Positions 1 through 64,000 of a DNA stretch of 64,000 bases are shown one piece after another. The stretch is from assembly GCF_000746825.1 (NCBI RefSeq), contig NZ_JQIV01000006.1, positions 186,001 to 250,000 on the forward strand. The letters are read 5' to 3'. Origin of the DNA: Carnobacterium inhibens subsp. inhibens DSM 13024. GTDB taxonomy: Bacteria > Bacillota > Bacilli > Lactobacillales > Carnobacteriaceae. The translations under genes were made by a program, and so were the position numbers. The notes beneath the pieces were generated by a model. That model was not told the origin of the DNA, searched no databases, and worked only from the letters and a program-made list of their open reading frames with translations. Within the stretch, counting starts at the first letter, position 1; each line of letters starts with the position of its first letter.

Positions 1-590
1 GATTTGCTGCTGAATTCAATCAAAAATGGTTTCCAACTTATGGTTTTGCAAACACGTACGCTTTTATGGTGACACAAGAACTTGCAGATCAATATAATTT
101 AGTTACCATTAGTGATTTGGAGGACGTAGCGGGTGAATTAAATGCTGGAGTAGACTCATCTTGGATCCAGCGTGAAGGAGACGGGTATGCTGCATTTCTA
201 GATACTTATGGCTTTGATTTTAACCGTGTTTATCCTATGCAAATCGGATTAGTTTATAATGCATTACAAGCTGGAGAAATGGATGTTGTGCTAGGTTATT
301 CAACAGATGGACGTATTAAAAGTTATGACTTAGTTGTGTTGGAAGATGATAAACAATTATTCCCTCCATATGACGCTAGTCCAGTTGCAACTTTTGAAGT
401 ATTAGAAGCCTATCCTGAATTAAATGAAGTATTATCAAAATTACAAAATTCTATAACGGATGAAAAAATGCAAGAATTAAATTATATTTCAGATAACAAT
501 TTAATTGAACCTAAAGTTGTAGCAGACGACTTTTTGAAAGAAAACAATTATTTTGAATCAGTTGAGGTAAACGAAGGAGGAGGCGAATAA
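1..590 (+). CDS. opuCC: Osmoprotectant ABC transporter substrate-binding protein, 3' part
   Basis: The frame is open from base 3, so the gene begins before the window; about the last 195 residues are visible. The product should be the extracytoplasmic binding protein of a glycine betaine/carnitine/choline ABC importer (OpuAC-type domain). The visible part has the family pattern of a GEMDVVLGYSTDGRI segment followed by a DDKQLFPPYDASPV segment and a helical C-terminus. A permease starts 2 bases after its stop, which fits the opuC order of binding protein then OpuCD permease. The N-terminal signal or lipobox cannot be seen. Substrate among quaternary amines is not resolved. Confidence 0.85.
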   Translation, partial: FAAEFNQKWFPTYGFANTYAFMVTQELADQYNLVTISDLEDVAGELNAGVDSSWIQREGDGYAAFLDTYGFDFNRVYPMQIGLVYNALQAGEMDVVLGYSTDGRIKSYDLVVLEDDKQLFPPYDASPVATFEVLEAYPELNEVLSKLQNSITDEKMQELNYISDNNLIEPKVVADDFLKENNYFESVEVNEGGGE

Positions 591-592
591 TA

Positions 593-1264
593 ATGATGGC
601 ACAAATGAATTTATGGGAACAATTAATTTATTATTTTTCAGAAAATGGTCTTTATATTTGGAGCCAATTTTTTCGTCACTTCTTAATTTCGATTTATGGT
701 GTGATTTTTGCAGGGATTATTGGAATTCCAATTGGTTTCTGGATTTCTCGACATGGAAAGTTAGCTGACTGGGTCGTTGGAGCAGCTAACGTCATTCAAA
801 CGGTCCCTTCGTTAGCCATGTTGTCTATCTTGATGTTAGGGTTGGGATTAGGTGTAAATACCGTTATTACAACAGTATTTTTATACTCATTACTCCCTAT
901 TATTAAAAATACGTACGCAGGAGTTCGAAGTGTGGACAAAAATATTTTGGATTCAGGTAAAGGTATGGGTATGACAAGATGGCAGCTAACCTATATGGTT
1001 GAACTTCCTTTAGCTTTATCGATCATTATGGCCGGAATTCGTAATGCTATGGTAGTCGGGATTGGTGTAACTGCAATCGGAACGTTTATTGGAGCCGGTG
1101 GTTTAGGTGATATTATTACTCGGGGCGTAAATGTAACCGATGGTGGAGCAATCATCCTCGCAGGTGCAATTCCAACTGCTTTAATGGCAGTTATCAGTGA
1201 CCTCTTCTTAGGTTGGATCGAGAAAAAACTGAATCCAACAAAAAGTAAAAAATTACTATCTTAG
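593..1264 (+). CDS. opuCD: Osmoprotectant ABC transporter permease
   Basis: This 223-residue integral membrane protein is the permease partner of the binding protein just upstream, importing compatible solutes under osmotic stress. It has five to six hydrophobic segments and the binding-protein-dependent permease region near residues 125-175, with the GKGMGMTRWQ coupling-helix segment that contacts the ATPase. Its start is served by a GGAGGAGG sequence inside the end of the upstream gene, and a second ATG directly follows the first. It is the last gene of the operon, followed by a terminator hairpin. The ATPase gene would lie to the left, outside the window. Confidence 0.88.
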   Translation: MMAQMNLWEQLIYYFSENGLYIWSQFFRHFLISIYGVIFAGIIGIPIGFWISRHGKLADWVVGAANVIQTVPSLAMLSILMLGLGLGVNTVITTVFLYSLLPIIKNTYAGVRSVDKNILDSGKGMGMTRWQLTYMVELPLALSIIMAGIRNAMVVGIGVTAIGTFIGAGGLGDIITRGVNVTDGGAIILAGAIPTALMAVISDLFLGWIEKKLNPTKSKKLLS

Positions 1265-1302
1265 AAATAAATGTTTATCATTAAACTAAGCAATACAAAT
1301 AC

Positions 1303-1369
1303 AAAAAGACTCTCCTTTTAGATTCATTAGATAACTGGTATCTAATAATTATATGGAGGGTCTTTTTAT
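1303..1369 (+). terminator. Terminator of the opuC operon
   Basis: The arms AAAAAGACTCTCC and GGAGGGTCTTTTT flank an inner inverted repeat ATTAGATA / TATCTAAT, followed by T-rich sequence. The position directly after the permease fits an intrinsic terminator. Confidence 0.8.
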
Positions 1370-1422
1370 TTATAGGAATTAGTGAAGTGAAGGAAAATGT
1401 TAAAGTGAGGGAAAGGATTCAA

Positions 1423-1749
1423 TTAGGATAAACGGATATGTCTTATATTGTTGGGATTAATTAAGTAAGTCATATGAGTAATTGTATTTTCTAGAATGAT
1501 TTGAGGCTTCTTAAAAGGTGCATATCTAATATAACCAGTAACTTCTGCTGAAAAAGAAGATTCTGCCAAATGATTCAACTGTACGATTATTTTTCTCTTT
1601 TTAGTAAAGGCTTGGTTTAAGAAAAAAGTAATTTGTTCTTTAGGCATTTGTGTTAAAATCTCTAGTTCACTAGCGGCGTCAGTTAAAAAGAATTTTTTTT
1701 GCAGAAAAGAAAAGGGATGAACTTGTTCTTCTAAAGTATTTTTTTTCAT
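1423..1749 (-). CDS. YolD-like small protein, probably SOS-regulated
   Basis: This 108-residue leftward gene starts at an ATG preceded by GGAGGAATATAG. The C-terminal half (VTGYIRY..KPQIILEN..THMTYLINPNNIRHI) looks like the short beta-rich YolD domain, a family often paired with umuC-type Y-family polymerases in Firmicutes. I recognise the family only loosely. Two LexA-like boxes sit in its promoter, which supports a DNA-damage role. No polymerase gene lies next to it: the downstream neighbour on this strand is the convergent opuC operon. The molecular function is unknown. Confidence 0.6.
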   Translation of the reverse strand: MKKNTLEEQVHPFSFLQKKFFLTDAASELEILTQMPKEQITFFLNQAFTKKRKIIVQLNHLAESSFSAEVTGYIRYAPFKKPQIILENTITHMTYLINPNNIRHIRLS

Positions 1750-1760
1750 CTATATTCCTC

Positions 1761-1774
1761 CGAACGTTTGTTTG
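1761..1774 (-). promoter_or_regulatory. LexA-like box 2, next to the RBS of the YolD-like gene
   Basis: CGAACGTTTGTTTG matches the Gram-positive LexA consensus CGAAC-N4-GTTYG. It lies between the -10 element and the RBS of the leftward gene. Confidence 0.65.
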
Positions 1775-1782
1775 ATATTTAT

Positions 1783-1811
1783 ATTATACGAACAAACGTT
1801 CAACAAAGCAA
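1783..1811 (-). promoter_or_regulatory. Promoter of the YolD-like gene
   Basis: Reading leftward, TTGCTT is followed by a 17-base spacer and TATAAT. The spacer holds one LexA-like box and a second box follows the -10 element. Confidence 0.65.
1789..1802 (-). promoter_or_regulatory. LexA-like box 1, in the promoter spacer
   Basis: CGAACAAACGTTCA (reverse complement TGAACGTTTGTTCG) matches the LexA consensus at 13 of 14 positions. It lies inside the 17-bp spacer of the promoter listed separately, so bound repressor would block polymerase. Confidence 0.7.
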
Positions 1812-1909
1812 GCTGTTTAAATTAATTTTTAAAAAGTTTCTATTTTTCTGAAAAAATGGCATAATAAGTGAGTGAACTGAAAGATTTAGTAAAAAAAGGG
1901 GTTTTAATA

Positions 1910-2779
1910 ATGGATTATAAAATTATTGCAGATTCTTGTTGTGATTTGCCACTAGATTTTATAAAAGAAAATGATATAGAAATTATAAATTTAATTATCA
2001 ATCTTGAAGGAAAAGATTATATAGACGACATGGGTGAAACATTTGACCGTGATGCCTTCTTTGAAGCTTTAAAGAATGGCGCAATGGCCACTAGTTCACA
2101 AATCAACATTGGTAAATTTATTGAAGTATTCAAAATGTATGTTGAGAAAGGTCAACCAGCTGTATTTTTAGGTTTATCTTCTGCATTAAGCGGTTCTTAT
2201 AATAATGCTGTAACAGCAGTAGAAATGTTGAAAGAAGAATATGATGAAGTAAATATTACAGTAGTTGACTCTAAAGCGGCTTGTCTTGGTGAAGGCTTAT
2301 TGATATATGAAGCTGTAAATCGAAAAAATGCAGGACAATCTTTAGAAGAAGTCGTGAGCTGGTTAGAAGAATATAAAATGAAACTTCATTCCTGGGTAAC
2401 CGTAGATGATATTAGACATCTTGAGCGTAGTGGAAGAATCTCTTCAGTCTCTGCAACCCTTGGCAGTGTTTTAAATGTAAAACCTATCATAGTGATGAAT
2501 GAAAAAGGTGGTTTAGTACCGAGTGCTAAAGTCAGAGGTAGAAAAAAATCGCTGCATTATTTAGTTAATAAAACAGTTGAAGGTATAGTAGATCCTGAAG
2601 ACCAAACTCTTTTTATTGGACATGTCGGTGTTCAACAAGAAGCTGAATGGATCAAAAAGGAAATTGAATCTAAAATCAATGTTAAAGATATACAAGTATA
2701 TCCTTATGGACCTACCATTGCTTCACATACAGGATTTGGCTCTATTGCATTATTCTCATTTGGTGAGGTAAGAAAATAA
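1910..2779 (+). CDS. DegV family fatty-acid-binding protein (FakB type)
   Basis: This protein of about 289 residues belongs to the DegV/FakB family, which holds a fatty acid while FakA phosphorylates it to acyl-phosphate. The N-terminus MDYKIIADSCCDLP is the typical family start. A TSSQIN segment follows near residue 64, and the second domain has the VDDIRHLERSGRIS segment. I chose ATG 1910 because AAAGGGG lies 8 bases upstream; an in-frame GTG at 1868 lacks an RBS and would add 14 atypical residues. The partner kinase FakA is encoded at 26121. Which fatty acids it prefers cannot be read from the sequence. Confidence 0.88.
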   Translation: MDYKIIADSCCDLPLDFIKENDIEIINLIINLEGKDYIDDMGETFDRDAFFEALKNGAMATSSQINIGKFIEVFKMYVEKGQPAVFLGLSSALSGSYNNAVTAVEMLKEEYDEVNITVVDSKAACLGEGLLIYEAVNRKNAGQSLEEVVSWLEEYKMKLHSWVTVDDIRHLERSGRISSVSATLGSVLNVKPIIVMNEKGGLVPSAKVRGRKKSLHYLVNKTVEGIVDPEDQTLFIGHVGVQQEAEWIKKEIESKINVKDIQVYPYGPTIASHTGFGSIALFSFGEVRK

Positions 2780-2891
2780 GCGGTGTTTCTAATTTAATAA
2801 TGTCTTAATAAGTAAGATAAAATGTCGATATACTAATGAAAGTAATCATTTACTTTTTTATTCATCTAAGTATTTTCTGAGATTTATTTAT

Positions 2892-2956
2892 CTAAAAATG
2901 AGACTAAACGTATAGAGGTTTTTTGTTAAAAAAACGCTTTATACGTTGATTTTTAG
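2892..2956. repeat. Interrupted long dyad upstream of the ntp promoter
   Basis: Three nested complementary pairs are visible: CTAAAAAT with ATTTTTAG, AACGTATA with TATACGTT, and GTTTTTT with AAAAAAC around a 4-base loop. It lies upstream of the -35 element and has no T-tract after the outer arm, so it does not look like a normal terminator of degV. Confidence 0.6.
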
Positions 2957-2967
2957 GTATTTATGAT

Positions 2968-2996
2968 TTGACATATACAGAATGCTATGTTAAATT
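2968..2996 (+). promoter_or_regulatory. Promoter of the V-ATPase operon
   Basis: A perfect TTGACA is followed by a 17-base spacer and TAAATT, a weak -10. The start would give a leader of about 110 bases containing the small ATTCTTC / GAAGAAT hairpin. Confidence 0.6.
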
Positions 2997-3113
2997 ATGC
3001 TTAGTTGAATAAAAATAATGGTTGGGCATTTGCTTTCAAGGATGAATTCTTCAAGGGGTGAGAAGAATGATTCTTAAGTGATGTCTTTTTTTGTATTTTA
3101 AGGAGGTGTATGA

Positions 3114-3426
3114 ATGAGTTTAGAAGCAATTGAATACGTTAAAGAAGCAGAAGAAAGAGCCCGACAAATTGAAGTTAATGGAGAAAAAAAGATTCAAGAA
3201 ATTAGTCAGTCTGTTAACGAAGAAATTAAAAAAAGTAATCAAAATATGCAACAGGAATTAGACAATTATGAAGCAAACCAACAAGTCTTGTTTCGTGATC
3301 GTTTAGCAATAGAAAAACAAGCTGTTGATCAAGAATTGTCTCTTGAAGTTGAATCAATACTTGAATCTGTAGAGGTTAAACAAAATAGTGTTGTTAATCA
3401 TATTGTAAAGGAGGTAAGTACTCACT

Positions 3427-3440
<14 letters not shown>
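3114..3440 (+). CDS. ntpF: V-type ATPase peripheral-stalk subunit G/H
   Basis: This 108-residue protein is almost entirely charged heptad-like helix (many E, K and Q, few hydrophobic clusters), as expected for the small stalk subunit that pairs with subunit E in the peripheral stalk of V/A-type ATPases. It is the first gene of a nine-gene operon in the E. hirae ntp order. The start follows AGGAGGTG. The next gene begins 14 bases before its stop, and the AAGGAGGT for that gene lies inside this reading frame. Sequence is poorly conserved in this subunit, so position in the operon carries much of the assignment. Confidence 0.85.
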
Positions 3441-5894
<2,454 letters not shown>

Positions 5895-5943
5895 TCATAA
5901 TGATTCCATTTATAGTAAAAATAGAAAGAATGGAGGCGTAGAA

Positions 5944-6525
5944 ATGTCAGATTTAAAACTATTGACAGAACGTTTGATTGAAAATAAAAAAGCTGAAGTA
6001 CAAGAAAAAATCAAAGAAGCCGAAGCTGAAAAAGCACAGTTGCTTGAAGAATCAGCTAGGAATCTAGCTGAAGAAAAAGCAAAACAAATAAGTTTAATTG
6101 ATTCACGATTGGCAAGGAAGTTTGAACAAGATAAACATACGTTGCAAATCAATAAGCGAAATCAATTACTTTCTGAGAAGCAAAAAATGTTAAAAATCGT
6201 TTTTAGTAAAGCTGAAGAACAAATGAATCAGTGGACAGATACAGAGTTTCAACAGTTTCTATTATCTGTTTTAAAACAACATAAAGGTAGTGAATCTATC
6301 GAATTGATAGTAGGACAATATTCTGTCGATAAAGTATCAAATGACTGGATCAATAAAGTAGCTAAAGAAGAGGTCAATATTCAATTGTCTACTGAAACTA
6401 TTTCTAAAAAGAATGGATTTATCCTTAAAAAGACCGGAATAGAATACAACTATCTTTTTGATGAATTGGTTAAAGATATTAAGGGACAACTTGTTTCATC
6501 AGTTTCAAAACAATTATTTGATTAA
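5944..6525 (+). CDS. ntpE: V-type ATPase subunit E
   Basis: This 193-residue peripheral-stalk protein has a long charged helix over residues 1-100, rich in A, E, K and Q. The C-terminal domain is globular and ends in a DELVKDIKGQLVSSVSKQLF helix that binds the top of the B subunit in the family. It follows ntpK after 49 bases with GGAGGC upstream of the ATG, and is followed 15 bases later by ntpC. Together with NtpF it should form the stator arm. Position and composition both fit; sequence similarity in this family is low. Confidence 0.9.
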   Translation: MSDLKLLTERLIENKKAEVQEKIKEAEAEKAQLLEESARNLAEEKAKQISLIDSRLARKFEQDKHTLQINKRNQLLSEKQKMLKIVFSKAEEQMNQWTDTEFQQFLLSVLKQHKGSESIELIVGQYSVDKVSNDWINKVAKEEVNIQLSTETISKKNGFILKKTGIEYNYLFDELVKDIKGQLVSSVSKQLFD

Positions 6526-6540
6526 AAAGGAGAGGAAAAA

Positions 6541-7545
6541 ATGAAATCAACAGACTTTGTTGGCGCAAATACACGCATTCGCGTATATGAAAGTAGTCTC
6601 CTTAGAAATGATCAATATGAACGGATGTTACAAGCAAGCAATTTTGAAGAAGCAGTGAATGTTTTAAAAGATACTCCTTATCGAAATGATGTTGAAGAGT
6701 TAAAGGAGACTAAAAATTATGATACGCTGTTGATGAATGAATTGCAGTCTGTCTATACTGATTTATTTAAAATTTCTCCTAATCCTAAGTTAATTGAGTT
6801 ATTTTCATTGCGTTACTCTTATCATAATTTAAAAGTTTTGTTAAAAGAAATGGTTACTAAAAAAGATTTCGATACATTGCTTATAGATATAGGCAGCGTA
6901 CCTACTTCAGTATTAAGACAAGCAGTCGAAACAAAGAGTTCAAGCGATTTAGATAACGATTATTTAATCAGTATCCAAGAAGCAACTGATGCTTATGAGG
7001 AATATAAAGATAGCCAAGCCGTTGATATTATTCTAGATCGCCGTTATTTTACTCATTTAAGGCACCTGGCAGAAAGTCTGGATGATGCTAAGATTTTAGA
7101 TCTAGTGACTTTTTATATTGATTTGAATAATCTCTCTACTTTAACAAGAGCGATTCGACAAAAAAGAACACGTAATTTTTTAACAACTGTTCTATCCAGC
7201 TCTGGGACTATACCTAAGGATCAACTAGTACAAATAGGAGCGGATAATTTAGTTAATGCAGGCAAAAAACTTGCGGAATCTAAATATAAAAACATTATAT
7301 TAGCATCAATTAATGATGAAACAAAAGAATTATCTCCAGAAAAAATAGATTTAGAAACGGATAATGCTTTTATTAATCGCATAAAAGATGCTAAACTTGA
7401 AGTTTTTGGTCCCTTACCAACGATTGCTTATCTCTATGCTAAAGAGAATGAAGTGAAGAATTTAAGACTAATTTTAGTTGGTAAAGAAAATAATCTTCCC
7501 ATTGAAGCTATTAGAGAAAGGATGCGAATGAACTATGGCTCATAA
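6541..7545 (+). CDS. ntpC: V-type ATPase subunit C (d-type)
   Basis: This 334-residue soluble all-helical protein is the bacterial equivalent of eukaryotic subunit d, the funnel that couples the central stalk to the c-ring. Visible family features are the N-terminal NTRIRVYESSLL segment, central FSLRYSYHNLKVLLKE and the C-terminal AKENEVKNLRLILVGKENNLP segment that closes the helical bundle. AGGAGAGG precedes the ATG. Its stop lies 11 bases inside ntpG, which indicates translational coupling. The length is close to that of E. hirae NtpC. Confidence 0.93.
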   Translation: MKSTDFVGANTRIRVYESSLLRNDQYERMLQASNFEEAVNVLKDTPYRNDVEELKETKNYDTLLMNELQSVYTDLFKISPNPKLIELFSLRYSYHNLKVLLKEMVTKKDFDTLLIDIGSVPTSVLRQAVETKSSSDLDNDYLISIQEATDAYEEYKDSQAVDIILDRRYFTHLRHLAESLDDAKILDLVTFYIDLNNLSTLTRAIRQKRTRNFLTTVLSSSGTIPKDQLVQIGADNLVNAGKKLAESKYKNIILASINDETKELSPEKIDLETDNAFINRIKDAKLEVFGPLPTIAYLYAKENEVKNLRLILVGKENNLPIEAIRERMRMNYGS

Positions 7546-7846
7546 AATTGGTGTAGTAGGAGATAAAGATTCTATCTTACCATTTAAAATGTTAGGCTTT
7601 GATGTTTTCTTCGCATCTGAAGCAAAAGAAGCTAGAACAACGATCGATCGATTAGCAACAGAAAATTATGGCATTATTTACTTGACTGAACCATTAGGTA
7701 AGTTGATTCCAGATACCATAAAACGATACGACGAAGAGATTTCGCCTGCTATTATATTGATTCCGAATCATTTAGGATCATTAGATATTGGTAAAAATCG
7801 GATTCAAGAAAATGTTGAAAAAGCTGTCGGTCAAAATATTTTATAG
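7535..7846 (+). CDS. ntpG: V-type ATPase subunit F (NtpG)
   Basis: This 103-residue protein is the small Rossmann-like central-stalk subunit F that binds subunit D. It starts with the typical KIGVVGDKDSILPFKMLGFDV segment (read in two parts, KIGVVGDKDS and ILPFKMLGFD) and has a YGIIYLTE strand in the middle. It overlaps the end of ntpC by 11 bases and ends 12 bases before ntpA. In E. hirae nomenclature this gene is ntpG although the product is subunit F. Confidence 0.93.
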   Translation: MAHKIGVVGDKDSILPFKMLGFDVFFASEAKEARTTIDRLATENYGIIYLTEPLGKLIPDTIKRYDEEISPAIILIPNHLGSLDIGKNRIQENVEKAVGQNIL

Positions 7847-7858
7847 GGGGTTACGAGT

Positions 7859-9643
7859 TTGAAAATAGGAAGAATTGTTAGTGTTTCCGGTCCTTTAGTT
7901 ACAGCTGAAGGAATGGAAGAAGCAAATATCCAAGATATTTGTAAAGTCGGCAAATTAGGTCTAATAGGCGAAATCATTGAAATGCGCGGAAATGTAGCCT
8001 CTATTCAAGTTTATGAAGAAACATCTATGATTGGACCTGGAGAACCAGTTGAAACGACAGGAGACGCGTTATCGGTTGAATTGGCTCCTGGGATGATTGC
8101 ACAAATGTTTGATGGAATTCAACGACCTCTAGATAAATTTATGGACAAAACAGAAAGTAACTTTTTAGTTCGCGGAGTAAGTATTGAAGCCTTAGATCGA
8201 ACAAAAAAATGGGAATTTACACCAACTGTTGAAATTGGACAAAAAGTATCTACAGGAGATATCGTAGGTTCAGTTCCCGAAACCAAAGTTATTTCTCATA
8301 AAATCATGGTTCCACATGGTATTGAAGGTACAATAAAAAGTATTGAACAAGGTCAATTTGATATTAATGAAACGATTTATAGCATTGAAACAGCAGATGG
8401 TGTAAAAGAGTTTACTATGATGCAAAAATGGCCTGTTCGACATGGTCGTCCAACGGCTAAAAAACTAAATCCAGTTGAACCAATGGTAACTGGACAACGT
8501 GTTATCGATACTTTGTTCCCAGTAGCTAAAGGCGGTTCAGCAGCTGTACCAGGTCCATTTGGAGCGGGTAAAACGGTTGTTCAGCATCAAATTGCGAAAT
8601 GGGCAGATGTTGATTTAGTTGTTTATGTTGGTTGTGGTGAACGTGGAAACGAAATGACAGACGTAATCAATGAATTTCCTGAATTGATTGACCCTAATAC
8701 AGGCGAATCAATCATGGAAAGAACAATCTTGATTGCGAATACTTCTAATATGCCAGTTGCAGCTCGTGAAGCTTCAATTTATACAGGAATCACGATTGCA
8801 GAATATTTCCGCGATATGGGTTACAGTGTAGCAATTATGGCTGATTCAACTTCTCGTTGGGCAGAAGCGTTACGTGAAATGTCTGGTCGGTTAGAAGAGA
8901 TGCCAGGGGATGAAGGATATCCAGCCTACTTAGGTAGCCGTATCGCAGAATACTATGAGCGTGCAGGGAAAGTGATTACGTTAGGATCAGAAGGCAGAGA
9001 AGGAAGCATAACAGCTATTGGAGCAGTATCACCTCCTGGAGGAGATACATCTGAACCCGTAACACAAAATACGTTACGTGTAGTAAAAGTTTTTTGGAGC
9101 TTGGATAATTTGTTGGCTCAAAGACGTCATTTCCCTTCAATTGATTGGTTGACTTCTTATTCTCTTTATTCAAATGAATTAAATGCTTATATAGGAAATG
9201 CTTTGGATAAAGATTGGTCTGCTATGGTTACAAGAACAAAAGCACTTTTACAAGATGAGTCTGAGTTAGATGAAATTGTACGTCTAGTCGGGGTTGATTC
9301 TTTATCCGAAAAAGACCGGTTAAAATTAGAAACGGCTAAAATGATTCGTGAAGACTTCTTGCAGCAAAATGCTTTTGATGATGTGGATACGTACACATCA
9401 AGAGAAAAACAATACGAAATGTTGGCGACTATTTTGAACTTTGAAGATGAAGCAAGAGCGGGTATGGAACTTGGTGCTTACTTTGCTGAAATTATGAAAG
9501 GTACATCAGCTGTTCGTGAACAAATCGCTAAATCTAAATACTTCCCTGAAGAACAAATCAGTAAATTTGAAGTGTTAAGAAATGACATTAAAGAGGCTAT
9601 ACATGAAGTTGTTTCAAAAGGAGGTATGGAAGTAGATGCTTAA
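7859..9643 (+). CDS. ntpA: V-type ATPase catalytic subunit A
   Basis: This 594-residue protein is the catalytic ATP-hydrolysing subunit. It contains the V/A-type P-loop GPFGAGKT near residue 232, the family-specific non-homologous region (residues about 110-200) before it, and the catalytic GCGERGNEM segment near residue 259. Length equals the E. hirae protein within one residue. The start is TTG, after AGGGGG; no ATG in this frame lies near. The RBS of ntpB (AGGAGG) lies inside its last codons, and the two genes overlap by 8 bases. Confidence 0.97.
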
Positions 9644-11012
9644 AGAATATCGCACAATAAATGAAGTCGTAGGACCCTTAATGGCTGTAGAAGGCGTAGA
9701 AGGTGTAAAATTTGATGAGTTAGTTGAAATTCAAATGCAAAATGGTGAAAAAAGACGTGGACAAGTTCTTGAAATTGATGGCGATAAAGCTATGGTTCAG
9801 ATTTTTGAAGGATCAAGCGGGATTAACTTGAAAGATACAAAAGTTCGCTTTCTAGGAAGACCCTTATCTTTAGATGTTTCTGAAGATATGGTTGGGCGAG
9901 TATTCGATGGAATGGGACGCGTAAATGATAATGGTCCAGAATTGATTCCTGAGAAAACATTAGATATCAATGGTGAAGCTATCAATCCAATGGCTCGTGA
10001 CTATCCAGATGAATTTATTCAAACAGGTATTTCTTCTATTGACCATTTGAATACATTAGTTCGTGGGCAAAAATTGCCAGTGTTTTCTGGTTCAGGTCTG
10101 CCACACAAAGAACTAGCCGCTCAAATTGCTCGTCAAGCAACTGTAAAAAATTCGGATGAAAAATTTGCCGTTGTATTTGCAGCTATTGGAATCACTTTTG
10201 AAGAAGCCGAGTTCTTTATGGAAGACTTCCGTAAAACTGGCGCAATCGACCGTTCAGTTATGTTTATCAATTTAGCTGATGATCCAGCTATTGAGCGGAT
10301 CGCAACGCCTAAAATGGCATTGACTGCAGCAGAATATTTAGCTTATGAAAAAGATATGCATGTATTGGTTATTATGACGGATATGACAAATTACTGTGAA
10401 GCATTACGTGAAATCTCAGCAGCACGACGTGAAGTTCCGGGTCGTCGTGGTTACCCTGGATATCTTTATACAAACTTGGCTACCTTATATGAACGTGCGG
10501 GTCGTCTAGTAGGAGGAAAAGGGTCAGTAACACAAATTCCTATTTTAACAATGCCGGAAGATGATAAAACTCATCCAATTCCAGATTTAACAGGTTACAT
10601 CACTGAAGGTCAATTGATTTTGTCTCGTGAACTATACAATAGTGGTGTTCAACCGCCAATCGACGTATTGCCTTCTCTTTCTCGTCTAAAAGACAAAGGA
10701 ACAGGTGAAGGGAAGACTAGAAAAGATCATGCAGCAACGATGAACCAATTATTTGCTGCTTACGCTCAAGGAAAACAAGCTAAAGAACTCGCAGTTGTTC
10801 TTGGGGATTCTGCCTTGTCAGATGAAGATAAAATGTTTGCAGAATTTGCGAATCGTTTTGAAAAAGAGTACGTGAATCAAGGGAACTACACAAATCGTAC
10901 AATTGAAGAAACGTTGGACTTAGGATGGGAATTGTTATCTATTCTGCCACGAACTGAATTGAAACGTATTAAAGACGATATGTTAGACGAATACCTGCCG
11001 AAAGGGGAGTAA
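9636..11012 (+). CDS. ntpB: V-type ATPase regulatory subunit B
   Basis: This 458-residue subunit alternates with A in the head hexamer. As expected for B, the P-loop position is degenerate: [12 protein letters not shown] replaces a Walker A motif. The [27 protein letters not shown] segment (residues about 265-290) supplies the arginine that reaches the A-subunit active site. The gene starts within ntpA and is followed after 6 bases by ntpD. The length is normal for the family. Confidence 0.97.
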
Positions 11013-11018
11013 GTCTAA

Positions 11019-11645
11019 ATGGTGAAGTTAAATGTAAATCCTACAAGAATGGAATTAGCGACATTAAAAGCAAAACTAAGTACAGCAAGTCGTGGCCATA
11101 AATTATTAAAAGATAAACAAGATGAATTAATGAGACAATTTATTTTATTAATTCGAAAGAATAACGAGTTGCGTGCAGAAGTTGAAATAAAGTTGACCAA
11201 AGCGATGCAATCTTTTGTAATGGCAAAGGCATTGTTGAATGAAAAATTTATTGAAGAACTAGTGGCTATCCCACCTCGGAGTGTTAGTCTTGATTTGTAT
11301 GAAAAAAATATTATGAGTGTAAAAGTACCTGTAATGAATTTTAACTACAATGATAATGGAAACTCTGAAGAATTGGTTTATGGTTACCTTAATTCTAATA
11401 GTGAGTTAGATACATCTATTGAGCAAATGGCAGATGTACTAAAACAACTATTGGAATTGTCTGAAATAGAAAAGACGTGTCAATTAATGGCAGATGAGAT
11501 TGAAAAAACTCGTCGTCGAGTAAATGCCCTCGAATACATGACGATTCCTCGATATGAAGAAACAATCTATTTCATTCAAATGAAATTGGATGAAAGCGAA
11601 AGAGCAGCAATTACTCGTTTAATGAAAGTTAAGGACATGGGATAA
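11019..11645 (+). CDS. ntpD: V-type ATPase central-stalk subunit D
   Basis: This 208-residue protein is the rotor shaft. It is predicted as two long antiparallel helices: the N-terminal one starts with the diagnostic [14 protein letters not shown] segment, and the C-terminal one contains [25 protein letters not shown] lies upstream of the ATG. It is the last gene of the operon and is followed by a terminator. The E. hirae operon continues with ntpH and ntpJ (K+ transport); neither is present here. Confidence 0.96.
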
Positions 11646-11656
11646 ATTACAACATA

Positions 11657-11711
11657 AACAAACGGTATGAAATCAAGACTAATTTTCTTGGTGTAGTACC
11701 GTTTTTTTTTG
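11657..11711 (+). terminator. Terminator of the V-ATPase operon
   Basis: AAACGGTA and TACCGTTT form the outer stem, followed directly by a run of nine T. The roughly 36-base loop contains a smaller CAAG / CTTG pair. Confidence 0.85.
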
Positions 11712-11746
11712 CTGGAATAACATTGGTATACGTTGAAGGTGAAATT

Positions 11747-11774
11747 TTGACAATATAAAAACGGTTCCTATAAA
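11747..11774 (+). promoter_or_regulatory. Promoter of ydbC
   Basis: A perfect TTGACA is followed by a 16-base spacer and TATAAA. The element lies just after the ntp terminator and about 100 bases before the ydbC start. Confidence 0.65.
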
Positions 11775-11875
11775 TAAAAAACTATAAGCAATTGGAATTT
11801 TATGCTAAACTAGAGAATAAGTTATCTTTAACAGATAAAAACGAGAAGTAGCTAAAGATTATTGAGGTGTTTAGG

Positions 11876-12091
11876 ATGAACCAAAAATTTTCATTTGAAA
11901 TTATGGAAGAAATGGCTGTTCTTTCTGAAAACGCTAAAGGATGGCGCAAAGAATTAAATCTGGTGAGTTGGAATGGTAATGCTCCTAAATTCGACATTCG
12001 TGATTGGAGCTCTGATCATGAGAAGATGGGGAAAGGCATTACTTTAACAAATGAAGAAATGACTGAACTCAAACAGTTTTTAAACTCTTAG
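11876..12091 (+). CDS. ydbC: YdbC-type PC4 single-stranded nucleic-acid-binding protein
   Basis: This protein of 71 residues matches the bacterial PC4/YdbC family, whose Lactococcus member is a dimeric PC4-fold protein that binds single-stranded DNA. The diagnostic stretch is SENAKGWRKELN followed by PKFDIRDWS, DHEKMGKGITL and a C-terminal LKQFL helix. I place the start at ATG 11876, 6 bases after GAGGTG; an in-frame GTG at 11867 lies within that RBS. The gene stands alone with its own promoter. Its cellular role (transcription, repair or replication) is not settled by sequence. Confidence 0.85.
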   Translation: MNQKFSFEIMEEMAVLSENAKGWRKELNLVSWNGNAPKFDIRDWSSDHEKMGKGITLTNEEMTELKQFLNS

Positions 12092-12166
12092 GCAAATAGC
12101 ATTTGTTAGATCTGGATAATGGGAAAGAAGTATTTCGTACATTTTAAGGATAGGAAGGATTTTGAC

Positions 12167-12781
12167 ATGACTGAACGTGGACTTTTAATTGTTCTTTCTG
12201 GACCGTCTGGAGTAGGAAAAGGGACAGTAAGACAGGCAATATTCGAGAGCGGAGATAACGATTTTGATTATTCGATTTCAATGACGACTCGAAAGCAAAG
12301 AGCAGGAGAAAGAGATGGAGTAGATTACTTTTTCAGTACAAAAGAAAAATTTGAAGCTTTGATTGAAAGCGGAGGATTATTAGAATATGCTGAATATGTA
12401 GGGAATTACTATGGAACTCCTCTTGAGTATGTTGAAGAAACATTGCAACGAGGCAAAGATGTGTTCTTAGAAATAGAAGTTCAAGGAGCCCTTCAAGTTC
12501 GTGAAAAAATGCCTGAAGGAATATTTATCTTTTTAACACCACCAGATTTAAAAGAATTAAAATCTCGTATAGTTGGTCGGGGAACAGATGAAATGCCTGT
12601 AATTGAACAACGTATGACAAAAGCAATTGAAGAAATTGATTTAATGCGTTATTATGATTATGCGGTTGAAAACGATAAAGTCGAGAACGCTGTAAGAAAA
12701 ATCAAACAAATCATTGAGAGTGAACATTTAAAAGTGTCACGCGTGATAGAACGTTACAAAAAAATGATTGAGGAGCTGTAA
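12167..12781 (+). CDS. gmk: Guanylate kinase
   Basis: This cytosolic enzyme transfers phosphate from ATP to GMP, giving GDP. The P-loop GPSGVGKG spans residues 12-19, the GMP-binding region has [11 protein letters not shown] and GVDYFF, and the RGTD lid segment lies near residue 145. I place the start at ATG 12167 (GGAAGGAT upstream), giving 204 residues as normal. An in-frame ATG at 12119 would add 16 atypical residues. It is followed 5 bases later by rpoZ, the usual gmk-rpoZ pair. Confidence 0.96.
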
Positions 12782-12786
12782 AAATC

Positions 12787-13002
12787 ATGATGTTAGAACC
12801 ATCTATTGATAGTTTATTAGAAAAAATTGAATCAAAATATTCGTTAGTTACCTTAGCAAGTAAAAGAGCCCATGAACTTGATGGTGGCTCAATGCCGATG
12901 TTAGAAAACTATCGTTCACATAAAAATGTTGGTCGTGCTTTAGAAGAAATTAATAATGGCGATCTAGTTATTGACCCAGTAACGGTTGGACCTGAAGAAT
13001 AA
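12787..13002 (+). CDS. rpoZ: RNA polymerase omega subunit
   Basis: This 71-residue protein is the small omega subunit, which chaperones the beta-prime subunit during polymerase assembly. It carries the typical [28 protein letters not shown]-terminal region (helix about 4-30) and the VGRALEEI helix. Two consecutive ATG codons give an uncertainty of one residue in the start. It lies directly after gmk and is followed by a strong terminator hairpin, so gmk and rpoZ form a separate transcription unit from coaBC. Confidence 0.95.
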
Positions 13003-13013
13003 GACACATATCT

Positions 13014-13065
13014 AAAAAGTGCTTCAAAGTAATGGTTTTCTTACTTTGAAGCACTTTTGTCTTAA
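13014..13065 (+). terminator. Terminator after rpoZ
   Basis: The arms AAAAGTGCTTCAAAGTAA and TTACTTTGAAGCACTTTT form a perfect 18-bp stem with an 8-base loop. The following T-tract is short (TTTTGTCTT). Confidence 0.85.
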
Positions 13066-13312
13066 AATAAAGAAGAATAGATTGGATTACCGTTAAGAAT
13101 TAGAGGATGGCCAAGACAAATGCATCTATTTCTAGTAAAATAAGTAGAAAAGCGTGATAATCCCGTTCTAGTTCGAAAAGAAAATAGTAAAGGCAGCTCT
13201 AAATGAGCATACTGAGTAATGGCTAAGAGTCTTTTAGTTTTAACAGCTTAGGTAAACAGTAAGTGGGGAATAGAAACAATGGTTTTTGAAACCTTATCAG
13301 GAGGGATGTCAG
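13066..13312. other. Non-coding leader before coaBC
   Basis: About 250 bases without a credible gene. Apart from a short GGTTT / AAACC repeat near 13281 and the CAGGAGGGAT ribosome binding site I see no clear promoter, operator or RNA structure. Confidence 0.5.
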
Positions 13313-14518
13313 TTGTTAAAAGGGAAAAAAATTGCAGTATACGTAACCGGAGGTATTGCTGTCTATAAAGTTTCTGATTTGGTAAGACGCTTAATAAAAG
13401 CAGGGGCTACAGTAAAAGTAGCTATGACAAAATCTGCCACTGAATTTGTTACACCGTTAACCTTTCAAATTTTAAGTAAACATCATGTATATACAGATAC
13501 ATTTGATGAACGCGAAGGAGACAAAGTCAGTCATATTCATTTGGCTGATTGGTCTGATCTAGCAGTAGTGGCTCCAGCAACAGCTAACAGCCTCGCTAAA
13601 ATGGCAAACGGTCTAGCAGATGATTTTGTATCTACGGCATTGTTAGCTACAACAGCCCCCGTATTTATTGTGCCTGCAATGAATCAGCATATGCTGGAAA
13701 ATCCAGCAACGGTCAGAAACATTCAAACTCTGGAAGATGACGGTCGTTTTGTGATGGAACCTGATACAGGTTTTCTAGCTGAAGGGTATAATGGAAAAGG
13801 CCGTTTCCCTGAGACGGAAAAAATTGTTGAAACGATCCAAGAATTTTTATTAAATAAAGAACCCAATTTACCTTTGAAAAATAAAAAGGTTGTTATTACA
13901 GCTGGAGGGACAAAAGAAAGAATTGATCCCGTTCGATATATTACGAATGATTCTTCTGGGAAAATGGGGTACAGCTTAGCTATTGCTGCACGTAATTTAG
14001 GAGCAGATGTTTGTTTGATTTCAGCCTCTAAGACATTGCAGACGCCATATGGAGTAAGTTTAATACCGGTTGAAACGGCACAACAAATGCATCAAGCTGT
14101 TGATGCTGAGTTTGATACTGCTTCTATTGTTATTATGTCTGCTGCTGTATCCGATTATCGACCAGAACAAGCCTTAAATGAAAAAATAAAGAAAAATGAG
14201 CAGGAAATGATACTTAAATTAGTGAAAAATAAAGATATACTGGCTACTCTGGGCAGTCAGAAAAAGCATCAATTTCTAATTGGTTTTGCTGCCGAAACAA
14301 CAAACGTTGAAGAATATGCTAAAGGAAAACTAATAAAGAAAAAGGCTGATATGATCGTTGCAAATGATGTCTCTAAACCTCATGCAGGATTTAATAAAGA
14401 TACAAATGAAGTAACGATTTTTATGGTTGACGAAGAACCTGTAGAATTATCAGTTAATAGTAAACAAGCGATCGCTGAAGAAATACTAGCTGTTGCTCTT
14501 ACTAAAATGACGAAATAA
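13313..14518 (+). CDS. coaBC: Bifunctional phosphopantothenoylcysteine decarboxylase/synthetase
   Basis: This protein of about 401 residues performs two coenzyme A steps: joining cysteine to 4'-phosphopantothenate and decarboxylating the product. The N-terminal flavoprotein half has GKKIAVYVTGG at the start, a SHIHLADW segment with the catalytic histidine, and PAMNQHM. The CoaB half begins near residue 185 with VVITAGGT and contains NDSSGKMG. I place the start at TTG 13313, 7 bases after CAGGAGGG. Upstream in-frame codons lack an RBS. It is followed 14 bases later by priA. Confidence 0.94.
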   Translation: MLKGKKIAVYVTGGIAVYKVSDLVRRLIKAGATVKVAMTKSATEFVTPLTFQILSKHHVYTDTFDEREGDKVSHIHLADWSDLAVVAPATANSLAKMANGLADDFVSTALLATTAPVFIVPAMNQHMLENPATVRNIQTLEDDGRFVMEPDTGFLAEGYNGKGRFPETEKIVETIQEFLLNKEPNLPLKNKKVVITAGGTKERIDPVRYITNDSSGKMGYSLAIAARNLGADVCLISASKTLQTPYGVSLIPVETAQQMHQAVDAEFDTASIVIMSAAVSDYRPEQALNEKIKKNEQEMILKLVKNKDILATLGSQKKHQFLIGFAAETTNVEEYAKGKLIKKKADMIVANDVSKPHAGFNKDTNEVTIFMVDEEPVELSVNSKQAIAEEILAVALTKMTK

Positions 14519-14532
14519 AGGTGTGAAAATGA

Positions 14533-16947
14533 GTGGTTTCAATTGCTAAAGTTATTGTGGATATACCAACAATGCAGACAAACAAACCTTATGATTACCG
14601 TATTCCGGATGAACTTGAACAAGATGTTGTCCAAGGAATGCGTGTCGTAGTTCCTTTTGGTTTAGGTGCGAGAAAAGTACAAGGCTTTGTTGTAGAAATT
14701 ACTCACTCAACAGATTATGAAGGCGAGTTAAAATCTATTGTTGGTTTGATGGATTTAACAGCAGTTTTAAATCAAGAAATGCTGCTGTTAGGAAAAGAGA
14801 TGGCACGTAAAACCTATGCTTTCCAAATAACGTGCTATCAAACAATGTTACCGGCAATTTTGAAAGCAAAATACGAAAAAAAAATCCGCTTGATTGATGA
14901 AATACCAGAAGATCTATTTTTTGAATTGTTTAAAGGCAAGAATGAAATCAACTGGGATGAAGCAGAATCAAGAGCTATTTTGCCTCAATTGATCGATTTA
15001 AAGAAAAAAGATGCTGTAGAAGTTGTTTATGAAGTGAAAAATCAAGCAAAGACGAAGAAAAAAAGAGTACTTCAAGCTAATTTATCTTTTGAGCAATTAG
15101 AAGATGAAAAAATTTCATTAGGCAAACGTGGACCCAAACAGCGGCTGCTTTTAGAAGTCTTACAAATGTTAGACGACAAAGAGATTAGTGTAAGTGAGTT
15201 GACTTTATCAACCAAACTTACTGCATCAGATATTCGAACGGGTGAAAAAAAAGATTGGCTGACAATCAAAGAAGTTGAGGTTTACCGTGATCCGTTTAAA
15301 AATCAAAGTTTTAAACCAACTGTGTCTTTTCAATTAAATGAGGGGCAGGAAAAAGCCATTCAACCGATTTTAAAGGCCGTATCTGAGGAAAGAACTGAAG
15401 TGTTTTTGTTAAAAGGGGTAACGGGTAGTGGAAAGACAGAAATTTATTTGCAAACTATTGCTCAAACACTGCAAAATAATAAAAGTGCTTTAATGCTAGT
15501 ACCTGAGATAGCTCTAACGCCTCAAATGGTCAATCATTTTAAAGGCCGTTTTGGTGAAAAGGTAGCCGTACTGCATAGTGGATTATCCGTTGGTGAAAAG
15601 TATGATGAATGGCGTAAAATCGAACGAGGCGAAGCTCGTGTAGTTGTAGGTGCACGTTCATCTATCTTTGCACCGGTAAAAAATATTGGAGTAATCATTA
15701 TAGATGAAGAACATGAAGCTACGTATAAGCAAGATGAAAATCCAAGATACCACGCTAGAGATATAGCCATTTGGAGGGCCAATTACCATGATTGTCCAGT
15801 TATCTTAGGAAGTGCTACTCCGTCATTAGAATCAAGGGCACGAGCTCAAAAAAACGTTTATACATTGCTAGAATTGCCTACAAGAGTTAACCGCAAAGAA
15901 TTACCAGATGTTGAAATCGTAGATATGAGAGAAGAAGTGAAAAATGCCAATCGAAGCAGTTTTTCGGTTCTTTTACAAGAAAAAATTCGTGATCGGATAG
16001 CAAAAAAAGAACAAATTGTTTTATTACTAAACCGACGTGGTTATTCTTCATTTGTTATGTGCCGAGATTGCGGTTTTGTTTTACCTTGCCCAAATTGTGA
16101 TATTTCCTTGACACTACACATGGATACTAAAACAATGAAGTGCCACTATTGTGGTCATGAAGAAAAGATTCCTTATACTTGTCCAAGTTGTAAAGGGAAT
16201 AAAATTCGTTATTATGGTACTGGGACCCAAAAAATTGAGGAAGAGCTAAAAGAAGTTCTTCCTGAGGCAAAAGTGATCCGAATGGATGTGGATACTACCC
16301 GGAAAAAAGGTGCACATGAAAAGTTGCTGACTTCTTTTGGAAATGGTGAAGCAGACATTTTATTAGGCACACAAATGATCGCAAAAGGGTTGGATTTTCC
16401 AAATATTACACTAGTAGGCGTTTTAAACGCGGACACTGGATTAGGATTGCCTGACTTTAGAGCCAGCGAGCGTACATTTCAATTATTGACTCAGGTGAGT
16501 GGGCGTGCGGGTAGAGCAGAATTAACTGGAGAAGTCATCGTTCAGACATTTAACCCTGAACATTATGCCATTCAGTTAGCTAAAGAACACGACTATGATA
16601 CATTTTATAAAAAAGAGATGTCTTTGAGACATCGAGGGAGTTATCCACCTTACTTTTATACCGTTCTCATTACAACGAGTCATGAAGAAGAACTTGCGGC
16701 TGCAAAGAAAATGCAGCATATCGTTCAATACATTAAACCTCAATTGCAACCTGAAACGATTATGTTAGGGCCAACGCCTAAAGCGGTAGCTCGTATGAAT
16801 AACCGATATTACTACCAAACAATCATTAAATATAAAAATGAACCGCATTTAAAAGCAGCCTTGCAAACAATTTTGATGGAATCTCAAAAAGAAATGACAA
16901 AAGGGCTACAAATTGCTATTGATTCTGAACCAATGAACTTTATTTAA
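14533..16947 (+). CDS. priA: Primosomal replication-restart helicase PriA
   Basis: This 804-residue 3'-5' helicase loads the replisome at stalled forks. The N-terminal DNA-binding domain starts with AKVIVDIPTMQTNKPYDY. Walker A GVTGSGKT lies near residue 295, and DEEH near residue 395. Two zinc clusters CRDCGFVLPCPNC and CHYCG...CPSCKG follow. The C-terminal helicase lobe has the GSGRAGR-like QVSGRAGRAE motif. The start is GTG; the nearby ATG at 14529 runs into a stop after six codons. AAAGGTGTG serves as RBS. Confidence 0.96.
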   Translation: MVSIAKVIVDIPTMQTNKPYDYRIPDELEQDVVQGMRVVVPFGLGARKVQGFVVEITHSTDYEGELKSIVGLMDLTAVLNQEMLLLGKEMARKTYAFQITCYQTMLPAILKAKYEKKIRLIDEIPEDLFFELFKGKNEINWDEAESRAILPQLIDLKKKDAVEVVYEVKNQAKTKKKRVLQANLSFEQLEDEKISLGKRGPKQRLLLEVLQMLDDKEISVSELTLSTKLTASDIRTGEKKDWLTIKEVEVYRDPFKNQSFKPTVSFQLNEGQEKAIQPILKAVSEERTEVFLLKGVTGSGKTEIYLQTIAQTLQNNKSALMLVPEIALTPQMVNHFKGRFGEKVAVLHSGLSVGEKYDEWRKIERGEARVVVGARSSIFAPVKNIGVIIIDEEHEATYKQDENPRYHARDIAIWRANYHDCPVILGSATPSLESRARAQKNVYTLLELPTRVNRKELPDVEIVDMREEVKNANRSSFSVLLQEKIRDRIAKKEQIVLLLNRRGYSSFVMCRDCGFVLPCPNCDISLTLHMDTKTMKCHYCGHEEKIPYTCPSCKGNKIRYYGTGTQKIEEELKEVLPEAKVIRMDVDTTRKKGAHEKLLTSFGNGEADILLGTQMIAKGLDFPNITLVGVLNADTGLGLPDFRASERTFQLLTQVSGRAGRAELTGEVIVQTFNPEHYAIQLAKEHDYDTFYKKEMSLRHRGSYPPYFYTVLITTSHEEELAAAKKMQHIVQYIKPQLQPETIMLGPTPKAVARMNNRYYYQTIIKYKNEPHLKAALQTILMESQKEMTKGLQIAIDSEPMNFI

Positions 16948-16991
16948 TGGTTGAAGATTTAGTTAGCAAAAAATAGAAAGAGAGAAGGTCA

Positions 16992-17489
16992 ATGATGTCC
17001 GTATTGCCAATTGTAAAATACCCCAATCCCATACTGACTACTCCTACAAAAGAAGTAGAAGAAATTACCGATGAGATTATCCAACTATTAGAGGATATGC
17101 ATGAAACAATGATCGAAAATGATGGAATTGGAATCGCAGCTCCACAAGTAAATAGTAACCTCCGTTTAGCATTAGTAGAAATTGATGAAGATTCTGGATT
17201 ATTTGAAATGATTAATCCAAAAATTGTTCAATCATCTGGAGAAGCCATTGATGTAGAAGGTTGTTTGAGTTTTCCAGAAGTGTACGGAACTATAAAAAGA
17301 GCGGATACGATCGTATTAAGATACTATGACCGCAATGGCGATGAATATGAAGTCGAAGCAGATGACTATTTAGCACGTGCGTTTCAACATGAGTTGGAAC
17401 ACTTGGATGGCAAGTTGTTTACAGATAAAATCATTCAAAAAATCAAACCAGAAGATTTAGAAAGTTATATGGAGGCGAATTTAGAATGA
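16992..17489 (+). CDS. def: Peptide deformylase
   Basis: This 165-residue metalloenzyme removes the formyl group from nascent proteins. The three family motifs are present: GIGIAAPQ (residues 45-52), EGCLS with metal-ligand C91, and HELEH (H133 and H137 as ligands, E134 catalytic). It overlaps fmt by 4 bases (ATGA), linking removal of formyl groups to the enzyme that adds them. Two adjacent ATG codons leave a one-residue uncertainty. The length is that of type 1 enzymes. Confidence 0.96.
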   Translation: MMSVLPIVKYPNPILTTPTKEVEEITDEIIQLLEDMHETMIENDGIGIAAPQVNSNLRLALVEIDEDSGLFEMINPKIVQSSGEAIDVEGCLSFPEVYGTIKRADTIVLRYYDRNGDEYEVEADDYLARAFQHELEHLDGKLFTDKIIQKIKPEDLESYMEANLE

Positions 17490-18439
17490 CCAAAATTATA
17501 TTTATGGGAACCCCGGCATTTTCAGTTCCTATACTCAAAGCTTTAACAAACTCAGAATATGACGTAATAGCGGTTGTGACGCAACCAGATCGACCTGTGG
17601 GAAGAAAGAAACTATTAACACCTTCACCTGTTAAAGCAGCTGCGCTTGAACTTGGATTGCCTGTTTTTCAACCAGAAAAAATTTCGGGTTCACCAGAAAT
17701 GGATGCACTTATCGCTTTAGAACCAGATTTGATCGTTACAGCAGCATTCGGACAGTTTCTGCCGCAAAAATTATTATCTGTACCTAAATATGGTGCTGTA
17801 AACGTACATGCATCATTACTTCCTAAGTACCGTGGAGGCGCACCCGTTCATTACGCTCTTATAAAAGGGGAAAAAGAAACTGGAGTTTCGATCATGTATA
17901 TGGAGAAAAAGATGGATGCAGGCGATATACTTGCACAACGTTCATTAGAGATTACTGAAAATGATGATGTTGGAACCTTATTTGATCGGTTAAGCGTACT
18001 GGGCAAAGAATTGTTGATGGAAACTTTGCCTAAATTATTGGCAGGAGAAATCACACCGTTAAAACAAAACGAAGATGAAGTTACTTACTCGCCTAATATT
18101 AAACGTGAAGAAGAAATGATAGATTGGAATAAAACAGCCCAAGAAGTTGATTATCAAGTTCGCGGCATGCGTCCTTGGCCAGTGGCTTATACGTTATTAG
18201 AAGGTAAAAGATTGAAATTATGGGATGTAAGACCTACTGATGAAAAAACAACTGCTATTCCAGGTACCATTATCAAAATGGATAAAGAAGCGATTTATGT
18301 AGCTTGTGGAGAGCAAACTGTTGCAAAATTAAATGAAGTCCAACCAGCTGGAAAAAGTAAAATGAGTGTTATGGCTTTTTTAAGTGGAGTAGGAAGCCAA
18401 CTGAACGTTGGAGAAAAGGTAGGGTCAAATGGAGACTAA
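17486..18439 (+). CDS. fmt: Methionyl-tRNA formyltransferase
   Basis: This 317-residue enzyme formylates initiator Met-tRNA with 10-formyltetrahydrofolate. The N-terminal Rossmann domain begins MTKIIFMGTPAFSVP. The folate site is shown by AAFGQFLP and by HASLLPKYRGGAP (residues about 109-121), with the catalytic histidine and the SLLPKYRGG loop. The C-terminal OB-like domain contains QVRGMRPWPVAYT. It overlaps def by 4 bases upstream and rsmB by 11 bases downstream. Confidence 0.97.
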   Translation: MTKIIFMGTPAFSVPILKALTNSEYDVIAVVTQPDRPVGRKKLLTPSPVKAAALELGLPVFQPEKISGSPEMDALIALEPDLIVTAAFGQFLPQKLLSVPKYGAVNVHASLLPKYRGGAPVHYALIKGEKETGVSIMYMEKKMDAGDILAQRSLEITENDDVGTLFDRLSVLGKELLMETLPKLLAGEITPLKQNEDEVTYSPNIKREEEMIDWNKTAQEVDYQVRGMRPWPVAYTLLEGKRLKLWDVRPTDEKTTAIPGTIIKMDKEAIYVACGEQTVAKLNEVQPAGKSKMSVMAFLSGVGSQLNVGEKVGSNGD

Positions 18440-19805
18440 TCAAAATCCACAAAAAAGAAATGTCAAAAAAACTAGTCGCTATCTAGCGATGTCTATACTA
18501 GAGCGGACAGATAAAACAGGGTCTTATTCAAACCTTCTTATTAACGAAGCGATTCAAAAAAATAAGTTGAATGCCGCAGATGCTCGCTTGTTGACTGAAT
18601 TGGTCTATGGCGTATTGCAACGGAAATTAACTTTGGATTTTTATTTATCTCCATTTTTAAATGAAGATAAAAAAATTGATGCATGGGTACGGAATCTTTT
18701 AAGACTCTCTATTTACCAAATGATTTATCTGGATAAAATACCTGCTCATGCTATCCTTTTTGAGGCAGTAGAAGTCGCTAAGAAAAAAGGGCATATTGGT
18801 ATAAGTAAATTTATAAACGGAGTATTAAGAAGTGCCGAACGTAAAGGGTTTCCTGATACTGAAACTATCTCAGACCCGATTGAACGATTGAGTATCGAAC
18901 TTAGTATGCCAAGATGGTTGGTAGAGAAATTTACTGCTGATATCGGATTGGAAGAAACAAAACACTTAGGTGAATCTTTGCTTCGTCCAAGTCATTCAAG
19001 TGCAAGAGTAAACGGAAAATTTTTGACAGTTGATGAAGCATTAGAAGCAATGGAAGAAGAAGGTTTTGATGTTCGTGAGAGTGTCATTTCTCCAGTTGGT
19101 ATCGTCAGTGATGGCGGACACTTTGCTTCTTCACCACTGTTTCAATCTGGTCAATTAACGATTCAAGATGAATCTTCTCAATTAGTTGCACCAGCTTTAC
19201 AAATCGAACCGCATCATCAAGTATTAGATGCTTGTGCTGCTCCAGGCGGCAAAACAACGCATATTGCTTCTTACTTATCTGCTGAAGAAGGCGGAAAAGT
19301 AACGGCACTTGATCTTCATGAACACAAAGTGGCATTGATTACAGAAAATGCTAAAAGAATGCATGTAGAAGATGTGGTAACAGCCATGAAATTAGATGCA
19401 AGAAATGTAGATCAAGAGTTCTCAGATGAACAATTTGACCGTATATTAGTAGATGCTCCGTGTTCTGGTTTAGGATTAATGAGACGTAAGCCTGATATTA
19501 AATACACTAAGAAAGAAAAAGATTTATTAAATTTACAAAAAGTACAACTTGGTATTCTGGAACAAGTCGCTCCAAAACTAAAAGTAGGTGGACTTTTAGT
19601 TTACAGTACGTGTACAATAGCAAATGAGGAAAATAAAGATACGATTGAACATTTTTTAGCTGCACATGAAGAATTTGAAAAAGTTCCAGTTGTTGCAGCA
19701 GAAGCTCTTTCTAAATGTGTGAAAGATGGATTCTTACAACTTTATCCGCATGATTTTGGAACGGATGGGTTCTTTATTAGTTGTGTCCGAAAAATACAGA
19801 AATAA
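18429..19805 (+). CDS. rsmB: 16S rRNA m5C967 methyltransferase RsmB
   Basis: This 458-residue protein has an N-terminal NusB-like RNA-binding domain (residues about 15-140) and a C-terminal SAM-dependent methyltransferase. The SAM motif is DACAAPGGKT near residue 266. The two cysteines of the NOL1/NOP2/Sun family appear in DAPCSGLG and YSTCTI. It should methylate cytosine 967 of 16S rRNA. It overlaps the end of fmt by 11 bases and is the last gene of the def-fmt-rsmB unit, since a terminator follows. Confidence 0.95.
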   Translation: METNQNPQKRNVKKTSRYLAMSILERTDKTGSYSNLLINEAIQKNKLNAADARLLTELVYGVLQRKLTLDFYLSPFLNEDKKIDAWVRNLLRLSIYQMIYLDKIPAHAILFEAVEVAKKKGHIGISKFINGVLRSAERKGFPDTETISDPIERLSIELSMPRWLVEKFTADIGLEETKHLGESLLRPSHSSARVNGKFLTVDEALEAMEEEGFDVRESVISPVGIVSDGGHFASSPLFQSGQLTIQDESSQLVAPALQIEPHHQVLDACAAPGGKTTHIASYLSAEEGGKVTALDLHEHKVALITENAKRMHVEDVVTAMKLDARNVDQEFSDEQFDRILVDAPCSGLGLMRRKPDIKYTKKEKDLLNLQKVQLGILEQVAPKLKVGGLLVYSTCTIANEENKDTIEHFLAAHEEFEKVPVVAAEALSKCVKDGFLQLYPHDFGTDGFFISCVRKIQK

Positions 19806-19830
19806 ATTTAATTAAGATCAAAGGAAAGAT

Positions 19831-19911
19831 AACTAAAAATGGGGTGGTGCGGGGAAAAGTAATTAGCCCATATCTTTGTCCCACTTCCTTTTTAGTTTGT
19901 CTTTTTATACT
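19831..19911 (+). terminator. Terminator after rsmB
   Basis: AACTAAAAA and TTTTTAGTT form the outer stem, extended by GGGGTGG with CCACTTC through G-U pairs. It has a long loop and is followed by TGTCTTTTTAT. Confidence 0.65.
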
Positions 19912-19927
19912 TGATGAGTGATTAAAT

Positions 19928-19983
19928 TTCTGTATCATTTCACTACGGCTTGTTTATTCAAGCCGCAGTGAAATGATACAGAA
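19928..19983. repeat. Long near-perfect hairpin without T-tract
   Basis: Two 25-base arms (19928-19952 and 19959-19983) surround the 6-base loop TTTATT. Only one position is unpaired on the + strand (A against C); on the - strand the same position is a G-U pair. No T-run follows on either side. Confidence 0.8.
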
Positions 19984-20043
19984 CGTTCATGATCAATTAA
20001 AATTTGACAATGTAATCAATAGTGAAAGGCATGAGGTGAAACA

Positions 20044-20802
20044 ATGGAGATTGTATTTCGTAGTGATACCGGAAAAAAGAGAAAAAATAATCAAGATTTT
20101 GCTGGTTATTTTATAAATAAAAAGAATATTAGACTAGCTATTCTTTGTGATGGAATGGGAGGACATCGAGGCGGCGATGTGGCTAGTGAAATGGCCGTTT
20201 CTCATTTAGGGCATACATGGGAAGAATCCGATGTTCAAGATGCTGAACAGATCACACAGTGGATGTTGACACGAATTAGTCGCGAAAACAAACGCATTTT
20301 GGAGAAATCACGTAAATTTTTTGATTTAGAAGGAATGGGTACAACACTTGTAGCAGCAGCAGTAGTAGATCAAGAATTTGTGATTGCAAATATTGGTGAT
20401 AGCAGAGCTTACCACTATACTGGAGGCCGATTAAATCAAGTCACTGAAGATCATTCTTTAGTAAATGAATTGGTAAAAAGCGGAGAAATTTCTTCTGAGG
20501 ATGCTGAAAATCATCCAAGAAAGAATGTGCTGACACGTTCATTAGGTGTAACGGAAGAAATCGATATTGATGTAACGATTTTACCCGCATTGCCTAATGA
20601 TCAAATGTTGCTTTGTTCAGATGGATTAACCAATATGGTGGAAGATGAAGATATAAACGAGGTTTTGAGTATCCAAAAATCGAGTGAAGAAAAAGTTGAA
20701 ACTTTAGTAACAATGGCTAACGAGCGTGGAGGTTATGACAATATAACAATTATGTTAGTTCAAATCACAGCAGAAAGGGGGGATAACAATGGAAATGGGT
20801 AA
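20044..20802 (+). CDS. stp: PP2C-type serine/threonine phosphatase
   Basis: This 252-residue cytosolic phosphatase removes phosphate from proteins modified by the kinase encoded next to it. It has the PP2C metal-binding signatures: an early KRKNNQDF segment, CDGMGGH...GDVAS (D36-G39 region), GMGTTLVAA, NIGDSRAY, and C-terminal CSDGLTNM and GGYDNITIM. GAGGTGA precedes the ATG. The next gene starts 14 bases before its stop, so phosphatase and kinase are probably co-translated. Confidence 0.96.
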   Translation: MEIVFRSDTGKKRKNNQDFAGYFINKKNIRLAILCDGMGGHRGGDVASEMAVSHLGHTWEESDVQDAEQITQWMLTRISRENKRILEKSRKFFDLEGMGTTLVAAAVVDQEFVIANIGDSRAYHYTGGRLNQVTEDHSLVNELVKSGEISSEDAENHPRKNVLTRSLGVTEEIDIDVTILPALPNDQMLLCSDGLTNMVEDEDINEVLSIQKSSEEKVETLVTMANERGGYDNITIMLVQITAERGDNNGNG

Positions 20803-22780
20803 GAAACTTAATGGGCGATATAAAATTATTGGTACAGTTGGAGCTGGAGGTATGGCAAATGTTTATCTTGCAAAAGATCTCATTTTAGAAAGAGATGTAG
20901 CAGTTAAAGTATTGCGTTTCGACTTTAGAGATGATCAAGATACCATTCGACGTTTTAAACGTGAAGCGTTGGCTGCTACAGAATTGACGCATCCTAATAT
21001 TGTCAGTGTTTATGATATTGGAGAAGAAGAAAACAATCAATACATTGTAATGGAATACGTCAAAGGAATGGATCTAAAGCATTATATCCATAGCAATTTC
21101 CCTATTCCTTACCAAAAAGTATTGGATATCATGAGACAAATACTGGCAGCAGTTGCAGAAGCCCACAAGAATAGTATTATTCATAGAGATTTAAAACCAC
21201 AAAATGTTTTGATCGATGAAGAAGGTACAGTGAAAATAACGGATTTTGGTATAGCAGTAGCGCTATCGCAAACGTCTATTACCCAAACCAATTCTTTATT
21301 GGGTTCGGTTCATTACCTCTCTCCAGAACAAGCAAGAGGAGGAATGGCGACGAAACAATCTGATATTTATTCGTTAGGCATTATCTTGTATGAATTACTA
21401 ACAGGTAATGTACCTTTTGAAGGCGAATCTGCAGTATCGATTGCTTTGAAACATTTTCAAGAGTCCCTGCCTTCTGTTAAAGATTTTGACCATCGTATAC
21501 CGCAACCATTAGAGAATGTTGTTCTTAAAGCAACAGCGAAAGAAACTGTGGACAGGTATCGAACCGTTCAAGAAATGGCTTCTGATTTAGCAACTTCTTT
21601 GACACCTCAAAGAATCAATGAGACAAAATTTGTACCAGCTAGTATGATGGAGAAAACTAAAGTGTTGGAACCGATTGTTCCCGTAGCTCCTACAGTCATG
21701 GCGGAAGAAAAAGCTGCTGAAGCAGAAACTGCTAAAGAAGACAAAAAAAATAAAAAAATAAAAAAAGACAAAAAAACCAAGAAGAAAAAACGAAAGATCA
21801 TCTGGTTGACATTGTTGTTACTTGTTCTTGTTTTTGTAGGAAGTATGGTGGCATTAGCTCTTACAGCTCCTAAAGATGTTTTTGTACCAGATGTTATAGG
21901 TATGTCAAAAGAAGAAGCCGAAGAAGCTCTTTCGATGGTAAACTTGACAGTCAAAACGACGATTATAGAAACAAGCGAAGATGTTGAAGCAGGTCTCATA
22001 ACACGAACAGATCCGGAAACAGGAACAAGTGTGAAAGAAGAAACGGATGTTAATCTTTATGTTAGTTCTGGGAAAGAAACGGTTTCATTTAGAGATTATA
22101 TAGGTGAGCCTTATGAAGAAGTTAAAGCAGAACTCATTGAACAAGGTTTTGATACTAAACGAGTAGATGCCAGCAGCGAAACTTATCCAGAAGGTACGAT
22201 TATGGAACAAAGTGTAACTGAAGGTGAAGAAGTGGTTCCAAGCGAAACAACAGTGACATTGACTGTGAGTACCGGCGAAGCCATGATTGAAATGAGAGAT
22301 TTGACAGGTTATTCTGAAAAAGGTGTACAAGACTATGCTAATGAAAATGGGTTGACTGTAACATTCAAAGAAGAATATTCTAATGACATTTCAGAAGGTC
22401 AAGTTATTTCACAAGATCCTGCTGCCGGTGAACTATTGTCAAGTGGGACGCCTTTCTCAGTGGTAATTTCGTTGGGTAAACAGCCTGTACAGACCTTTTC
22501 AAAAAAAGTAAGTATCCCTTATGCTGAACCAAAAGCGGAGGAAGAGTCTGAGAAAGAGTCAGAAAGCAGCTCTCAGGAGTCAACTCCAGTACCGAACGAG
22601 ATTATTATCTATATAGAAGATGAAGAACATACTTTAGATAAAGAATTCCAGAAGTTCACTATTACAGAAGATTTTGAGACAGTTATTCCATTCGTTCTCC
22701 AAGAAGGTGACACAGCATCTTATCGTATTGAACGAGACGGAGAAGTGATAGAAGAAAAGACAAACGTTACAGCTGAATGA
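20789..22780 (+). CDS. prkC: Membrane serine/threonine kinase with three PASTA domains
   Basis: This 663-residue kinase senses peptidoglycan or lipid II fragments through its outside domains. The kinase domain covers residues about 10-270, with the glycine loop GAGGMA (18-23), ATP lysine K40, catalytic D134 in HRDLKPQN and D152 in DFG. A very basic stretch (318-336) precedes one membrane helix (338-358). Three PASTA repeats follow (364-428, 431-496, 499-563). An acidic Ser/Glu linker and an extra domain of about 65 residues end the protein. AAAGGGGGG precedes ATG 20789. It overlaps stp by 14 bases. Confidence 0.95.
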   Translation: MEMGKKLNGRYKIIGTVGAGGMANVYLAKDLILERDVAVKVLRFDFRDDQDTIRRFKREALAATELTHPNIVSVYDIGEEENNQYIVMEYVKGMDLKHYIHSNFPIPYQKVLDIMRQILAAVAEAHKNSIIHRDLKPQNVLIDEEGTVKITDFGIAVALSQTSITQTNSLLGSVHYLSPEQARGGMATKQSDIYSLGIILYELLTGNVPFEGESAVSIALKHFQESLPSVKDFDHRIPQPLENVVLKATAKETVDRYRTVQEMASDLATSLTPQRINETKFVPASMMEKTKVLEPIVPVAPTVMAEEKAAEAETAKEDKKNKKIKKDKKTKKKKRKIIWLTLLLLVLVFVGSMVALALTAPKDVFVPDVIGMSKEEAEEALSMVNLTVKTTIIETSEDVEAGLITRTDPETGTSVKEETDVNLYVSSGKETVSFRDYIGEPYEEVKAELIEQGFDTKRVDASSETYPEGTIMEQSVTEGEEVVPSETTVTLTVSTGEAMIEMRDLTGYSEKGVQDYANENGLTVTFKEEYSNDISEGQVISQDPAAGELLSSGTPFSVVISLGKQPVQTFSKKVSIPYAEPKAEEESEKESESSSQESTPVPNEIIIYIEDEEHTLDKEFQKFTITEDFETVIPFVLQEGDTASYRIERDGEVIEEKTNVTAE

Positions 22781-22789
22781 TAAAATAAA

Positions 22790-22835
22790 TCAAAAGGATT
22801 CAGAAACTATTTTAAGTTTCTGAATCCTTTTTTTG
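22790..22835 (+). terminator. Terminator after prkC
   Basis: AAAAGGATTCAGAAACT and AGTTTCTGAATCCTTTT form a perfect 17-bp stem with a 7-base loop, followed by TTT. Confidence 0.9.
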
Positions 22836-22929
22836 ATCATAAAAAATAAAACTAGGATGATTAAAATCTTGCTTTCTTGAGTTTCATTCAGTAGAGTAGA
22901 AAAGAGAGCACGATTTAGGAGGGGTTTTA

Positions 22930-23832
22930 TTGCCGGAAGGTCAAATTAGAAAAGCATTAAGCGGTTTTTATTATGTGTATTACAAAGGAGAAACCTATCA
23001 AACCAGAGGAAGAGGGAATTTTCGAAAAAGAGATTTAACACCTTTGGTTGGTGATTATGTCTTATTTGAAAGTGGCAATTTAAGTGAAGGTGTCGTACAA
23101 GAATTGTTACCTAGAAAAAATGAACTAGTCCGTCCTACCGTAGCAAATGTTGACATAGGCGTGGTAGTGATGTCTGCTATTGAACCAAATTTTTCAACAA
23201 ATTTATTAGATCGCTTTTTGGTTACTTTAGAAAGCAAAGGAATCCAAGCCATTATATATATTAGTAAAATTGATTTATTAACTGAAGAGTTGTTTCAAGA
23301 ATTAAAAGAAAAACAACAGGACTATGGAAAAATGGGTTATATTCTTATTGTTCCTGAACCAACAGATAACAAAAAATCGTTAGAAAAATTAACTTCTTAT
23401 TTCCCTAATAACTTAACTGTTTTTATGGGCCAATCGGGTGCTGGAAAATCAACCTTGTTGAATAGTATTGCTCCTGATTTGTTGTTGAAAACTGCTGAAA
23501 TCTCAAGTTCACTTGGGCGTGGAAAACATACAACAAGACATGTTGAATTGCTGCCTTTGTATGACGGATTAGTAGCAGACACTCCAGGGTTTAGTTCAAT
23601 TGATTTTTTGGAATTAGAAGCAGAAGAACTCTCATCTTGTTTCCCTGAATTTGTTGAGGTACAAGACCAATGCCGTTTTAGAGGATGTATGCATAAAAAA
23701 GAACCAGGCTGTCAAGTTAAAAAAGATGTTGAGTCACATGCGATACCGGAATATCGGTACAAACATTACTTGCAATTTTTAAATGAAATTGAAAGCCGTA
23801 AACCACGATACGATAATAAAGATAAGAAATGA
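22930..23832 (+). CDS. rsgA: Ribosome small-subunit-dependent GTPase RsgA
   Basis: This 300-residue GTPase checks late 30S ribosome assembly. The GTPase motifs are circularly permuted as in the family: SKID (112-115) comes before GQSGAGKS (167-174), then DTPG (217-220). The zinc knuckle is C248, C253, H255 and C261. An N-terminal OB domain covers about residues 1-68. The start is TTG, 5 bases after AGGAGGGG. It heads a unit with rpe and thiN, a common Firmicutes order downstream of prkC. Confidence 0.96.
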   Translation: MPEGQIRKALSGFYYVYYKGETYQTRGRGNFRKRDLTPLVGDYVLFESGNLSEGVVQELLPRKNELVRPTVANVDIGVVVMSAIEPNFSTNLLDRFLVTLESKGIQAIIYISKIDLLTEELFQELKEKQQDYGKMGYILIVPEPTDNKKSLEKLTSYFPNNLTVFMGQSGAGKSTLLNSIAPDLLLKTAEISSSLGRGKHTTRHVELLPLYDGLVADTPGFSSIDFLELEAEELSSCFPEFVEVQDQCRFRGCMHKKEPGCQVKKDVESHAIPEYRYKHYLQFLNEIESRKPRYDNKDKK

Positions 23833-23842
23833 GGACGAGTAA

Positions 23843-24493
23843 ATGAAGTTAGCACCATCTATTTTGAGTGCAGATTTTGCGAATTTAGAAAGAGATATCC
23901 GTTTAGTTGAAGATGGAGGGGCAGACTACATTCATGTTGATGTTATGGATGGACATTTTGTTCCTAATATTACCTTTGGAGCGGATACAGTAGCTGCTAT
24001 CCGTTCAGTTACGAAATTGCCTTTAGATTGTCATTTAATGGTTGAGTACCCAGAAAATTACATTGAAAATTTTGCTAAAGCAGGAGCAGACATCATTACT
24101 GTTCATGTTGAGAGTACATCTCATATTCATCGTGTGATTCAATTGATAAAAAAACAAGGCGTTAAAGCAGGAATTGCGGTTAATCCAGGAACACCAATCG
24201 AATCCTTGATACATGTATTGGATCTAGTTGATTTGGTTTTAGTTATGACAGTCAATCCTGGCTATGGCGGACAAAGCTTTATCCCAGAAACTTTAAAGAA
24301 AATTGAACGAGCTAATGAATTGAAAAATAAAGAAGGTTACAGCTACGAAATTGAAGTTGACGGAGGAATAGCAGAAGGTACGGCTAAACAATGCAAAGAA
24401 GCAGGAGCATCTGTTTTTGTTGCTGGGTCATATATTTATACTGCTGACGAACCTCTTAATAGAATGGCATTATTAAAGGATGCGGTAAGGTAA
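23843..24493 (+). CDS. rpe: Ribulose-5-phosphate 3-epimerase
   Basis: This 216-residue TIM-barrel enzyme interconverts ribulose 5-phosphate and xylulose 5-phosphate in the pentose phosphate pathway. It begins with the family signature KLAPSILSADFANLE. HVDVMDGHFVPNITFG (near residue 32) carries metal ligands and the catalytic aspartate. MTVNPGYGGQSF near residue 142 and EVDGGI near residue 172 complete the active site. It starts 10 bases after rsgA with GAGGACG upstream and ends one base before thiN. Confidence 0.97.
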   Translation: MKLAPSILSADFANLERDIRLVEDGGADYIHVDVMDGHFVPNITFGADTVAAIRSVTKLPLDCHLMVEYPENYIENFAKAGADIITVHVESTSHIHRVIQLIKKQGVKAGIAVNPGTPIESLIHVLDLVDLVLVMTVNPGYGGQSFIPETLKKIERANELKNKEGYSYEIEVDGGIAEGTAKQCKEAGASVFVAGSYIYTADEPLNRMALLKDAVR

Positions 24494-24494
24494 T

Positions 24495-25160
24495 ATGGTA
24501 CAACTTGCCATTATGGTCGGTGGACCGTACGATCGCATACCGGACATTAAACAAGCCGATTCGAAAGAAATCATTTGGATAGGTGTAGACAGAGGTTCTG
24601 TACGTTTGCTAGAACAAGGAATTATTCCTAAAATAGCCCTTGGAGATTTTGATTCGGTTACAGAAGAAGAATTAAAAGAAATAAAAAAAGAAGTTGGCGA
24701 CGTTCGAGTCTATAAAGCTGAAAAAGATGAAACGGACACCGAATTAGCAGTTCAAATAGCTTTTGATGAATTCGATCCGGACAGTGTATCGATTTATGGT
24801 GCTACTGGCGGAAGAATGGATCACTTGTTAAATAATATCTACATGGTATTTCAACCTAAATTTTTCAAACAAGCCACTAAAATTCGCTTAATAGATAAAC
24901 AGAATACTATCACTTATTACAAGCCGGGTACGCATAAGCTAGTTAAAGAAGTGGATAAGAAATACCTTGCCTTTACCTGTTTGTCCCCTGTAGAACGTTT
25001 ATCTATAATGGATGCAAAATATCGTTTGAGCCATTCAGACTTTACTTATCCAATCTCCTTGGCCAGCAATGAATTTGTTTCTGACACCGCAACTTTTTCA
25101 TTTGATTCAGGATTAATTGCTGTCATCCAAAGCAAAGACAATGAAACTATTGGTAGCTGA
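24495..25160 (+). CDS. thiN: Thiamine pyrophosphokinase
   Basis: This 221-residue enzyme makes thiamine diphosphate from thiamine and ATP. The N-terminal domain has GVDRGSVRLLEQGI and the metal-binding GDFDSV near residue 51. DETDTELAVQIA (near 77) and GATGGRMDHLLNNI (near 98) are family signatures. The C-terminal beta domain, ending LIAVIQS, contributes thiamine contacts. It starts one base after the rpe stop, so translation is likely coupled. A bidirectional terminator follows between this gene and the leftward rpmB. Confidence 0.93.
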   Translation: MVQLAIMVGGPYDRIPDIKQADSKEIIWIGVDRGSVRLLEQGIIPKIALGDFDSVTEEELKEIKKEVGDVRVYKAEKDETDTELAVQIAFDEFDPDSVSIYGATGGRMDHLLNNIYMVFQPKFFKQATKIRLIDKQNTITYYKPGTHKLVKEVDKKYLAFTCLSPVERLSIMDAKYRLSHSDFTYPISLASNEFVSDTATFSFDSGLIAVIQSKDNETIGS

Positions 25161-25193
25161 AACAAGTCTTCTGTATGAAAAATAGAACAAATA

Positions 25194-25234
25194 AAAAGAA
25201 CCTTTTCCATGACGATGGGAAAGGTTCTTTTTTA
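25194..25234. terminator. Bidirectional terminator between thiN and rpmB
   Basis: AAAAAGAACCTTTTCCAT and ATGGGAAAGGTTCTTTTT pair with a 4-base loop and one G-U-type position. A-run on the left and T-run on the right serve both strands. Confidence 0.88.
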
Positions 25235-25241
25235 AGTAAAA

Positions 25242-25430
25242 TTATACGCGTTCAATTTTACCAGATTTAAGTGCTCGAGCAGATACCCAAACTTTTTTAG
25301 GTGATCCGTCAACCATGATGCGAACTTTTTGTAAGTTAGCACCCCAAGTACGTTTTGTTTTGTTCATAGCGTGAGAGCGGTTATTTCCGCTTCTTGCTTT
25401 ACGTCCTGTAATTACACATTCTTTAGCCAT
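25242..25430 (-). CDS. rpmB: Ribosomal protein bL28
   Basis: This 62-residue protein belongs to the large ribosomal subunit. The N-terminus [17 protein letters not shown] and the middle [16 protein letters not shown] are typical of bL28. I place the start at 25430, with AGGAGG (leftward) 8 bases upstream; a further 14 upstream residues in the open frame are not part of the family. It is transcribed alone, divergently from yloU, as is usual in Bacilli (rpmB opposite yloU-yloV). Confidence 0.97.
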
Positions 25431-25491
25431 TAGTCTTTCCTCCTTTGCCGATATATCGAAGCAAAGCTTCAATCAATACTCATACTTCAAT

Positions 25492-25520
25492 AATTTATCA
25501 TAATTCGGTTGCCTTTGCAA
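25492..25520 (-). promoter_or_regulatory. Promoter of rpmB
   Basis: Reading leftward, TTGCAA is followed by a 17-base spacer and TAAATT. Small dyads GAAGC-TTT-GCTTC and CGATATATCG lie in the leader. Confidence 0.45.
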
Positions 25521-25544
25521 CAATTTTCTTTCAAGGAAATTTAC

Positions 25545-25572
25545 TTGACAGGCTTTTTTATTTGCTTATTAT
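25545..25572 (+). promoter_or_regulatory. Distal promoter candidate of yloU-fakA
   Basis: A perfect TTGACA is followed by a 16-base spacer and TATTAT. A second candidate, the extended -10 TGCTATGAT at 25627-25635, lies nearer the gene. Confidence 0.5.
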
Positions 25573-25687
25573 CATTAAAATGAGGAATAAATTACGGAAA
25601 CTTAGTTTTTCTTTTCTTAATGGGTCTGCTATGATAAAATATAGAGTAGTAATTTATGGCTTGCTAGCCAAAAGGAGGATTTTTAAC

Positions 25688-26050
25688 ATGGCAGTTAAAA
25701 TCAAAACACAATTCGGAGCAATAGATATTTCAAATGAAGTCATTGCAACCGTGGTTGGTGGTGCTGCAACCGAAATTTTTGGAATCGTTGGAATGGCAAG
25801 TAAAAGCCAAATACGTGACAATTTAAATGATATACTGAAAAAGGAAAACTATTCACGCGGAATAATTGTGCGTCAAGAAGACAATGGTGTTGCAATTGAT
25901 ATTTATATTATTGTAAGTTATGGAATAAAAATTTCTGAAGTCAGCCGTAATGTGCAAGAAATCGTAAAATACAATTTAGAAACCATGCTGGGTGTTACTG
26001 CTAATACTGTAAATGTCTTTGTACAAGGCGTTCGTGTATTAAATGACTAA
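25688..26050 (+). CDS. yloU: Asp23/Gls24 family protein YloU
   Basis: This 120-residue protein belongs to the Asp23 envelope stress family (DUF322 type). The sequence AIDISNEVIATVVGGAATEIFGIVGMAS is typical, followed by GVAIDIYIIVSYGIKISEVSRNVQ and a C-terminal VNVFVQGVRV. I place the start at ATG 25688, after AAAAGGAGGAT. The open frame extends upstream by 81 residues across the promoter region but is not coding. It precedes fakA by 70 bases, the conserved yloU-yloV pair. The precise role is unknown. Confidence 0.93.
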   Translation: MAVKIKTQFGAIDISNEVIATVVGGAATEIFGIVGMASKSQIRDNLNDILKKENYSRGIIVRQEDNGVAIDIYIIVSYGIKISEVSRNVQEIVKYNLETMLGVTANTVNVFVQGVRVLND

Positions 26051-26120
26051 AAAAATATTTATTAAAAGAAGAAATAGTTACTGATACTTTGTTGGGAAGT
26101 AACTAAGGAGGATATATGTA

Positions 26121-27794
26121 GTGAAAGTTACAAAATTAGAAGGTAAACAGTTTCGCTTAATGGTAGCAACAGGTGCTGATCGTTTAGATAAAAATGCGGA
26201 ATATGTAAACTCGTTGAACGTTTTTCCAGTTCCAGATGGAGACACAGGGACTAATATGAATTTATCATTGGCAAGTGGCGCTAAAGCAGTTGCTAATACA
26301 ACTTCTGAAAGTATAGGGGATCTATCAGCGGCTCTTTCAAAAGGTTTATTGATGGGCGCTCGTGGAAACTCTGGAGTTATCTTATCTCAATTGTTTAGAG
26401 GATTCGGCAAAGCTATTGAAAATAAAGAAACGTTGTCTTCTAAAGACTTTTCAGAAGCATTTACTAGAGGTGTGGAAACGGCTTATAAAGCAGTTATGAA
26501 ACCAGTTGAAGGAACGATTTTGACTGTGGCTCGTGAATCTGCTAAAGTCGGTGAAAAAAAAGCAAAAGAAACTGATGATATTGTTGAAGTAATGGAAGCA
26601 ATCGTACGAGGTGCTAAAAAATCATTAGCTAAAACGCCTGATTTATTACCTGTACTTAAAGAAGTTGGGGTTGTTGATAGTGGTGGACAAGGTCTTTTAT
26701 TTATTTATGAAGGATTCTTAGAAGTGCTATCTGGGAAAATTGTAGAAGAAGACATTTACCAACCTTCTGCTCAAGAAATGACAGAATTAGTTAATGCTGA
26801 ACACCATAGAAGTGTTTCTAATCATATCCATACTGAAGATATCAAATTTGGTTATTGTACAGAAATCATGGTTCAAATTGGTAAAGGCGAAACTGTTGAC
26901 AGTGAATTTGACTATGACATATTCCGTAATCATTTAAATGAAATCGGAGATTCTTTATTGGTTGTATCTGATGACGAAATCGTTAAAGTTCATGTTCATA
27001 CAGAACATCCAGGAGAAGTTATGAACTATGGACAAAAATTTGGTTCATTGATCAAAATCAAAGTTGATAACATGCGTGTTCAACATGAAACGATTCTTGA
27101 AAATGAATCACCACAACCTGCTAAAAAAGCAGCTAAAACACCTTATGGAATCATTGCTGTTGCAGCCGGTGAAGGTGTTCAAAACTTATTTAAAAGTTTA
27201 GGTGTGGATTATGTTATCAGTGGCGGCCAAACAATGAATCCAAGTACAGAAGATATTCTTAAAGCAATCGAAGAAGTTAATGCGGAAAAGATTATTATCT
27301 TACCAAACAATAAAAATATATTTATGGCAGCTGATCAAGCAGCTGAAGTTAGTGAATTACCAGTGGTTGTTGTTCCTAGTAAGACAGTATCACAAGGTAT
27401 GACAGCGATGTTAGCATTCAATGAATTAAATGACTTAGACACGAATAAAGCTGAGATGATGAACGAATTATCGAATGTTGTTAGTGGACAAGTGACTAAT
27501 GCTGTAAGAGATACAGATATCGATGGAATCTCTATTAAAAAAGATGATTTCATGGGAATTATTGAAGGCAAAATTAAAGTATCGCAACCTGATCGTAAAC
27601 AAGTTACGATTGAAACCTTAAAACAAATGATTTCAGAAGACAGTGAAATTGTGACGATTTTACTTGGCGAAGATGGCGATAAAGATGAAGCTGATGAAAT
27701 TGCGGCGGAGATCGAAAACCTATTTGAAGATGTAGAAGTAGAAGTTCATGACGGTCAACAACCTGTTTATCCTTACATCTTGTCAGTAGAATAA
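26121..27794 (+). CDS. fakA: Fatty acid kinase subunit FakA (YloV, DAK2 domain)
   Basis: This 557-residue protein is the ATP-binding subunit of fatty acid kinase, which phosphorylates fatty acids held by DegV-type FakB proteins; acyl-phosphate then enters via PlsX/PlsY. The N-terminal DhaL-like domain has NVFPVPDGDTGTNM near residue 31, with the aspartates that bind Mg-ATP, and GARGNSGVILSQ near residue 78. A middle domain and a C-terminal EDD-like domain follow. The start is GTG, after AGGAGG; an ATG at 26116 hits a stop at once. plsX and acpP lie downstream, and a FakB candidate at 1910. Confidence 0.92.
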   Translation: MKVTKLEGKQFRLMVATGADRLDKNAEYVNSLNVFPVPDGDTGTNMNLSLASGAKAVANTTSESIGDLSAALSKGLLMGARGNSGVILSQLFRGFGKAIENKETLSSKDFSEAFTRGVETAYKAVMKPVEGTILTVARESAKVGEKKAKETDDIVEVMEAIVRGAKKSLAKTPDLLPVLKEVGVVDSGGQGLLFIYEGFLEVLSGKIVEEDIYQPSAQEMTELVNAEHHRSVSNHIHTEDIKFGYCTEIMVQIGKGETVDSEFDYDIFRNHLNEIGDSLLVVSDDEIVKVHVHTEHPGEVMNYGQKFGSLIKIKVDNMRVQHETILENESPQPAKKAAKTPYGIIAVAAGEGVQNLFKSLGVDYVISGGQTMNPSTEDILKAIEEVNAEKIIILPNNKNIFMAADQAAEVSELPVVVVPSKTVSQGMTAMLAFNELNDLDTNKAEMMNELSNVVSGQVTNAVRDTDIDGISIKKDDFMGIIEGKIKVSQPDRKQVTIETLKQMISEDSEIVTILLGEDGDKDEADEIAAEIENLFEDVEVEVHDGQQPVYPYILSVE

Positions 27795-27795
27795 T

Positions 27796-27850
27796 AAAAG
27801 AGACAAAAATAGATACGGATTTCATTCCATTCCTATTTTTGTCTTTTTTA
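27796..27850 (+). terminator. Terminator after fakA
   Basis: AAAAGAGACAAAAATAG pairs with CTATTTTTGTCTTTTTT across a loop of about 20 bases, and the second arm ends in a T-run. Confidence 0.85.
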
Positions 27851-27910
27851 GTCAATTAAAATGGCTACATATAAAGTAGGTAGAGTTTTATTTTAGAAAA
27901 AAGGCACTAA

Positions 27911-27970
27911 AGGGAGGTGAAAGACAAGTCAAAAAATCAATGAAACTGTTTTTGATTTGTCTAAAATTAT
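27911..27970 (+). promoter_or_regulatory. Structured recG leader with distant Shine-Dalgarno
   Basis: GGAGGTGA (27913-27920) is a perfect eight-base complement of the 16S rRNA tail but lies 50 bases before the recG ATG. Between them a 13-bp hairpin (27923-27935 with 27949-27961, one G-U pair) is predicted. No other RBS lies next to ATG 27971. An overlapping 16-residue reading frame starts in the loop at 27940 and ends at 27990. Confidence 0.6.
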
Positions 27971-30019
27971 ATGACAAAGTCAATTTATGATAGTGTTTCT
28001 GTCCTCCCTTATGTTGGAGAAAAGCGGTTAGAAGCATTGCATCAATTGGGGATCCATACCATTGCTGATTTGCTTTCTCACTATCCGATCCGCTATGAAG
28101 ACATTCAAGAAAAAGACCTATTGGAAATAGAAGATCAAGAAAAAGTAACGTTAAAAGGGAATGTTGTTTCAGAAGCGGTCGTCAGCCGATTTGGACCCAA
28201 AAAGAATCGGTTATCATTTCGACTGATTATTGAACATGCAGTAATAACGGTAACGTTTTTTAATCAACCCTATTTAAAAAGTAAAATCGTTACTGGGGAA
28301 GAAATGGCTGTATTTGGAAAATGGGATGCAAAAAGAAAAAGTTTAATGGGGATAAAGATTTTAGGTACCCGTTCTGATGCTGAACATGGCGATTTTGAAT
28401 CTGTTTATAGTGCAAATAAACACATTAAACAAAGTACGATTCTGCAATTGATCACCGAAGCCTTCAAACTTTATGAAGACCTCATTCCTGAAGTTGTACC
28501 ACAGGAATTAAAAACAAAATACAGACTTATTTCCCATCACGATGCTATTTCTGCTATGCATTTTCCAGCATCAGAAGAACAAAAAGTCCAGGCCAGAAGA
28601 GAAGTTGTTTTTGAAGAATTTCTCTTGTATCAAATGCGCATGCAAATTGTGCGTAAAAAACAAAAAGCAATGGGTAAAGGAAATTCAGTTAATTACAACG
28701 TTAAGGATTTAAGAAACTTTATTGAAACCTTGCCTTTTGAATTAACGAAGGCTCAAAAACGTGTAGTGAATGAAATTTGTAGTGATTTAAGACAACCTAT
28801 TCATATGCATCGCTTATTGCAAGGAGATGTTGGAAGTGGGAAAACGATCGTTGCTGCAATTGCATTGTATGCTGCTGCAAATGTTGGTTTTCAGTCTGCT
28901 TTAATGGTTCCCACTGAAATTCTTGCTGAACAGCATATGGAAAGTTTAGATGAGCTTTTTGACCCTTTGGAAGTTAAAATAGCATTGCTAACAGGTTCAA
29001 CAAGAACAAAAGATCGACGCATTATTTTAGAACAATTAGCGAATGGTGAATTGGATGTCCTTATAGGAACACATGCATTGATTCAAGAAGATGTACATTT
29101 TTCTCGTCTTGGTCTAGTTATCACAGATGAACAGCATCGTTTCGGGGTAAATCAACGAAAATTATTAAGAGATAAGGGAAAAGATGCGGATGTTTTATTT
29201 ATGACCGCAACGCCTATTCCGCGAACATTAGCTATTACAACATATGGTGAAATGGATGTTTCGATTATCGATGAAATGCCCGCTGGAAGAATACCTATTC
29301 AAACTACGTGGATCAAACCGCAAAACTTTGAAAAGACATTAGAATTTATTGAAATTCAATTAAAAAAAGGATCTCAGGCGTATGTTATTTGTCCGCTTAT
29401 TGAAGAGTCTGAAAGTTTGGATGTTAAAAACGCGACAGATATTTATGAAAAGTTATCCGTATATTATGGTGGCCGTTTTGAAGTAGGGTTATTGCATGGT
29501 AAAATGAAATCTTCTGAAAAAGAAAGCATTATGGAAAATTTCAAAGAGCGTAAATTAGATGTGCTTGTTTCTACAACCGTTATTGAAGTTGGGGTAAATG
29601 TGCCCAATGCGACAACAATGGTGATTTATGATGCAGATCGCTTTGGATTGTCTCAACTGCATCAATTAAGAGGGCGGGTTGGTCGAGGCGTCAAAGAATC
29701 TTATTGTATTCTAGTCGCAAATCCCAAAACGGAAAACGGAATCGAACGAATGAAGATAATGACTGAAACCACAGATGGTTTTTTATTGAGTGAAAAAGAT
29801 TTAGAATTAAGAGGTCCTGGAGATTTGTTTGGGAATAAACAGTCAGGGCTGCCGGATTTTAGAGTTGGGGATATCATTGGTGATTTTGGAGCCTTAGAAG
29901 CAGCCAGACAAGAAGCAGCCCAATTGGTTAATCAAAAAGATTTTCTAACAAACAAAAAATACCAACCAATCAGAGAAGCGGTTGGGTTTAACGAATTAGA
30001 AGGTTTAGATTTTAATTGA
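27971..30019 (+). CDS. recG: ATP-dependent DNA helicase RecG
   Basis: This 682-residue helicase regresses stalled forks and moves Holliday junctions. The N-terminal wedge domain starts with [21 protein letters not shown]. Walker A GDVGSGKT lies near residue 285, DEQHRFG near 390, TATPIPRTL near 416, and the C-terminal lobe has QLRGRVGRG near 565. A stop codon lies 9 bases before the ATG, so no upstream in-frame start is possible; yet no RBS is close (see the leader entry). plsX follows 80 bases later. Confidence 0.96.
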
Positions 30020-30098
30020 GGTTACAGTATCATTAGTGTTAAAATTCAGTAGTAAGCAAAAATTTAGAATGAATGAAAGTAACAGGGAGGCAAACGAT

Positions 30099-31109
30099 TT
30101 GAAAATTGCAGTAGATGCAATGGGCGGAGATAACGCACCAAAAGTAATTGTAGAAGGTGTCATGATGGCAGCTAAAGAATTCAAAGATATGGAATTTATT
30201 TTATATGGGAAAGAAGAATCGATTAGAAAATATTTGACAGATGAAACAAATATAACCATCGTTCATACAGATGAAAAAATTGCGAGTGATGATGATCCTG
30301 TTCGTGCTGTTCGTCGTAAAAAAAATGCTTCAATGGTATTAGCAGCTCAAGCAGTTAAAGATAAAAAAGCAGATGCCCTATTTTCTGCAGGAAATACAGG
30401 CGCATTATTAACAGCTGGATTATTGGTTATTGGAAGAATCAAAGGAATTGACCGGCCAGGGTTATTGGTATCGTTACCTGTTATTGGAACAGACAACGGG
30501 GCCTTTAATTTAATGGATGTTGGTGCAAATGCCGATACCAAGCCGGAAAATATTCACCAATATGCGGTATTAGGCAGCTACTATGCGCAATTTGTTAGAG
30601 GAGTCAAAAATCCAAAAGTTGGTTTATTAAACAATGGAACAGAAGAAAATAAAGGAAATGATGTTACTAAAAGAGCTTACCAATTGTTGGCAAACAATGC
30701 AGATATCAACTTCATTGGAAATGTAGAAGCACGCGAATTATTGAGCGGTGCAGCAGATGTAGTAGTGACAGATGGCTTTACTGGAAATGCTGTACTAAAA
30801 ACAATTGAAGGTACGGCTATGTCTATGATGAAACTCATTAAAAATGCTGTTTATGATAATGGCACAAAAGCTAAATTAGGCGGATTTTTATTAAAAGATA
30901 GTTTTTCTAATATGAAAGACGTTATGGATTATTCAACACATGGTGGTGCAGTACTATTTGGAGTTAAAGCACCAGTTGTTAAGACTCACGGGTCTACTGA
31001 GAAAGAAGCAGTTTACCACACAATTAAACAGATTCATGAAATGTTAGATTCACACGTTATTGATGACTTAGTACATTATTTTGAAGAAAAAGAATCATCT
31101 GCTGAGTAG
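30099..31109 (+). CDS. plsX: Phosphate acyltransferase PlsX
   Basis: This protein of 336 residues converts acyl-ACP to acyl-phosphate, the donor for PlsY. The N-terminus [13 protein letters not shown] is the family signature. [12 protein letters not shown] near residue 97 and [11 protein letters not shown] near residue 182 are further conserved segments. I place the start at TTG 30099, 8 bases after GGGAGG; the frame upstream lacks family similarity. It lies between recG and acpP. In Bacillus plsX belongs to a FapR-controlled operon; here fabD and fabG are missing between plsX and acpP. Confidence 0.95.
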
Positions 31110-31148
31110 CTCAATCAGATGCTAAAAAACCAGCTTTAAAAAAATAAT

Positions 31149-31177
31149 TGGACAATGTTCTTGAACATCGTTAAAAT
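31149..31177 (+). promoter_or_regulatory. Promoter of acpP with palindromic spacer
   Basis: TGGACA is followed by a 17-base spacer and TAAAAT. The spacer begins with the inverted repeat ATGTTC-TT-GAACAT (31155-31168), a possible operator. Confidence 0.6.
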
Positions 31178-31237
31178 ATATAAAGTAATGGTAAATTATT
31201 CATTAATTACAAATGTCGAATACGGAGGTGTAATGTA

Positions 31238-31480
31238 TTGTTAACGAATGAAACTTTCGAAAAAATCAAAAAAATTATTGTTGAAAGATTTGGAATTGAT
31301 GAAGAGAAAGTATCTAAAGATCTTACTTTTAAAGATGATTTAGGTGCAGATTCTCTTGATGTTGTAGAATTAGTTATGGAACTAGAAGACGTTTTTGGAA
31401 CAGAAATATCTGATGAAGACGCTGAACAAATCACTACTGTCGGAGATGCAGTAACGTATATCGAAGAACATAAAGATTAA
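31238..31480 (+). CDS. acpP: Acyl carrier protein
   Basis: This 80-residue acidic protein carries growing acyl chains on a 4'-phosphopantetheine attached to S39 in the GADSLD motif. It also has the typical helix [24 protein letters not shown] (read as helix about 41-62). The start is TTG, 7 bases after GGAGGTG; the ATG just upstream runs into a stop in two codons. It has its own promoter and terminator, so it can be transcribed separately from plsX. Confidence 0.95.
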
Positions 31481-31492
31481 TAAAACTAGTTT

Positions 31493-31533
31493 AGAGTCCC
31501 TTAGCTTGTTAATAGCTAAGGGACTCTTTTTTA
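31493..31533 (+). terminator. Terminator after acpP
   Basis: AGAGTCCCTTAGCT pairs perfectly with AGCTAAGGGACTCT around a 7-base loop and is followed by TTTTT. Confidence 0.92.
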
Positions 31534-31569
31534 GATAACATTTAGCCGTTTATGGACTTAATCCAGAAA

Positions 31570-31601
31570 TGGTTTATTTTTATGAATAAACCAAGTATAA
31601 T
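31570..31601 (+). promoter_or_regulatory. rnc promoter region with dyad
   Basis: A perfect TATAAT at 31596-31601 is preceded, at 17 bases, by TTTATT. The inverted repeat TGGTTTATT / AATAAACCA (31570-31593) overlaps the -35 region and spacer. Confidence 0.5.
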
Positions 31602-31642
31602 GGACGAGCATGGAGAAAATTTTTATAGAAAGGGAGAATATA

Positions 31643-32338
31643 ATGGATGAAACATTTTTAACACATTTAAATACTAAATTTGGCATAACTTTTCATGATC
31701 TTGCTTATTTAGAAGAAGCATTTACCCATTCATCATATGTGAATGAGCACAGGAACCTTAAATTGAAGGATAATGAAAGAATTGAATTTTTAGGAGATGC
31801 TGTTTTAGAACTGACCGTTTCAAGATTTTTATATGACTTATATCCAAATGTACCTGAAGGAAAATTGACGCGATTAAGAGCGACTATTGTGTGTGAAGCT
31901 AGTCTAAGTCAATTTGCAAAAGAATACGAATTTGATCAATTTATCCGATTGGGTAAAGGCGAAGAACGCATGAACGGAAGAAAACGTCCAGCCTTGCTTT
32001 GCGATTTATTTGAATCATTTATTGGAGCGTTATATTTAGATCAAGGATTAGACAGTGTCTTAACATTTTTAGAACAAACCATTTTTCCGAAAATCAAGTC
32101 CGGTGCTTTCTCACATGTGATGGATCATAAAACAAATTTACAAGAATTCTTACAACAAAAAGGCGAAATTGAAATCGACTATCAATTGGTTGATGAAATT
32201 GGACCAGCTCATCAAAAGGCTTTTGTAGTAGAAGTACGTGCTGAAGGTCAAGTCTTAGGCCAAGGCCAAGGTAAAACGAAAAAAGCAGCTGAACAAGTTG
32301 CTGCAGAAAATGCATTGCTTATCTTAAAAGAAAAATAG
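31643..32338 (+). CDS. rnc: Ribonuclease III
   Basis: This protein of 231 residues cleaves double-stranded RNA, including rRNA precursors. The catalytic signature ERIEFLGDAVLEL lies near residue 41 and the second acidic cluster DLFESFIGALY near residue 117. The double-stranded RNA-binding domain occupies the last 70 residues (TNLQEFLQQ to the end). I place the start at ATG 31643, after AAGGGAG; eleven more upstream residues in frame are unlikely to be translated. smc follows after 24 bases, the normal rnc-smc order. Confidence 0.96.
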   Translation: MDETFLTHLNTKFGITFHDLAYLEEAFTHSSYVNEHRNLKLKDNERIEFLGDAVLELTVSRFLYDLYPNVPEGKLTRLRATIVCEASLSQFAKEYEFDQFIRLGKGEERMNGRKRPALLCDLFESFIGALYLDQGLDSVLTFLEQTIFPKIKSGAFSHVMDHKTNLQEFLQQKGEIEIDYQLVDEIGPAHQKAFVVEVRAEGQVLGQGQGKTKKAAEQVAAENALLILKEK

Positions 32339-32362
32339 TTTAGAAGAAAGGAGCCAGTAGTT

Positions 32363-35300
32363 GTGCAGTTAAAAAGAATAGACATCACTGGTTTCAAGTC
32401 GTTTGCAGATAAGACGACTATTGAGTTTCATGATGGTGTAACAGCTGTTGTAGGTCCTAATGGAAGCGGGAAAAGCAATATAACAGAAGCTATCCGCTGG
32501 GTTCTAGGTGAACAGTCAGCAAAAAACTTACGCGGTGGAAGAATGAACGACATCATTTTTTCAGGATCAGATACACGTAAACCAGTAAATGTAGCTGAAG
32601 TTACATTGATTTTAGAAAATGAAGACCACTTTTTACCGTTAGAATTTAGTGAAATCAGTATCACTAGACGTTTGAATCGAAATGGTGATAGCGAATTTTA
32701 TTTAAATAAACAAGCTTGTCGTCTAAAAGACATTGTTGATCTCTTTATGGATTCTGGTTTAGGGAAAGAATCGTTCTCAATTATTTCACAAGGAAAAGTA
32801 GAAAGCATCTTTAACAGCAAACCAGAAGAACGAAGAGCTATTTTTGAAGAAGCTGCTGGTGTCTTGAAGTATAAGACACGTAAGAAAAAGGCGGAACAAA
32901 AATTAACAGAAACTGAAGAGAATTTGAATCGTGTTCAAGACATAGTGTATGAACTAGAAGATCAAGTAGAACCCCTTAGAGAACAAAGTAGTATAGCAAA
33001 AGAATATTTATTGTACAAAGAGCAATTGACTGAGATGGACATCGCGTTGACTGTGGTTGAGATCGAACGATTGAAATTGAAATGGGATGAAAGTAAAACA
33101 GGGATTTCATCTTTTGATAACCAATTGATTGAAAAGAAACAACAGTTAGCAGAATGTGAATACCAGTTAAAAATCAAACGTAAGCAAAAAGCTGGTTTGA
33201 CGGAAACCATTGAAGAGGTACAAGAACAATTGGTTCAAGCGATTCAATTATTTGAACAAACAGAAGGTCAAAAAAATGTGTTATCTGAGCGCAATAAATA
33301 CACAACTGAAAATTTGCAACAACTTGAAACGTCAAAAGAACAGCTCAATCAAAAAATCGTTCAATTAGAGCAGCAATTAAATACGATCAATGAATTTCTT
33401 GCGACAAAAAACCAAAAAGAAAACCAAGTAAAAGCTGAACTTTCAGCAGTAGAAAAAGAGATTTTATCACTTTCAGGAAATTCAAAAGAAACGATTGAGA
33501 TCTTACGAGATGAGTATGTAGATCTCATGCAAAAACAAACCAGCTTACGAAACGAGCAAAGTTATCTTGAACGAAGTTCTTATCAAATGGCGCAAAGAAA
33601 CCTCAAATCAAATGCTTCAGTTATAGATCTTGAAAAAAATATAAAAGACATTACTGAAAAAATTGAACTGATTTCGCATGAATTAAAGGATGCTCAACAA
33701 GAAATTGCTCAAAAATTATTGCAATATCAAGAAACGCAAGCACATATTCAAGGCAAAAGACAAGAGTTGGAAGCAAATGAAACACGTATGTACGATGCTT
33801 TAAAAGTTGTACAGCAAGCAAAAGCGAAAAAAGAAAGTTTAAAAGAACTTAATGAAGATTACGCTGGTTTTTATCAAGGGGTAAGAGAGATCTTAAAGCA
33901 AAAACAGCAAGTCGGCGGTATTATCGGAGCTGTAGCAGAATTGATCGAAGTACCTAAACAAGCTGAATTAGCTATTGATATCGCGCTTGGAGCAGCAAGT
34001 CAAAATATTATTGTTCAAGATGAACAGAGCGGTCGTAAAGGGATTCAATATTTGAAGCAAAAACGATTAGGTCGAGCTACCTTTTTACCGTTAACTACAA
34101 TAAAAGCGCGTCATTTACCATCTGTGATAGAACAAAAAGCGCGTAATTGTGAAGGGTATCTTGGAATTGCTAGTCAATTGGTGACTTACCCAACGACCGT
34201 TGCACACATCATCCAAAATTTACTAGGAACAACCATTGTGGCACAAGACTTGGCTTCTGCTAATAGGATTGCACGTGAAATACAGTTTAAGTACCGTGTT
34301 GTTACTTTAGAAGGAGATGTCATGAATGCTGGTGGCTCTATGACCGGTGGGGCAAGCAAATCTGGTAATCAAGGAAGTTTGTTTGGACGTAAAAACGAAT
34401 TAACGAATCTGACTAAGCAGATTACTCAAATGGAAGAAACGTTAACAAAAAAAGAAATAGAAGTTCGTACATTGAAACAAGACATTAAAAAAGAAGAAAT
34501 CAGTTTAAATGAATTACGTGAACATGGTGAAAGACAACGTTTGAGAGAACAAGAATTGAAAAATCAAGCTGAAACGCTAGAAGAAAAACAAGTCCGATTA
34601 ACAAGAGAATTAAAAGTCGTTCAGTACGAAAACCATGAAGCAAAAGAAGAAGCTGAATCTTATGAATTGAAAAAAGTAGAATTAGCAGAGGCTTTGCAAA
34701 ATGTTACAACTGAGATGGAACAAATCAATCGTCAAATACTATTGGCTTCTTCTCAAAATGAAGAACGAGAAAAGAATCAAACAGTAGTAAATGAGAAACA
34801 ACAATCATTGCGGACTGAGCTAGTTGCTTTAAAAGAGCAATTAGTAGGGTTGAAAAAAGAACAAAAAGCGGTGTCTAGTCAATTAGAAAGTCAACGTTTA
34901 GAAGTTAAAGCAATGGATAGTCGAATGGAACAAATGACACAATTTGATGGCAGTCATCAGATGACTAGAAAAGAGTTGGATGATAAGTTAGCTCAGTTAA
35001 CAGAAACAAAACATAAATTGGACATTCAATTATCAACATTAAAAGAAGAAAAAAATGACATTGAACTTCAATTAAACGATATTGAACAGTTGACTACATT
35101 AACAAATAATCAAAAACACTATCTTTTAGAAGAAAAGACAAAATTTGAAGTAGCGCTGAATCGAACAGATGTAGCCATCGAAAATCGCTTAAACTATCTT
35201 ACTGAAGAGTATGAGCTGACATTTGAAGCCGCAAAGGAAAGTCATATCCTTGAAATTTCAGTCGAAGAAGCAACACGTACTGTAAAACTATTAAAACAAA

Positions 35301-35935
35301 GCATTGAAGAGTTGGGCTCTGTTAATATTGGAGCAATCGAAGAGTTTGAGCGTGTGAACGAACGCTATTCTTTCCTAGTTGATCAACGTGAAGACCTTCT
35401 TGAGGCTAAAATCAGTTTATATACGACCATGAATGAAATGGATGAAGAAGTCAAACTAAGATTTTCAGAGGTATTTGAAGACATTCGAACCAAATTTTCT
35501 GTCGTCTTTCCACAAATGTTTGGCGGCGGATCGGCTGAATTACGTTTAACGGATCCTGAAAATTTGCTGACAACAGGTATTGATATCATTGCTCAACCAC
35601 CAGGAAAAAAACTGCAGCAATTGAGTTTACTCTCAGGTGGAGAACGAGCCTTTACAGCAATTGCATTGATGTTCTCAATTATACAAGTTCGACCAGTACC
35701 TTTCTGTATCTTAGATGAAGTCGAAGCAGCGCTTGATGAAGCGAATGTGATTAGATTTGGACGTTACTTAAAACAGTTTGACGGCGACACTCAATTTATT
35801 GTCATCACTCACCGTAAAGGAACCATGGAAGAAGCAAATGTTCTTTATGGAATAACTATGCAAGAATCCGGTATTTCAAAAGTAGTTTCTGTTCGTTTAG
35901 AAGAAATAAACGATGTTCATGCAAGTATAACGTAG
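32363..35935 (+). CDS. smc: Chromosome segregation ATPase SMC
   Basis: This 1190-residue protein condenses and separates chromosomes. The head starts with GFKSFADKT and Walker A GPNGSGKS (31-38). Long coiled coils (about 165-500 and 670-1020) surround a hinge near residues 515-640, with GGIIGAVAELIEVP at its start. The C-terminal head has the ABC signature LLSGGERAF and Walker B CILDEVEAALDE. The start is GTG, after AAAGGAG. It is followed by a terminator-like hairpin. scpA and scpB are not in the window. Confidence 0.97.
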   Translation: MQLKRIDITGFKSFADKTTIEFHDGVTAVVGPNGSGKSNITEAIRWVLGEQSAKNLRGGRMNDIIFSGSDTRKPVNVAEVTLILENEDHFLPLEFSEISITRRLNRNGDSEFYLNKQACRLKDIVDLFMDSGLGKESFSIISQGKVESIFNSKPEERRAIFEEAAGVLKYKTRKKKAEQKLTETEENLNRVQDIVYELEDQVEPLREQSSIAKEYLLYKEQLTEMDIALTVVEIERLKLKWDESKTGISSFDNQLIEKKQQLAECEYQLKIKRKQKAGLTETIEEVQEQLVQAIQLFEQTEGQKNVLSERNKYTTENLQQLETSKEQLNQKIVQLEQQLNTINEFLATKNQKENQVKAELSAVEKEILSLSGNSKETIEILRDEYVDLMQKQTSLRNEQSYLERSSYQMAQRNLKSNASVIDLEKNIKDITEKIELISHELKDAQQEIAQKLLQYQETQAHIQGKRQELEANETRMYDALKVVQQAKAKKESLKELNEDYAGFYQGVREILKQKQQVGGIIGAVAELIEVPKQAELAIDIALGAASQNIIVQDEQSGRKGIQYLKQKRLGRATFLPLTTIKARHLPSVIEQKARNCEGYLGIASQLVTYPTTVAHIIQNLLGTTIVAQDLASANRIAREIQFKYRVVTLEGDVMNAGGSMTGGASKSGNQGSLFGRKNELTNLTKQITQMEETLTKKEIEVRTLKQDIKKEEISLNELREHGERQRLREQELKNQAETLEEKQVRLTRELKVVQYENHEAKEEAESYELKKVELAEALQNVTTEMEQINRQILLASSQNEEREKNQTVVNEKQQSLRTELVALKEQLVGLKKEQKAVSSQLESQRLEVKAMDSRMEQMTQFDGSHQMTRKELDDKLAQLTETKHKLDIQLSTLKEEKNDIELQLNDIEQLTTLTNNQKHYLLEEKTKFEVALNRTDVAIENRLNYLTEEYELTFEAAKESHILEISVEEATRTVKLLKQSIEELGSVNIGAIEEFERVNERYSFLVDQREDLLEAKISLYTTMNEMDEEVKLRFSEVFEDIRTKFSVVFPQMFGGGSAELRLTDPENLLTTGIDIIAQPPGKKLQQLSLLSGGERAFTAIALMFSIIQVRPVPFCILDEVEAALDEANVIRFGRYLKQFDGDTQFIVITHRKGTMEEANVLYGITMQESGISKVVSVRLEEINDVHASIT

Positions 35936-35943
35936 GTAAGATG

Positions 35944-35987
35944 ATAAGAGAGAAAGGTCGATTGGTGTCGATCTTTTTCTCTTTTAA
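35944..35987 (+). terminator. Terminator-like hairpin after smc
   Basis: AAGAGAGAAAGGTCGA pairs with TCGATCTTTTTCTCTT through two G-U pairs around a 6-base loop. The T-rich stretch follows directly but is short. Confidence 0.65.
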
Positions 35988-36017
35988 AATAGTTATTAAG
36001 AAGATAGGAGTCAAAGT

Positions 36018-36827
36018 ATGATCAAATTAATTGCCATTGATTTGGATGGAACATTATTAAATGGAAAACATGCCATATCAAATGAAAATAAAGAAGCAAT
36101 AAAAGCTGCAAAAGAACGAGGAGTTAAAGTGGTACTCTGTACAGGTAGACCTTTATTAGGAATGATCTCATTTTTAGAAGAACTAAATCTAAGAGAAGCA
36201 GGCGATTATGGGATTACGTACAATGGCGGTTTAGTTCAGCGGACAAATACTGGCGAAGTACTATCTAAACAAACCTTAACGAAAACAGAAATAGAAGAAA
36301 TATTTGAATTAAGCAAACTAATCAATGTACCATGTAACTTTATTGATTTAGAAAATATTTATGAGCCGCCTTATCCTAAAGGCCGAGAATCTCTTTATCC
36401 AACCGTAATGACTGCATTGCCGTATGTTCCGATATCAATGGAAGAAGTTCCTGAAGATATCGCAATCAATAAAGCCGTTTTTTGTTACACACAAACAGAT
36501 TTAGACGAAGCTATCAAAAATATTCCAACCTATTTTTATAAAAAATTCACGATAATGAAATCCCGACCAATCTTATTGGAATTAATGCCAAAGTCTGTTG
36601 ATAAAGGACGAGGAATAGCTGTTTTAGCTCATTTGCTAGGTTTTGAAGCGTCAGAGGTGATGGCTTTAGGAGATGAAGCTAATGATGCTGCAATGATCGA
36701 ATATGCAGGTATTGGTGTAGCAATGGGAAATGCTACTGTTGAAATCAAATCAATGGCTCAGTATATTACCAAAACAAATGAAGAGCATGGTGTAGCACAT
36801 GCCATTCAAAAATTTGTGTTAAACTAA
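36018..36827 (+). CDS. Cof-type HAD phosphatase
   Basis: This 269-residue hydrolase belongs to the HAD IIB (Cof) subfamily of sugar-phosphate phosphatases. Motif I is DLDGTLL (from residue 8), motif II CTGRP near residue 41, the basic residue of motif III is in SVDKGRG near 197, and motif IV GDEANDAAMI near 216. The cap domain lies between motifs II and III. The substrate is unknown. It lies between smc and ftsY, a place where many Lactobacillales carry such a gene. Confidence 0.92.
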   Translation: MIKLIAIDLDGTLLNGKHAISNENKEAIKAAKERGVKVVLCTGRPLLGMISFLEELNLREAGDYGITYNGGLVQRTNTGEVLSKQTLTKTEIEEIFELSKLINVPCNFIDLENIYEPPYPKGRESLYPTVMTALPYVPISMEEVPEDIAINKAVFCYTQTDLDEAIKNIPTYFYKKFTIMKSRPILLELMPKSVDKGRGIAVLAHLLGFEASEVMALGDEANDAAMIEYAGIGVAMGNATVEIKSMAQYITKTNEEHGVAHAIQKFVLN

Positions 36828-36852
36828 TAACGTTAAGAAAAGAGGGTGTATA

Positions 36853-37851
36853 ATGGGGTTATTTGATAAAATTAAAAAAGCTTTTACTGGCGAAGAAAAA
36901 GTTGAGACAACAGAAGTAACAGAGAAATATGAAAAAGGTCTTGAAAAAACGCGTAAAACTTTTTCAGAGCGCATGAATGAATTGTTTGCGAATTTCAGAA
37001 CTGTTGATGAAGACTTTTTTGATGAACTTGAAGAAGTGCTCATTGGAGCTGATGTTGGGTTTGAAGCAACAATGGAAATCACTGATGCCTTACGTCAAGA
37101 AGTGAAACTAAAAAATGCAAAAGCGTCTAATGAAGTCCAACAAGTGATTATTGAAAAAATGGTCGAGATCTATGAGAAAGGAAATACAGAAAAATCCGTT
37201 ATTCAAATCAACGAAGAAGGGTTAACGGTTATTTTAATGGTCGGTGTAAATGGAGTAGGGAAGACAACGACTATCGGTAAGATGGCTCATCTTTATCAAC
37301 AAGAAGGAAAAAAAGTCATGTTAGCAGCTGGGGATACATTTAGAGCTGGAGCTATAGAACAATTGCATGTCTGGGGCGAACGTGTTGGGGTAGAAGTTAT
37401 CAGTGGGAAAGCTGGTGGCGATCCTGCCGCAGTAGTTTTTGATGCGATAAAGGAAGCTAAACAACAGGAAGCCGATATTTTATTCGTTGATACAGCAGGC
37501 CGATTGCAAAATAAAGTAAACTTGATGAATGAATTAGAAAAAATGAAACGGATCATTGAACGAGAAATTCCTGGAGGTCCGCATGAAGTGTTGCTTGTAT
37601 TAGATGCAACAACAGGACAAAATGCGATGAACCAAGCGAAGCAATTCAAACAAACAACAAATGTGTCAGGAATTGTTTTGACAAAACTAGATGGAACAGC
37701 AAAAGGTGGGATTGTTTTAGCGATTCGCAAAGAATTAGATATTCCAGTCAAATTTGTTGGATTAGGTGAAAGTATGGATGACTTGCAAGTATTTGATCCA
37801 AACGAATACATCTATGGATTATTCAGTGAATTAATTCAAAATTCTATTTAA
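36853..37851 (+). CDS. ftsY: Signal recognition particle receptor FtsY
   Basis: This 332-residue GTPase receives Ffh-ribosome complexes at the membrane. A short charged N-terminal region (residues 1-35) replaces the long acidic A domain of enterobacteria. The NG domain has GVNGVGKT (131-138), GDTFRAGA, DTAGRLQNK and TKLDGTAKGG. AGAGGGTG precedes the ATG. Its partners Ffh and YlxM are encoded downstream at 40148-41937. A strong terminator follows, so transcription ends before the PTS gene. Confidence 0.97.
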   Translation: MGLFDKIKKAFTGEEKVETTEVTEKYEKGLEKTRKTFSERMNELFANFRTVDEDFFDELEEVLIGADVGFEATMEITDALRQEVKLKNAKASNEVQQVIIEKMVEIYEKGNTEKSVIQINEEGLTVILMVGVNGVGKTTTIGKMAHLYQQEGKKVMLAAGDTFRAGAIEQLHVWGERVGVEVISGKAGGDPAAVVFDAIKEAKQQEADILFVDTAGRLQNKVNLMNELEKMKRIIEREIPGGPHEVLLVLDATTGQNAMNQAKQFKQTTNVSGIVLTKLDGTAKGGIVLAIRKELDIPVKFVGLGESMDDLQVFDPNEYIYGLFSELIQNSI

Positions 37852-37860
37852 TAACTAGCT

Positions 37861-37905
37861 TAAAAGCCTTGTTCTAAATCTATTTTAGAGCAAGGCTTTT
37901 TTTAG
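37861..37905 (+). terminator. Terminator after ftsY
   Basis: AAAAGCCTTGTTCTAAA pairs with TTTAGAGCAAGGCTTTT (one T-G pair) around a 5-base loop, followed by TTT. Confidence 0.9.
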
Positions 37906-37911
37906 TGAACA

Positions 37912-37926
37912 TGTGTGCGTTTTCAT
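37912..37926 (-). promoter_or_regulatory. Candidate CcpA binding site (cre)
   Basis: Read on the - strand, ATGAAAACGCACACA matches every fixed position of the cre consensus WTGNAANCGNWNNCW. It ends one base before the -35 element of the PTS gene. Confidence 0.6.
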
Positions 37927-37927
37927 T

Positions 37928-37956
37928 TTGAATGTGTCTTAATAATGTGATAATAT
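37928..37956 (+). promoter_or_regulatory. Promoter of the PTS permease gene
   Basis: TTGAAT is followed by a 17-base spacer and TAATAT. A small imperfect hairpin GTATGAT / ATCATTATAC lies in the leader at 37963-37986. Confidence 0.55.
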
Positions 37957-38033
37957 GAGTCAGTATGATATTTTTCATCATTATACGCGCTTTATATAAG
38001 CAATTATTTTAGATTTAATAAGGAGGAAAAAAA

Positions 38034-39923
38034 GTGAAAGATAAATTATTTGAAGGGCTGCAAAAAATGGGTAAAACCTTTATGCTCCCTATTGCTTTGC
38101 TTCCAGTAGCTGGTTTGCTACTAGGAATAGGATCATCTTTTACTGGAGATTCATTTGTAGGTCTATATGACTTAGAGTGGCTACTAGGGGAAGGCACTGT
38201 TTTATATGGTATTTTAACAGTCCTTAAAGATTGCGGTACGATTGTTTTTGATAACCTGCCATTATTATTTGCTGTTGGTGTTGCTTTAGGAATGGCTAAG
38301 GCTGCCAAAGAAGTAGCAGCATTATCAGCTGTTGTCGCTTACTTAATGATGTATGCATCATTAACAAGTAGCATAACGAACTTTGGAAGTATCGAAACAT
38401 TGCAACAAACACCTGGATTGATTGGTTCTGTCCTTGGTTTTGAAGCAACGATGAACACTGGAGTATTTGGTGGGATCATCATTGGTTTAGTGGTTGCAGC
38501 TTTGCATAATCGTTATTATAAAATTGAATTGCCTGATGCTTTATCATTCTTTTCTGGAACGCGTTTCATACCAATCGTATCCGCGTTTGCAGCTGTAATC
38601 GTAGGGATGATTCTTGCTTTCGTATGGCCATATGCCGGTGCAGCAATTGCTTGGTTAGGTTCTGTTGTAGCTGATCTTGGATATATAGGAACATTCTTAT
38701 ACGGGTTTATTTACCGTGCGTTGATTCCACTAGGATTGCACCACGTATTTTATCTTCCTTTCTGGCAGACCGCACTTGGTGGAACAGCTGAAATTAATGG
38801 CACAATTGTAGAAGGAGCACAAAATATTATCTTCTCACAATTAGCTAATGGACAAGCAGTTGATCCTGAAGCGGCTAAATTCTTCTCTGGAATGTTCCCG
38901 TTCATGATTTTCGGTTTCCCAGCAGCAGCATTTGCTATGTACCAAACGGCTAAACCAGAACGTAAAAAAGATGTTAAAGGACTTATGATGTCATCTTCTT
39001 TGACGTCAATTTTTACTGGTATTACTGAACCACTGGAATTTTCATTCTTATTTGCTTCACCATTCTTATACTTTGGAGTACATTGTGTATTAGCAGCGTT
39101 CTCGTTTGTGATTATGCACTTCTTAAGTGTTGGAGTAGGATTGACCTTCTCAGGTGGATTACTTGATTTCGTATTGTATGGTATTTTACCAGGACAAGGA
39201 ATTACGAACTGGATACCAGTTGTCATAGTAGGAATCGTATATGCTCTTGTTTATTATTTCGTTTTCCGTTTCTTCATTACAAAATTCGACTTGAAAACAC
39301 CCGGTCGTGAAGATGAAGTTACTGAATCGAAAATGTATACAAAAGCAGATTACCAAGCTAAAAAAGCTGGTGAAAATGCAACTAACGAACCAATTCAAGA
39401 TGAAATGTCACATGACATTATTGAAGGTCTTGGTGGTAAAGAAAACTTGATTGATGTTGACAACTGTGCAACACGTTTAAGAGTTACCATCAAAGACGGA
39501 AAATTGGTTGATCAAGCTCAATTGAAATCAACTGGAGCAGCTGGAGTGGTTGTAAAAGGAAACAATGCTCAAGTCATTTATGGGCCAAAAGTTTCGAACA
39601 TTAAATCAAATATTGATGAATATTTAGCTAACACATCAAGTACAAGTAGTGCTTCTCCTGCAAAATCTGCTAATCCTGCTGATGAAATGTCTATCAGCAT
39701 TATTGAAGGACTTGGTGGAGAAGAAAACTTGATTGATGTTGACAACTGTGCAACTCGTTTGAGAGTTACCGTAAAAGATGGCCAATTAGTTGATCAAGCT
39801 AAGTTGAAATCAACTGGAGCAGCTGGAGTCTTAGTAAAAGGAAATAATGCTCAAGTAATCTATGGTCCAAAAGTTTCAAATATCAAATTAAATATTGAAG
39901 AATACCGTAATGGTAAAAACTAA
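38034..39923 (+). CDS. PTS permease, glucose family, IIC with two tandem IIB domains
   Basis: This 629-residue sugar transporter imports and phosphorylates a hexose. The IIC domain (residues about 1-425) begins with FMLPIALLPVAGLLLGIGSS, has about ten membrane segments, and shows the family segment FGFPAAAFAMY and ITEPLEFSF. Two IIB domains follow, residues 456-530 and 550-624, joined by a Ser/Ala/Pro linker. They agree at 66 of 75 positions, and each has an active-site cysteine (C478 and C572) in VDNCATRLR. No IIA domain is present, so IIA must come from another protein. The start is GTG after AGGAGG. The sugar (glucose, GlcNAc or other) is not certain. Confidence 0.9.
   Translation: MKDKLFEGLQKMGKTFMLPIALLPVAGLLLGIGSSFTGDSFVGLYDLEWLLGEGTVLYGILTVLKDCGTIVFDNLPLLFAVGVALGMAKAAKEVAALSAVVAYLMMYASLTSSITNFGSIETLQQTPGLIGSVLGFEATMNTGVFGGIIIGLVVAALHNRYYKIELPDALSFFSGTRFIPIVSAFAAVIVGMILAFVWPYAGAAIAWLGSVVADLGYIGTFLYGFIYRALIPLGLHHVFYLPFWQTALGGTAEINGTIVEGAQNIIFSQLANGQAVDPEAAKFFSGMFPFMIFGFPAAAFAMYQTAKPERKKDVKGLMMSSSLTSIFTGITEPLEFSFLFASPFLYFGVHCVLAAFSFVIMHFLSVGVGLTFSGGLLDFVLYGILPGQGITNWIPVVIVGIVYALVYYFVFRFFITKFDLKTPGREDEVTESKMYTKADYQAKKAGENATNEPIQDEMSHDIIEGLGGKENLIDVDNCATRLRVTIKDGKLVDQAQLKSTGAAGVVVKGNNAQVIYGPKVSNIKSNIDEYLANTSSTSSASPAKSANPADEMSISIIEGLGGEENLIDVDNCATRLRVTVKDGQLVDQAKLKSTGAAGVLVKGNNAQVIYGPKVSNIKLNIEEYRNGKN
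39399..39905 (+). repeat. Tandem duplication encoding the IIB domain
   Basis: Copies at 39399-39623 and 39681-39905 encode 75-residue units with nine amino-acid differences. Many codons also agree, which points to a fairly recent duplication or gene conversion. A linker of 57 bases separates them. Confidence 0.9.
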
Positions 39924-39947
39924 GCAACTTTAATTAAATCAGAATAC

Positions 39948-39998
39948 AAAGAATACCATCGCTGTTAGTGCGTTTAACTAACAGCGATGGTATTCTTT
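39948..39998 (+). terminator. Terminator after the PTS gene
   Basis: The arms at 39948-39968 and 39978-39998 form a perfect 21-bp stem with a 9-base loop; the second arm ends in TTCTTTTG. Confidence 0.85.
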
Positions 39999-40147
39999 TG
40001 TATACATATAGCAATAGGCATTATAGGTAATAAATGTTTTGTAAAAATAAGACAAACTATTGACTATTGACGCGAAAATAGGTACGCTATTAAGGTGTGT
40101 AAACGTGTTTTCCTTGACAGTTATTAAGTAAAGAAAGAAGTGTTGAA

Positions 40148-40492
40148 GTGGAAATTGAAAAAACAAATCAAATGAATGCCTTATTCGATTTCTATGGCTC
40201 TTTATTGACCGATAAGCAAAAAAGCTACATGCAATTATACTACGCTGATGATTTTTCTTTAGGTGAGATTGCAGAAGAGTTTGAAGTTAGTCGTCAAGCG
40301 ATTTATGATAACATAAGGCGAACTGAAAATAGTTTAATGGAATATGAAAGAAAGTTGCATTTATTAGAAGATTTCAATACAACAATGGCTGTCGTAGAGG
40401 ATATGTCACGTTACATTAAAAGTCATTATCCAAAAGATGAGTCACTAGAGCAATATATCCAGTTATTAAAAAAAGATAGAGACGAGAAATAA
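40148..40492 (+). CDS. ylxM: SRP-associated helix-turn-helix protein YlxM
   Basis: This 114-residue protein belongs to the YlxM/p13 family, which binds and stimulates the SRP GTPase cycle in Gram-positive bacteria. The N-terminal region [19 protein letters not shown] followed by [20 protein letters not shown] is a sigma-like helix-turn-helix, and the C-terminal part is helical. The start is GTG, with only a weak AAGAAGTG upstream. It precedes ffh by 17 bases, the standard ylxM-ffh pair. Confidence 0.93.
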
Positions 40493-40509
40493 AGGAATGG
40501 TGAAGTAAA

Positions 40510-41937
40510 ATGGCATTTGAAGGTTTAACTGAACGTCTCCAAAATGCGATGACTAAAATGCGTCGCAAAGGAAAAGTGTCAGAAGCTGATGTAAAAGAAA
40601 TGATGAGAGAAGTTCGTTTAGCTTTACTAGAAGCAGACGTTAACTTTAAAGTAGTAAAAGATTTTGTTAAAACAGTTAGTGCTCGCGCAGTAGGTTCTGA
40701 AGTATTAGAGAGTCTTTCTCCAGGACAGCAAATCATTAAAATTGTTAGCGAAGAATTAACTGATTTAATGGGTGGAGAACAAGAAACGATTCAAACGGCA
40801 GCAAAAGCACCAACTGTTGTTATGATGGTTGGGTTACAAGGGGCAGGTAAAACAACTACTGCTGGTAAATTGGCGAGTTATTTACGTAAGAACCAAAACA
40901 AACGCCCATTATTGATAGCTGCCGATATTTATCGTCCAGCTGCTATCCAACAATTGGAAACGATCGGTAAACAAATAGATGTTCCGGTTTTCTCTATGGG
41001 AGACCAAGTAAGTCCAGTTGAAATTGCCAGACAAGGGATCGAGAAAGCCAAAGCTGAACATTTAGACTTTGTACTGATAGATACTGCTGGACGTCTACAA
41101 ATCGATGAAACGTTGATGCAAGAATTAAGTGATATCAAAGAAATAACTCAGCCGACAGAAATCTTCTTAGTTGTAGATGCTATGACTGGTCAAGAAGCTG
41201 CTAATGTAGCCTCTTCTTTTAATGAACAATTAGATATCTCCGGTGTTATTTTAACCAAATTAGATGGTGATACTCGTGGGGGAGCTGCGCTTTCTATTCG
41301 TGCAGTAACTGGAAAGCCAATTAAATTTACGGGGTCTGGTGAAAAACTAGATGCTTTAGAACCGTTTTATCCTGATCGTATGGCTAACCGTATCTTAGGT
41401 ATGGGTGACATGTTGACCTTGATCGAAAAAGCTCAGCAAGATTTTGATGAAAAGAAATCTGAAGAAATGATCACGAAATTGCGTGAGAATAGTTTTGACT
41501 TTAATGATTTTATTGAACAAATGGATCAAGTTAGCAATATGGGACCAATAGAAGATATTTTGAAAATGATTCCAGGTATGAATAATGTTCCAGGATTAGA
41601 TAAGCTTCAAATCGATCCAAAAGATACAGCACGAATGAAAGCTATTGTGTTGTCTATGACACCGCAAGAGAGAGAAAATCCAGATATTTTATCTCAAAGC
41701 AGACGTCGTAGAATCGCTAGAGGATCTGCTCGTCCGATTGCTGAAGTAAATCGTATGATCAAACAATTCAATGAATCGAAAAAAATGATGAGTCAAATGT
41801 CTAAAGGCAATATGAATGGTATGGATAATCTATTTGGGCAAGGTGCTAAAGGCAAGCTTGGTAAAATGGCTATGAACTCTATGGTTCGCAAGAACAAGAA
41901 AAAAATGAAGAAAAAAAACAAAAAAGGGCGTAAATAA
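40510..41937 (+). CDS. ffh: Signal recognition particle protein Ffh (SRP54)
   Basis: This 475-residue GTPase binds signal sequences and 4.5S RNA. The N domain covers residues about 1-85. The G domain has GLQGAGKT (108-115), DTAGRLQID and TKLDGDTRGG. The methionine-rich M domain (from about 330) has MIPGMNN and the RNA-binding helix with RRRRIARGSARP. The C-terminal tail is extremely lysine-rich. It follows ylxM and is followed by a promoter for rpsP. Confidence 0.97.
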   Translation: MAFEGLTERLQNAMTKMRRKGKVSEADVKEMMREVRLALLEADVNFKVVKDFVKTVSARAVGSEVLESLSPGQQIIKIVSEELTDLMGGEQETIQTAAKAPTVVMMVGLQGAGKTTTAGKLASYLRKNQNKRPLLIAADIYRPAAIQQLETIGKQIDVPVFSMGDQVSPVEIARQGIEKAKAEHLDFVLIDTAGRLQIDETLMQELSDIKEITQPTEIFLVVDAMTGQEAANVASSFNEQLDISGVILTKLDGDTRGGAALSIRAVTGKPIKFTGSGEKLDALEPFYPDRMANRILGMGDMLTLIEKAQQDFDEKKSEEMITKLRENSFDFNDFIEQMDQVSNMGPIEDILKMIPGMNNVPGLDKLQIDPKDTARMKAIVLSMTPQERENPDILSQSRRRRIARGSARPIAEVNRMIKQFNESKKMMSQMSKGNMNGMDNLFGQGAKGKLGKMAMNSMVRKNKKKMKKKNKKGRK

Positions 41938-41981
41938 GAGTCTGAAATAGGAAATTTATCGTTTGTAAAAAAAAAACATGC

Positions 41982-42026
41982 TGTAAAGAAAAAACACTTT
42001 ACAAGCTATAAATAAACTGGTAAACT
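41982..42026 (+). promoter_or_regulatory. Promoter of rpsP-khpA with upstream dyad
   Basis: TTTACA (41998-42003), 17-base spacer, TAAACT (42021-42026). The repeat TGTAAAG-N8-CTTTACA (41982-42003) overlaps the -35 element. Confidence 0.65.
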
Positions 42027-42062
42027 ACTTATTGTGAGATAGTTAATGGAGGTGTAAGAAAT

Positions 42063-42335
42063 ATGGCAGTAAAAATTCGTTTAAAACGCATGGGATCAAA
42101 AAGAAATCCTTTTTACCGTATCGTAGTTGCAGATTCACGTTCTCCACGTGATGGACGTTTCATCGAAACTGTAGGAACATACAACCCAGTTGTTGATCCA
42201 GCAGAAGTAAAAGTGGACGAAGAAGCAGTATTAAAATGGTTAGCTAATGGTGCTCAACCTTCTGATACAATTCGTAACATCCTTTCAAAAGAAGGCATTA
42301 TGAAAAAATTCCATGAATCAAAAAACACTAAATAA
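42063..42335 (+). CDS. rpsP: Ribosomal protein bS16
   Basis: This 90-residue small-subunit protein assists 30S assembly. It has the normal start [34 protein letters not shown] (residues 2-35) and the [18 protein letters not shown] segment near the end. TGGAGGTG precedes the ATG. It begins the block rpsP-khpA-rimM-trmD-rplS that is conserved in Firmicutes, placed directly after ffh. Confidence 0.98.
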
Positions 42336-42348
42336 AAGGATGTTTTCT

Positions 42349-42591
42349 ATGGCTGACATAAAAGATTTAATTCTTACAGTTGTGAGTCCTCTTGTAAGTC
42401 ATCCGGATGATTTGGCAATTGCTTTAGTAGAAACTGAAGAGTTTTTAGATTATCAATTGTCTGTTCATCCTGAAGATGTTGGACGAGTAATTGGAAAAAA
42501 AGGTCGCGTAGCAAAAGCTATTCGTACAATTGTTTACAGTGTGAGGGTCCTTGGATCTAAGCGTGTAAGATTAACGATTGTGAATAGTTAA
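42349..42591 (+). CDS. khpA: KH-domain RNA-binding protein KhpA
   Basis: This 80-residue protein is a single KH domain that partners KhpB in RNA binding and affects cell division and wall growth in Gram-positive bacteria. The KH loop is GKKG (49-52) within VGRVIGKKGRVAKAIRT. I place the start at ATG 42349, 8 bases after AAAAGGA. The frame remains open upstream into rpsP, but those twelve residues are overlap only. Its position between rpsP and rimM is the standard one. Confidence 0.93.
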   Translation: MADIKDLILTVVSPLVSHPDDLAIALVETEEFLDYQLSVHPEDVGRVIGKKGRVAKAIRTIVYSVRVLGSKRVRLTIVNS

Positions 42592-42597
42592 ATTCCG

Positions 42598-42640
42598 AAA
42601 GAGAAATCATTTCTTCAATAAGAGATGGTTTCTTTTTTTA
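42598..42640 (+). terminator. Terminator after khpA
   Basis: AAAGAGAAATCAT pairs with ATGGTTTCTTTTTTT through a G-U pair, with a 14-base loop and a seven-T tail. Confidence 0.75.
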
Positions 42641-42706
42641 TAAATGATTTTAACAGGATAATAATGAAACATAATAAAAAAATAGCGTTGTAAATGAGGG
42701 AATAAA

Positions 42707-43222
42707 ATGAAAAAAATGTACAATGTAGGAAAAATCGTGAACACACAAGGGATCAAAGGCGAAGTTCGTGTCATTTCAAAAACGGATTTTCCAGAAGAAC
42801 GATACAAAAAAGGTTCCATTTTGACTTTATTTCAAGATGGCAAAAAAGTAATTGACTTAACGGTTACAAGTCACCGTAAACATAAAAACTTTGATATCCT
42901 ATCCTTTGAAAACCATCCTAATATCAATGACGTAGAAAAATATCGTGATGGCATATTAAAAGTCGGCGAAGAGAAGCTAACGGAACTGCCAGAAAATGAA
43001 TATTATTTGCATCAAATTGTTGGGTTGACTGTCCAAGATGAAGAAAACAATACGATTGGAAAAATAAGTGAAGTCATGTCGCCAGGCGCAAATGACGTTT
43101 GGATAATTGAACGACCTAAAAAGAAAGATCTATTGATTCCATATATTGAAGAAATCGTCTTGAAAGTTGATTTAGAAAATCAATTAGTGACTATTCATAT
43201 GATGGAAGGGTTAGATGATTAA
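42707..43222 (+). CDS. rimM: 16S rRNA processing protein RimM
   Basis: This 171-residue 30S maturation factor binds protein uS19. The N-terminal RimM domain begins [18 protein letters not shown], and the C-terminal PRC-barrel domain (from about 95) contains [12 protein letters not shown] and [11 protein letters not shown]. The ATG follows GAGGGAA. Its stop overlaps the trmD start by one base (TAATG), implying coupled translation. rimM and trmD are neighbours in most bacteria. Confidence 0.96.
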
Positions 43223-43965
43223 TGAAAATAGATGTTTTAACCCTATTTCCGAGAATGTTCCAAGGCCCATTAACCGAATCCATTATTGGAAAAGCTATTG
43301 ATAGAGATCTATTAAAAGTAGATGTGGTAAATTTTCGAGACTATACAGATAATAAACACCTGAATGTAGATGATTACCCCTATGGCGGCGGAGCGGGCAT
43401 GCTGCTAAAAGCACAGCCAATTTTTGATGCCATAGATGCGATAAATGAGAAAGCCCCAGAAACTAAAAAAAGGGTCATTTTATTAGATCCTGCTGGCATA
43501 CCTTTCACCCAATCTGTAGCAGAAGAGTTAGCAGAAGAAGAACATTTAGTCTTTATTTGCGGCCATTATGAAGGATACGATGAACGGATTCGTACATTGG
43601 TAACAGATGAAATTTCTTTGGGAGATTATGTGTTAACAGGTGGAGAACTTGGTGCGATGGTGATGATTGATGCTACTGTACGTCTGTTACCGGAAGTATT
43701 AGGAAATGATCAATCAGCTAAAACAGACTCTCATTCAACTGGATTATTAGAGCATCCACAGTACACAAGACCGGCTGAATATCGGGGAATGAAAGTTCCA
43801 GATGTATTGATAAGTGGAAATCACAAAAAAATTAAAGAGTGGCAAGATAAAGAGTCAATTAGACGGACATTTGAAAGACGTCCGGATATGCTTGATAACC
43901 TTGCTCTATCAAATGAACAGAAAAAATACTTAGGCGAGATCGAAAAAGAAAAAGAATCTTTGTAA
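43222..43965 (+). CDS. trmD: tRNA (guanine-N1-)-methyltransferase TrmD
   Basis: This 247-residue SPOUT enzyme methylates G37 of tRNAs to prevent frameshifting. It starts [20 protein letters not shown] lies near residue 55, and the SAM-binding trefoil knot includes [10 protein letters not shown] near 114 and [11 protein letters not shown] near 133. The C-terminal domain carries [11 protein letters not shown]. It overlaps the rimM stop by one base. rplS follows after a 175-base gap with its own promoter. Confidence 0.97.
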
Positions 43966-43985
43966 AAAGTAAAAATGAACGATCA

Positions 43986-44050
43986 GTAAAGTAAAATTTT
44001 ATAAAAACAAAGGAAATTTACTTTACACCTAATTAGGCATATGTTAAACT
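43986..44050 (+). promoter_or_regulatory. Promoter of rplS with upstream dyad
   Basis: TTTACA (44022-44027), 17-base spacer, TAAACT (44045-44050). GTAAAGTAAA (43986-43995) and TTTACTTTAC (44017-44026) form an inverted repeat overlapping the -35, and the palindrome CCTAATTAGG lies in the spacer. Confidence 0.65.
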
Positions 44051-44053
44051 AAT

Positions 44054-44130
44054 TTAGTGAGTGGGCAAAGCCTGCCGAAAAAACGATGTTCCGCTGTTTC
44101 TATATAGAGATATGAAGGTTTGTTGGAAGG
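44054..44130 (+). ncRNA. Possible L19 leader (autoregulatory mRNA element)
   Basis: The 5' untranslated region of rplS has conserved-looking GC-rich patches, GGGCAAAGCCTGCC and CGATGTTCCGCTG, unlike the surrounding AT-rich sequence. Bacilli are known to have an L19 leader at this place. I infer identity mainly from location. Confidence 0.4.
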
Positions 44131-44140
44131 AGAAAATACA

Positions 44141-44488
44141 ATGAGTAAATTAATTGAAGCAATTACTAACGAACAATTACGTGAAGACATCCCAGCTTTC
44201 CGTCCAGGAGATACTGTACGTGTTCATGCTAAGATCGTTGAGGGTACTAGAGAACGTATCCAATTATTTGAAGGTGTTGTAATCAAACGCCGTGGTGCTG
44301 GAATTAGCGAAACTTATACAGTTCGTAAAATTTCTAACGGAATTGGCGTTGAACGTACATTCCCAATGCATTCACCACGTGTTGCTCAAATTGAGGTTGT
44401 CCGCTTTGGTAAAGTACGTCGTGCTAAATTGTACTACTTACGTGACCTACACGGAAAAGCAGCTCGTATCAAAGAAATCCGTCGTTAA
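44141..44488 (+). CDS. rplS: Ribosomal protein bL19
   Basis: This 115-residue protein lies at the 30S-50S interface. The sequence [16 protein letters not shown] near the start, then [17 protein letters not shown] and [20 protein letters not shown], is typical of bL19. I place the start at ATG 44141, 8 bases after GGAAGGAG; the frame is open 7 codons upstream but without an RBS. It ends the rpsP-rplS block and is followed by a strong terminator. Confidence 0.97.
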
Positions 44489-44498
44489 GATGTTTTTC

Positions 44499-44534
44499 AA
44501 AAGAGTTGGGACTATTGTCCCAGCTCTTTTTTTT
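44499..44534 (+). terminator. Terminator after rplS
   Basis: AAAAGAGTTGGGAC pairs with GTCCCAGCTCTTTT (one T-G pair) around a 4-base loop, followed by TTTT. Confidence 0.92.
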
Positions 44535-44719
44535 GTGCATAAATAATTACAGAAATTATCGTAAAAGATTAAATGACTCAGACTGCTACGGCTATCTCAA
44601 AATATATTTTCATCACCTGTAAGTTTTGTTTTCCTAAATACTCTGTTCATTAAGGACAGATTACGTTATAATTAAAAATGAAAATGAGATTAGAAATCAA
44701 AAAAGTGGGGTATAGTATA

Positions 44720-45151
44720 GTGAATAAAGCATTAGTAAACTTTGAAGCCATCTTAAAGGCTAAGCATGTGCCTTTAGCCAAGAAAGAAATAAAAAATGGA
44801 CAAGTTCTTTATAATGGTAAATTTAAATTGAATGATAGCCAAGCTTTGCCATTTGGAATTGTTTTTGATAATAAAGAAGAAGGAATCATTGATTTTCAAA
44901 TCGTGTACCATAAGTTAGCCTACGTAACGAATTTTGATGCAAAAAATCAAGTATTAGAAATTTTAAATGAACTGAATGAAATGAAAACAGGTTATTACCG
45001 TGTTTGTCTTGCGGGAGACGGAGAAATTTATATGAGACTTCTTTCTCGAACAACAGAAGATGTAAGAGCAGCATATGAAATGATGATCGTCGGGTCAACA
45101 ATTGCCAAGAGCATTCTTCCAAAAATTGAAGAAGCAGTTGGGAAAAAATAA
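44720..45151 (+). CDS. Uncharacterised protein, about 143 residues
   Basis: I do not recognise this protein with certainty. It is a soluble alpha/beta protein: ILKAKHVPLAKKE, then strands LYNGKF and FGIVFDN, a DFQIVYHKLAYVTN strand pair, the EILNELNEMKTGYYRVCLAGDGEIYMR segment (residues about 78-106) and two C-terminal helices. The arrangement recalls YbjN or CesT-like chaperone folds, but that is a guess. I prefer GTG 44720 (AGTGGGG upstream), because ATG 44678 lies only 6 bases after a TATAAT and would be at the transcript start. It seems to be monocistronic. Confidence 0.75.
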   Translation: MNKALVNFEAILKAKHVPLAKKEIKNGQVLYNGKFKLNDSQALPFGIVFDNKEEGIIDFQIVYHKLAYVTNFDAKNQVLEILNELNEMKTGYYRVCLAGDGEIYMRLLSRTTEDVRAAYEMMIVGSTIAKSILPKIEEAVGKK

Positions 45152-45192
45152 TTATAACATTGTGAATTCATTGGATAGAAAGTAGGGATTTC

Positions 45193-45615
45193 GTGAAGAA
45201 TCAAAAATCTTTATTTCATGCTGAAATGGTCAATGAAACGGGTGTAAATGGTGAAGCGTTTGTGAAAAATGGCGGGTTGAATGTTAAACTTTCCAGCCCT
45301 TTAAATAAAGAAGAAGGAACAAATCCTGAAGAGTTACTTGGGTTGTCTTTTAGTACTTGTTTAAATGCTACTATTCAATCTTTGCTAAAAGCAAGAGGAA
45401 AAGAAAATACAAGTCGTGTAGAAGTTCATGTCGATTTTATGCGTGAACCAAACGGAATCGGCTACTTCTTTAATGTAGAGGCTGTTGCGAAAATCGATGG
45501 ATTGCCTTTTGAAGAAAGTAAAAAAATTATAGAAGAAGCTGAAAATCGTTGCCCAGTATCTAAATTACTTGCAGGAAGTAAGACGGTATCTGTGAATGCA
45601 GTCGAAGAATTCTAA
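45193..45615 (+). CDS. OsmC/Ohr family peroxidase
   Basis: This 140-residue protein belongs to the OsmC/Ohr family, thiol peroxidases that reduce organic hydroperoxides. Both redox cysteines are present: C56 in SFSTCLNAT and C120 in ENRCPVSKLL. The N-terminal GVNGEAF and GLNVKLSSPL strands match the Ohr-type domain. The start is GTG with AGTAGGGA upstream. It ends at a large terminator shared with the convergent yajQ gene. OsmC and Ohr subtypes cannot be separated safely by eye; the sequence is closer to Ohr. Confidence 0.9.
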   Translation: MKNQKSLFHAEMVNETGVNGEAFVKNGGLNVKLSSPLNKEEGTNPEELLGLSFSTCLNATIQSLLKARGKENTSRVEVHVDFMREPNGIGYFFNVEAVAKIDGLPFEESKKIIEEAENRCPVSKLLAGSKTVSVNAVEEF

Positions 45616-45617
45616 CG

Positions 45618-45668
45618 AACAAAGATAAAAGACCTTCAAATTCTATTTGAAGGTCTTTTATCTTTGTT
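45618..45668. terminator. Bidirectional terminator between osmC-type gene and yajQ
   Basis: Arms at 45618-45640 and 45646-45668 form a perfect 23-bp stem with a 5-base loop. It contains A- and T-rich ends usable in both directions. Confidence 0.9.
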
Positions 45669-45686
45669 AAATATAGTAATGCCAGG

Positions 45687-46178
45687 TTATCTGTAATTTG
45701 TAAACTGTAAATCGATAGGCAAGTTAGCATCTCTTAGTAAAGCGATAACTTGTTGCAGATCATCACGATTTTTGCCAATTACTCTTATTTGGTCATCTTG
45801 TATTTGGGTTTTTACTTTAATACCAGATTTTTTAATTAACTGAGTAATTGTTTTGGCATGTTCTTTATCAATTCCACTGATTAAATCAGCGAATTGACGA
45901 ACATTCCCTCCAAAAGCTTTTTCAGTTGAAGAATAATGAAGATTTCGAGTTGGAACGCCTCTTTTAACTAATTTATTAGTCAATACATCTTTTACTTGTT
46001 CTAATTTAAAGTCATCATCTGAGACGATAACTAATTTTTCTTTTTCTAATTTGATTTCACTGATCGAACCTTTGAAATCAAAACGATTTGCAATTTCTTT
46101 TGTTGCTAATTGTACGGCATTTTTTATTTCTTCCATATTCATTTCTGAAACGATATCAAAACTTGCTTCTTTTGCCAT
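45687..46178 (-). CDS. yajQ: YajQ family nucleotide-binding protein
   Basis: This 163-residue protein belongs to the YajQ (DUF520) family, which in other bacteria binds cyclic di-GMP or tRNA/GTP. It begins with the family signature [21 protein letters not shown], followed by RFDFKGS. The second half has [20 protein letters not shown] and ends [24 protein letters not shown] precedes the start on the - strand. It is transcribed leftward, convergent with the OsmC-family gene. Cellular function in Firmicutes is uncertain. Confidence 0.96.
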
Positions 46179-46345
46179 AAGTAATTCCTCCTTTTACATT
46201 GTGCTCTTAAATTGTACCATAAAAGGCAGGCAAATCCTTGGAAAACGGATACAAATGAGAGTGTAATGAAGAAAAAAATTTTTTTCTTTATTAATAAGAA
46301 AAATCTTGTTATTCTTGTTTGATTAAGTATATAAGGAGTTATGAG

Positions 46346-47242
46346 ATGACACAGTTAAAAACGCCGAATTTTTGGATTGAACAAGCAAAAAAAATCTTTT
46401 TTATCTTTTTCGCAGCTATCACAAATGCAATCGCATTAAACAATTTTTTAATACCAGCCAATATTTATGCTTCGGGTATTAACGGAATTGCGCAATTATT
46501 ATCGGGTGTATTAGACAATTCTTCAGGCATCCTTATTGATACGGGTATATTAATACTTGTATTTAATATTCCTATCGCGTTACTTGGATGGTTTAAAGTG
46601 GGGAGAAATTTCACATTATACAGTTTTATGACGTCTATTTTGATTTCGTTTTTTACGGTTCTTTTGCCGATTAATCCACTGACGAATGATCCTATGATGA
46701 ACGCTTTATTTGGAGGGATTATTAGTGGAACTGGAATTGGTTTTGCATTAAAATACGGTTTTTCAACTGGCGGAATGGATATTATTTCAATGGTATTAGC
46801 TAAAACTACGGGTAGATCTATTGGTACATTAACATTTGCAATGAATTTACTTATCGTTTCATCAGCCGGTGTTTTATACGGATGGGAATATGCTCTTTAT
46901 ACTTTGGTGTCGATTTATGTGATGACCAAAATGATTGATACAATACACACCAGTCATCAAAAAATTACGGCTATGATTGTGACCAATGAACCGGATGCTT
47001 TAGTGAAAGAAATACATGGAAAGTTGATAAGAGGGATTACGATTATTCCTGCTAAAGGTGCTTATTCAAAAACCGATCGTTCTATCTTAATGATGGTTAT
47101 CACTCGATATGAAATGTATGAATTAGAACAAGCTGTTAGAGAAGCAGATGCGTCAGCTTTCGTCAACTTTATGGAAACGAATAAAGTGTTAGGCGAGTTT
47201 TGGAGTTCAGACCGACAAAAAGAATCTTTAATGAAAAAATAA
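46346..47242 (+). CDS. YitT family integral membrane protein
   Basis: This protein of 298 residues belongs to the YitT family. The N-terminal part has five hydrophobic segments, beginning FFIFFAAITNAIALNNFLIPANIYASG (read around residues 16-42) and including GFALKYGFSTGGMDIIS. The C-terminal part, from about residue 210, is a soluble DUF2179-type domain with RGITIIPAKGAYSKTD. AAGGAG lies before ATG 46346, so the nine upstream in-frame residues are excluded. The transported substrate, if any, is unknown. Confidence 0.92.
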   Translation: MTQLKTPNFWIEQAKKIFFIFFAAITNAIALNNFLIPANIYASGINGIAQLLSGVLDNSSGILIDTGILILVFNIPIALLGWFKVGRNFTLYSFMTSILISFFTVLLPINPLTNDPMMNALFGGIISGTGIGFALKYGFSTGGMDIISMVLAKTTGRSIGTLTFAMNLLIVSSAGVLYGWEYALYTLVSIYVMTKMIDTIHTSHQKITAMIVTNEPDALVKEIHGKLIRGITIIPAKGAYSKTDRSILMMVITRYEMYELEQAVREADASAFVNFMETNKVLGEFWSSDRQKESLMKK

Positions 47243-47287
47243 AAGAAACAGGGTGCCGTTCAATTTGAACGGACATCCTGTTTCTTT
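47243..47287. terminator. Bidirectional terminator after the YitT gene
   Basis: AAAGAAACAGG and CCTGTTTCTTT form the outer stem, and CCGTTCA / TGAACGG the inner stem. It separates two convergent genes. Confidence 0.9.
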
Positions 47288-47293
47288 TTGACT

Positions 47294-48106
47294 TTAAATC
47301 AATCCAAAATAGTTTTCTAAATAATGAGCTAAACCTTCTTCATTGTTGGTTTTTTCTGTTATATCATTTGAAATTTGTTTTAAAGAATCAATCCCGTTTT
47401 TCATCACTACGCCATGACCAGCATATTGAATCATTTCATAATCATTGTCTTCATCCCCAAAAGCAATGATATCTTTTTGCTTCACACCGTATACTTGGGC
47501 AATACGTTCAACACCTAATGCTTTTTGTACTCCTGCTGCTACGATCTCTAAACAAGGCGTTTGTCCGCCCCATGTTCTAATTTCAACAGCGTTTCCATAA
47601 CGAGCTGTAACTTTTTCAATAATATAAGCTTGATTTTCTGCATCTGTAAAAACACAAACAGCAGTAGGGTCTTCTTTCAAGCTAGATGCTGTTAATTTAG
47701 AAGCGCCTTTTTTTCCTTCTGGAAAGAAATCGCTATAAGGAACAAAGTAGTTGTCTGCAAAGACTGTATCTCTCAGTTCTGCTGCAATCAAATGAATATC
47801 TAAATCTTTTTTTAAAGTCAGCATATCTAGCGCAATTTCACGATCCAATGTTTTATGGTATTGTGATTCCCAATTTAATTGATTTGGTAAGTGACACAAA
47901 GCACCATTAAAGTTTACGATTGGCGTTTCCATTCCTAATTGGGTGTAAAATTGTTTGCTATTACGGTAAGGCCTGCCCGTTACGATTGAAACGATGTGAC
48001 CGGCATTTCGTAAAGTTGTTAAAACATTTTGAGTTCTAACCGAAATTTCTGAACGATTGTTTAAGGTAGTGCCATCTAAATCAAGAGCAATTAATTTTTT
48101 ATTCAT
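47294..48106 (-). CDS. Cof-type HAD phosphatase
   Basis: This 270-residue enzyme is a second HAD IIB (Cof) phosphatase in the window. Motif I is DLDGTTL from residue 8, motif II VTGRPY near 41, the lysine is in GVQKALG near 192, and motif IV GDEDNDYEMI near 211. I place the start at 48106, with GGAGGAT (leftward) upstream; seven further in-frame residues lack family similarity. It is transcribed alone. The substrate is unknown, and it is only distantly similar to the copy at 36018. Confidence 0.93.
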   Translation of the reverse strand: MNKKLIALDLDGTTLNNRSEISVRTQNVLTTLRNAGHIVSIVTGRPYRNSKQFYTQLGMETPIVNFNGALCHLPNQLNWESQYHKTLDREIALDMLTLKKDLDIHLIAAELRDTVFADNYFVPYSDFFPEGKKGASKLTASSLKEDPTAVCVFTDAENQAYIIEKVTARYGNAVEIRTWGGQTPCLEIVAAGVQKALGVERIAQVYGVKQKDIIAFGDEDNDYEMIQYAGHGVVMKNGIDSLKQISNDITEKTNNEEGLAHYLENYFGLI

Positions 48107-48239
48107 CAAAATCCTCCGACTATTCATTTAGGTTTATAAAAGCTTCTAGTTTTCTTTTATGATACACTTATTTTATAGAACCTTTACGAATAGTGTACCA
48201 CAAAGTCTATAAGAATAAATATAGAAAGAGGATAGATAA

Positions 48240-49001
48240 ATGATAACAGTAAAACATGAATACATTAATGAGATACCGGTACTAGAAGTTGTTTCAACGG
48301 AATTAATAGACCAAAAATTGCCCACTGTTGTTTTTTATCATGGTTGGACAAATTATAAAGAAAGCTCTTTAGTTCATGGTTATGAGATTGCTAAAAAAGG
48401 ATTCCGTGTCTTGATACCAGAAGCTTATTTGCATGGAGAAAGAAGTCAAGGAGCACCAGTAACCGAGAGAAGTATGGAGTTTTGGGATGTTGTTCAACAC
48501 AATGTAATGGAGTTTCCAGCTTTAATAGAGCATTACGTCGAAGTTGGTCTAGCAGATCAAGAACAAATCGGAGTGTCTGGTTTATCAATGGGTGGCGTGA
48601 CCACATGTGCTTTGTTAACGCAATATCCTTGGATAAAAACGGCTGTTGTCTTAATGGGAAGTCCGTCTCCAATTCCTTTCTCAAAATGGTTATTAACTTC
48701 CAAATGGCAAATAGGAGTAGAAATCGATTTTGAATCTGAACAATTTGCTCATGCAATCGAGTCGTTAAAACCTATTTCGCTTGATATGCAACCTGAAAAA
48801 ATTGATGGGAAATTCGTTCATTTTTGGCATGATGAAGATGATGATTTAGTCCCTTACCAACCGACGTTTGATTTCTACAAAAGAATCAAAGATCAAGAGT
48901 ATGGAAAACATGTGAGTTTTACAACAACTGAAGGTCAAGGCCATCATGTTCCTTATATGATATCTGTTGAAACAGCTAATTTTTTCGAAAAACATTTATA
49001 A
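48240..49001 (+). CDS. Alpha/beta hydrolase (esterase type)
   Basis: This 253-residue hydrolase shows the fold with YHGWTNYKESS (oxyanion loop, residues 33-43), the nucleophile elbow GLSMGG with S116, the acidic residue region HDEDDDLVP near 198 and the catalytic histidine in GQGHHVP near 233. It resembles the prolyl-oligopeptidase/dienelactone hydrolase-like esterases of Firmicutes (YitV type). The ATG follows AGAGGATAG. Its stop lies about 74 bases before sufT, whose promoter starts within 20 bases of this gene. Natural substrate is unknown. Confidence 0.88.
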   Translation: MITVKHEYINEIPVLEVVSTELIDQKLPTVVFYHGWTNYKESSLVHGYEIAKKGFRVLIPEAYLHGERSQGAPVTERSMEFWDVVQHNVMEFPALIEHYVEVGLADQEQIGVSGLSMGGVTTCALLTQYPWIKTAVVLMGSPSPIPFSKWLLTSKWQIGVEIDFESEQFAHAIESLKPISLDMQPEKIDGKFVHFWHDEDDDLVPYQPTFDFYKRIKDQEYGKHVSFTTTEGQGHHVPYMISVETANFFEKHL

Positions 49002-49017
49002 AAACATTCACAATCTC

Positions 49018-49052
49018 TTGCTGAAAGACTTTGATTTTGGTAAAATCAAGTC
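49018..49052 (+). promoter_or_regulatory. Promoter of the sufT-like gene with dyad
   Basis: TTGCTG (49018-49023), 17-base spacer, TAAAAT (49041-49046). The inverted repeat TTGATTTT-GGT-AAAATCAA (49031-49049) covers the -10 element. Confidence 0.6.
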
Positions 49053-49074
49053 AAAAAGAGAAGGTGCTCAACCT

Positions 49075-49404
49075 ATGGAAACAACTAAAGAAAATCAATT
49101 GGAAAATCTGAAAGAACGCATATTAGCAGCTTTAGAGCAAGTCATTGATCCTGAACTGAACATTGATATTGTGAACTTGGGATTAATTTACGGAGTTGAA
49201 GTAAGCGAAGAAAAACACTGTGTGATAAAATTAACGTTAACGACTATGGGTTGTCCTTTGGCAGATACTATTACCGATGACATCATGAAAGCTATACAGT
49301 CGATACCTGAAATTTCTTCAACCGAAGTGAAATTAGTTTGGTATCCTGCTTGGGATACAAGTAAAATGAGCCGCTATGCCCGGATTGCTTTAGGTATAAG
49401 ATAA
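49075..49404 (+). CDS. sufT: MIP18/SufT family iron-sulfur assembly protein
   Basis: This protein of 109 residues is a DUF59/MIP18 domain protein, a family that helps iron-sulfur cluster maturation. The segment VIDPELNIDIVNLGLIYGV (residues 23-41) and TLTTMGCPLAD with the conserved C60 are diagnostic, and the C-terminus WDTSKMSRYARIALG is typical. I place the start at ATG 49075, after AGAAGGTG. It has a good promoter of its own. The gene symbol follows the family; the precise client proteins are not known. Confidence 0.9.
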   Translation: METTKENQLENLKERILAALEQVIDPELNIDIVNLGLIYGVEVSEEKHCVIKLTLTTMGCPLADTITDDIMKAIQSIPEISSTEVKLVWYPAWDTSKMSRYARIALGIR

Positions 49405-49514
49405 AGAAAAGTTTACTCTAATGATAAAAATTGGGGTAAGATTTTTAACATTAACCGTACAAATAATGGTTAAAAAATAAATGAATAAATTAGTCAAAAT
49501 TCCAATTATTTTTA

Positions 49515-49544
49515 TTTGACCTTTACTGACCAATGAAGTATACT
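49515..49544 (+). promoter_or_regulatory. clpB promoter with CtsR-type operator
   Basis: TTTGACC-TTT-ACTGACC (49515-49531) matches the CtsR heptad repeat (consensus TTTGACC-N3-TTTGACC) at 12 of 14 repeat positions. The same bases include the -35 TTGACC, which is 17 bases before -10 TATACT (49539-49544). Confidence 0.8.
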
Positions 49545-49572
49545 AACATTAGTAAATCAAGGAGGGGTTTCT

Positions 49573-52185
49573 ATGGATATAGAAAAAATGACTACTACGA
49601 TGCAACAAACCCTTGGCGAAGCTCAAAATATTGCTGTAACTAGAAAACATCAAGAAATAGATCTTCTCCATTTATGGAAGATCTTTTTAACGCCTGATCA
49701 TTTTGCACGTGGGCTTTATCAATCGTTAGGGATCAATACAGAGGATTTTGAATCTTATATTGATCAAGAATTGGATTATTACCCAACTGTTGAAGGCTCT
49801 AATGTTCAATATGGACAAGGAATGAGTCAAAACCTATATAATTTATTAACAGAAGCAGATAAATTAAGAGCTACATTTAAAGATGACTTTCTTTCTACTG
49901 AGATCGTCTTATTGGCACTTATGAAATTAAAAAATCATTCTTTAACTAAGTATCTATTGAAGAATGGGTTAACTGAAAAGAATTTAAAAAATGAAATTGA
50001 AAAAATAAGAGGAGGAGATCGCGTGACCTCACAAAATCAAGAAGAAACTTATCAAGCACTTGAAAAATACGGTACGGATCTAGTTAAAGCCGTAAAAAGC
50101 GGAAACCAAGATCCTGTTATAGGTAGAGATGATGAGATTAGAGATGTTATTCGGATTTTATCTCGTAAAACGAAGAACAATCCGGTATTGATTGGAGAAC
50201 CTGGTGTTGGTAAAACCGCTATTATTGAAGGGTTGGCTCAACGAATCGTTCGAAAAGATGTACCCGAAAATTTAAAAGGAAAAACCATTTTTTCATTAGA
50301 CATGGGTTCTTTGATTGCAGGTGCTAAATACCGTGGAGAATTTGAAGAACGCTTAAAAGCAGTTCTAAAAGAAGTGAAGAAAAGCGAAGGGAACATCATC
50401 TTATTTATTGATGAGATCCACACAATTGTAGGCGCCGGGAAAACAGAAGGCAGTATGGATGCAGGAAACTTATTAAAACCGATGCTGGCTCGTGGAGAAC
50501 TGCATTGTATTGGTGCGACAACATTAGATGAATATCGAAAATACATGGAGTCAGATAAAGCACTTGAAAGACGTTTCCAAAAAGTACTTGTTGATGAACC
50601 TACAGTAGAAGAAACCATTAGTATTTTAAGAGGACTAAAAGAACGGTTTGAAATTCACCATAGCGTAAATATTCACGATAACGCTTTAGTGGCTGCGGCA
50701 ACGCTATCCAACCGTTACATTACAGATCGTTTTTTACCAGATAAAGCAATTGATCTAATAGATGAAGCTTGTGCTACCATTCGAGTTGAAATGAATTCAA
50801 GACCCACTGAATTGGATCAAGTTTCTCGCCGGTTGATGCAGTTAGAAATAGAAGAAGCTGCATTGAAAAAAGAGAAAGATGACGCTAGCATGCGCAGATT
50901 GGCTATTATTCAAGAAGAATTATCCAATTTACGTGAAGAAGCGAACCAGCTGAAAATGAAATGGGAAACTGAAAAAGAAGAAGTAGCTAAACTACGCGAT
51001 AAACGTGCTGAAATTGAAAAAGCACGTCATGAATTAGAAGAAGCAGAAGGCAATTATGATTTGGAGCGAGCTGCTGTCTTGAGACATGGACAAATACCTG
51101 CTTTAGAGACAGAACTAAAAAAACTCGAAGAGCAACAATTAGCTGATCAAGATAATCAAGTTAGACTGGTACAAGAATCGGTTACAGAAGAAGAAATTGC
51201 TGTAGTTATTGGTCGAATGACGGGTATTCCTGTTAGTAAGTTGATTAAAGGCGAACGCGAAAAATTGATGCACTTAGATGAATCATTAAATGAGCGTGTC
51301 ATTGGTCAAGATGAAGCGGTACAAAGCGTATCAGATGCGGTTATAAGGGCTAGAGCTGGCATCCAAGATCCTAATCGTCCGCTAGGTTCATTCCTATTTT
51401 TAGGACCAACTGGGGTTGGGAAAACAGAATTGGCAAAAGCATTAGCTGACAATTTATTTGACTCACAAGATCATATGGTCCGGATTGACATGAGTGAGTA
51501 TATGGAGAAACATACTGTTTCAAGATTGATAGGTGCACCACCTGGTTACGTCGGTTATGATGAAGGTGGACAATTGACTGAAGCTGTCCGGAGAAGTCCT
51601 TATACCATTGTTTTGTTAGATGAAATTGAAAAGGCTCATCCAGATGTTTTCAATATTTTATTACAAGTATTAGATGATGGTCGATTGACTGACTCAAAAG
51701 GCAGAATGGTCGATTTTAAAAACACTGTTTTGATTATGACAAGTAATATTGGGTCTGATCTATTATTAGAAGGTACAGATGACCAAGGACAAATTAAAGA
51801 CTCAACTAAAGAACAGGTATTATCGCTGTTAAAAACATCCTTTAAACCTGAGTTTTTAAATAGGATCGATGACACTATTCTTTTTGCTCCTTTAGGCTTA
51901 CAAGTTGTGAAAAAAATTATTCTTAAATTAATCCACGATTTAGCTGTCCGCTTAGCTGATCAAGACATTGAGTTAACGATTTCTGGAGAAGCACAAGTTT
52001 GGATAGCCGAAAAAGCTTATGATCCGATGTATGGAGCAAGACCATTAAAACGATTTATTACGAAACAAGTAGAAACACCTTTAGCCAAAGGTATTATTTC
52101 TGGCGAAATTCTACCGAAATCTAAAGTAACCATTACGTTAAAAGATGACCACTTATCCTATGAAACACAACTGTTAGATGATTAA
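49573..52185 (+). CDS. clpB: Disaggregase ClpB
   Basis: This 870-residue AAA+ chaperone resolves protein aggregates with DnaK. The N domain covers residues about 1-145. The first ATPase has GEPGVGKT (about 207-214) and LFIDEIHT. The coiled-coil middle domain (about 405-530) marks it as ClpB rather than ClpC or ClpA. The second ATPase has GPTGVGKT (about 611-618) and [17 protein letters not shown] precedes the ATG. The CtsR-type operator at the promoter indicates heat-shock control. Confidence 0.96.
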
Positions 52186-52186
52186 A

Positions 52187-52222
52187 CAAAAAAAAGACAT
52201 TCGATTGAATGTCTTTTTTTTG
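52187..52222. terminator. Bidirectional terminator between clpB and yjzD
   Basis: AAAAAAAAGACATTC pairs with GAATGTCTTTTTTTT around the 4-base loop GATT. A-run and T-run allow use on both strands. Confidence 0.92.
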
Positions 52223-52233
52223 TTTAATTGATC

Positions 52234-52422
52234 TTATTTAGTTGCGTGTTCGCGTTTTGGTTCTGAAAAAGTTTTAGCAATTAATATCACCATTAACCCA
52301 ATAAATAATCCAATCAGTGATGCTGTAACGAAGTTATATGAGCTGCTTGATAATGAAGCTCCAATATAATTTACAGCTTGACCAATAAAGAATCCCCAGA
52401 ATAATGTAACTAGATATTTCAT
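52234..52422 (-). CDS. yjzD: Small membrane protein of the YjzD (DUF2929) type
   Basis: This 62-residue protein has two hydrophobic segments (residues about 3-22 and 31-50) and a charged C-terminal tail. The start KYLVTLFWGFFIGQAVNYIG resembles Bacillus YjzD, a DUF2929 protein. The leftward start follows AGAGAGGTC. It lies convergent to clpB, behind the shared terminator, and divergent from dnaE. No function is known; two-helix topology is all that can be inferred. Confidence 0.78.
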   Translation of the reverse strand: MKYLVTLFWGFFIGQAVNYIGASLSSSSYNFVTASLIGLFIGLMVILIAKTFSEPKREHATK

Positions 52423-52619
52423 AATTTGACCTCTCTTCTTTTACACATTCATTTTAGCATTTTCAAAAATTTTGTAAAGGAAAAAGTAAGAAGAAAAAGT
52501 ATTTGTGGTATTCTAATTTAAGAGAGTGGCGAAGAAAAGTAAGTTCCTTTTAGAAGGTTTGCGTATACGAATCAGAGAAGGGTATAATAAGAAACAGAGA
52601 GTTAGAATGGGGTGACAAA

Positions 52620-55600
52620 ATGTCATTTGTACAATTACAAGTAATGAGTTCTTATAGTTTATTACAAAGCACCATTTCGATTGAAGAATTAGTCATTAAG
52701 GCTAAAGAAAGAGGTTATCAAGCCATTGCTCTTACTGATCACAATATTTTATATGGGTTGGTAGACTTTTACAAAATGTGTAAAAAACACCAGATTAAAC
52801 CTATTTTAGGATTAACCCTAGATGTTGGCGGTATTGTAAAAAGCGAAGAAAATCATTCAATCATTTTATTAGCGAAAAATGCTAAAGGCTATGAAAATTT
52901 GATGATTCTTTCAAGCAAAAAAATGCTTTTAGCTGAAAATGAGCGGTTGACTGTCGATCAAATAGAACAATACAGTCAGGACTTAATTGCAATCACACCT
53001 GGGGAAACAGGAGAAGCTGAATCTTTTTTATTTAAAGATGACGCAGAGTCAGCTGCAACAGTTATAAAAAAATGGCAAAAAACATTTCCAAAAAATCAGT
53101 TTTATATAGGTGTTCAACTTCATCTAAAGCTGAAATCAATAAAAAATAAATTGAATGAGGTATCTCGAGATACTGGAACACCTACTGTGGCTTTACAAGA
53201 TATTCGGTATATTGATGCAGATGATGAGTTTAGTACGGCTGCTTTAAGAGCGATTGATAAGGGAGAAGCCCTTTCAATCCAAAATGCTTCTATAAATGGA
53301 GATTATTTTTTACCTGAGAGTAGTTTAGTGGAAAAACAATTCAAAGAGAATGACTTAGCAGAAGAAGCTCAAAGAACAAACGCTATTGCTGATATGATAA
53401 CTAGTGAGATTGTTTTGCACCAACAATTGCTACCAAAATTTCCTTTGCCAACCGAGAAATCGACAACGGCATTTTTAAAAGAACAGTGTCTGATTGGTTT
53501 AGAAAAAAGAGTATCCGAACCGGATAAACGCTATATCGATCGCTTAGAATATGAATTAACCGTCATTGGAAAAATGGGATTCGAAGATTATTTCTTAATT
53601 GTATGGGATGTCATGGCATATGCTCATAAAGTGAAAATTGTTACTGGAGCAGGCAGGGGTTCAGCAGCGGGTTCTTTGGTCGCTTATTTACTTGGAATTA
53701 CAGATGTGGATCCAATTGAATATGATCTGTTATTTGAACGGTTTTTAAATGAAGAACGTTATACAATGCCGGATATCGATTTGGATTTTCCTGATAATCG
53801 GCGAGAGGAAATATTGCAATATGTCAGAAATAAGTATGGTAAGAATCATGTAGCTCAAATCGCAACGTTCGGCACTTTAGCTGCTAAAATGGCTTTGAAA
53901 GATGTATCCCGAGTATTTGGTTTGAGTCCTTCCGAAGCGAACGTTTGGTCTAAAGCTATTCCAAGTGTGCTTGGCATTACTTTAGAAAAAGCTTTTAAAC
54001 AATCTGCAACGTTAAGAAAACTGGTTGAAGAAAACGAAAAAAATACACTTTTGTTTGAAACGGCCAAAAAAATTGAAGGTTTGCCTCGACATATTTCAAC
54101 TCATGCTGCAGGTGTAGTCATCAGTGATAAGCCCTTAACTCAATACGTTCCTTTACAAAAAGGTGGAGGCGAGATTTTTTTAACGCAGTACCCTATGGGG
54201 AATGTAGAAGAAATTGGATTGTTGAAAATGGATTTCTTAGGTTTGAAGAATTTATCTATTATAGATAATGCATTAAAACTTGTCCAAAGAGAGACTGGCA
54301 AGCGATTAAATTTGTTAAACATACCTATGCAAGATCAAGAGACACTTCAATTATTTCGAAAAGGAGATATGGTAGGGATCTTTCAATTTGAATCAGCGGG
54401 GATTAAAAGCGTATTGCGCAGGTTAGAGCCATCTTCTATGGAAGATATAGCAGCTGTGAATGCATTGTATCGTCCCGGTCCTATGGAACAGATCGATACG
54501 TTTATCAAAAGAAAGAAAGGTGTACTTCCAATTGTATACCCTCATGAATCTCTTTCAGAGATCCTGTCTGTCACTTATGGTGTAATGGTTTATCAAGAAC
54601 AAGTTATGCAAGTAGCTGCCAGAATGGGAGGCTACACGTTAGGACAAGCGGATATTTTACGAAGAGCGATCGGAAAAAAACAAAAAAGCATTATTGATAA
54701 AGAACGACAACATTTTACTAGTGGTGCCGCTAAGTTAGGGTACACCCCAGAAGTTGCCATGCAAGTTTATGATTACATTGAACGATTTGCTAACTATGGT
54801 TTTAACCGGTCACATGCAGTAGCGTATTCTTTTATCGCTTATCAAATGGCGTATTTAAAGGCCCATTATCCTAATGCTTTTTTCGTAGCTTTATTAAACT
54901 CAGCTTTAAATAATTCTACTAAAATGAAAGAATATATTATCGAAGCGAAAAAAAGAGCCATCAAAGTTCTTTCACCAGACATTAATGCTAGTTTTGGCGG
55001 GTTTTCTTTAATTAATAGCCAAATTCTTTTTGGCTTTAGTTCTATAAAAGGGCTGAGAAGAGATATGATTGACGACATGATTACGAATCGGAAGAATGAT
55101 GGAAAGTACAAAGATTTAATTGATTTTCTTAAAAGACTAGATAAGAAATGGTTGAAGCCAGAATACATCAAACCATTAATCTATGTTGGCGCATTTGATC
55201 AGTTTGAGCACTCTCGAGGAACACTTTTGGCATCGATCGAAGGCATCATTCAAAGTGTGCAAATGAGTGGGAATAATATTGATTTATTTGAATTACTAAA
55301 ACCCAAATATGAATCTGCTCCTGACTTAACAATCGAAGAGAAGTTAGAAAATGAAGAACACTTTTTAGGAACGTATCTATCAGGGCATCCAACTGAGAAA
55401 TACGATTCAGTACGGCCTTGGAAACAAATTGTATATATAAATGAGTTAACAATTGGAAAAACAAGCAGAATAATTGGTTCAATCAAAAACATTCACAAAA
55501 TTACAACAAAAAAAGGTGAACCAATGGCTTTTGTGACCATTAGTGATACTTCTGGAGATTGTTCTTTAACATTATTCCCTACAAAATACCGTCAATTTAT

Positions 55601-55958
55601 TGAGTTGCTTACGGATAAAACCGTTTTGTATGTAGAAGGAAAAGTAGAATCAAAACGTGAGGGTATACCGCAAATCATTGTTAATCAAATGGATGATGTG
55701 GAAAAAATAGCTGGCAATCAAACGGATAAAAAATGTTTTATTCGGATACAAGAAGAACAGAATAACAATGAAACATTAGAAAAAATGAAAAATGTAATGA
55801 TGAGATCTAAAGGAAACATACCTGTCGTATTGTACTATGTGCAATCGAATAAGAAGATTGGTTTAGCAGAGGAAAGTTGGATCAATGATACACCTGAATT
55901 AATTGAAGAATTAGAAAACCTTCTTGGAAAAGAAAACATTGTTATTAAAAATAATTAA
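52620..55958 (+). CDS. dnaE: DNA polymerase III alpha subunit DnaE
   Basis: This 1112-residue replicative polymerase is of the DnaE type, which in Firmicutes extends RNA primers before PolC takes over. The N-terminal PHP domain starts FVQLQVMSSYSLLQS and has ALTDHNILYG. The palm carries GAGRGSAAGSLVAY and the catalytic PDIDLDFPD (near residue 384). The finger domain follows with YQEQVMQVA. A C-terminal OB domain (from about 950) has RIIGSIKNI. The length fits B. subtilis DnaE. GGGGTGA precedes the ATG. Confidence 0.97.
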   Translation: MSFVQLQVMSSYSLLQSTISIEELVIKAKERGYQAIALTDHNILYGLVDFYKMCKKHQIKPILGLTLDVGGIVKSEENHSIILLAKNAKGYENLMILSSKKMLLAENERLTVDQIEQYSQDLIAITPGETGEAESFLFKDDAESAATVIKKWQKTFPKNQFYIGVQLHLKLKSIKNKLNEVSRDTGTPTVALQDIRYIDADDEFSTAALRAIDKGEALSIQNASINGDYFLPESSLVEKQFKENDLAEEAQRTNAIADMITSEIVLHQQLLPKFPLPTEKSTTAFLKEQCLIGLEKRVSEPDKRYIDRLEYELTVIGKMGFEDYFLIVWDVMAYAHKVKIVTGAGRGSAAGSLVAYLLGITDVDPIEYDLLFERFLNEERYTMPDIDLDFPDNRREEILQYVRNKYGKNHVAQIATFGTLAAKMALKDVSRVFGLSPSEANVWSKAIPSVLGITLEKAFKQSATLRKLVEENEKNTLLFETAKKIEGLPRHISTHAAGVVISDKPLTQYVPLQKGGGEIFLTQYPMGNVEEIGLLKMDFLGLKNLSIIDNALKLVQRETGKRLNLLNIPMQDQETLQLFRKGDMVGIFQFESAGIKSVLRRLEPSSMEDIAAVNALYRPGPMEQIDTFIKRKKGVLPIVYPHESLSEILSVTYGVMVYQEQVMQVAARMGGYTLGQADILRRAIGKKQKSIIDKERQHFTSGAAKLGYTPEVAMQVYDYIERFANYGFNRSHAVAYSFIAYQMAYLKAHYPNAFFVALLNSALNNSTKMKEYIIEAKKRAIKVLSPDINASFGGFSLINSQILFGFSSIKGLRRDMIDDMITNRKNDGKYKDLIDFLKRLDKKWLKPEYIKPLIYVGAFDQFEHSRGTLLASIEGIIQSVQMSGNNIDLFELLKPKYESAPDLTIEEKLENEEHFLGTYLSGHPTEKYDSVRPWKQIVYINELTIGKTSRIIGSIKNIHKITTKKGEPMAFVTISDTSGDCSLTLFPTKYRQFIELLTDKTVLYVEGKVESKREGIPQIIVNQMDDVEKIAGNQTDKKCFIRIQEEQNNNETLEKMKNVMMRSKGNIPVVLYYVQSNKKIGLAEESWINDTPELIEELENLLGKENIVIKNN

Positions 55959-56160
55959 AGTTAAATGATTTTTTTAGTGAAATGCTATTTTTAAAAGGAC
56001 AAGACGGTATAAAAGTGGTAGAATAACAGGTGAGCTTATGAAAGTAAGTTTAAAAAAGAATCGTTTGTACTAGAATTAAGTGTAATGAGTAAAAAAGTTT
56101 TTTAGATAATGGTGGTTATAAGTTGTTTAGAAGAGCTATTTACTTTAATCTATTTTATGA

Positions 56161-57135
<975 letters not shown>

Positions 57136-57194
57136 AAGAAATTACAAACTTATAAATAATTGTAATAAAAATTGCTGTTAGGAGAGATAATAGA

Positions 57195-58952
57195 ATGAAA
57201 AAAACAAAAATTGTATGTACGATTGGTCCAGCAAGTGAAACGGTTGAACAACTAACTCAAATGATAGATGCAGGTATGAACGTAGCCCGTTTAAACTTTT
57301 CACATGGTGACTTTGAGGAACATGGAGCACGTATCAACAATATTCGTGAAGCATCAAAACGTACCGGTAAAATGGTAGCTATTCTATTAGATACAAAAGG
57401 TCCTGAAATGCGTACACACAACATGAAAGATGGCCGTGTTGACTTTGAAGAAGGAGACGTTGTTCGTATCTCAATGACAGAAGTTGAAGGAACAAAAGAA
57501 AAATTCTCAATTACTTATCCTGAATTAATCAATGACGTAAATCCCGGTACTCATATTTTACTAGATGATGGTTTAGTGGACCTTGAAGTAACTGATTTAG
57601 ATCATGCAAATGGTGAAATTGTTGTTTTAGTTAAGAATCCAGGAACATTAAAGAATAAAAAAGGCGTAAACGTACCAGGTGTATCTGTTAATTTACCAGG
57701 AATCACTGATAAAGATGCTGCTGATATTCGTTTTGGTCTAAAGAATGATATTGATTACATCGCAGCAAGTTTTGTACGTCGTGCTAGTGACGTATTAGAA
57801 ATCACTCAAATTTTAGAAGAAGAAAACATGACTCATGTTCAAATCATTCCTAAAATTGAAAACCAAGAAGGCGTAGACAACATTGATGAAATCTTAAAAG
57901 TTTCTGATGGATTAATGGTTGCTCGTGGAGACTTAGGAGTTGAAATTCCTACAGAGGAAGTTCCTATTGTTCAAAAAGCTCTTATCCAAAAATGTAATCA
58001 AGCTGGTAAACCAGTTATTACTGCTACACAAATGCTTGACTCAATGCAACAAAACCCACGTCCAACACGTGCTGAAGCAAGTGACGTAGCTAATGCTATT
58101 TTTGATGGTACAGATGCTATCATGCTTTCAGGTGAAACTGCTGCTGGGGATTACCCAATTGAAGCTGTACAAACTATGGCACGTATTGCTGTACGTACTG
58201 AAGAAGCATTAGTAAACCAGGATGCATTTGCATTAAAAGCTTACAGCCAAACAGATATGACTGAAGCTATTGGTCAATCAGTAGGACATACTGCACGTAA
58301 CTTGAACATTCAAACAATTGTTGCAGCTACTGAATCTGGACATACTGCACGTATGATCGCAAAATACCGTCCAAAAGCTAATATTGTTGCTGTTACATTT
58401 ACAGAACGTCAAATGCGCGGTTTAGCATTAACTTGGGGAGTTTCTCCAGTTGTTTCTGAAAAACCAGGTTCAACTGATGATATGTTCAATTTAGCAACTA
58501 AAATTGCTCAAGAAACTGGATTTGCTACTGCAGGAGATTTAATCATCATTACTGCCGGTGTACCAGTTGGCGAACGTGGCACAACTAACTTAATGAAAAT
58601 CCAATTAATTGGAACTAAATTAGCTAGCGGCCAAGGTGTTGGAACAGAGGCAGTTATTGGTAAAGCAACTGTCGCAACAAGTGCTGAAGAAGCAAATAAA
58701 AATGCTGTAGAAGGTGGAATTTTAGTTGTGAAAACAACAGATAAAGACTACTTGCCAGCAATTGAAAAATCATCAGCTTTAGTAGTAGAACAAGGTGGCT
58801 TAACTAGTCATGCAGCTGTTATTGCTATTGCAATGAGCATTCCAGTAATTGTGAATGTTGAAAATGCTACGACTCTTATTAAAAATGATGAATTAATTAC
58901 TGTTGATTCACGTCGTGGAATCGTCTACCGTGGAGCTACAACAGCTATCTAA
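57195..58952 (+). CDS. pyk: Pyruvate kinase
   Basis: This 585-residue enzyme makes pyruvate and ATP from phosphoenolpyruvate. It starts [14 protein letters not shown]. The barrel contains [11 protein letters not shown], the active-site [10 protein letters not shown] (near 219), and [10 protein letters not shown]. Substrate-binding [10 protein letters not shown] lies near 275. After the allosteric C domain, an extra domain of about 105 residues (from about 475) resembles the PEP-utilising swivelling domain, with [13 protein letters not shown]; this extension is normal for Bacillus-type enzymes. It ends the pfkA-pyk unit. Confidence 0.98.
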
Positions 58953-58982
58953 TAGCTAATAAAACTTAAAAATTTAAATGAA

Positions 58983-59033
58983 CAAAACTCTCTTGAGGAT
59001 TGATTTTTAAATCCGATAGGGAGTTTTTTTTTG
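58983..59033 (+). terminator. Terminator after pyk
   Basis: AAAACTC and GAGTTTT form the outer stem, with GGATT / AATCC inside, followed by nine T bases. Confidence 0.85.
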
Positions 59034-59051
59034 AAATATAAAACAATAGTT

Positions 59052-59079
59052 AGTTTACATAAAATGATTATGGTAAACT
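59052..59079. promoter_or_regulatory. Dyad upstream of cvfB
   Basis: AGTTTAC (59052-59058) and GTAAACT (59073-59079) form a perfect inverted repeat around TAA / TTA. It lies in the otherwise plain cvfB upstream region and could be an operator. Confidence 0.45.
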
Positions 59080-59192
59080 TATATCGAATCTTTTCAACAT
59101 TCTTTCATTCCTTGTCTTTTTCATATAAACTGTAGAGGAATGATTAAAGAATCACTACCAAATAATAGATCTAAACTTATGGAGGAAAAAAT

Positions 59193-60080
59193 ATGAATCA
59201 ATCATTAGGAAAAATTATCACAGGACTTGTTACTGATGTAAACGAGGACGCATTTTTTGTACAAAAAGATGGCGTAACGTACAAATTAGATAAAACTGAA
59301 GGAATGGATTACAAACTAGGCGATACAGTAGAAGGTTTTGCTTATATCTCAATGGATAAAGACTTTATGTTAACTCAAGAACTTCCTAAAGTACAAGTGG
59401 GTCATTATGCATGGGGTACCGTTATTGATACACGTAAAGATTTAGGAGTATTTGTAGATGTAGGTCTGCCTGACAAAGAATTGGTCGTTTCACTTGACGA
59501 ATTACCGACCATTAAGCATTTATGGCCTAAAAAAGGTGATCGTTTACTGATAACGATACGAGTAGACGATAAAGACCGTATGTGGGGAGAACTAGCAGGA
59601 GATGAAGTGTTCCAATCATTAGCTAAAAAAGGAACAGAAGAATTGATCAACCAAAACATCAAAGGAACAGCGTATCGTTTAAAAGTTATTGGAACGTTTA
59701 TTTTGACTGAAGACAACCAAATTGGTTTCGTGCATCCTTCAGAACGCAAAGATGAACCTCGTTTAGGAGAAGTTGTGTCCGGTCGTGTCATCGGTGTTAG
59801 ACCAGATGGTGTGATCAATGTATCTCTAATGCCTCGTGCTTATGAAGCTATCGGCGACGATGCTGCAATGTTGATGGCCATATTAGAACGAACTAAAACA
59901 GATAGCTTTCCATATACTGATAAAAGCTCACCAGAAGATATTTCGGAGCGATTTGGAATCAGTAAAGGTCAGTTTAAACGAGCAATTGGAAACTTGATGA
60001 AACAACGCTTAATCGTACAAGAAAATGGCGAAACGAAACTTGTTCAAGAATCCAGCGAGAACGACCAAGAAGAAAACTAA
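59193..60080 (+). CDS. cvfB: S1-domain RNA-binding protein CvfB (YitL)
   Basis: This 295-residue protein has three S1-like OB domains (about residues 1-65, 66-140 and 150-220) and a C-terminal winged helix (about 225-285) with DISERFGISKGQFKRAIGNLMKQ near residues 252-274. It belongs to the CvfB/YitL family, linked to virulence-factor expression in Staphylococcus. GGAGGAAA precedes the ATG. It stands alone with a terminator behind it. Its RNA targets are unknown here. Confidence 0.94.
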   Translation: MNQSLGKIITGLVTDVNEDAFFVQKDGVTYKLDKTEGMDYKLGDTVEGFAYISMDKDFMLTQELPKVQVGHYAWGTVIDTRKDLGVFVDVGLPDKELVVSLDELPTIKHLWPKKGDRLLITIRVDDKDRMWGELAGDEVFQSLAKKGTEELINQNIKGTAYRLKVIGTFILTEDNQIGFVHPSERKDEPRLGEVVSGRVIGVRPDGVINVSLMPRAYEAIGDDAAMLMAILERTKTDSFPYTDKSSPEDISERFGISKGQFKRAIGNLMKQRLIVQENGETKLVQESSENDQEEN

Positions 60081-60095
60081 AAAATAAGAAGAAAC

Positions 60096-60134
60096 GAAAG
60101 AAGGCAGTTCACAAAGTGTCCTTGCCTTCTTTTG
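60096..60134 (+). terminator. Terminator after cvfB
   Basis: AAAGAAGGCA and TGCCTTCTTT form a perfect 10-bp stem, with a loop of about 18 bases and a short T-run. Confidence 0.75.
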
Positions 60135-60182
60135 CGTCTTATATAAATAATTTAGGTTAATTTGGATAGAGGTGTAAATAGA

Positions 60183-61073
60183 GTGAAGGAAGATGTAGAA
60201 GAGTATATCCGTTTTTTGACTATTGAAAGAGGTCTTTCAAAAAATACAATTGAAAGTTACAAAAGAGATATTGGACAATATATGGTATTTATTGAACAAA
60301 GTAAATTAAACCACTGGGATCAAATTGATCGTTATGTTGTGCTTTCTTTTCTACAAGACCTAAAAGAAAAACAAAAATCTGCTGGCACAATTATTCGAAT
60401 GATATCTTGTTTAAGACAGCTTCATCAATTCTTAAAGCAAGAACAGTTAACTAAAAATGATCCCATGCTTCATATTGATACGCCTAAGAAGGCGCAAAAA
60501 CTACCAAAAGTATTGTCTATTAAAGAGGTGGATCTTTTGATTGAAACACCAAATACTGGCGAGACATTAGGATTGAGAGATCGAGCAATGCTCGAAGTTA
60601 TGTATGCGACAGGATTACGTGTATCTGAATTAACAGAACTAAAATTAGATGACCTGCACTTATCACTAGGATTGATCCAAACGATTGGTAAAGGAGATAA
60701 AGAAAGAATTATTCCGTTAGGAGATATGGCTATCGAGTGGATCGAAAAATATCGTCGTTACAGCCGACCAAAATTGGAAAAAGAAGGCCGTCGTTCACCC
60801 TATTTATTTCTAAATCATCATGGACGTAAATTAACTAGGCAAGGTGTTTGGAAAAATCTAAAAATACTAGTAAAAAAAGCTGGAATAGAAAAAGAAGTAA
60901 CCCCTCATACTTTACGTCATTCATTTGCTACGCATTTGCTTGAAAATGGTGCTGATCTAAGAGTTGTTCAAGAATTGCTGGGGCACTCGGATATCTCTAC
61001 AACTCAAATTTACACGCACATTACTAAGCAAAGGATGTCAAGCGTTTACAAAACGTATCATCCAAGGGCTTGA
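60183..61073 (+). CDS. xerD: Tyrosine recombinase XerD
   Basis: This protein of 296 residues resolves chromosome dimers at dif. The catalytic residues are R146 (TGLRVSEL), K170, H242 and R245 (PHTLRHSFATH), H268 (LGHSD) and Y277 (IYTHI). The N-terminal core-binding domain is residues 1-105. I place the start at GTG 60183, 6 bases after GAGGTG; the first ATG of the open frame at 60162 is too far 5'. The length and the tail ending YKTYHPRA fit XerD. It lies before deoB, as in Bacillus (ripX-drm). Confidence 0.95.
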   Translation: MKEDVEEYIRFLTIERGLSKNTIESYKRDIGQYMVFIEQSKLNHWDQIDRYVVLSFLQDLKEKQKSAGTIIRMISCLRQLHQFLKQEQLTKNDPMLHIDTPKKAQKLPKVLSIKEVDLLIETPNTGETLGLRDRAMLEVMYATGLRVSELTELKLDDLHLSLGLIQTIGKGDKERIIPLGDMAIEWIEKYRRYSRPKLEKEGRRSPYLFLNHHGRKLTRQGVWKNLKILVKKAGIEKEVTPHTLRHSFATHLLENGADLRVVQELLGHSDISTTQIYTHITKQRMSSVYKTYHPRA

Positions 61074-61167
61074 AAATTGGAAAGAGTATAGAGTTTTACT
61101 CGCTTTATCGTATTATTTTTACTATAATGAGAATGTAGAAACCTATAATTAGGAGGATGAAGAACGA

Positions 61168-62337
61168 ATGTCATATAAAAGAGTGCATTTAATCGTTATG
61201 GATTCAGTTGGTATTGGGGAAGCACCTGATGCTGATAAATTTAATGATCTAGGAAGCGACACATTAGGTCATATCGCTCAAGAAGCTGGATTAACAATAC
61301 CTCATTTAGAAGAATTAGGTCTAGGAAATATCAAACCTTTAAAAGGTGTACGTAGCGTTACTGACAGCTTAGGCTATTACACAAAATTAGAAGAAGTATC
61401 TGTTGGTAAAGATACCATGACCGGACATTGGGAAATTATGGGATTAAACATTCAAACGCCTTTCCGCGTTTTTCCTGAAGGATTCCCAGATGCGTTATTA
61501 AAACAAATTGAAGACTTTTCCGGCCGCAAAATTGTAGGGAATAAACCAGCTAGTGGAACAGCTATTATTGACGAATATGGGGAACATCAATTAAAAACAG
61601 GAGACTTGATCGTTTATACTTCGGCAGACCCTGTTTTACAGATCGCAGCTCATGAAGATGTGATTCCATTAGATGAACTGTACCGAATCTGTCAGTTTGT
61701 CAGAGATATTACAAAAGACGATCCTTACATGATTGGCAGAATCATTGCTCGACCATATGTTGGGAAACCTGGACAGTTTACTAGAACGAGTGGACGTCAT
61801 GATTATGCATTAAATCCTTTTGGTAAGACTGTTCTTAACCATTTAAGCGAAGGCGGTAAGGAAGTTATTGCAATCGGCAAGATAAATGATATTTATAACG
61901 GAGAAGGCATCACTGAATCTGTACGCACAGAACACAATATGGATGGTGTAGACAAACTCTTGACGGTTATGGATAAAGATTTTGAAGGTCTTAGCTTCTT
62001 AAACTTGGTTGATTTTGATGCTAAATTTGGACACCGTCGTGATGTTGTTGGATATGGTCAAGCAATTGATGAATTTGATGCTCGTGTTGAAGAAATCGTT
62101 GGCAAACTAAGAGAAGATGATTTATTATTGATCACTGCCGATCATGGAAATGACCCTATTGCACCTGGAACGGATCACACAAGAGAGTATGTTCCTTTAT
62201 TAGCTTATTCTCCTTCAATGAAAGAACACGGCGAAATTTCTCGAGGCCATTTTGCAGATATTGGTGCTACTATTGCAGCTAATTTCGGTGTTCAAGATAC
62301 AGGATTTGGTAAAAGCTTCTTAGAAGAATTAAAGTAA
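61168..62337 (+). CDS. deoB: Phosphopentomutase
   Basis: This 389-residue metalloenzyme interconverts ribose/deoxyribose 1-phosphate and 5-phosphate. The N-terminal [15 protein letters not shown] holds the first metal ligand. [13 protein letters not shown] has the phosphorylated threonine, and the C-terminal ITADHGNDP and [10 protein letters not shown] carry further metal ligands. AGGAGGA precedes the ATG. A TATAAT at 61123-61128 suggests a promoter of its own. It is followed by punA, so pentose phosphates from nucleosides enter central metabolism. Confidence 0.97.
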
Positions 62338-62362
62338 AAAGAATACATTAATGGAGGAAATT

Positions 62363-63187
62363 ATGACTACAGCATTATTAAAGAAAGTTAATGAAGCAAA
62401 AAGCTATATTTTAGAAAATGGTGTTCAAGATATAGAAGTTGGATTGATTCTAGGTTCTGGATTAGGGGAGTTAGGGGACGAAGTTGAAAATCCAATTGCG
62501 ATCTCATATAGTAAGATCCCTCATTTTCCTGTGTCTACTGTAGAAGGACATGCTGGACAATTAGTATATGGAACATTGGGCGGTAAAAAAGTATTAGCTA
62601 TGCAAGGGCGTTTTCATTTTTATGAAGGGTATACTTTAGAAGAAGTGACTTTCCCGATACGAGTAATGAAAGCACTTGGTATCCATTCATTGATCGTGAC
62701 AAATGCAGCTGGCGGAGTCAATACTGATTTCACTCCAGGCGAATTAATGATGATCACAGATCAAATTAACTATACTGGTACCAATCCTTTAATAGGACCA
62801 AATGATGCTTCTATGGGACCGCGTTTCACGGATATGAGTCATGCCTATGATGCAGCTTACCAAGAAACCGTTCGTTCTGTAGCTAAGAACATGGATATAG
62901 ACTTAAAAGAAGGCGTATATATTGGTTTTTCTGGTCCAACTTATGAAACTCCAGCCGAAATAAAAATGGTTCGTCAATTTGGTGCTGATGCTGTTGGGAT
63001 GTCTACTGTTCCAGAAGTTATTGTAGCAAACCATGCAGGTATGAGAGTCATCGGTATATCTTGTATTACTAATTTAGCTGCTGGCATGCAAGCGACATTA
63101 AATCATGAAGAAGTGGTAGAAACAACACAGCGTGTTAAACATACATTTAAAGCTTTTGTAAAAACTATTCTTTCAGAAATGAAATAA
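62363..63187 (+). CDS. punA: Purine nucleoside phosphorylase
   Basis: This protein of 274 residues cleaves purine nucleosides (guanosine, inosine types) with phosphate. The trimeric class signature is shown by GLILGSGLGELGD near residue 27, GHAGQLVYG, QGRFHFYEGY near 84, VTNAAGGVN near 111 and PTYETPAEIKM near 194. I place the start at ATG 62363; the ATG at 62351 is part of the GGAGG that forms its RBS. It follows deoB by 25 bases. A terminator-like hairpin follows. Confidence 0.96.
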   Translation: MTTALLKKVNEAKSYILENGVQDIEVGLILGSGLGELGDEVENPIAISYSKIPHFPVSTVEGHAGQLVYGTLGGKKVLAMQGRFHFYEGYTLEEVTFPIRVMKALGIHSLIVTNAAGGVNTDFTPGELMMITDQINYTGTNPLIGPNDASMGPRFTDMSHAYDAAYQETVRSVAKNMDIDLKEGVYIGFSGPTYETPAEIKMVRQFGADAVGMSTVPEVIVANHAGMRVIGISCITNLAAGMQATLNHEEVVETTQRVKHTFKAFVKTILSEMK

Positions 63188-63208
63188 AAAAATCATTGAT
63201 TAGATAGA

Positions 63209-63275
63209 AAGAGGAACTGTGAAGAAGTTATGGCCTAGTTGCCAAACTTTTAAGCAGTTTCTCTTTTCTTCATTA
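63209..63275 (+). terminator. Terminator-like hairpin after punA
   Basis: AAGAGGAACTG (63209-63219) pairs with CAGTTTCTCTT (63255-63265) with one G-U pair. The following sequence is T-rich (TTCTTC). Confidence 0.6.
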
Positions 63276-63366
63276 ATTTAATACAATTGAAGAATAGTAG
63301 AAAGATTTGATTTTTTAGAGTGTGCAAATAGGGTTGTATGACAAATGGTGTGGATGCTTCAAAAAA

Positions 63367-63536
63367 ATTTCTTCTGGAATGGACGGGTTTGCTTGTGGAG
63401 CCATGGGACCGCCTGTAAGCCTGGAGTCTTACAGGCTTTCAAGCTTCAAATAAACCCTAATCGCTGAAGCGCTAACGGTTTATAATTCTCATTGAATCCT
63501 ATACAGGGCTACAAGCAACCCTATTACTCCAGAAAT
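63367..63536 (+). ncRNA. Structured RNA candidate of about 170 bases
   Basis: A long closing stem joins both ends: TTCTGGA (63372-63378) with TCCAGAA (63528-63534), then GGGTT-TGCTTGTGG (63385-63398) with CTACAAGCAACCC (63509-63521). Inside lie a perfect 9-bp hairpin (63411-63419 with 63428-63436) and a second one, ATAAACC / GGTTTAT (63450-63483), with an inner CGC-TGAA-GCG. Several pairs are G-U on the + strand and would be A-C on the other, so the + strand is likely transcribed. The overall shape, a long closing stem with an open middle, recalls 6S RNA, but this is a guess. It lies upstream of the lysA promoter. Confidence 0.55.
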
Positions 63537-63608
63537 GTTTGGTGAGTATTTTGAATAATCTATCAACATTAAAATTTATAGACCCGCAAATAGGCACTAT
63601 TGATCACA

Positions 63609-63637
63609 TTGAGAAAAGCTTTTTTTTGTGTTAAAGT
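63609..63637 (+). promoter_or_regulatory. Promoter of lysA
   Basis: TTGAGA is followed by a 17-base spacer and TAAAGT. This makes the transcript start about 35 bases before the ATG, with no room for a riboswitch. Confidence 0.6.
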
Positions 63638-63679
63638 AAGTAAAGCAAAAAACAAGCAAAACTGAGATGAGGATAGTTA

Positions 63680-64000
63680 ATGGACGAAAGATTACTAACA
63701 GGAACAATGAAAATAAATAAAGCTAACCATTTAGAAATAGGTGGTATAGACACTATTTCATTAGTTGAAAAATATGGAACGCCTCTTTATGTATATGATA
63801 TTTCTCAGGTTAAACACAAAGCACAAATGTTTAAAAAAGCCTTTCAAGATAGAAAAATCAAAGCACAAGTAGCCTATGCAAGTAAAGCTTTTTCTTGTTT
63901 AGCTATTTATCAATTAATGGCCAAGGAAGAAATGTCTTTAGATGTGGTTTCTGGAGGAGAACTTTTTACAGCTATCCAAGCTGATTACCCTAGTAAAAAA
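63680..64000 (+). CDS. lysA: Diaminopimelate decarboxylase, 5' part
   Basis: The gene runs off the window; the first 107 codons are seen. The enzyme decarboxylates meso-diaminopimelate to lysine and uses PLP. The N-terminal region has KYGTPLYVYD, and the barrel carries the PLP-binding lysine K69 in VAYASKAF, with LDVVSGGELF near residue 91. GAGGATAG precedes ATG 63680. Since the C-terminus is missing, related fold III decarboxylases cannot be fully excluded, but the sequence fits LysA well. Confidence 0.92.
   Translation, partial: MDERLLTGTMKINKANHLEIGGIDTISLVEKYGTPLYVYDISQVKHKAQMFKKAFQDRKIKAQVAYASKAFSCLAIYQLMAKEEMSLDVVSGGELFTAIQADYPSKK

What the first reader, a model, noticed from the sequence alone, without database searches (positions are those of the whole stretch)
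63367..63536. Unassigned structured RNA between punA and lysA
A 170-base non-coding block has a long closing stem and two internal hairpins, one of 9 perfect pairs. G-U pairs in the closing stem favour a + strand RNA. A separate lysA promoter lies downstream, so this is not simply a lysA leader. It lacks T-box and lysine riboswitch signatures. A 6S RNA is the best known guess (ACAGGGCTACA near the 3' side and overall shape), but a new regulatory RNA is possible.
Basis: partly seen in the sequence, partly recalled or inferred. Interest (0 to 1): 0.65.

Follow-up and report, generated by a model that had tools for sequence, protein, structure and literature searches.

The report
Transposon insertion carrying a conserved RNA
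The "unknown RNA" between two genes is the inside of a small jumping DNA element that inserted there in one Carnobacterium lineage, and that inside part is a strongly conserved folded RNA, on the opposite strand to the one first proposed, carried by dozens of similar elements per genome across the lactic-acid-bacteria order.

Summary
The structure is real, but it is not a single-locus punA-lysA RNA and not 6S RNA. Window 63332-63585 is a 254-bp non-autonomous transposon (MITE) with ISL3-family ends and an exact 8-bp target duplication (GCAAATAG, 63324-63331 and 63586-63593). The same intergenic region is empty in four congeners. Its interior, on the minus strand (63365-63538), is a three-way-junction RNA with very strong covariation: over 40 diverse copies, 54 of 60 pairs change on both sides; covariation score 0.73 against 0.18 in shuffles. 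A covariance model finds it in 45 of 395 sampled Lactobacillales genomes (23 of 80 genera), with up to about 95 copies per genome. No Rfam 15 family reaches its threshold on the copies tested. In Aerococcaceae the same RNA lies inside full-length ISL3 insertion sequences, just downstream of the transposase gene and on its strand. That fixes the RNA strand and explains the MITE as such an element without its transposase gene. Best mechanism: a transposon-encoded RNA, made with the transposase transcript or from a circle-junction promoter, serving the element's own transposition or control. Fold, strand and transposon origin are shown; function is inferred. No expression data were available.

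The parts
63324..63331 (.). Left copy of the 8-bp target-site duplication, GCAAATAG
   Evidence: Exact repeat at the boundary of the repeated unit; absent as a pair from the empty sites of relatives
63332..63585 (-). ISL3-type MITE, 254 bp; its RNA-sense (left end to right end) direction is the minus strand
   Evidence: Alignment of 61 copies with unrelated flanks; ends and duplications; same ends as autonomous ISL3 elements; empty site in G001, G002, G003, G005
63332..63358 (-). Right inverted repeat (IRR) of the element; in other copies it carries an outward TTGAC (-35-like) box
   Evidence: Matches IRR of full ISL3 elements over about 25-30 nt
63365..63538 (-). Structured three-way-junction RNA
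   Evidence: R1 match 175 bits, E 1.2e-41, minus strand (G000:C6:249365-249538 = window 63365-63538); covariation
63558..63585 (-). Left inverted repeat (IRL) with a TATAAA/TATAAT (-10-like) box reading inward on the minus strand
   Evidence: Matches IRL of full ISL3 elements
63586..63593 (.). Right copy of the 8-bp target-site duplication, GCAAATAG

Best explanation
Window 63332-63585 is an ISL3-family MITE that inserted between punA and lysA in this Carnobacterium lineage. It has the left end, the structured RNA and the right end of an ISL3 insertion sequence, without the transposase gene. The RNA (minus strand, 63365-63538) belongs to a Lactobacillales-wide family of transposon-borne three-way-junction RNAs. 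Inferred working: in the full element the RNA is made as the 3' part of the transposase transcript; in a MITE it is made from the -10 box in the left end, helped by a flanking -35 or by the -35 box of the right end when the ends abut in an excised circle. The folded RNA, probably by binding the transposase or a host factor through its conserved loops, serves the element (control of, or help in, transposition), so that MITEs that keep it are favoured. Shown: MITE anatomy, insertion, RNA fold, RNA strand, position in full elements. Inferred: transcription, binding partner, benefit to the element.
For: Exact 8-bp duplications and ISL3 ends in many copies; cognate autonomous ISL3 elements with PF01610 transposase and the same ends; empty site in relatives; covariation; wobble and mismatch asymmetry favouring the minus strand; the same RNA 3' of and on the same strand as the transposase gene in full ISL3 elements of G103, G281 and G020, and in G017; right-end -35 and left-end -10 boxes that would be 12 bp plus linker apart in a circle junction.
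Against: Closely related ISL3 transposases (82-93% identical) lack the RNA, and so do Carnobacterium's full ISL3 elements, so it is not required for every such element. In G124 the RNA lies upstream of the transposase gene and antisense. Several Aerococcus and Enterococcaceae genomes have many RNA copies and no close ISL3 transposase. No transcript has been shown.
Confidence: 0.7

Rival explanations
1. The conserved fold acts as DNA: a hairpin or cruciform extruded from the MITE is recognised by the transposase or a host protein, and RNA is irrelevant.
For: Both strands fold about equally well; G-U pairs are only about 2-3% of cells, low for an RNA; the unit is a mobile DNA.
Against: Mismatches are strand-asymmetric (G-U 54: A-C 21; G-A 89: C-T 13), unlike a two-strand DNA structure; invariant internal loops form tandem G.A on one strand only; in full elements the fold lies just after the transposase gene on its strand, not at an end.
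Confidence: 0.13
2. Old copies are kept by the host as useful RNAs (for example 3'-end elements that shape mRNA ends or decay); transposon origin is only history.
For: Orthologous copies across species and genera with many compensated changes; in Aerococcus the transposon ends have decayed while the RNA stays intact; the gene on the RNA's 3' side ends toward it 56 times against 16.
Against: The window copy is young and lineage-specific. Copy numbers vary from 0 to about 95 between related species. Whole stems are replaced at an orthologous site (L292/L298), which suggests gene conversion. Avoidance of promoters alone would also place copies at gene ends, and divergent sites are indeed rare.
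Confidence: 0.12
3. A passive passenger: a hairpin-rich segment caught once between ISL3 ends and conserved only by recent spread and gene conversion among copies.
For: RNA presence toggles between close transposase relatives; evidence of copy replacement.
Against: Order-wide conservation of unpaired bases together with complete turnover of stem sequences needs long-term selection on the fold; same position and strand in at least three divergent transposase lineages.
Confidence: 0.05
4. 6S RNA or another resident single-locus RNA of the punA-lysA region, on the plus strand.
For: Overall shape: a long closing stem with internal hairpins.
Against: 6S RNA is elsewhere in the genome; no Rfam match here; site empty in relatives; dispersed repeat.
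Confidence: 0.01

Closest known systems
ISL3-family insertion sequences and MITEs derived from them
   Same: Ends, 8-bp target duplication, PF01610 transposase in cognate full elements
   Different: A conserved structured RNA between the ends; none of the papers searched describes one for ISL3
QMITE1 and QMITE2 of Coxiella burnetii (PMC5896051)
   Same: MITEs of 150-400 bp in about 50 copies that give rise to small RNAs; QMITE2 mostly in 3' untranslated and intergenic regions
   Different: Other organism; QMITE2 is described with an IS1111-targeted REP; no sequence comparison was made here
Mobile/repeat sequence candidates such as MRSC-65-2 (PMC11109978)
   Same: Multicopy structured motif sometimes near transposase genes, with strong covariation
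   Different: MRSC-65-2 is described as a single long stem with UYCCGG repeats, from diverse phyla; ours is a three-way junction found only in Lactobacillales samples
omega RNA (IS200/IS605, IscB) and bridge RNA (IS110) (own knowledge)
   Same: A structured RNA encoded in the non-coding part of an insertion sequence, next to the enzyme gene
   Different: ISL3 has a DDE transposase with 8-bp duplications; no guide or target-matching segment was looked for or seen; no RNA function is known
S. aureus sRNA tsr24 (Rfam RF02577)
   Same: Staphylococcaceae repeats weakly matched by R2 (29.8 bits) share the GAGAC..GGCUC hairpin and match tsr24 at 37.3 bits
   Different: Below tsr24's threshold of 50; the window copy and the Lactobacillales loci do not match tsr24; kinship unproven

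Membership tests
ISL3-family MITE | Terminal inverted repeats shared with a cognate ISL3 element | tested here: met
   About 25-30 nt at each end match full ISL3 elements L120/L121; the window copy's own ends are somewhat diverged
ISL3-family MITE | 8-bp target-site duplication | tested here: met
   GCAAATAG on both sides; exact in many other copies
ISL3-family MITE | Short, no transposase gene, multicopy | tested here: met
   254 bp, no ORF; 7 to about 95 copies per genome
ISL3-family MITE | Empty site in relatives | tested here: met
   punA-lysA region without the element in L311, L313, L314, L315, L317, L319
ISL3-family MITE | Mobilised in trans by an ISL3 transposase | not testable with these tools
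   Needs an experiment; the window genome has one PF01610 gene, without recognised ends
6S RNA (RF00013) | Covariance-model match | tested here: not met
   No match in the block; the genome's 6S is at C6:97986-98173
T-box or lysine riboswitch | Covariance-model match upstream of the regulated gene | tested here: not met
   No match in 62500-64000 even at E up to 10
tsr24 (RF02577) | Match at the gathering score | tested here: not met
   No tsr24 match on the window or on 13 family loci; only Staphylococcaceae L304 at 37.3 bits

The most novel reading that the evidence does not exclude
The RNA is a working partner of a DDE (ISL3) transposase: a cis- or trans-acting RNA cofactor needed for efficient or targeted transposition, in the way omega and bridge RNAs partner other transposon enzymes, and the MITEs act as portable RNA genes.
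Probability: 0.12. Interest if true: 0.95.

Novelty: new variant of a known kind. Interest (0 to 1): 0.62.

Why it matters
It adds a large, apparently uncatalogued family of structured RNAs, tied to a DDE insertion-sequence family and present in dozens of copies in many Lactobacillales. If the RNA partners the transposase, it would extend RNA involvement to another class of transposon enzyme. If not, it is still a clear example of a transposon spreading a ready-made RNA structure into intergenic regions, and it warns that a well-folded intergenic block with no family match can be a mobile element.

Tried and rejected
6S, T-box, lysine riboswitch and other Rfam families: no match. Plus-strand RNA: rejected on wobble and mismatch asymmetry and on orientation in full elements. 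Copies of the window element on plasmids or phages: none. Origin of the core from the 1.5-kb Carnobacterium IS: rejected, since beyond about 30 nt at each end the two share no visible sequence and no RNA match lies in it. Spread outside Lactobacillales: nothing clear in 399 Bacilli and 398 phylum genomes; two weak Staphylococcaceae hits share a hairpin only. T-box-like letters on the plus strand (TGGGACCG) lie in a covarying helix and are not a T-box. Literature searches for ISL3 with a structured RNA, Carnobacterium or Aerococcus repeats, and repeat sequences found nothing direct.

Full report
What was claimed and what is there. The structure is real: both strands fold about five standard deviations below shuffles, and the 9-bp hairpin is present. 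No Rfam family matches the stretch, even with permissive settings. 6S RNA is found elsewhere in the same genome, so that guess is excluded.

It is a dispersed repeat. A search of the own genome gave further partial copies, and a search of 98 genomes gave many copies in congeners and other genera of the family. Sixty-one copies were aligned with flanks. Outside a unit of about 255 bp the copies are unrelated. The unit ends in imperfect inverted repeats, GGYTCTnnnGTCAAATGGTGTGGAT at one end and GGYTCTATAATTTTTAGTGTGGAT at the other. Many copies have exact 8-bp target duplications. This copy has GCAAATAG at 63324-63331 and 63586-63593, so the element is 63332-63585, 254 bp. Named genome records show that the set of relatives includes Carnobacterium jeotgali and Desemzia; that the window itself is Carnobacterium is inferred from its sharing a genus with the genome that matches C. 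jeotgali.

It belongs to the ISL3 family. Autonomous 1.5-kb elements with a PF01610 transposase, the same ends and 8-bp duplications occur in C. jeotgali and G001. The punA-lysA region of four congeners (G001, G002, G003, G005) and of two other genera (G013, G017) has no element. The finding is therefore a lineage-specific MITE insertion between the punA terminator and the lysA promoter, both of which are visible in the relatives.

The interior is a conserved RNA fold. A hand-built structure on the minus strand was counted on 50 near copies: 93.3% of cells paired (slid controls 29-48%), 34 of 60 pairs with changes on both sides, covariation score 0.208 against 0.089 in shuffles. With distant copies (40 diverse sequences) the score is 0.732 against 0.179, and 54 of 60 pairs change on both sides. 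That alignment was fitted to the structure and leans towards it, but the slid and shuffled controls are far away. The outer stems have quite different sequences in different lineages, while the three-way junction keeps fixed bases: AAUGYGAAUUA and UUUGAR around a tandem G.A, a GAGAC..GGCUC hairpin, and CGGU.

Strand. Read on the minus strand, G-U cells exceed A-C cells 96:52 in the near set and 54:21 in the diverse set, and G-A mismatches exceed C-T 89:13 in the diverse set. In distant copies tandem G.A replaces Watson-Crick pairs in P6. The position in full elements, below, agrees. Cells count sequences, not independent events.

Distribution. A covariance model from near copies finds 7 to 95 copies per genome in 11 of 18 genomes of the family, matches in 45 of 395 genomes and 23 of 80 genera of the order, and up to 91 copies in Aerococcaceae. 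At most 150 candidates per genome were scored, so high counts may be low. A Bacilli sample of 399 genomes and a phylum sample of 398 gave nothing clear outside the order. Two weak hits in one Bacilli genome carry the GAGAC..GGCUC hairpin within another repeat that partly matches the known S. aureus sRNA tsr24; I leave their kinship open.

The parent elements. In G103 (family named from Aerococcus tenax) a 1.78-kb ISL3 element with exact duplications has a 450-aa transposase (PF01610, PF14690), then 18 nt after the stop codon the RNA on the same strand, then the right end. In G281 and G020 a second transposase lineage (46% identical to the first), in 1810-bp elements with exact duplications, has a variant RNA with two GAGAC..GGCUC hairpins at the same place and on the same strand. 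A third lineage in G281 (34-39% identical to these) and one element in G017 have it too; the G017 transposase looks truncated at the RNA. The MITE reads left end, RNA, right end, as in these elements without the transposase gene. Against a strict rule, close relatives of these transposases lack the RNA, Carnobacterium's own full elements lack it, and the G124 element has it upstream and antisense.

How it may work. The left end holds a TATAAT-like box reading inward and the right end a TTGAC box reading outward. If the ends abut in a circle with a linker of about 5 bp, the spacing becomes about 17 bp, a junction promoter of the kind known from other IS families (own knowledge). This would make the RNA in the sense orientation. 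I infer that the RNA acts for the element, by binding the transposase or a host factor; this is not shown. A host role for old copies is possible: some copies sit at orthologous sites with many compensated changes, Aerococcus copies keep the RNA though their ends have decayed, and the gene on the RNA's 3' side usually ends toward it, 56 to 16, by an ORF heuristic. But whole-stem replacement at one orthologous site (L292/L298) points to gene conversion, which could also spread compensated versions.

Verdict. Observation confirmed; single-locus and 6S readings rejected; the new-RNA reading upheld in changed form, as a transposon-borne RNA family on the other strand. No matching description was found in Rfam 15 or in the papers searched; most subscription papers were not searchable, so an earlier description of the repeat cannot be ruled out.

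Noticed in passing
window 3020-3067 (+): Na+ riboswitch aptamer (RF03071), 46.8 bits, above threshold; the only Rfam match in the window.
   Followed up: no
window about 63207-63266 (+): Hairpin followed by a T run downstream of punA, conserved in congeners: probable punA terminator.
   Followed up: partly
L302 and L304, about 1490-1620: Repeat in a Bacilli genome outside the order (G521), with a CUUGAGAC..GGCUCAAG hairpin, that partly matches S. aureus tsr24 (37.3 bits); it resembles from memory a widespread Bacillaceae repeat.
   Followed up: partly
L264 1088-1264 (-), L272 1010-1246 (-): ISL3 element of G124 carries the RNA between its left end and the transposase gene on the opposite strand.
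   Followed up: partly
L235, L286 (G187, Aerococcus): Several RNA copies within a few kb; homology is limited to about 180 bp, some copies are about 95% identical, yet no close ISL3 transposase is found in that genome. How these amplified is unexplained.
   Followed up: partly
L229 (CP127381.1 523440-529623): A 592-kb record of Aerococcus tenax labelled a plasmid holds about nine places similar to the RNA repeat.
   Followed up: no
L292/L298, L060/L084: Orthologous intergenic sites hold members of different RNA subfamilies in different species or genera, as if copies replaced each other in place.
   Followed up: partly
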